Virus record (IMG/VR): IMGVR_UViG_3300024264_000175
Location: 1 to 23,387 of that record
Source of the DNA: a virus
Strand: one strand, 5' to 3'
Length of the DNA: 23,387 nt
The notes beneath the pieces were generated by a model that saw only the letters and a program-made list of their open reading frames with translations, searched no databases and had not been told where the DNA came from. Positions 1 through 23,387 of this stretch are shown one piece after another. The position numbers and the translations under genes are program-made. Every line of letters begins with the position of its first letter. Position 1 is the stretch's first letter.

Positions 1-1
1 G

Positions 2-430
2 ACAGGGAGTGTTACATTTGGTAATATAAGTCCTTCAGCAGTAACAACAACAGGTAATGTAGGTATTCAAGACACTAATCCACCACAAAAACTTCATATA
101 GACGAAGTAGCTGGTATGGATGTAGGCACAGGAACTTCTTCAGCAACAGCACAATTTACACTAGACACTTTTGCAGCAGCTACATTTAGAACTGCTAAGT
201 ACTTAGTACAAGTACATAATACAACAGACACAGATTTTCAAGCAATAGAAATTTTATTATTCCATGATGGTACAGATGTATACTTAACACAGTACGCATC
301 TATATTTGAAAATGGAGCACAGGCAGCATTTGATGCAGACTTAGTATCAGGTAATATAAGGTTAAGAGTAACGCCAGCAAGTACAGATAGTATGGCATTT
401 AAATTTATAAGGACAACAATAGAGGTATAA
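2..430 (+). CDS. C-terminal part of a virion (tail fibre/appendage-type) protein, truncated at the window edge
   Basis: The reading frame is open from base 2, so the gene starts outside the window; 142 residues are visible. An in-frame ATG at 116 exists, but the open codons before it encode a plausible continuation. That upstream part contains GNVGIQDTNPPQKLHI, which resembles the 'VGIGTTNPxxKLHV' motif common in phage tail fibres and S74-peptidase-bearing appendages. The rest is Thr/Ala-rich with alternating hydrophobic residues, as expected of a beta-rich structural domain, and shows no enzymatic motif. The stop at 428-430 lies one base before the ATG of the next small appendage-type gene, suggesting one structural operon. 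The virion role is inferred from the motif and the neighbours. Confidence 0.6.
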   Translation, partial: TGSVTFGNISPSAVTTTGNVGIQDTNPPQKLHIDEVAGMDVGTGTSSATAQFTLDTFAAATFRTAKYLVQVHNTTDTDFQAIEILLFHDGTDVYLTQYASIFENGAQAAFDADLVSGNIRLRVTPASTDSMAFKFIRTTIEV

Positions 431-431
431 C

Positions 432-653
432 ATGGGACAAAAATTAGACTTTAATATCGAGGACGCAGGATTAAAAATTGATGGTACTGATGTAATTGAT
501 GCTAGTAGAAACTTTGAGGGAGCAGTAGCGACAAATAAGATTGGTTCAGGAATCATAGCAAAAGCTAGATTGCCTTTTACAATAACAACAACAGCACCAA
601 CAAATACTACTGGAACGAGTGACGGTCATGTATGGTTTGTTTATTCGAGTTAA
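432..653 (+). CDS. Small 73-aa appendage-type structural protein
   Basis: The ATG at 432 is preceded by AGAGG at 421-425, a good ribosome binding site that overlaps the end of the upstream gene. The 73-residue product has no signal peptide, membrane segment or Cys. Its C-terminal third carries TTTAPTNTTGTSDGHVWFVY, which resembles the 'TISTSxPSGGSDGDxWF' segment found in many phage tail-fibre and neck-appendage proteins. Residues 10-30 (EDAGLKIDGTDVIDASRNFE) look like a short beta-rich head domain. It lies between two structural-type genes, with 3 bases before the next start. A small virion decoration or fibre-assembly protein is the best inference; no specific family is claimed. Confidence 0.55.
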   Translation: MGQKLDFNIEDAGLKIDGTDVIDASRNFEGAVATNKIGSGIIAKARLPFTITTTAPTNTTGTSDGHVWFVYSS

Positions 654-656
654 GAT

Positions 657-3600
657 ATGGCAATATATGTTAATGACAGTGGTACACTACGTCAGATATC
701 CTTCCTTGCAGTCAATGATGGCGGAACAATACGAAGGGTCAATGAAGTATATGTAAATGATAACAGTAATTTAGCTGGCCCATTCTCTGCGGTTCATGAA
801 ACTGCTAGAAACACAGCAACTGTTAGAACTACAAACACAAATGACATTGTTACAACATTCAATACAACTACAGCTTTTGATACAGACGTAGCTACAGTAT
901 CGGGGTATAATACAAGCAGAGTAACAGAGTTTAATACATCTAGAAGTACTGAAACTAATTTAGTAACTACATTTGCAACTACTACCGTTTTTGCTACAAC
1001 AGTAAATACAACTACTGATTTTACTACTACCACTGCTTTCAATACAACCACAACGTTTAACACAACAATTACTACTGTTACAGATTTTACAACTACAACG
1101 CAGTTTAATACAACAACAACGTTTAATACAAACACAACTACAACTACTGATTTTACTACTACCACTGCGTTTAATACAACCACAACATTTAACACAACAA
1201 TTGCAACCACTACAGTATTTAGTACTGTTACTGCTTTTAATACTACTACAACGTATAATACTACACAGGGTACAACTACAGCATTTAATACAACTACTAC
1301 TTTTACCACAACTACAACATTTGATACTAATACTAGTACAACTACAGCGTTTAATACAACTACTACTTTTACCACAACAACAACATTTAATACAAGTAAA
1401 AGCACAACTACAGCATTTAATACAACTACTACTTTTGAAACTACAACAGTATTTGAGACTAGTTTAAGTACAACTACAGCGTATAATACAACCACTACCT
1501 TTAGTACAACGACAACGTTTAATACAACACTTACGACTACAACTGATTTTACTACTACTACAACATTTGAGACTAATTTAACTACAACAACTGCGTATGA
1601 AACTACTACTACTTTTACAACATTCTTTGATACAGTAATATCTACAAGTAGACTTAGTGAGTTTACTAACAATACAGCTTTTGCTACAACAAGAACAACA
1701 ACATTTGGTACTGTTACTGCTTATGCAGATAACACTTCATTTGCTACAACAAGAACAACAACATTCGGTACTGTCACTGCTTATGCAGACAATACATCAT
1801 TTGCCACAACGAGAACAACAACATTTGGTACTGTTACTGCTTATGCAGACAACACATCATTTGCTACTACAAGAGATACAACGTATGATACTGTATCTAC
1901 TTTCGTAGTAAGTACAAGTTATAATACTACTCAAAATACTAATACGAGTAGAAACACTGCATTGGCAGCTGTAAATACTAATTATACTACTACTCAAAAT
2001 ACTAATACAAGTAGGAATACTGCGCTGGCCGCTGTAAATACTTCATATGATACTACTCAAAGTACTAATACTGTAAGAAACACTGCGTTAGCTGCTGTAA
2101 ATACTTCATATAATACTACTCAAAGTACAAATACTTCTAGAAACACTGCGCTGGCCGCTGTAAATACTACATATGATACTACTCAAAGTACAAATACGAG
2201 TAGAAACACTGCGTTAGCTGCTGTAAATACATCATATACTACTACTCAAAGTACAAATACGAGTAGAAACACTGCATTGGCAGCTGTAAATACTAATACT
2301 GTAAGAAACACAAATACATCAAGAAGTACAAGCTTCACGAATAGTACATCTTACAATACAGCTTTTGCTACTAATACGTCAAGAAGTACAGGGTTTACTA
2401 ATAGTACATCTTACAATACAGCTTTTGCTACTAATACATCAAGAAGTACAGGGTTTACAAATAGTACATCTTACAATACAGCTTTCGCTACTAATACATC
2501 AAGAACATCAACGTTTACAAACAGCACAACAAGAAATACATCGTTTGGAACAAATACATCATACGCAACTTCATTTGCTACTAATACAGCTAGAGCTACA
2601 GGTTTTACTGCAAACACAAGTAGAAACACTAATACAGCTAGAGGCACAAATACTTCTAGAAGTACTGGCTTTACAAATAACACCTCTAGAGTAACAACCT
2701 TTGCAGCTAATACAGGCTTTACGAACAATACCACAAGAGGTACAAATACATCAAGAAGTACAGGATTTACAAATAATACTAACACTGCGAGAACAACAGC
2801 ATACACAGATAATACAGGATTTACAAATAACACCGCTAGAAATACAAATACTGCGAGAAATACTAATACTGTAAGAGCAAGTGGTTCATTTGCCTCTACA
2901 TCTTTTTTAACAAATACTGCAAGAACAACAACAACTGCTTTTACCTACACTTACTTTAGTTATAGTGGTGGTTATGTACAGGTAGTTGCGGAGTCTACTA
3001 CTTACCCAGTAAGTAATACTGATACAGCATTCCAGAACAATACTTCTAGAAACACAAACACAAGTTGGAATACTGGTTTTACAAACAGTACAGGGTTTAC
3101 AAATAGTACATCATTTGCTACTAACACAGCAAGAGGTACAAATACGTCAAGAAGTACAGGGTTTACTAATAGTACAAATACTGCAAGAACAACAACATAC
3201 ACAGATAATACATCATTTGCTACTAATACAGCTAGAGGTACAAATACTTCTAGAAGTACATCATTTGCTACTAACACAGCAAGAACAACAGCATACACAG
3301 ATAATACAGGCTTTACTAATGCAACTTCATTTGGAACTAATACATCAAGAAGTACATCATTTACAAATAATACAACAAGACAAACAGAAGATTTAGCAGC
3401 TACAACAAGAAGTACAGCTTATAATACTGCTACAAGTAGACTAACTGCGTATACAGATAATACAACTAGGGGTACAACAAGAAATACAAACACTGCGAGA
3501 ACAACAGCATACACAGATAATACCTCTCAAGCTACAACAAGAAATACTGCTACAAGTAGAATATCAACATACACAGATAATACTTCTCAAGCTACAACAA

Positions 3601-5234
3601 GAAATACTAACACAGCAAGAGTAACAGCATACGTAGATAGTACAGGATTTACAAACTCAACAAATACAAGTAGATTAACTGGTTATGTAGATAATACATC
3701 ATTTGCTACAACAAGAAGTACCAATACGAGTATAACAACAACCTTTGCAGCTAATACATCATTTGCTACAAGTAGAAGTACCAACACAAGTATAACAACA
3801 ACCTTTGCAGCTAATACATCATTTGCTACAACAAGAAATACCAATACGAGTATAAGTACAGGGTTTACAAATAATACATCATTTGCTACAACAAGAAGTA
3901 CAAATACGAGTATAACAACATCTTATGTAGATGCCACAGCATTTACTACAAATAGAAGTACTAATACAAGTATAACAACCTCTTATGTAGATGCTACATC
4001 ATTTACCACTACACGAAATACTAATACAAGTAGAGGAACAGGTACAACTCAATCAACTAGTTATACTACTACACAGAGTACTAATACAAGTAGAACAAGT
4101 AATACTGCACAGTCAACCAGTTATACTACTACACAGAGTACTAATACAAGTAGAACAAGTAATACTGCACAGTCAACCAGTTATACTACTACACAAAGTA
4201 CTAATACAAGTAGAACAAGTAATACTGCACAGTCAACCAGTTATACTACGTCACAAACTACTAATACTAGCAGAACTACTACGTTTGAAACAGCGTATCA
4301 AACTTCTAGGTTATCCTCAAGAAGTACAGGTACAAGCAGAGCTACAACTACAATATTTAACACAGCTAGAGGAACTGTTACAGACAGAGGTACAACCACA
4401 ACATTTAATACTACTAGACTATCAGATACAACAAGAACAACTGGAACAAGCAGAGCAACAGACACAACATTTAATACTTCCAGAGTATCAGATACAACAA
4501 GAGCAACAGAAACTAGTAGAGCTACAAGTACAGTATTTAATACAACAAGAGCAACAGATACAACAAGAGCAACTATTACAAGTAGAGCAACTACAACAAC
4601 ATATGCTACTACTCAAGGAACTCTTACAACTAGAAGCACAGGTACAAGTAAAAGTACTACAACTACGTTCAATACTAATACTACGACAGGTACAAGTAAA
4701 AATACACTTACTTCAAAAAGTACAATATCTACATTCAATACTTCTAGATTATCAGAAACAACTAGGGGTACAGTTACAGTCAGAGATACAGTCTCTACAT
4801 TTGAGACGTCTAGAGCATCCCTCACAAGTAGAGGAACCGTTACTTCACAGAATACAGTATCTACCTTTAATACATCAAGAGCTTCGTTAACAAGTAGAGG
4901 TACAGAAACTAGTAGAAGTACTACATCTACATTCAATACTTCAAGGACTACAGACACGACTAGAACTACTGTATTTGCAACTTCAACAGTATTTAATACA
5001 ACTAGAACTACAACGTATCCAACAGGTAGAACTACTACCACTACGATTGAAACAAGTAGACTATCAGATACAACTAGAACAACGACACCTACAACTACAA
5101 CTACTTTTGATACTTCAACTGTAGTATTTGAAAGAATTACTGCATCAGCAGCTGGAACAATCTTCGACACCGAAGTATCTAGTGCAGATGCGTTTAGCGC
5201 GTCCTACTGGGATGGTAATCAGTGGACAGAATAA
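657..5234 (+). CDS. Giant 1525-aa Thr/Asn/Ser/Arg-rich tandem-repeat protein, probable fibrous virion protein
   Basis: One uninterrupted frame. Residues 1-45 form a head with three related strands (YVNDSGT, AVNDGGT, YVNDNSN), a pattern seen in marine phage structural proteins. The body is almost wholly repeats: 22-residue units with aromatics at positions 0, 6 and 12 (nt 1020-1547), 20-residue units (1680-1919), 21-residue units (1920-2297), more 20-residue units, then 22-residue units with one aromatic and three Arg at six-residue steps (4404-4931). One non-repetitive island sits at residues 761-785. The last ~35 residues (to DGNQWTE) are non-repetitive and may be a tip or trimerisation segment. 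No Cys, transmembrane helix or catalytic motif is evident. Thr or Ser on alternate positions suggests stacked beta-strands. A long tail fibre or whisker is the likely role, inferred from the structural neighbours and fibrous composition; an adhesin-like or scaffold role is not excluded. Synonymous codon variation between copies indicates selection on the amino-acid pattern. Confidence 0.7.
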   Translation: MAIYVNDSGTLRQISFLAVNDGGTIRRVNEVYVNDNSNLAGPFSAVHETARNTATVRTTNTNDIVTTFNTTTAFDTDVATVSGYNTSRVTEFNTSRSTETNLVTTFATTTVFATTVNTTTDFTTTTAFNTTTTFNTTITTVTDFTTTTQFNTTTTFNTNTTTTTDFTTTTAFNTTTTFNTTIATTTVFSTVTAFNTTTTYNTTQGTTTAFNTTTTFTTTTTFDTNTSTTTAFNTTTTFTTTTTFNTSKSTTTAFNTTTTFETTTVFETSLSTTTAYNTTTTFSTTTTFNTTLTTTTDFTTTTTFETNLTTTTAYETTTTFTTFFDTVISTSRLSEFTNNTAFATTRTTTFGTVTAYADNTSFATTRTTTFGTVTAYADNTSFATTRTTTFGTVTAYADNTSFATTRDTTYDTVSTFVVSTSYNTTQNTNTSRNTALAAVNTNYTTTQNTNTSRNTALAAVNTSYDTTQSTNTVRNTALAAVNTSYNTTQSTNTSRNTALAAVNTTYDTTQSTNTSRNTALAAVNTSYTTTQSTNTSRNTALAAVNTNTVRNTNTSRSTSFTNSTSYNTAFATNTSRSTGFTNSTSYNTAFATNTSRSTGFTNSTSYNTAFATNTSRTSTFTNSTTRNTSFGTNTSYATSFATNTARATGFTANTSRNTNTARGTNTSRSTGFTNNTSRVTTFAANTGFTNNTTRGTNTSRSTGFTNNTNTARTTAYTDNTGFTNNTARNTNTARNTNTVRASGSFASTSFLTNTARTTTTAFTYTYFSYSGGYVQVVAESTTYPVSNTDTAFQNNTSRNTNTSWNTGFTNSTGFTNSTSFATNTARGTNTSRSTGFTNSTNTARTTTYTDNTSFATNTARGTNTSRSTSFATNTARTTAYTDNTGFTNATSFGTNTSRSTSFTNNTTRQTEDLAATTRSTAYNTATSRLTAYTDNTTRGTTRNTNTARTTAYTDNTSQATTRNTATSRISTYTDNTSQATTRNTNTARVTAYVDSTGFTNSTNTSRLTGYVDNTSFATTRSTNTSITTTFAANTSFATSRSTNTSITTTFAANTSFATTRNTNTSISTGFTNNTSFATTRSTNTSITTSYVDATAFTTNRSTNTSITTSYVDATSFTTTRNTNTSRGTGTTQSTSYTTTQSTNTSRTSNTAQSTSYTTTQSTNTSRTSNTAQSTSYTTTQSTNTSRTSNTAQSTSYTTSQTTNTSRTTTFETAYQTSRLSSRSTGTSRATTTIFNTARGTVTDRGTTTTFNTTRLSDTTRTTGTSRATDTTFNTSRVSDTTRATETSRATSTVFNTTRATDTTRATITSRATTTTYATTQGTLTTRSTGTSKSTTTTFNTNTTTGTSKNTLTSKSTISTFNTSRLSETTRGTVTVRDTVSTFETSRASLTSRGTVTSQNTVSTFNTSRASLTSRGTETSRSTTSTFNTSRTTDTTRTTVFATSTVFNTTRTTTYPTGRTTTTTIETSRLSDTTRTTTPTTTTTFDTSTVVFERITASAAGTIFDTEVSSADAFSASYWDGNQWTE
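1020..1547 (+). repeat. 66-bp tandem array, 8 copies (22-aa unit, F-x5-F-x5-F-x9)
   Basis: Phe/Tyr codons that open each unit fall at 1020, 1086, 1152, 1218, 1284, 1350, 1416, 1482 and 1548, exactly 66 bp apart. Within units, aromatics recur at offsets 6 and 12, with Thr filling most other positions (for example FNTTTTFTTTTTFDTNTSTT). The copies differ by synonymous changes, so the array is old or kept by selection on the protein. After 1548 the register breaks because one six-residue sub-unit is missing. Confidence 0.9.
1680..1919 (+). repeat. 60-bp tandem array, 4 copies (20-aa unit)
   Basis: Units start at 1680, 1740, 1800 and 1860. The first three encode FATTRTTTFGTVTAYADNTS with only a few base differences; the fourth is diverged (FATTRDTTYDTVSTF...). 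The array ends exactly where the next, 63-bp, array begins. Confidence 0.9.
1920..2297 (+). repeat. 63-bp tandem array, 6 copies (21-aa unit)
   Basis: Units start at 1920, 1983, 2046, 2109, 2172 and 2235 and encode variants of YxTTQxTNTSRNTALAAVNT. The core NTALAAVNT is the most hydrophobic part of the whole repeat body. Codons for the same residues vary between copies (gca/gcg, ttg/ctg/tta), showing divergence after duplication. Confidence 0.9.
2313..2492 (+). repeat. 60-bp tandem array, 3 copies (20-aa unit)
   Basis: Units start at 2313, 2373 and 2433 and encode NTSRSTxFTNSTSYNTAFAT. Units 2 and 3 differ by only a few bases. Degenerate relatives (NTSR, NTAR, GFTNNT) continue irregularly to about 3680. 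Confidence 0.85.
3702..4001 (+). repeat. 60-bp tandem array, 5 copies (20-aa unit)
   Basis: Units start at 3702, 3762, 3822, 3882 and 3942, each encoding a variant of FATTRSTNTSITTTFAANTS. The second half of the unit alternates between TFAANTS, GFTNNTS and SYVDATS types, so it is a mosaic rather than a simple expansion. Confidence 0.85.
4050..4259 (+). repeat. 60-bp tandem array, 3 full copies plus a partial one, nearly identical in DNA
   Basis: Units start at 4050, 4110, 4170 and 4230 and encode QSTSYTTTQSTNTSRTSNTA. Bases 4081-4140 and 4141-4200 differ at one position only, and the first 49 bases of 4201-4260 match as well. This is the least diverged and presumably youngest duplication in the gene. 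Confidence 0.9.
4404..4931 (+). repeat. 66-bp tandem array, 8 copies (22-aa unit, aromatic plus three Arg/Lys at six-residue steps)
   Basis: Aromatic codons fall at 4404, 4470, 4536, 4602, 4668, 4734, 4800, 4866 and 4932, exactly 66 bp apart. The typical unit is FNTSRVSDTTRATETSRATS: aromatic at 0, then Arg (or Lys, Gln or Thr) at 4, 10 and 16. Thr or Ser occupies most other even positions. It has the same period and copy number as the array at 1020-1547 but different side-chain chemistry. Confidence 0.9.
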
Positions 5235-5255
5235 TAACTAACCAAAGGAAAAACA

Positions 5256-5423
5256 ATGAAATTACAAGATAAGGATATTACTCCTAGATTTGTTAATGAT
5301 AAATTAGAAAGCTTAGGACAAGCTCTTTTTGACTCAATACATCAATTTGAAGAAAGATTAAAAGAACAAGAGGTACATATAGTAGACCTTAAAAAACAAA
5401 TTAGAGATTTAAAAAATGGGTAA
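5256..5423 (+). CDS. Small 55-aa coiled-coil protein
   Basis: The ATG at 5256 follows AAAGGA (5244-5249) at good spacing, 21 bases after the repeat-protein stop. The product is 55 residues, charged, without Cys, Trp or a membrane segment. Residues 13-54 have a heptad-like pattern of hydrophobics (L17, L20, L24, I28, F31, L35, V40, V43, L45, I49, L52) typical of a short coiled coil. Its stop (5421-5423) overlaps the start of the next gene by 8 bases, implying translational coupling. It could be a small virion or fibre-assembly (chaperone-like) protein; no family is recognised. The evidence for it being real is the ribosome binding site, the perfect fit between neighbours and the protein-like composition. 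Confidence 0.65.
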   Translation: MKLQDKDITPRFVNDKLESLGQALFDSIHQFEERLKEQEVHIVDLKKQIRDLKNG

Positions 5424-6294
5424 ATTAGTCCCTCTCTCTAATGTAGAGGAGTTAGGAGATTTTAGTACTCATATATACAAGTCAGGATCTTGCACTAGAC
5501 CTAAAGAAGATTTAGATGAGTTATCTAGAATGAAGAAAGAATTAATACCCGAACAACGAGAAGGTATTAATTTTGATTATGATTTGTGGTTTAACACTAA
5601 CGAAATAAGAACTATTAGAAGTTGGTTATATACAGATTTTTTGGGTGCAGGTATATATCTAAGAGTAAATTCTGTACTCATAAATGATAAATTGATGCGT
5701 GTAATTGCCGATTCAGATATAGAAATAGATACTGCTAGAATAGATAAGATTAAAAATAATTTAAGAAATAAATATCATTTAAAATATACTGAAGAAGAAT
5801 ATGATAAAGTTGTATTTCCTCCAGGAACAAACTTACTAACTAAACCAACTTGTGTACATTGGGGTAGAATAAAACAATGTGTAGACGAGGGGTATGTAAT
5901 AAAACCACATCCAATTACCACTGATTTAATGGTTGCTAAATTTAAAAGAAAGTTCGGAAAAGATAAAGTTTTAGATAAAAGAAGTGGAGGCATGGAATTA
6001 CTTATGAAGTGTTCTAATGTAGCAACAATGCCTAATAGTGAAATGGGACTTATCGCACTCTTACTTAAGAAAAACTTAAGAATGATAAGCTACTCAAAAA
6101 AAGAAAGAGAAAAAAGTTTATTAACATATGAAAGTATTTATCATGCTTGTGGAAGTACAAATGGGTACAAAGCAATCGAAAAAATATTCTCAGCAAGGAA
6201 CTCAGGAATGATATTTTCATTCGATGAGGATGCACAACAAAGACTAGATTTATATATAAATAATTTTTGGGATTATAGGAAACATACAAAATGA
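5416..6294 (+). CDS. GT-B-type glycosyltransferase resembling capsule polysaccharide transferases
   Basis: The product is 292 residues. The C-terminal half looks like the nucleotide-sugar-binding Rossmann domain of GT-B surface-polysaccharide enzymes. VIKPHP at 161-166 matches the HP motif, and PNSEMGLIALLLKKN at 206-220 matches the 'S/N-S/T-x-G-x-x-AL' segment of KpsS/KpsC-like and CDP-glycerol-polymer transferases. VTCVHWGR-like sequence near 146-151 precedes these. No signal peptide or membrane helix is visible, so it would act in the cytoplasm. The donor may be a CMP- or CDP-linked sugar by analogy, which is inference. The start overlaps the upstream 55-aa gene by 8 bases, and its TGA overlaps the next ATG (ATGA), so three genes form one translational unit behind the fibre gene. 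The alternative is a generic phage glycosyltransferase of unknown donor. Confidence 0.55.
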   Translation: MGKLVPLSNVEELGDFSTHIYKSGSCTRPKEDLDELSRMKKELIPEQREGINFDYDLWFNTNEIRTIRSWLYTDFLGAGIYLRVNSVLINDKLMRVIADSDIEIDTARIDKIKNNLRNKYHLKYTEEEYDKVVFPPGTNLLTKPTCVHWGRIKQCVDEGYVIKPHPITTDLMVAKFKRKFGKDKVLDKRSGGMELLMKCSNVATMPNSEMGLIALLLKKNLRMISYSKKEREKSLLTYESIYHACGSTNGYKAIEKIFSARNSGMIFSFDEDAQQRLDLYINNFWDYRKHTK

Positions 6295-7211
6295 TTGAAT
6301 TAGTACATACATGGAAGCCAGAGTGGAGTTATTTTACTATCGCTTCTTTAATTGATAAAGACGAAGAATATCGTCTACATCTCTATGTGGAGGAAGAACA
6401 CTATGCCGACTTACCAATTAATTGGATATTTGACAATATTCCAAATGTAAGGATATATGAAGCATATTGGAAAAAAGATTATGCATCTAGAGCTATTCAA
6501 CATCTTAGATTACATTGGAAAGATAAAGGGTTACACAAAAGAATACTTTATGCAGGTGGCAATAGAATATTTTTAAAGAGTGGATGGGCAGATGAAATAC
6601 CAAAAGAATCTTTTTTCCAAACAAAACTATCTCACTTATCTAGAAAGAAAGTATTTGTTGGACACAAGCAATTTGCATCTTATTATGGAATACTAGATTT
6701 TGCTAAAGCAGACATGCCTGCAAACTGGGACACTGACTTTTTTATGTTGAATTACGACTTACTCAAAGATCTAAATGATAATGAATTATTTTATTCAAGA
6801 GGATTCTATAATGACTATGATAGCAGAGTACTAGCTACAACAAATCAGTTTTTCTTTACAAAATTACACGAAAAAGAACATGGAGTACTTCCTAGATATA
6901 TGAATGGTAAAAGTGACTTATTAATACAATGGGATGCACTACCGTCAAAAGAATATATAAATTATAATGTGATGCTAAGAAAATCGTGGAGTATAGCACT
7001 ACCGACAAAGTCACTATCAAATGGGTATGCTAAAGTAAGTACAGGAACTCAACTATCAACTCCTTGGGAGTTATATGCTCAACTTATACCTAAAATTCCA
7101 GTTAACTTTAGGAATGCACGAGTATGTGAAAACTTATCATATAAAACAAATAGACAAAAACAAACTGCAAGAAAATTAATAGAAGTTGGATATAGATTAG
7201 GAAAACTTTAA
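6291..7211 (+). CDS. Unassigned 306-aa protein, possibly a glycosyltransferase
   Basis: The ATG at 6291 lies in an ATGA overlap with the preceding glycosyltransferase. The opening residues (MIELVHTWKPEWSYFTIASL) followed by LHLYVEEE suggest an alpha/beta N-terminal fold. RILYAGGNRIFLKSGW at about 84-99 sits where GT-A enzymes have their 'LYLDxDxxFL' metal motif, but here no DxD is present, so a catalytic role is doubtful. It is rich in aromatic residues and Lys, has one Cys, and shows no signal peptide or membrane helix. Position suggests a part in the same glycan pathway, as enzyme or partner. The 3' end overlaps the opposing GT29 gene by 15 bases. It is best called hypothetical; the glycosyltransferase idea rests on context and weak fold resemblance. 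Confidence 0.5.
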   Translation: MIELVHTWKPEWSYFTIASLIDKDEEYRLHLYVEEEHYADLPINWIFDNIPNVRIYEAYWKKDYASRAIQHLRLHWKDKGLHKRILYAGGNRIFLKSGWADEIPKESFFQTKLSHLSRKKVFVGHKQFASYYGILDFAKADMPANWDTDFFMLNYDLLKDLNDNELFYSRGFYNDYDSRVLATTNQFFFTKLHEKEHGVLPRYMNGKSDLLIQWDALPSKEYINYNVMLRKSWSIALPTKSLSNGYAKVSTGTQLSTPWELYAQLIPKIPVNFRNARVCENLSYKTNRQKQTARKLIEVGYRLGKL

Positions 7212-7859
7212 CATTTCGTCATTTAGGTCGGAAAGAATTTTCCAATGTAGTTTACCTTTTTGTTCCCACTTTTTAACTAGTTTAGCTTCATTAGGATTGT
7301 GAGGACTTTTACTTGTTGAATTTACTGGCATATGCCAACTTGATGGATAATCTCCTCCTGTTTTAATTGGTAACTTCTTAGCAAAGAAATCAAAACCAAC
7401 CAAAGTTATACTCTTACATTTGCACTTCTGCAAGAAAAACAATATACCAAGAAAACCTGCACTCGGTCTACCCCCACCAGGTGCTACTCCGTTCTTTGCT
7501 CCCACCAATTCAAATATTTTCATTAACTCCTCATCATTAAACATATCGTTATCATGTCCCCAAGGAGGCGGACCTCTATGGTCTGGGTATTTGTCGAGGT
7601 GTATACGACAGCGATTAAACAGAGGATAAGCGTCTTTAAACGCAGGATGAAAGTTCATTCGTAACCAGCCCGTAACCCATATGTCTGTACGTTTTCCTAT
7701 ATGTTGTTGCAATTTATCTTCAGGCACTCCTTTTCCAAATCGCACAACTGTATCAAAACTCTCTATGTATTCTCCCAAATCATACTGTAGAATTTCGACT
7801 GAATTTCCCACAAGTACTATGTTTTTATTTTCTGTTAAATCTTGTAAAGTTCTACCCAT
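7197..7859 (-). CDS. GT29 (sialyltransferase-like) glycosyltransferase
   Basis: Motifs (start at 7859) match the GT29 family. NKNIVLVGNS, with VGNS at 17-20, then SFDTVVRF at 34-41, corresponds to sialylmotif L. GGGRPSAGFLG (128-138) followed by CKSITLVGFDFF (148-159) matches motif S, and SPHNPNE at 185-191 provides the His and Glu of motif VS. The family moves sialic acid from CMP-sialic acid to a glycan; bacterial and viral relatives often have unknown donors. There is no membrane anchor, unlike eukaryotic members. I chose ATG 7859 because GGAG lies 11 bases upstream and the protein then begins just before the motif. The frame is open to TTG 7898 and has another ATG at 7880, but both overlap the upstream gene more. 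The 3' end overlaps the opposing plus-strand gene by 15 bases. Confidence 0.75.
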   Translation of the reverse strand: MGRTLQDLTENKNIVLVGNSVEILQYDLGEYIESFDTVVRFGKGVPEDKLQQHIGKRTDIWVTGWLRMNFHPAFKDAYPLFNRCRIHLDKYPDHRGPPPWGHDNDMFNDEELMKIFELVGAKNGVAPGGGRPSAGFLGILFFLQKCKCKSITLVGFDFFAKKLPIKTGGDYPSSWHMPVNSTSKSPHNPNEAKLVKKWEQKGKLHWKILSDLNDEMLKFS

Positions 7860-8464
7860 TTTGCTGTCATCTCCGAACATTCGTTTATATTTAACCAAGG
7901 CCCACCATCTGTAAAGTGTAGTGCTTTTGGTTTCTTGAATTTGTAATAATTTACCATTGCATTATATTGCGCAGGAATTCCCCCTATACTATCTGCCCAT
8001 CGTAACTCATGCAATGCACCCGCTGGGGCTTGGTTTATATAATCATAAGTAAGTTCTGTACACTTAGGATTATTAAAAAGCATAAGACTAGACCAGTACT
8101 TTCTAGGGTAACTATGATTTTTCTTGCCTTTCATTTTTTTACTTTGAACGAGAAAATTAGGATGTTTTACCACATGAACTGTATGTTCATCGGAAAAATA
8201 ATCCATAACTTCTTCAGGGTCACAGAGCCATAAGAAATCTCCATCACAGAATAAAGCTTCGCCTTCGTAGTCACAGAGCTGTGGTACTAGAAAACGAGTA
8301 AAGGCAAACTCTGTACTCTCGTTCTGAAAAGGACGAGTATATTCGGATATTTCCGATTTTTTGAGTGGTATGATTTCATGACTAGAATTGTAACGAAGTA
8401 TGCTTTTTTTGCATACATCAAACATTTCAGGGTATGCTGATTCATACCCAATAAAAATTTTCAT
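7835..8464 (-). CDS. GT-A glycosyltransferase, GT8-like
   Basis: The product is 209 residues. It opens with MKIFIGYES, a typical first strand of small GT-A enzymes. FTRFLVPQL (55-63) and EALFCDGDFLWLCDPEEV (69-86) match the 'R(F)xxP.l......l.lDxDxlfl.dl.el' signature of GT8-like transferases, with D74-G75-D76 as the metal- and nucleotide-sugar-binding DxD. KYWSSLMLFNNP further on fits the 'x-S-x-x-M-x-F-N' acceptor-side segment. No membrane segment, so cytoplasmic. The ATG at 8464 sits in an ATGA overlap with the GT2-like gene upstream, and the 3' end overlaps the GT29 gene, so three glycosyltransferases are translationally linked. Donor and acceptor cannot be read from sequence. Confidence 0.7.
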   Translation of the reverse strand: MKIFIGYESAYPEMFDVCKKSILRYNSSHEIIPLKKSEISEYTRPFQNESTEFAFTRFLVPQLCDYEGEALFCDGDFLWLCDPEEVMDYFSDEHTVHVVKHPNFLVQSKKMKGKKNHSYPRKYWSSLMLFNNPKCTELTYDYINQAPAGALHELRWADSIGGIPAQYNAMVNYYKFKKPKALHFTDGGPWLNINECSEMTAKWVELYKI

Positions 8465-9780
8465 AGTATTATCCTTTTTTGGAAGTAGTGTTCCATTTTA
8501 TGCTCCATAGGAGTCAGTAAGTATATATTTTTTAAATAAGGATTCTTCATAAATGCATAAGTTGCTCCGCTAGGTTTTATGTCAAGTATTAACTTTCTTC
8601 CTAATTTAGTCATTTGATCTTCTAATAAATTTATTCTTTGTTTTAGTTCTTTTCTAGTATCATCACACATCTTTATATTTTTGTACTCTTCACTAGATGG
8701 GTCGAGGTCTTCTATATTAAACTCTTGTGTGATATAGTAATCATTTACTTCTTCTGGAATTGCGACTTGTAGTTCGGGTAAATTTGGGTACTCACCTATT
8801 TTTCCGTTCTTTACATCTTCTGCCAGTAAATCCATAAATTTTTTCATCCAATCCATATTAGTCATACCATTGGATTCTTCTGCTACTATACCTCCATGTA
8901 TATTGTTATAGACATAGCTACAGGGAACTTCTTTTAATCTTACCACATTTAACAGACCTTTAAAGTGTGCTGTTTTTAGTTGTAGATATAGGCGTGTATC
9001 TTCTCCTATTCTCATCTCTTCATCAAATCTGTACTCAGCTGCTTTTCTAGAGTACCATACAGGCCTGCAGTGGTTGTCTACCATATGCTGATTAGTAACA
9101 TGAGAAAAATACTTCTCATTATACTTTCTACATAGCTCGTGCATGTCATTTGAATACTTAGCGTATAAGTGGCATACCTTGTCTACACCGCCCATGCTTT
9201 TAACTTTTCTACCATAATCTTTTTGGTACTTAGCAGCAAGAGATACAAACTTATAGAAAAATTGTAAATCTTTTTTGTAATTAGCAGGTCTGTCTTGGTT
9301 GTTCATTATTCGTGTAAAAAAACGCTGACCGTACTTAGTAATTTGTTGAGACCATTGATGATATATTATTATACTATCTGGAGCTTTTTGATTTGCTAGG
9401 TTCTTATACAAATCAACCCCATAAGGGGTTAACATGTCGTCTCCGTCAATTTGTACCATATAGTCATCTTTGGAGTCTAAAAATACTTTAAGTAATTCGT
9501 TCTTGCCCTTTCCTGGAGTGTTGTTACATTCCGTTATATGACATTCTATTCCCTTACTTATACACCAGTTCTTTACTACTTTATTGTAGCTAGAACTTAG
9601 TGTGTTTACTACTACTACTGCATCTTTGCATTGTATGTTTGACCACCTAGGATCAAAGTGAACTTTAAGACTTTTGAAGTTGCAATCAGTTTCAGCAACT
9701 CTATTATCCCAATCCGTATACCTGCCCGATGCAGTAGTTAATATGTAAAATCTAAACTTCTTCTTCACCGACTTCACCAC
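8461..9780 (-). CDS. GT2-like glycosyltransferase with a C-terminal extension
   Basis: The product is 439 residues. FRFYILTTASGRYTDWDNRV at 9-28 is the first strand and loop of a GT-A domain. GKGKNELLKVFLDSKDDYMV precedes IDGDD (111-115), the DxD-type metal site. IGEDTRLYLQLK (258-269) supplies the acidic 'ED' catalytic region of GT2 enzymes. Residues from about 330 onward form a charged, helical tail with a likely coiled coil near 365-395. The start is GTG at 9780, overlapping the upstream small gene by 29 bases; a nearby in-frame GTG at 9768 is also possible, so the exact start is uncertain. It ends in an ATGA overlap with the GT8-like gene. Role: sugar transfer to a virion, cell-surface or nucleic-acid acceptor, not resolvable here. 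Confidence 0.7.
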   Translation of the reverse strand: MVKSVKKKFRFYILTTASGRYTDWDNRVAETDCNFKSLKVHFDPRWSNIQCKDAVVVVNTLSSSYNKVVKNWCISKGIECHITECNNTPGKGKNELLKVFLDSKDDYMVQIDGDDMLTPYGVDLYKNLANQKAPDSIIIYHQWSQQITKYGQRFFTRIMNNQDRPANYKKDLQFFYKFVSLAAKYQKDYGRKVKSMGGVDKVCHLYAKYSNDMHELCRKYNEKYFSHVTNQHMVDNHCRPVWYSRKAAEYRFDEEMRIGEDTRLYLQLKTAHFKGLLNVVRLKEVPCSYVYNNIHGGIVAEESNGMTNMDWMKKFMDLLAEDVKNGKIGEYPNLPELQVAIPEEVNDYYITQEFNIEDLDPSSEEYKNIKMCDDTRKELKQRINLLEDQMTKLGRKLILDIKPSGATYAFMKNPYLKNIYLLTPMEHKMEHYFQKRIIL

Positions 9781-9967
9781 TTAATTGGTTTCCCAAATCA
9801 TTAATGTAAGCCTGTCTAGCTGTTTGACAAATAGCTATAAGATGTTTACATCTTTCTATCTCTATATCTCCTTGTCCAATGGAAGTAACAATAGCTTTCT
9901 GCTCGTCTGTTAACTCATTTATTGGATAGTCAATACCGTCAATGTTGATGGTTTGTTCTTTGCTCAT
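9752..9967 (-). CDS. Small DUF6447-like protein (71 aa)
   Basis: The product is 71 residues. The pattern INIDGIDYPINELTDEQKA, then I-x-x-C-K/H-x-x-IAICQTARQAY, fits a small family widespread in marine phages (DUF6447 as I recall it: 'IxIDGxxYxxxxLSxxAK...QLAIxQTARxAY'). A short beta-hairpin followed by two helices is predicted by eye. The function is unknown. The ATG (9967) overlaps the nrdB stop as ATGA, so it is translated with the ribonucleotide reductase genes. Its acidic tail (GEVGEEEV) overlaps the start of the GT2-like gene. The family assignment is from memory of the motif and should be treated as likely, not certain. Confidence 0.6.
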   Translation of the reverse strand: MSKEQTINIDGIDYPINELTDEQKAIVTSIGQGDIEIERCKHLIAICQTARQAYINDLGNQLSGEVGEEEV

Positions 9968-10926
9968 TTAAATATATCCTGCCAGTTTCCTTGTGTACTT
10001 GCCTTAGCATACTCGGTAGCACGGTTTTCAAAAAAGTTGGTATGCTCAACTGCGTTTACTTGTACATCAATCCAAGGTAAAGGATTAGCTGTACTGTGAA
10101 ATATGTTTTTCATGCCTAAACCTAGTAATCTTCTATCCGCTATATAACGAATATACTCTTTTACTTCTTTGGCGGTTAAGTCAGGTATTTCTGCTTTATC
10201 AAAGCAAATATCAATAAACTTATCCTCTAATTCTACTACTCTTTCAGCAGCACAATAGATTTCATATTTTAGTTTGTCTGTCCATATCTCTGGATGTTCA
10301 GAGATGAACTGTCTAAATAGTTTTGACACAGACTCGACATGTAATGTTTCATCACGAATACTCCATGTTACAATCTGTCCCATCCCTTTCATTAGATTAT
10401 GTCTAGGATAGTTTAATAGTATAGCGAATGATGAGAATAACTGTACTCCTTCTGTAAACCCACTGTACACTGCCATAGTTTTGGCAATATTATGAGGGTC
10501 ATTCATATTGAAGTCAGATAGGTACTCATGTTTCTCTACCATCTCTTGTATATCCATAAACTCTTTATAGATATCCTCGGACTTGCCAAGTGTTTCTAAT
10601 AAAGATGAATATGCATCTTGGTGCACTGCTTCCATAGCAGCAAATGATACTAACATCATTCTTACTTCTGGTGCTTTAAAAGTTGGTAAATAATGTTTAG
10701 CATATCCACAGCAAACATCTACGTCTGCTTGTGTAAAAAATCTAAATATGTTATCTACCAATGCTCTATTTGCTGGTGTAAGATTTTGATTATAGTCTTT
10801 AATATCATCAGCCATACTTACTTCTTCAGGCATCCAATGCATTTGTTGTTGTTTTTTGTAGGCTTCAAATGCCCACCCGTAATCAAACGGTTTATAATAT
10901 TCTCTTTCTTCTAGTAAGTTTGCCAT
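9964..10926 (-). CDS. nrdB: Ribonucleoside-diphosphate reductase class I, small (R2) subunit
   Basis: This is the 320-residue R2 subunit, which holds the metal centre and tyrosyl radical used by NrdA to reduce ribonucleotides. The ligands are all visible: D68 (FTQADVDV), E99 and H102 (MEAVHQDAY), E159 (FTEGVQ), E193 and H196 (RDETLH). The radical Tyr is Y106, four residues after H102 as in E. coli NrdB (H118/Y122), and the D-to-E distance of 31 residues also matches. It is therefore the Tyr-radical type rather than a Tyr-lacking variant. The C-terminal residues (QGNWQDIFK) are the expected tail that docks into NrdA. The ATG directly abuts the nrdA stop (TAAATG), and the stop overlaps the next gene. 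Confidence 0.95.
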   Translation of the reverse strand: MANLLEEREYYKPFDYGWAFEAYKKQQQMHWMPEEVSMADDIKDYNQNLTPANRALVDNIFRFFTQADVDVCCGYAKHYLPTFKAPEVRMMLVSFAAMEAVHQDAYSSLLETLGKSEDIYKEFMDIQEMVEKHEYLSDFNMNDPHNIAKTMAVYSGFTEGVQLFSSFAILLNYPRHNLMKGMGQIVTWSIRDETLHVESVSKLFRQFISEHPEIWTDKLKYEIYCAAERVVELEDKFIDICFDKAEIPDLTAKEVKEYIRYIADRRLLGLGMKNIFHSTANPLPWIDVQVNAVEHTNFFENRATEYAKASTQGNWQDIFK

Positions 10927-12699
10927 TTATCCCTCGCAACTTAGACAATCTGATTGTTCAAAAATTATCTCTCTTTTGGCTTGATTAGATACATTATCAG
11001 CTCTACTGATAGCTTCACTTCTCAAGTAATATAATGTTTTTAAATTTTTTGCCCATGCTAACATATGAACGTTATGTAACTCTCCTTTGTTAACATCAGG
11101 CGGGAAAAATAAATTTACACTTTGTGATTGACATATAAACTCTTGTCTTACAGAAGCATGTTCTATAATCCAAGATTGATTAATTTCAACCGCAGTTTTA
11201 AATACATCTCTTTCCCAGTCATCTAGTATATCTAGATGTTGACAACTTCCTTTGTTAGCAATAATGCTAGACCAAACTTCGTCGTACATTGCAGGAGTAA
11301 CTTTTTCTTTTATAATTTTGTCTAAGTATTTATTTTTTACTAAGTTACTTCCTGTTTTTGTTTTTTGAGTATAAGCATTGGCTCTAAACGGCTCAATACT
11401 TGGACTCGTGTTTCCACATATAATACTAGAACTTGCATTAGGAGCTATAGCTAATAGATGAGCATTTCTTACTGTGCAAGAATCATCATCTGGACAAGCT
11501 CCTCTCTCTGTTGCTAATTTTCTAGTGGTTTCATCTGCAAAAGTTTTTATGTAAGCAAACATTTCTAAATTAATACTACCTGCCATAGCACTTTCAAATG
11601 GAACACCGTTCTGTTGTAAATACGCATGGAAACCCATAGCACCAAGCCCAATACTTCTCTCCCTGTAAGCACTGAACTTAGCTTTATCAAGCTGACTAGG
11701 TGCATTGTCAATAAAGTACGTTAATACATTATCTAACATTCTAACTAAGTCAGGTATGAATGAAGGATGATTTTTCCACTCATCATAATACTCTAGATTT
11801 ACACTAGAAAGACAACATACTGCTGTTCTCTCTTCGTCAGTAGCAAGAGTAATCTCACTACATAAATTAGAGTGATGAACTTTTAATCCCTTTTTCTTTT
11901 GAAACTCAGGTAATCCATTTTGAACTGCATCTTCATACATTACATAAGGTTCTCCTGTTTCAATTCTATTCTGTAGTATCTTTACCCATAAAGCTCTTGC
12001 TGAAACAGTTTTCTTTACTTCATTAGAGTGTGGGTCAACCAAATCCCAACTATCATCGAAATCAGGATACTTTGAAGCTGAGTGTATGAGCTCCATGAAA
12101 GCATCAGATATGACGATCCCGTGGTGAAGGTTAAGGCACTTACGGTTCGTGTCACCGCCAGTAGGTTTTCTAACATCTAAGAACTCCTCTATTTCGGGGT
12201 GGGAAATATGTAGATACCCTGCGTAACTACCCCGTCTAGTTACTCCTTGGCTAAACGCCAACATCTCTGCATCTACAACCTTTACGAAAGGTATAACACC
12301 TGTGCTTTCAGAACCTTTAGAAGTCTTACTTCCCATAGATCTTACATCACTCCACGTGCCACCTATACCTCCGCCAAAGGAACTCAAGAACGCATTTTCT
12401 ACAAAATGGTCTGTTATTCCTTCTCTACTGTCATCTACATAATTCAAGAAACAACTTATAGGTAAGCCTCTACGAGTACCCCCATTAGAAAGTACAGGAG
12501 TAGCGAACATAAACCATAAATTACTTACATAATCATATAACCTTTGTGCGTGGTCGTCATCATCTGCAAAAGCCATTGCAGCACGAGCAAAAGCTTCTTG
12601 AGGTGACGTCTCATCACCTACCATATATCTATCTTTTAGAGTTGCTAATGCAAACGTATCTAAAAGACTATCTTTACTAAAATCAATTTTTACTGACAT
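10927..12699 (-). CDS. nrdA: Ribonucleoside-diphosphate reductase class I, large (R1) catalytic subunit
   Basis: The product is 590 residues. Active-site residues are present: C83 (PISCF) pairing with C295 or C296 (AVCCLSS), the thiyl-radical Cys C280 within SNLCSE (N278, E282), and the Tyr pair Y557-Y558 (TLYYLRSE) of the radical-transfer path. The C-terminal C585-x-x-C588 is the swinging dithiol re-reduced by glutaredoxin or thioredoxin. It is shorter than E. coli NrdA (about 760 residues) and starts near the catalytic domain, so the N-terminal ATP-cone that senses dATP is missing, as in other phage enzymes. Loss of dATP inhibition would suit rapid phage DNA synthesis (inference). The ATG (12699) overlaps the 5'-3' exonuclease gene by 17 bases; nrdB follows with no gap. 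Confidence 0.95.
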   Translation of the reverse strand: MSVKIDFSKDSLLDTFALATLKDRYMVGDETSPQEAFARAAMAFADDDDHAQRLYDYVSNLWFMFATPVLSNGGTRRGLPISCFLNYVDDSREGITDHFVENAFLSSFGGGIGGTWSDVRSMGSKTSKGSESTGVIPFVKVVDAEMLAFSQGVTRRGSYAGYLHISHPEIEEFLDVRKPTGGDTNRKCLNLHHGIVISDAFMELIHSASKYPDFDDSWDLVDPHSNEVKKTVSARALWVKILQNRIETGEPYVMYEDAVQNGLPEFQKKKGLKVHHSNLCSEITLATDEERTAVCCLSSVNLEYYDEWKNHPSFIPDLVRMLDNVLTYFIDNAPSQLDKAKFSAYRERSIGLGAMGFHAYLQQNGVPFESAMAGSINLEMFAYIKTFADETTRKLATERGACPDDDSCTVRNAHLLAIAPNASSSIICGNTSPSIEPFRANAYTQKTKTGSNLVKNKYLDKIIKEKVTPAMYDEVWSSIIANKGSCQHLDILDDWERDVFKTAVEINQSWIIEHASVRQEFICQSQSVNLFFPPDVNKGELHNVHMLAWAKNLKTLYYLRSEAISRADNVSNQAKREIIFEQSDCLSCEG

Positions 12700-13534
12700 A
12701 ATCTTCTACTAATCCTATAATTTCTTGTGCATGACCTAAGACTGCTCCGTCTAAGTCATAAGTTAAGTCCATGAGTTTAATACCAACTTCTAACCCTTCA
12801 CTTCCGAACTCATTTAAGTTCTGAATGAATTTGTATTTTCCTTCCATTGGCAAACTCGCCATAATATCAAAGATATCTCCATACTGTTGAATAATCTGTG
12901 TGGCTCTCTTAGGCCCGATTCCATCAACACCAGGAACGTTATCTCCTTTATCTCCAGTTAAGCACTTGTATGTTAAAAAGTACTCAGGGTCAAAGTCATA
13001 ATGCTCGTCCCAGTTTAGGAGTGTTGTTTCTTTTCTAGTAACTGTAGAAAATCTACTTACGTTACCATCGACTAGTAAATCCCAGTCTCTATCTGATGAC
13101 ACCATCCATATCTCATCGAGACCTAATTGCTCTCGATTCTGTGTGATAAGTGCGGCTATATCATCAGCCTCTACGCCTGAATACTTTAGTGTAAGATAAC
13201 CCTTACGAGATAAAGTTTTAAGTGTAGTTGAAAACTCTGCTAAGAACATTTCAAATTCTTTTGCTTCAGCAGGAGTTTGTTCTGCATATCGTTCTTTACG
13301 ATTTGCTTTGTACTCTGGATAGATTTCTTTACGATAATTACTACCGCCATCGCCTAAGACGACTATCTCTCCACAGTTATAGGACTTTGCAAGGGACTGT
13401 ACAGTTCTTACATATTCATGCTCGAAGTCTGTAGTGCCTTGGTGTTTCCATCGAAAAGCTAGATTGAGTCCATCAACAATCAGTAAGTTCCCGTTCGGGG
13501 TCGCTTTTCCATGGTTCATAAATTGTATCGCCAT
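12683..13534 (-). CDS. 5'-3' exonuclease / flap endonuclease (T4 RNase H or PolI-5'-nuclease type)
   Basis: The product is 283 residues with the whole FEN/PIN-like motif set: LLIVDGLNLAFR (D21), GDGGSNYRKEIYPEYKANRK-like arch region (D62 to K80), GVEADD (E122, D124, D125), VSSDRDWDLL (D148, D150), and GDKGDNVPGVDGIGPKRA (D195, D198), the helix-3-turn-helix DNA-binding loop. These acidic residues bind two metals for removal of RNA primers or 5' flaps. No polymerase domain follows, so it is a stand-alone enzyme as in T4. ATG 13534 overlaps the upstream nuclease gene by 62 bases, an unusually long overlap. MNHGK at residue 6 offers a later start, but motif 1 is retained either way. It works with the neighbouring recombination nucleases in lagging-strand processing. 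Confidence 0.9.
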   Translation of the reverse strand: MAIQFMNHGKATPNGNLLIVDGLNLAFRWKHQGTTDFEHEYVRTVQSLAKSYNCGEIVVLGDGGSNYRKEIYPEYKANRKERYAEQTPAEAKEFEMFLAEFSTTLKTLSRKGYLTLKYSGVEADDIAALITQNREQLGLDEIWMVSSDRDWDLLVDGNVSRFSTVTRKETTLLNWDEHYDFDPEYFLTYKCLTGDKGDNVPGVDGIGPKRATQIIQQYGDIFDIMASLPMEGKYKFIQNLNEFGSEGLEVGIKLMDLTYDLDGAVLGHAQEIIGLVEDYVSKN

Positions 13535-13961
13535 TTGTAAATTCCAGGTTTTGTGTTTCTAAAAATTGTTCGGCAAAGGTAACATAGCACCCCAGCCAAC
13601 TAATATACATATGTTTTTTGTAACATGGCTTTCTTGTCGTTGCCACGTACCATCGTGAGTGGTTTTCTTTAAATATAAGTAAAGGTTCTTGCTGCATTTG
13701 CTCGGCCTGTACTACTAGTTTTTCCCACCAACCCACGAAGGTATTACTTTTTTGAGTAAATATTTTGTGATTAAATGCCATATCTCTATAGAATTTAACC
13801 TCAATTGTGAATAAATTATCTTTGTGTGGCACCATCAAGTCTCCCTTTATTTTACCACTACCCGATCCAGGAGTTTGTACAAAAGACTCTCCTGTTATTC
13901 TGTGTAGCATATCTGCTACTTTAAGTTCTGCGTTATTTCCTTTTTGTCTGCTATTAACCAA
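13473..13961 (-). CDS. PD-(D/E)XK family nuclease, probable Holliday-junction resolvase-like endonuclease
   Basis: The product is 162 residues. SRQKGNNAELKVADMLHRIT (E12) followed by TPGSGSGKIKGDL (D41) and LFTIEVKFYR (E54, K56) is the E...GD...ExK arrangement of small phage resolvase-like nucleases, usually written 'KGxxxExxxA..L....G..f.R.p.SGg...KGD...IEvK'. Such enzymes cut branched or junction DNA during recombination and packaging. The start is TTG at 13961: GGAG lies 7 bases upstream and the conserved SRQKG begins at residue 4, while the first internal ATG (residue 18) would remove catalytic E12. It overlaps the glutaredoxin stop by 8 bases and the exonuclease start by 62. Confidence 0.8.
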   Translation of the reverse strand: MVNSRQKGNNAELKVADMLHRITGESFVQTPGSGSGKIKGDLMVPHKDNLFTIEVKFYRDMAFNHKIFTQKSNTFVGWWEKLVVQAEQMQQEPLLIFKENHSRWYVATTRKPCYKKHMYISWLGCYVTFAEQFLETQNLEFTNGDTIYEPWKSDPERELTDC

Positions 13962-14181
13962 TTAACTTCTCCAACTCTACATAGCCACCGATATGTTTAT
14001 CGTCTACTAGTATTTGTGGGAAGGTTCTTGCTTCGGGAAACTTTTCCCTAACGTCAGACGCAGAAAAATCTACGCCAATCATTTTATATGACACCTCTGT
14101 TACTTCATCTACATGGTCAGCTAAAAACTTAGCCTTCTTGCAATAAGTACAATTTGGTATACTATAAATTTCTACTTTCAT
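13954..14181 (-). CDS. grx: Glutaredoxin
   Basis: The product is 75 residues, a compact thioredoxin-fold glutaredoxin. The dithiol motif C11-T-Y-C14 lies after the first strand (VEIYSIPN), the cis-Pro segment TFPQ is at 53-56, and GGY at 65-67 forms the glutathione-binding end. It would re-reduce the C-terminal CxxC of NrdA, encoded three genes downstream, using host glutathione; this partnership is the standard one in T4-like phages and is inferred here from co-location. The ATG (14181) has a GGAG ribosome binding site and lies about 14 bases from the expected transcription start of the promoter at 14202-14230. It is therefore the first gene of the nrd transcript. Confidence 0.9.
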   Translation of the reverse strand: MKVEIYSIPNCTYCKKAKFLADHVDEVTEVSYKMIGVDFSASDVREKFPEARTFPQILVDDKHIGGYVELEKLIG

Positions 14182-14201
14182 TTTTTCTCCATAAGATATA
14201 T

Positions 14202-14230
14202 ATTATAACAGAAAATAAGTTTCGTGTCAA
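14202..14230 (-). promoter_or_regulatory. Consensus sigma70-type promoter driving the glutaredoxin-nrd operon leftward
   Basis: On the minus strand, TTGACA (14225-14230) and TATAAT (14202-14207) are separated by exactly 17 bases. A TG one base before the -10 box (TGTTATAAT) adds an extended -10 element. Both hexamers are perfect consensus. The expected start is near 14195, giving a leader of about 14 bases that contains the GGAG of glutaredoxin. Host RNA polymerase could use it unaided, so it is likely early or middle (inference). Confidence 0.85.
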
Positions 14231-14247
14231 GATATACTTTTGTGTTG

Positions 14248-16062
14248 CTATTCAAGATAACTAATATTATCCTCTTTTGTAATTTCTATTTTCTCTAGTA
14301 ATGGGTGAGTCCAACCATGTGACACCATATAAGTATTTAGATTTTCTTCTTTTAATAATACTTCCACTACTTTTTCTTTTCCAACTTCATCTAAAGCTTG
14401 ATTTACTTCGTCAAGGAAAAGAACATTGATTTGACTTCTACTAATTGAAGTCATTAACTTTCTAATTGATACTAATGTTGCAATATTTACTCTAGCTAAC
14501 TCGCCGCTAGAAAGAGCAAGAATGTCAATAATATTGCCATTATCTGAGACTTCCACATTTAATTTATCGTTCTCCACTACAAAATTGATGGCGAATCTGC
14601 CATCGCTAAACTCTGCTAGATATTCGTTTGTAAGAATTTCTAACTCTTTTACTAAAGACTCTATTTTGTATGCCAGGAGTCCGTTTGTTGAGAAAGCTTT
14701 TTTAAGTGTTTCAAGTATCGCCAATTTGCTTTCTGCACTCTCAAGTCTAGACTGAGACTCGCTAAGGTCTGTCTCAAATTGGTCTGTTTGCTCTTGAATG
14801 ATTCCAATTCTCGTATTATGTCTTTCTCTTCTAGTATTCTCATCTATGACCTCTTGAAGAGACGACCTAACAGTGGTAATTTTTGCACGAAGTTCCGTAA
14901 TCTGTTGCTCGATTTCTTCGCCATTAATTGCTTGTTCTGGGAGCGAATAGTCGATAGACCTGTAGAGGTCCTCCCACTGCTTAATATCTTTCCTTGCTTG
15001 TTTATTAATCTCATTCTCTTTTCCTATTCTATCTGTCTTGGCCTGCTGATCTATCAACTTTTCCGTTATACTAATCAATTTAGTACTGTGTTTGTCTAAT
15101 TGACTTGTTACAAACTCTTTGTCTATCTGCTGACTACAGGTAGGACACTCAGCGTCTGTTTGTGTAGCTAGTTCTTTATATTTAGCTACCATACTCTCCT
15201 CATTTATAGACTCTACTTTAAGTGTTTGTACTTGTCCTAACTCCTCTATATAAGGCTGTTCTTTTGGAAACCTTTGTAAGTTATTTTTTGCTTTGTCAAG
15301 GTCTATAGTTTTTAAGCGTTCTTTGAGATTTTCATTCAGATTTATTTTTTTATTCTTTTCCGAGATATTTTCAAAGTCTACTTGTAAAGAACGTAAAGAT
15401 TGTTCGTCTTCTTCTGACATTTTTGGTAAAATTATTTTATCAAGTATGGAACTATCTTCGAGAATATTATCTTTTAACCATTTCTCAATTGTTGCAATTT
15501 TTGCATTCTCACTAGTAATTGTACTTGAAGCAACACGTACGGCCTCTTTAAATGTATCAAAGTACGCTACATAGTCATCTAACTTTAGCAAGTCAATTAA
15601 GAACTTTTTACGGTTCGTATCTGTTGCTGTTAAGAATTGTAATGAAGCGTTTGTGTTTTGGTACACTAATTGCGAAAACGTCTTAAAATCAATACCCAGT
15701 ATTTCCCCGAGTGTTTTGTAAGTGTTTGATGCTGTATGAGAACTTATATCCTCGCCATCTTTTGTTAACTTACATTTGAGGTTAGTACGCCTACTAACAT
15801 CAATACTATATAAGCTATCGTCGACAGTAAAGTCGAGACTAATATCATAACCCTGGTTAACATATCTGTTTGCTATATCTGCCTTTTTAACATTCTTGCT
15901 GTTCTTGTTAAATAATACTTCTTCCAATATCAAAGGTATGGAAGATTTACCTACGCCGTTTGTTCCGACTAGTTGTGTAAGTGTATCTCTGGAAAGGTCT
16001 AACTCGTTGCCTTCGCCATATGAGAAACAATTATCCCACTTCAACTTCTGAAGAATAATCAT
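14248..16062 (-). CDS. Recombination nuclease ATPase subunit, gp46/SbcC/Rad50-like
   Basis: The product is 604 residues. The SMC-like ATPase is split across a coiled coil. Walker A GTNGVGKS is at 33-40, the Q-loop region is near LVYQN (132-136), the zinc-hook C306-P-T-C309 is in the middle of the coiled coil, the ABC signature LSSGE is at 517-521 and Walker B VLFLDE at 547-552; VSHGW near 583 is the switch His region. With gp47 it forms the Mre11/Rad50-type complex that resects DNA ends for recombination-dependent replication. The length is close to T4 gp46 (about 560). The ATG (16062) overlaps the gp47 gene by 32 bases, so the subunits are probably translated in a fixed ratio. It is the last gene before the glutaredoxin promoter gap. 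Confidence 0.92.
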   Translation of the reverse strand: MIILQKLKWDNCFSYGEGNELDLSRDTLTQLVGTNGVGKSSIPLILEEVLFNKNSKNVKKADIANRYVNQGYDISLDFTVDDSLYSIDVSRRTNLKCKLTKDGEDISSHTASNTYKTLGEILGIDFKTFSQLVYQNTNASLQFLTATDTNRKKFLIDLLKLDDYVAYFDTFKEAVRVASSTITSENAKIATIEKWLKDNILEDSSILDKIILPKMSEEDEQSLRSLQVDFENISEKNKKINLNENLKERLKTIDLDKAKNNLQRFPKEQPYIEELGQVQTLKVESINEESMVAKYKELATQTDAECPTCSQQIDKEFVTSQLDKHSTKLISITEKLIDQQAKTDRIGKENEINKQARKDIKQWEDLYRSIDYSLPEQAINGEEIEQQITELRAKITTVRSSLQEVIDENTRRERHNTRIGIIQEQTDQFETDLSESQSRLESAESKLAILETLKKAFSTNGLLAYKIESLVKELEILTNEYLAEFSDGRFAINFVVENDKLNVEVSDNGNIIDILALSSGELARVNIATLVSIRKLMTSISRSQINVLFLDEVNQALDEVGKEKVVEVLLKEENLNTYMVSHGWTHPLLEKIEITKEDNISYLE

Positions 16063-16984
16063 TGAATACTCCTATAATGTTTTTTACTTTTTCATCGTCA
16101 AGAGACAATATCTCTTGCAAATACTTAATTAATTCGTCCGACATAGATAAGTCTCCAGTTAAATCTAGTCGTGCATCAACTTGTCTATTTACTACTTTCT
16201 TATCAAGAAGTTCTGAGTTTTTGACTTTGGCCAAATCCTGTATATCTCCTGTAACTTCGTAAATAGTGTGATGGAAGTCTGTTTGTTGCATACCCGCTGG
16301 GTCTTCAATAGTCTTTCTTAGTAACTGGGGCAAGTTAAATTCATGCCATGTCCAGTCCCAATTGTCGTCTATAATTAGATATCCAGTCTTAACTATATTT
16401 CTATGAAATGATGTAGTCATAGGGCTTCCAGGGTATACAATGTTTCGTTGAGTATTCTCGTGAGCATGTAAGTCTCCTGCAAAAACCGTCTTGAACTTAT
16501 CAAATCTTTCTAGTTCTACTTCGGGCATAACATGTGGCGGTATTTCTCCACGCACATGGGTAAATAGATAATCTGCATCTATATTTTCTATACTATTTTT
16601 TCTGTGTAAATCTGCGTAAGGCAGTATACACCAGTCGTCTTTATAGTATGTTTCTGTAACCACACTTACTAGTGGGTTAAGTTGATTGGTTACTCTCTTT
16701 AAGTTATCAAAGAAAGTCTGATTCTTTCTAGTGGCTTCGTGGTTGCCATCATAGATAATTGTCTCTACTGTTTGTCTTTTTACAAAGTCAAAGTACAGAG
16801 TAATCTCATCCATGGAAGGGACTCGGTCAAACAAGTCCCCACCAATGATATGAAGAGTTACGTCATGATTATCTACAGCTTCCTGTACTTGTTGAAAGAA
16901 TAACTCATAGCGAGAGCAAGCCCACGCTACAGGTACATTCTTCTGTCCAAGTTTAATATGCCAGTCTGCTGTATATAAAATCAT
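16031..16984 (-). CDS. Recombination nuclease subunit, gp47/SbcD/Mre11-like metallophosphoesterase
   Basis: The product is 317 residues. Calcineurin-type phosphoesterase motifs are complete: TADWH (D7, H9), GGDLFDR (D50), YDGNHE (N81, H82), FTHVRGE (H142) and GDLHAHE (H172, H174), binding two metal ions for DNA end cleavage. The C-terminal region after about residue 225 would be the capping and gp46-interacting part. It works with the neighbouring gp46-type ATPase. The ATG (16984) sits in an ATGA overlap with the ssDNA-binding protein gene and the 3' end overlaps gp46, so ssDNA-binding protein, gp47 and gp46 are one translational block. Confidence 0.92.
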   Translation of the reverse strand: MILYTADWHIKLGQKNVPVAWACSRYELFFQQVQEAVDNHDVTLHIIGGDLFDRVPSMDEITLYFDFVKRQTVETIIYDGNHEATRKNQTFFDNLKRVTNQLNPLVSVVTETYYKDDWCILPYADLHRKNSIENIDADYLFTHVRGEIPPHVMPEVELERFDKFKTVFAGDLHAHENTQRNIVYPGSPMTTSFHRNIVKTGYLIIDDNWDWTWHEFNLPQLLRKTIEDPAGMQQTDFHHTIYEVTGDIQDLAKVKNSELLDKKVVNRQVDARLDLTGDLSMSDELIKYLQEILSLDDEKVKNIIGVFNDYSSEVEVG

Positions 16985-17616
16985 GAAACGTCAAACTCGC
17001 TAGATATATCTTCTGATACTTCCCCGCCTTCTTGATTAGTGACTCTTCTAAGTAATTCTAACTGCGCATCTGCAGTAGGTCTTACAAGAATTTCATCCAT
17101 AGACTTAAGTCCTGAAGTCAATTCTTTTTCCCAGTCTTCCAATTCTCTCGGCTTACATTTTAAAACTGCTAGTTGATATTCTACGTTGAACACCTGTGGA
17201 CCAGTTTTCTTTCTTTTGAAATGAATGTCATAACCAGTAACTGGATCGGTTGGGTCTCCCAACTCTTCCATAGCTACTATAACTTGGTCGAATAACTTTC
17301 TTTTTAAATTAAGAACTTTTATAGATTTATCGGCGTAGTCGATGCACTGAACGGCATAACTCCATCCACATTTTAAATCAGGGTAAAAGTCTCGAACATG
17401 GTCATGTTCTACATTGTTAAAGGTTTCCGCATTTCTATCAAAAGATAGACACTCCATAGGAATGTTTTTACCGTTTTCCCCTTTAATCCAATACACATAT
17501 CTAGGTAATAGGTCACCCACCAGTCTTACATGATGGTCTTCTTTACCTGCGTAGTTATATGTTTCTATTTTATTTTTTTGGGCAGAGCCCTTTGTTGTAT
17601 TAAAGCCTATAGCCAT
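16981..17616 (-). CDS. Single-stranded DNA-binding protein, gp32-like
   Basis: The product is 211 residues. The segment IETYNYAGKEDHHVRLVGDL, then PRYVYWIKGENGKNIPMECLSFDRN, is characteristic of ssDNA-binding proteins of marine T4-like phages: a small beta-barrel with aromatic residues. The end is acidic (EGGEVSEDISSEFDVS), the usual tail through which phage ssDNA-binding proteins recruit partners. Four Cys are spread out with no clear zinc motif, unlike T4 gp32. The ATG (17616) has GGAG with 8-base spacing. It lies directly upstream of gp47/gp46 and downstream of a strong promoter, as expected for an abundant protein. The assignment rests on sequence resemblance remembered from related phages, the tail and the context. 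Confidence 0.75.
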   Translation of the reverse strand: MAIGFNTTKGSAQKNKIETYNYAGKEDHHVRLVGDLLPRYVYWIKGENGKNIPMECLSFDRNAETFNNVEHDHVRDFYPDLKCGWSYAVQCIDYADKSIKVLNLKRKLFDQVIVAMEELGDPTDPVTGYDIHFKRKKTGPQVFNVEYQLAVLKCKPRELEDWEKELTSGLKSMDEILVRPTADAQLELLRRVTNQEGGEVSEDISSEFDVS

Positions 17617-17618
17617 AA

Positions 17619-18011
17619 TTATTTCTCCATTGTCTCCTCAAACATAAAGGTAATCCGACCTTCCTTTATATCGAGCAGTCTGTTATTTTTTATAATTTCG
17701 TCTGATATCGGTGATAGCAGACATTCTAGTGTGGTGTCTTTAGTATTTACATAGTTGTGATAATTGCGAAAAGATGCGACACCTGCATACTCTGCAACTT
17801 CTCTATCACTAAATGTACGTCCAACTTCGAGTAAATCTTTCGGATTTAGAAGATATGACTCTCCGCCGAAGCGATGCTGATAAAACTCAAATGTTTTATC
17901 ATAGTAATTTTTTGGTTGAATCTTATAAGTAATTATACGAAGTATTTGTATTATCTTACCAATATCTCCTTTGCTTACTTTTATTATCTTATTCCAATTA
18001 AATAGTAACAT
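17619..18011 (-). CDS. Unassigned 130-aa protein upstream of the ssDNA-binding protein; start codon uncertain
   Basis: The product is 130 residues from ATG 18011. The most protein-like block is KTFEFYQHRFGGESYLLNPK followed by FSDREVAEYAGVASFRNYHN, which could be a small helical DNA-binding (HTH-like) unit with 'DREVAEYAGVAS' as its helix-turn-helix core; this is a guess by eye. No Cys pair or membrane segment. The ATG touches the -10 box of the promoter at 18012-18040, so transcripts from that promoter would begin about 4 bases inside the gene. There is no later ATG, GTG or TTG before the conserved-looking part, but a strong AAAGGAGAT lies in frame at 17964-17972. Either the ATG is used on read-through transcripts, or a non-standard start (ATT or ATA) is used. 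The stop is 2 bases before the ssDNA-binding protein ATG. Confidence 0.6.
   Translation of the reverse strand: MLLFNWNKIIKVSKGDIGKIIQILRIITYKIQPKNYYDKTFEFYQHRFGGESYLLNPKDLLEVGRTFSDREVAEYAGVASFRNYHNYVNTKDTTLECLLSPISDEIIKNNRLLDIKEGRITFMFEETMEK
17964..17972 (-). promoter_or_regulatory. Strong Shine-Dalgarno sequence inside the 130-aa gene with no standard start codon after it
   Basis: The minus strand reads AAAGGAGAT, near-perfect complement to the 16S rRNA 3' end. Following codons in the gene frame are ATT GGT AAG ATA ATA, with no ATG, GTG or TTG in that frame nearby. It may mark a non-AUG start for the 130-aa gene or be chance. Confidence 0.4.
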
Positions 18012-18040
18012 ATTATAACAAAAATTCCGACTTGTGTCAA
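18012..18040 (-). promoter_or_regulatory. Consensus sigma70-type promoter reading toward the ssDNA-binding protein, gp47 and gp46 genes
   Basis: The minus strand has TTGACA (18035-18040), a 17-base spacer and TATAAT (18012-18017), again with TG before the -10 (TGTTATAATAT). It matches the promoter at 14202-14230 in both boxes, the spacing, the base after the -35 and the TTTNTGTTATAATAT context. The expected start is near 18005. The -35 overlaps the TGA stop of the upstream glycosyltransferase gene. Confidence 0.85.
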
Positions 18041-18933
18041 GAACTATTTTCCTCTGGTCTATTATTACCTGATGTTTTAGTTCTTCTTAGCTCTTCTGCT
18101 GTTGTATGGTCTATACTAGCATGAACTCCTGCATTTGCCATTTCTATTAAATTTCCTTTATAGATATAACTTCCTGTATGAGTTAAGTTTATAAATGGAA
18201 GAGTATAAATATTAATACCTAACGTTCTAGCATTAGCACAAAACATATAATCTTCACTTAGATATCTATTTTCCTCATTAATTACACAATCGAAGAAAGC
18301 AGTTATTTGCTCAGAGCTTATACCTTCTCTTATATGGTCAGGAGTGTACTTTCTATCTGGCATTACTGCTTCCATTTCTTCAAACACACTTCTATGAATC
18401 ATCATAAAACCTGTACCTGCTTCTTTAATTTGTACTGGTTCGTACACTGGAACTTCATCATTCTCATATATGCCAGGAAGAGGATTAAATACCATATCTC
18501 CTGCTACCTGCTCTAAACCCGCTGGGTTGTTATCATATGCTCCTGACTTAGCGGCATGCAATACTTTCTCCCATGCTATAGCTTTTTTAGGGTACATTGC
18601 TGTAAGTATTCTATATTTCTCAGGCTGTTCTACCATTAAATGAAACATATATAATAAATCCTGGTCTTCCCATGATATATCACTATCAATAAATAATAAG
18701 TACTCAGAGTCTGACTTTAAAAAGTTTGCTACTGCATAGTTTCTAGCCCTTGTTATGAGACTTTCATTAAATAAATAGTATAATTGTAACTGTAATCCGT
18801 GTTTTGCAGCAGTACCAATAGTCTGTGCTAAACTTCTTGTATACATGCCATGACACATTCCGCCATACATAGGAGTTGCCAGAAATATCTTTGACCTTCT
18901 CATTTTTTCTATATTTAATTGTATTTCCTTCAT
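18037..18933 (-). CDS. GT-A glycosyltransferase (GT2/Anp1-like) within the replication operon
   Basis: The product is 298 residues. KIFLATPMYGGMCHGMY (15-31) is the first strand and donor loop. YLLFIDSDISW (78-88) holds the D83-S-D85 metal site. EAGTGFMMIHRSVFE (171-185) and YLSEDYMFCANARTLGI (224-240), with E227-D228, are the acceptor and catalytic segments, and LTHTGSYIYKGN follows. This pattern is common in phage-encoded GT-A enzymes of unknown acceptor. No membrane helix. The ATG (18933) is in an ATGA overlap with the helicase gene, so it is co-translated with DNA-processing proteins. That makes DNA (modified-base glycosylation) a possible acceptor besides virion or envelope glycans; the sequence alone does not decide. 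The C-terminus (NNRPEENSS) is polar and probably disordered. Confidence 0.7.
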   Translation of the reverse strand: MKEIQLNIEKMRRSKIFLATPMYGGMCHGMYTRSLAQTIGTAAKHGLQLQLYYLFNESLITRARNYAVANFLKSDSEYLLFIDSDISWEDQDLLYMFHLMVEQPEKYRILTAMYPKKAIAWEKVLHAAKSGAYDNNPAGLEQVAGDMVFNPLPGIYENDEVPVYEPVQIKEAGTGFMMIHRSVFEEMEAVMPDRKYTPDHIREGISSEQITAFFDCVINEENRYLSEDYMFCANARTLGINIYTLPFINLTHTGSYIYKGNLIEMANAGVHASIDHTTAEELRRTKTSGNNRPEENSS

Positions 18934-20213
18934 AGTATTTTTACCTCGTAATCTTGTTTTAAATAGTAACCCATTCTAGCGTTTGCTTGACGAGTTGCTG
19001 TTTTGCCTTTTAAATGTATATCCACAATAATAGGCTGTGGTTTGCCTTCTACTTTTCGTATAACTCTACCTACTAACTGTGTGAGTAAAGGTTCATTATT
19101 TACTGGTGTACCTAGTACTAAACAACTTAATTCATTTAGTGATATGCCTTCGGAGAAAATAGACTGTGTACCGAATAATATATTCTTTCCTTCTTGTTTT
19201 ATTAATTCCATTGTATCTTCTCTTTCTTTGAAATCCATATCTCCTGTAATTGATACTGCATTATCCCCTACTAATCTAGCACATGCTTTTAGAAACATTA
19301 CTCTATCAGAAACAACCAATACGTTATGTCCTAAAGCTGCATACTTAGAGGCTATCATTGCAACACTATGTACATACTCTTCTTTGTATGCTAAGTCATT
19401 GATTCTTTCTGCCCATGGTGTAAATGAACCATCTAGAAATCTAATATCTGATTTGATTATATGTATACAGGGAATAAGATAATTTTCTTTAGGCGGTTTA
19501 AAAACATTATGTCCAAAGTAGTCTCTAAAAACTACATGCCTTCCATCTTTTCTCTCTAATGTTCCTGTCAACCCTACCTTATATCTAGAAGGCATTTCAT
19601 CTATAATTCTAGTAAAAGTAGGACTACTAACATGATGCATTTCATCTAAAATCAGTGTTCCGAATTCTTGTTTTATGTCGTCCATTTTTCGGTATAAACT
19701 CTGAATATTCCCAATAACTATAGGAGCGTCAATATTAAAGTCTCCACTACCTATTCTGCCTGGTTTAATTCCAAAGCATTTTTCTACTTCTTTTTCCCAC
19801 TGATTACGCAAGTTAGTAGTATGAGTAACAACTAATGTTTTCTGACCAAGCTTCGCTGCGATAGCTAAACCTGTAAATGTCTTTCCCCAACTTACCCAAG
19901 CGTTAACTATTGCGTTGTCTTCAATCTCATCATAAACCCTCTTTTGGCTTGGTCGTAAATCAAACTTAAATTTTGCATGTTCTATAGGCGAGGTAACTCT
20001 CTTATCGATTATTTCGTAATCATCTGGTATTAAATCTATTCTTCCCATAGGTATAGAAATCAAACCTTCTTTTATAAAACGAATTGTTTTAAAAACTAAA
20101 GGAGGGTCAGAAGGTATACGTGGAGCAATAGTATAAGTCAACTCTTTTTCGATAGAATTATGTAACTCTTTAGTTACACTCATATATATTCTGTTACTTA
20201 GAACTGCTTTCAT
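18930..20213 (-). CDS. UvsW-like superfamily 2 DNA helicase
   Basis: The product is 427 residues. Helicase motifs in order: Q-like LRPSQKRVYDEI (86-97), a non-standard motif I NAWVSWGKT (104-112) in place of GxGKT, TLVVTHTTNL (motif Ia), LDEMHH (189-194, motif II), VGLTGTLERKDGR (motif III region), VVSDRV (motif IV), FGTQSIFSEGIS (motif V) and QLVGRVIRK (379-387, motif VI, R383 and R386). T4 UvsW, which branch-migrates and rewinds recombination intermediates, also has an atypical motif I, so this is probably still an ATPase. ATG 20213 overlaps the cytidylyltransferase gene by 20 bases. The role fits the gp46/47 and ssDNA-binding protein genes just downstream. Confidence 0.85.
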   Translation of the reverse strand: MKAVLSNRIYMSVTKELHNSIEKELTYTIAPRIPSDPPLVFKTIRFIKEGLISIPMGRIDLIPDDYEIIDKRVTSPIEHAKFKFDLRPSQKRVYDEIEDNAIVNAWVSWGKTFTGLAIAAKLGQKTLVVTHTTNLRNQWEKEVEKCFGIKPGRIGSGDFNIDAPIVIGNIQSLYRKMDDIKQEFGTLILDEMHHVSSPTFTRIIDEMPSRYKVGLTGTLERKDGRHVVFRDYFGHNVFKPPKENYLIPCIHIIKSDIRFLDGSFTPWAERINDLAYKEEYVHSVAMIASKYAALGHNVLVVSDRVMFLKACARLVGDNAVSITGDMDFKEREDTMELIKQEGKNILFGTQSIFSEGISLNELSCLVLGTPVNNEPLLTQLVGRVIRKVEGKPQPIIVDIHLKGKTATRQANARMGYYLKQDYEVKIL

Positions 20214-20610
20214 TTATCTTGTTCCTCAAACTCGTACTAGAAAAAGAATGAGCTCTACTAGTGTAAAAAATCTCATGTAATCCTTTTCCTGTAAAATGTT
20301 TGTCTGTCCAATCTTCTCCAACAAATCGAAGGTGTATTGGTGTTGCTTCTAGTAAATCTAAAAGACTTTGTTCTGTATCATAGGGTATAATCTCGTCAAT
20401 ATACTTTACTGCTCTTAGCTGTATATATCTTTCAAACACTGATTGTACAGGTTGATTCTTCTCTTGTCTATCAATACTGGGGTCTGTTTGTAGTCCTACT
20501 ATTAAATGAGTACAGTTATCCTTTGCTTCTTTGAGCATTACTATATGCCCTGCATGTAGCAAATCAAATGCTCCACAAGTAAATCCTATTGTTTTGTCCA
20601 TTTTCGCCAT
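20194..20610 (-). CDS. HxGH nucleotidyltransferase, glycerol-3-phosphate/sugar cytidylyltransferase-like
   Basis: The product is 138 residues, the usual size for TagD/RfaE-C-type enzymes. GFTCGAFDLLHAGHI (9-23) contains H19-x-G-H22, the phosphate-binding signature, and SSTSLR (124-129) matches the ISSTxxR motif that holds the triphosphate. R61 in ERYIQLRAV corresponds to the conserved mid-protein Arg. The family joins CTP (or ATP) to a phosphorylated alcohol or sugar, making CDP-glycerol, CDP-ethanolamine or ADP-heptose-type donors. The substrate cannot be told here. It overlaps the asparagine synthase-like gene upstream and the helicase downstream, and may supply an activated donor to the glycosyltransferases. 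A second ATG at residue 4 (20601) would give a shorter overlap. Confidence 0.8.
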   Translation of the reverse strand: MAKMDKTIGFTCGAFDLLHAGHIVMLKEAKDNCTHLIVGLQTDPSIDRQEKNQPVQSVFERYIQLRAVKYIDEIIPYDTEQSLLDLLEATPIHLRFVGEDWTDKHFTGKGLHEIFYTSRAHSFSSTSLRNKINESSSK

Positions 20611-22100
20611 ATTTTTTGATTGTGTATTTGATTCATCTCAGAGTTGTTATCCCAAGGACTAGACCATCCACATTTTTTCTTTCTATCTTGTATATGTTTA
20701 GGTATATAATCTTTCATTATTACTCTTAGTAAGTACTTATAAGTGCCTGTAGCGTAGTCTTTATGTAGTTTCATTTTAGTTTTTCCCTCAAATTCATACA
20801 CATATCTAGCAAATTCTTGAGTCAAAAATACAGGTCTACTTTCCATACCAAATAACCCGCAAGTCTGGTCAGCGGCTAAAACATTATTTTCACTTGTTAT
20901 CATTAAGTCCATAAATAAAGTAGAATTGAATCCGTCTTTATCTCCTTTAAATATTTCTTTACGAACCCAAGACTGATTCTCACAAAAGCCTTTCATCCAT
21001 TTAGCATTGTACCCTTTTGTAAATCTTTTGGAGTGATGTTGATACCCACTAAAAAACTCGTCTGCACTATCCCCTGTCAGTACAACTTTACATCCATCTT
21101 CAGATGCTGCTTTTGCAAGTGCATATCTAGGAGCTCTTCTATTATTATCATTCCATAGATAATTATTTTTCTCCATCCATGCTCTGCCGTACTCATCTCT
21201 TTGTTTTCTAGTTAGAGTTACTACTTTGTAAGGAACATTCCACTCTTTACAAGTCTTTATTGCAAGAGCGGCTTCATTGGCAAATATATCTTGTCTAAAC
21301 TCTACTCCTTTTTCCTCTGAATATGCACAAATATATGCGGTTAAGTCTAGCCCCATATCTTTAACTACACCCAAAGCACAGGTACTGTCTAGTCCTCCAC
21401 TTAAAAATATAGCTGTTTTTTGTTTATTTTTTGCTACTTTTCGTATTCCCTTTACAAGTTCATGTTTAAACTGTTCCTCTACAAAGGGATTATTTTTTAC
21501 TCTATATCCTGACCATAAATTATCACCTCTTTTTAATACACATTTCTTTGTGTCATAATGATAAAGCTGCCCTGGTTCTACTTTTCTTATACCCTTGAAA
21601 GGTGAGTCTGAACCTGACCAAATAGGATTAGATAAAAACTTTTTATTAAGTTCTTCAGGTTCTGCACCAACAAAACTAGCAAGACTTGTACTTACTGATA
21701 TTCCTCCATTGTCGCTTTTTATCCATAAAGGTTTTGCCCCAAAATGGTCTCTAACAATGTCACATATGCCTGTCTTGTAGTCCATAAAACAAAAAGAACC
21801 ATGCCAATTTCCGAACTCTATAAACTTGAAACCATACTTCTCGTAGCCTTCAGCTAGGAATTTAGTATCGTTGGGTATATTAGAGTCATACATTTCTCCA
21901 TTGAATACCATTATGTTGCCCTTCTTAGTTATATAAGGTTGTACCTCATTTTCTCCTGATATGTCTAATAGTACATGCGCAAAAGTTAAATCGTGCATAT
22001 ACCTTATAGTTTCACCACGAGCATCGGGACCTCTAAATCTCTGTGCGTCAATGTATTTATCAGCTAAATTGTTTTCAGTTGTTACAACAAAACCGCACAT
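20586..22100 (-). CDS. Glutamine-hydrolysing asparagine synthase-like amidotransferase
   Basis: The product is 504 residues from ATG 22100. I chose this start because it places the catalytic Cys at residue 2 (MCGFVVTT), as class II glutamine amidotransferases require after Met removal. GGAG lies 9 bases upstream, and the codon overlaps the preceding stop as TAATG; the frame is open farther upstream but that extension is not homologous-looking. RGPDARG (23-29) and FNGEMYD (66-72) belong to the glutaminase domain. SGGLDS (234-239) is the ATP-pyrophosphatase loop, and LTGDSADEFFSGY follows. The complete motif set implies an active enzyme that amidates a carboxylate. Its substrate may be Asp, but phage and polysaccharide-locus members often act on sugars or unknown acids. 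The next gene is a cytidylyltransferase, supporting a biosynthetic role beyond Asn supply (inference). Confidence 0.88.
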   Translation of the reverse strand: MCGFVVTTENNLADKYIDAQRFRGPDARGETIRYMHDLTFAHVLLDISGENEVQPYITKKGNIMVFNGEMYDSNIPNDTKFLAEGYEKYGFKFIEFGNWHGSFCFMDYKTGICDIVRDHFGAKPLWIKSDNGGISVSTSLASFVGAEPEELNKKFLSNPIWSGSDSPFKGIRKVEPGQLYHYDTKKCVLKRGDNLWSGYRVKNNPFVEEQFKHELVKGIRKVAKNKQKTAIFLSGGLDSTCALGVVKDMGLDLTAYICAYSEEKGVEFRQDIFANEAALAIKTCKEWNVPYKVVTLTRKQRDEYGRAWMEKNNYLWNDNNRRAPRYALAKAASEDGCKVVLTGDSADEFFSGYQHHSKRFTKGYNAKWMKGFCENQSWVRKEIFKGDKDGFNSTLFMDLMITSENNVLAADQTCGLFGMESRPVFLTQEFARYVYEFEGKTKMKLHKDYATGTYKYLLRVIMKDYIPKHIQDRKKKCGWSSPWDNNSEMNQIHNQKIWRKWTKQ

Positions 22101-22351
22101 TAATACTTTCTCCAGTCTATAATTGTATCTTCTCTTATGTCTGCCCATTTGCAAAATTCAACATCAAACATAAGTATTCTACCACCTAGTTTGTCTCCGT
22201 CATTTAATGCACGTGCATCCATACCTCTAGTATTTTCAGGTACTAAAGTCATCTCTCTTTCTTTTGTTTCTCCTGTTCTTAAGTCTTCATACTGTACTAG
22301 TACTATTCCTTCTTCCAGTGCTTTTACCATTTTGTCTAAATCTTGCGCCAT
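22100..22351 (-). CDS. Small 83-aa protein, possible DUF2693/SH3-like fold
   Basis: The product is 83 residues. LEEGIVLVQYEDLRTGETKEREMTLVPEN followed by RILMFDVEFCKWADIREDTIIDW reads as five to six beta strands. It resembles the small SH3-like phage family DUF2693, in which a 'xFxKxxGexRxMxxTLxP' segment precedes a 'VWDxexxxWRxfRxdsI' segment. The function of that family is unknown. The ATG (22351) overlaps the upstream gene by 16 bases and the stop overlaps the amidotransferase start by one. The family call is tentative. Confidence 0.55.
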   Translation of the reverse strand: MAQDLDKMVKALEEGIVLVQYEDLRTGETKEREMTLVPENTRGMDARALNDGDKLGGRILMFDVEFCKWADIREDTIIDWRKY

Positions 22352-22800
22352 GTATCTTTTTTCCTTTCTTCAGCAAACTCCCATATAGCATAAGGTAATC
22401 CTTTTTTGTATAGAATACCTGCCCATGTTTGTTCTACTCTTGGTGGTCTAGCAATAGCAAAAGGAAAAGGAACATCCTTAATCCATACTACTGTTGCCAC
22501 GTCTTTTTTAATAATTTTTTTAATCTTGTGATACTTTAAAGGTGCTGTATCAAGCTTTTCATTATAGAAGTAACATCCGTTAGAATCTACAAAATGTTTT
22601 CCTCTGTGTTTTAACATTGCTACTTCATCATCACATTGGTACTTAAGAGGATATATACTCTTCATTGGAGTCTGCAATCTTCTTATACCTAGTGTTTCTC
22701 CTAGCATATTTCTATCATCAATAACTTGGTCGTTAAGCCACAATAGATTATCCTGTTCTTCAGGTTCTTCATGTATTACATAAACTGGATATTTAATCAT
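22336..22800 (-). CDS. Unassigned 154-aa protein
   Basis: The product is 154 residues, rich in Lys, Pro, Tyr and Trp. The N-terminus (MIKYPVYVIHEEPEEQDNLL) is beta then acidic. A central stretch (KHRGKHFVDSNGCYFYNEK) has two Cys-free beta segments around a single Cys, and the end is strongly basic (EERKKDTWRKI). It has no recognised motif, signal peptide or membrane helix. ATG 22800 overlaps the upstream gene by 8 bases and the 3' end overlaps the next start by 16, so it is clearly part of the leftward operon. No function is proposed. Confidence 0.6.
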   Translation of the reverse strand: MIKYPVYVIHEEPEEQDNLLWLNDQVIDDRNMLGETLGIRRLQTPMKSIYPLKYQCDDEVAMLKHRGKHFVDSNGCYFYNEKLDTAPLKYHKIKKIIKKDVATVVWIKDVPFPFAIARPPRVEQTWAGILYKKGLPYAIWEFAEERKKDTWRKI

Positions 22801-23269
22801 TTTCAGTTCTTCTCTGCAGCCATGTTTTTTCCCAAAACTTTGTTACTTGGTCATAGGAATTTTTTCCGTAAGCACAAAAAAATACATGTTCAGGTTCTAC
22901 AGTTCTAATTGGTTTACCTAATTCTAAGTTTATTATATTGCCTTTATTCTTTCGTAAATCCCACTCTATGCAAGTCTTTGCACCTACTGGATAATAACGA
23001 GCGCCTGAGTATTCCCATCTCCATTCTATTCGTGAAGCTACTAATTCTCCTAGTCCCATTTGATGAGTAGTGCCTAGTGTTAATGTTTTTTCACCCCTTT
23101 TCTCTGCTATGATTTGTTGTACGTCTATTCCCAAAAATCCTCTTATACTAGAGTCTATATAGTCTACATAACTATAACCAACATTGACATTTGTATAGGG
23201 TGTTCTCTCATAAAAGTTACAAGATTTTTCTAGTATATAATCACAGTCTGGTTCAAAATTAATTTGCAT
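22793..23269 (-). CDS. Unassigned 158-aa protein
   Basis: I chose ATG 23269, where the protein begins MQINFEPDCDYIL, because GAG lies 7 bases upstream; a TTG at 23281 would add four residues. The product has many aromatics (YTNVNVGYSYVDYIDSS; RIEWRWEYSGARYYP) and alternating hydrophobic residues, suggesting a beta-rich globular protein. There is no membrane segment or recognised catalytic motif. It overlaps the preceding truncated gene by 11 bases and the following gene by 8. Hypothetical; no family recognised. Confidence 0.6.
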   Translation of the reverse strand: MQINFEPDCDYILEKSCNFYERTPYTNVNVGYSYVDYIDSSIRGFLGIDVQQIIAEKRGEKTLTLGTTHQMGLGELVASRIEWRWEYSGARYYPVGAKTCIEWDLRKNKGNIINLELGKPIRTVEPEHVFFCAYGKNSYDQVTKFWEKTWLQRRTEND

Positions 23270-23387
23270 ACAATTTCTCAAACTTTCCTAATGAATAGTC
23301 ATCTGCAACATCAAAGTCACATCCAACTGGAGCGCCTGGGATTGATAATCCTCTATCTTTTTGTATAAACTCTTGAAGTTTTTCTGA
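23259..23387 (-). CDS. C-terminal 42 residues of an unassigned protein, truncated at the window edge
   Basis: Reading leftward from base 23387 the frame is open (SEKLQEFIQKDRGLSIPGAP then VGCDFDVADDYSLGKFEKL) to a TAA at 23259-23261. The residues are protein-like and the stop overlaps the next gene's start by 11 bases, matching the packing of the whole operon. Too little is visible to name it. Confidence 0.55.
   Translation of the reverse strand, partial: SEKLQEFIQKDRGLSIPGAPVGCDFDVADDYSLGKFEKLYAN

Follow-up and report, generated by a model that had tools for sequence, protein, structure and literature searches.

The described phage protein closest in topology to the one analyzed here is the needle of T4 gp37. 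In published accounts of the needle, each gp37 chain runs to the tip and then back, with the N- and C-termini both at the knob, and the structure is six-stranded and antiparallel with its tip in the middle of the sequence of that domain (PMC9603124, PMC9659904). The first stem arm is placed at residues 882–931, a length of about 50 (PMC9603124). The topology is like that of the fold proposed below, but the gp37 arm is shorter: about 50 residues as compared to 367–731. The gp37 stem is also rich in HxH motifs, which bind iron, whereas the repeat protein described here has one His in 1525 residues. When scored for mirror-complementarity as explained below, gp37 reaches 14.0, which is at the null level, as compared to 42.5–265 for the 25 representatives of the present family that pass. 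By analogy, the protein may be likened to the gp37 needle in how it would work; membership in the gp37 family is not supported by sequence.

Other known structures share single traits with this protein. Designed and natural beta-hairpins contain cross-strand aromatic:Arg pairs, one or a few of them; here the kind of facing pair is the same, but more than 100 stand in register. Fibers of the Gly_rich_2 (PF21722)/PHROG 863 type have a domain that is found at the mirror center of one relative, L070, and has no match in the protein described here. The triple beta-spiral shaft is built from repeats of ~15 residues with a conserved Gly/Pro turn, and the left-handed beta-helix hexapeptide places an aliphatic residue at every sixth position. 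Both were considered and rejected, the spiral on best periods of 20–22 and 4 Pro in 1525 residues, and the beta-helix on a content of Leu, Ile and Val of 102 in 1525 and on the mirror layout.

The subject of this study is a stretch of viral DNA of 23,387 nucleotides (the window; IMG/VR record IMGVR_UViG_3300024264_000175, positions 1–23,387), which encodes a giant, Thr-rich repeat protein. Its sequence and those of its relatives make it quite likely that this is a tail-fiber-like protein that would run out and back as an antiparallel zipper, with its caps at the base and its tip in mid-sequence.

The repeat protein and its genomic setting

The neighbors of the repeat gene are tail genes, as judged by PHROG matches in the window and in a related locus, L059. 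The features of the window that are relevant here are as follows, where S is the sum of the numbers of two facing residues:

2..430, + strand: C-terminal part of a baseplate wedge/tail-fiber connector-like protein (PHROG 967, E 1.5e-08), which runs off the window
432..653, + strand: 73-residue protein directly upstream of the repeat protein, with a 62% identical protein in the same place in L059
657..5234, + strand: giant palindromic Thr-rich repeat protein of 1525 residues (from its ORF, mirror and periodicity)
657..785, + strand: N-terminal cap, residues 1–43, with three VND-type repeats, conserved across clades
858..2924, + strand: outgoing arm, residues 68–756 (ladder; mirror segments 68–432 with S = 1542 and 550–756 with S = 1548)
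1020..1547, + strand: array 1, residues 122–297, 8 x 22, aromatic, facing residues 1420–1245
1920..2297, + strand: six 21-residue repeats (TALAAVNT) with one extra residue each, register +1 at each
2925..3029, + strand: non-repeat center, residues 757–791, between the last facing segments, proposed turn and distal tip
3030..5078, + strand: returning arm, residues 792–1474 (mirror segments, ladder)
3648..3986, + strand: 20-residue repeats, about residues 998–1110, opposite the six 21-residue repeats
4404..4931, + strand: array 2, residues 1250–1425, 8 x 22, Arg/Lys-bearing, partner of array 1
5124..5231, + strand: C-terminal cap, the conserved final 36 residues, which would meet the N-terminal cap at the base
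5416–6294, + strand: downstream gene (PHROG 26179), with tblastn relatives in phage DLP6 and in Caulobacter phages such as Lullwater
7197–7898, − strand: match to glycosyltransferase family 29 (sialyltransferase; PF00777, E 9.4e-07)

The 73-residue protein has no match in PHROGs or Pfam; in L059, tail-fiber families lie upstream of its counterpart. Further along the − strand are what we take, by eye from their motifs, to be a nucleotidyltransferase (20194–20610) and an asparagine-synthase-like amidotransferase (20586–22154). The ribonucleotide reductase of the window has its nearest counterparts in Pelagibacter phages such as HTVC031P (66%); a gp32-like match in Pfam falls below its cut-off. 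Judged by eye, the remainder of the window resembles a section of a T4-like phage genome. Long ORFs also overlap the repeats on the opposite strand and in the remaining + frames (794–1672 (−), 4613–5170 (−), 3991–4890 (+) and others); these seem to be by-products of ACN-rich codons in the repeats and not genes.

The repeat protein consists of 37.5% Thr, 11.5% Ser and 10.6% Asn, and has a single Met. Its two eight-unit, 22-residue arrays are in frame in the ORF and lie exactly where the original prediction had located them. At period 22, the column identity is 0.687 for array 1 and 0.550 for array 2, as compared to maxima of 0.425 and 0.245 in composition shuffles (2000 each), 0.453 and 0.295 in shuffles that preserved odd and even positions (2000 each), and 0.407 and 0.231 at the next-best period among 16–29. 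The chemistry of the units was also correctly described: aromatic residues occupy offsets 0, 6 and 12 of array 1, while array 2 has an aromatic residue at 0 and mostly Arg or Lys at 4, 10 and 16 (Gln or Thr in a few units). Further arrays have periods of 20, 21 and 20 residues in the first half, followed by a mixed zone in mid-protein and by periods of 20 and 20 in the second half. On the period map, these remaining arrays are also arranged mirror-fashion around the middle of the protein.

A mirror axis in the middle of the protein

To locate the axis, each residue was marked as bulky or non-bulky (bulky set FYWRKQILHME, chosen after the spacing was inspected), and the mark at position i was correlated with that at S − i for 240 values of S. 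The best axis of the window protein is S = 1542, with r 0.52. Relative to the caps, the best axis is near-constant in all 38 distinct complete relatives from IMG/VR, although several are nearly identical to each other: its cap-sum is +8 in 33 proteins, +6 in four and +10 in the remaining one, and r ranges from 0.36 to 0.83. The resulting mirror ladder is legible by eye, and local segments of L024 and L028 reach r = 1.0 over long stretches. The match is weak beside the caps, and in L043 and L055 it is also poor in mid-protein. Owing to the periodicity of the arrays, S and S ± 22 do about equally well locally; it is the whole pattern that fixes the overall S. To judge from the sequence, then, the two arrays are matching parts of one mirror image, that is, partners.

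Periods other than 22 (16, 20, 21, 30 and 32) are placed mirror-wise too, and the period map is symmetric around the middle in many of 50 distinct proteins and fragments. Among 39 distinct complete proteins, whose half-lengths range from 383 to 771, 30 have a Thr-poor, non-repeat segment (35 residues long in the window protein) at most 11 residues from the midpoint. The exceptions are L044, L018, L029, L041, L049, L051 and L052, where the Thr minimum is tied or elsewhere, L020, where it is 21.5 residues away, and L065, for which the cap anchor is missing. The center, axis and alignment counts exclude duplicates, fragments with an open end, and L021, whose ORF is part of the wider set below. 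The axis and alignment counts have 38 proteins and not 39, since one more was a duplicate once trimmed to the start Met. The centers are divergent between clades (median identity 0.29), and the caps have median pairwise identities of 0.79 (N-terminal, 120 pairs) and 0.69 (C-terminal), all three values being for 16 representatives with L065 left out.

A mirror could arise by chance from periodicity, and this explanation was rejected using block shuffles and half-swap controls. The complementarity score of the window protein is 136.5, as compared to a mean of 26.9 (SD 6.9, maximum 59.0) in 600 block shuffles and to 46.5 for its best match in the same direction. In five relatives, the antiparallel score is 126–265 and the parallel score 22.5–70.5. 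When halves were swapped between proteins (register shifts not followed), the mean match was 0.57 for a protein's own halves and 0.26 for 272 cross pairs. The own returning half ranked first in 12 of 17 representatives; in the other five (L022, L008, L017, L012 and L023), which resemble each other in layout, the returning half of another protein did better, mostly one from the same clade and, for L012, also those of L028 and L046. In unanchored scans of 126 cross pairs, the median score was 20.5; pairs of similarly laid-out relatives reached as much as 103.5.

Facing residues are complementary

With S = 1542, array 1 (residues 122–297) lies opposite residues 1420–1245, which is array 2 displaced by five residues. 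The facing pairs at offset 0 of array 1 are F:R (4), F:K (2), F:Q (1) and Y:R (1); those at offset 6 are F:R (7) and F:K (1); and those at offset 12 are F:R (6), F:Q (1) and Y:T (1). At offset 16, I, L, Q, T or another residue of array 1 is opposite the aromatic residue of array 2. On this register, the opposite chemistry of the two arrays is complementarity. The original prediction had placed both arrays on one scaffold with different chemistry, and this much stands. The stacked coils of constant rise that it envisaged, with an aromatic end and a charged end, are not supported: the arrays face each other (i opposite 1542 − i), and complementary chemistry is seen in pair after pair on both arms.

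The same complementarity extends to the relatives. Here, a register-following alignment was used that scored only bulky against non-bulky, so that chemistry played no part in finding the register. Per protein, 50–133 positions are bulky on both sides and 18–62 on one side only (38 proteins); the window protein has 127 and 39, L055 has 50 and 51, and L043 has 61 and 57. Pairs were then counted in 17 representatives that share <60% of their 6-mers, with positions before 80 left out. Exactly one residue is aromatic in 1438 of 1514 facing bulky pairs, a descriptive count for which the margins predict 779. The partner of the aromatic residue is Arg or Lys in 1059 of these, Gln, His or Glu in 275 and aliphatic in 104. 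There are 9 aromatic–aromatic pairs (338.5 expected), 67 pairs lack an aromatic residue, and 2 are cation–cation (186.5 expected). Consecutive pairs mostly lie 6 (744) or 4 (539) residues apart, and other spacings are less frequent. Aromatic residues are found on the N-terminal arm in 0.52–0.69 of the pairs in 16 representatives, and L057 leans the other way, at 0.37.

The class of facing residues also changes jointly. Between representatives, base-anchored sites changed class on both sides in 1267 cases, on one side in 78 and on neither in 2896; these counts, like the pair counts above, are descriptive, as the comparisons share sequences and ancestry and are not independent. The remaining positions on the bulky face are 87.3% Thr in the 17 representatives, and the opposite face is made up of 27.5% Thr, 22.6% Ser, 15.8% Asn, 14.7% Ala and 6.4% Gly. 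On that opposite face, Asn is found opposite Asn at 2.26 times the expectation (200 as compared to 88.3; 17 representatives), which is possibly an Asn ladder.

Single-residue bulges and the register

The 21-residue repeats of the TALAAVNT type are one residue longer than the 20-residue repeats that they face. Across six such one-residue bulges, the register of the window protein passes through 0, 1, 2, 3, 4, 5 and 6. In L008, the outgoing arm has six motifs and the returning arm has two, and the register ends at +4. The motif count equals the register shift exactly in 13 of 17 representatives, 9 of which have a net count of zero; the shift of the window protein was taken as +6, before its last 12 residues. 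Motif counts are unequal between the arms in eight representatives, and four of these (the window protein, L022, L008 and L017) fit the bulge rule. In the misfits, the shift predicted and the shift found are 4 and 3 for L012, 1 and 2 for L023, 1 and 0 then −1 for L029, and −3 and −2 then −7 near the center for L053. The main evidence is independent of the bulge rule.

Relatives in viral metagenomes and cultured phages

A search of viral metagenomes, which had been suggested at the outset, was made in IMG/VR with the whole protein and returned 64 distinct loci. A second IMG/VR search, which started from the divergent L065, returned 40 loci, of which 39 were new. Homologues had been expected to keep the 22-residue register, and this held in part: L024, L053 and L043 have other best periods at the base of the outgoing arm. 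The trait common to all 38 complete relatives scanned is the mirror axis.

The collected loci contain 107 Thr-rich ORFs of at least 400 residues, from which 27 representatives were scanned without anchors; a protein passed when its score exceeded twice the maximum of five block shuffles. Twenty-five of the 27 pass. The two that fail are L074 (21.5, null maximum 15.5) and the fragment L075 (16.5, null maximum 13.5). The L074 protein (1855–7374) is long, and its Thr-rich part, which fails the mirror test, may be broken, bulge-rich or differently built.

In this wider set, the caps differ among groups. The N-terminus of L077 is a baseplate wedge domain (PHROG 17744, E 7.6e-132) and the mirror is in the C-terminal part. 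In L070, the Pfam domain Gly_rich_2 spans 539–742, with its middle at 640.5 and the mirror center at 638.5 in the same numbering. The last ~800–1000 residues of L070 and L086 are more Thr-rich sequence, with TDLGAGT/TDSGAGT motifs, that follows the first palindrome; the unanchored mirror scan found no clear second palindrome there.

A palindrome is also present in a cultured phage, Stenotrophomonas phage DLP6, in AMQ65900.1, which is annotated as a baseplate wedge protein. Its best axis is S = 1949. Both sides are bulky at 53 positions, of which 46 have one aromatic residue, and one side only is bulky at 54; its mirror score is 59.5 as compared to 12.5–16.0 in block shuffles. DLP6 is described as a T4-like myovirus with a 144-nm tail (PMC5349666). 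Seven other cultured phages, about 40 kb of each, were scanned for ORFs of at least 300 residues with a Thr-rich stretch, and no palindrome was found: phiM12 has one such ORF and HTVC008M two, none palindromic, and Cr30, Mosig, S-WAM1, ACG-2014d and RHph_I1_18 have none in the ~40 kb scanned.

That the protein would belong to no named family was borne out: the whole protein has no match in PHROGs, in Pfam (E ≤ 0.001) or among PDB sequences (phmmer, E ≤ 10), and a profile search gave no match to PDB sequences at E ≤ 1. Using tblastn with the low-complexity filter on, the whole protein matched none of 50,697 phage records; with the N-terminal cap there were 11 weak records, at E 0.1 or worse, and with the C-terminal cap two 9-residue matches (E 6). 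Pattern searches found no relative among 57 matches in a bacterial and archaeal genome collection, or among 30 matches of the Thr-rich part of DLP6 in viral contigs. A search of the open-access literature found no paper on a threonine-rich, hairpin, palindromic or cation-pi phage fiber.

Discussion

Since the residue-exact mirror is found in 38 of 38 relatives, the chain is proposed to run out and back with both termini at the base. The chain would leave the base as one very long beta-strand, turn at the non-repeat center and return antiparallel, whereupon the N- and C-terminal caps would meet. Facing residues would then be cross-strand neighbors in an antiparallel pair. Their cation-pi and amide-pi contacts, together with the irregular 4/6 spacing, may function as a register code that prevents the strands from sliding. 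Three such chains would probably form a six-stranded needle, as in the gp37 tip, and the center would be the receptor-facing distal tip. An extended strand rises by 0.33 nm per residue. At this rise, the arms of the window protein would measure about 225 nm when fully extended, and those of the 17 representatives, with 367–731 residues, 121–241 nm. AlphaFold2 monomer predictions of the central 381 residues had a mean pLDDT of 36.1 for L024 (alignment of 3 rows) and 29.6 for the window protein (10 rows), too low to be informative. Foldseek, run on the low-confidence L024 model, returned 16 rows at E ≤ 10 (best E 2.5), one of them to fibers of Agrobacterium phage 7-7-1 at E 4.9.

At the level of the pair, a mirror-complementary sequence fits equally well with an antiparallel homodimer, in which extended chains lie head to tail, with i opposite S − i of the other chain and the centers crossing at a two-fold axis. 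We consider this improbable. The non-repeat center is unlike the arms, and in L070 it is a Gly-rich domain of ~200 residues, which suits a tip and not a crossing. Moreover, the palindrome comes after a large N-terminal part in L077, L078 and DLP6 (baseplate wedge by PHROG in L077 and by annotation in DLP6), and because it follows the wedge part in L077 and DLP6, a homodimer would have a baseplate domain at both ends. The stacked coils first proposed, or a beta-solenoid with a 22-residue rung, would account for the exact 22-residue period of both arrays and for their six-residue sub-rhythm, but leave unexplained the mirror-wise placement of the other periods, the near-constant axis in all 38 relatives, and the aromatic:Arg complementarity along the arms; this reading is more improbable still.

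Low complexity, the high Thr content and the low pLDDT of the monomer prediction are what would be expected of a linker, rich in Thr and disordered or mucin-like, with repeats that expanded by slippage. The strict alternation, with 87% Thr on the bulky face, the residue-exact mirror and the joint class changes need a structural constraint, however, so that there is little to recommend such a linker, even less than the solenoid. Least credible, to the point of being negligible, is a mirror that stems from an inverted repeat in the DNA read through in frame. In the window, the reverse-complement identity of mirrored codons shows a small excess (0.353 as compared to 0.324 ± 0.008 when shuffled), but an identity of 35% is far from an inverted repeat, and Thr lies opposite Thr, which reverse-complement codons do not give.

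The out-and-back fiber is, as noted, a topology with a precedent in T4 gp37. What is new is the residue-exact palindrome and a complementary, two-letter code over hundreds of residues, the code being judged new because it is absent from gp37 and unmatched in PHROGs, Pfam and PDB sequences. We think it reasonably probable that these proteins form a new class of fibers whose fold would be set by this base-pair-like code: an aromatic residue would have to meet Arg, Lys or Gln at an irregular spacing of 4 or 6, and single-residue bulges would be tolerated and counted. The class would be a module common to free fibers and to the baseplate wedge proteins of several phage groups, with a receptor-binding tip in mid-sequence, and it would lengthen only by matched insertions in both arms.

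If this is true, pairing partners could be read from the sequence over arms of up to about 730 residues. To our knowledge, pairing partners that are readable residue by residue are otherwise known only from nucleic acids. Register selection in long beta-structures would become directly testable, and the code would provide a template for the design of long fibers. Annotators should then place the receptor-binding tip of such phages in the middle of the gene. For the evolution of the family, the question would be how distant arms keep equal length and complementary chemistry.
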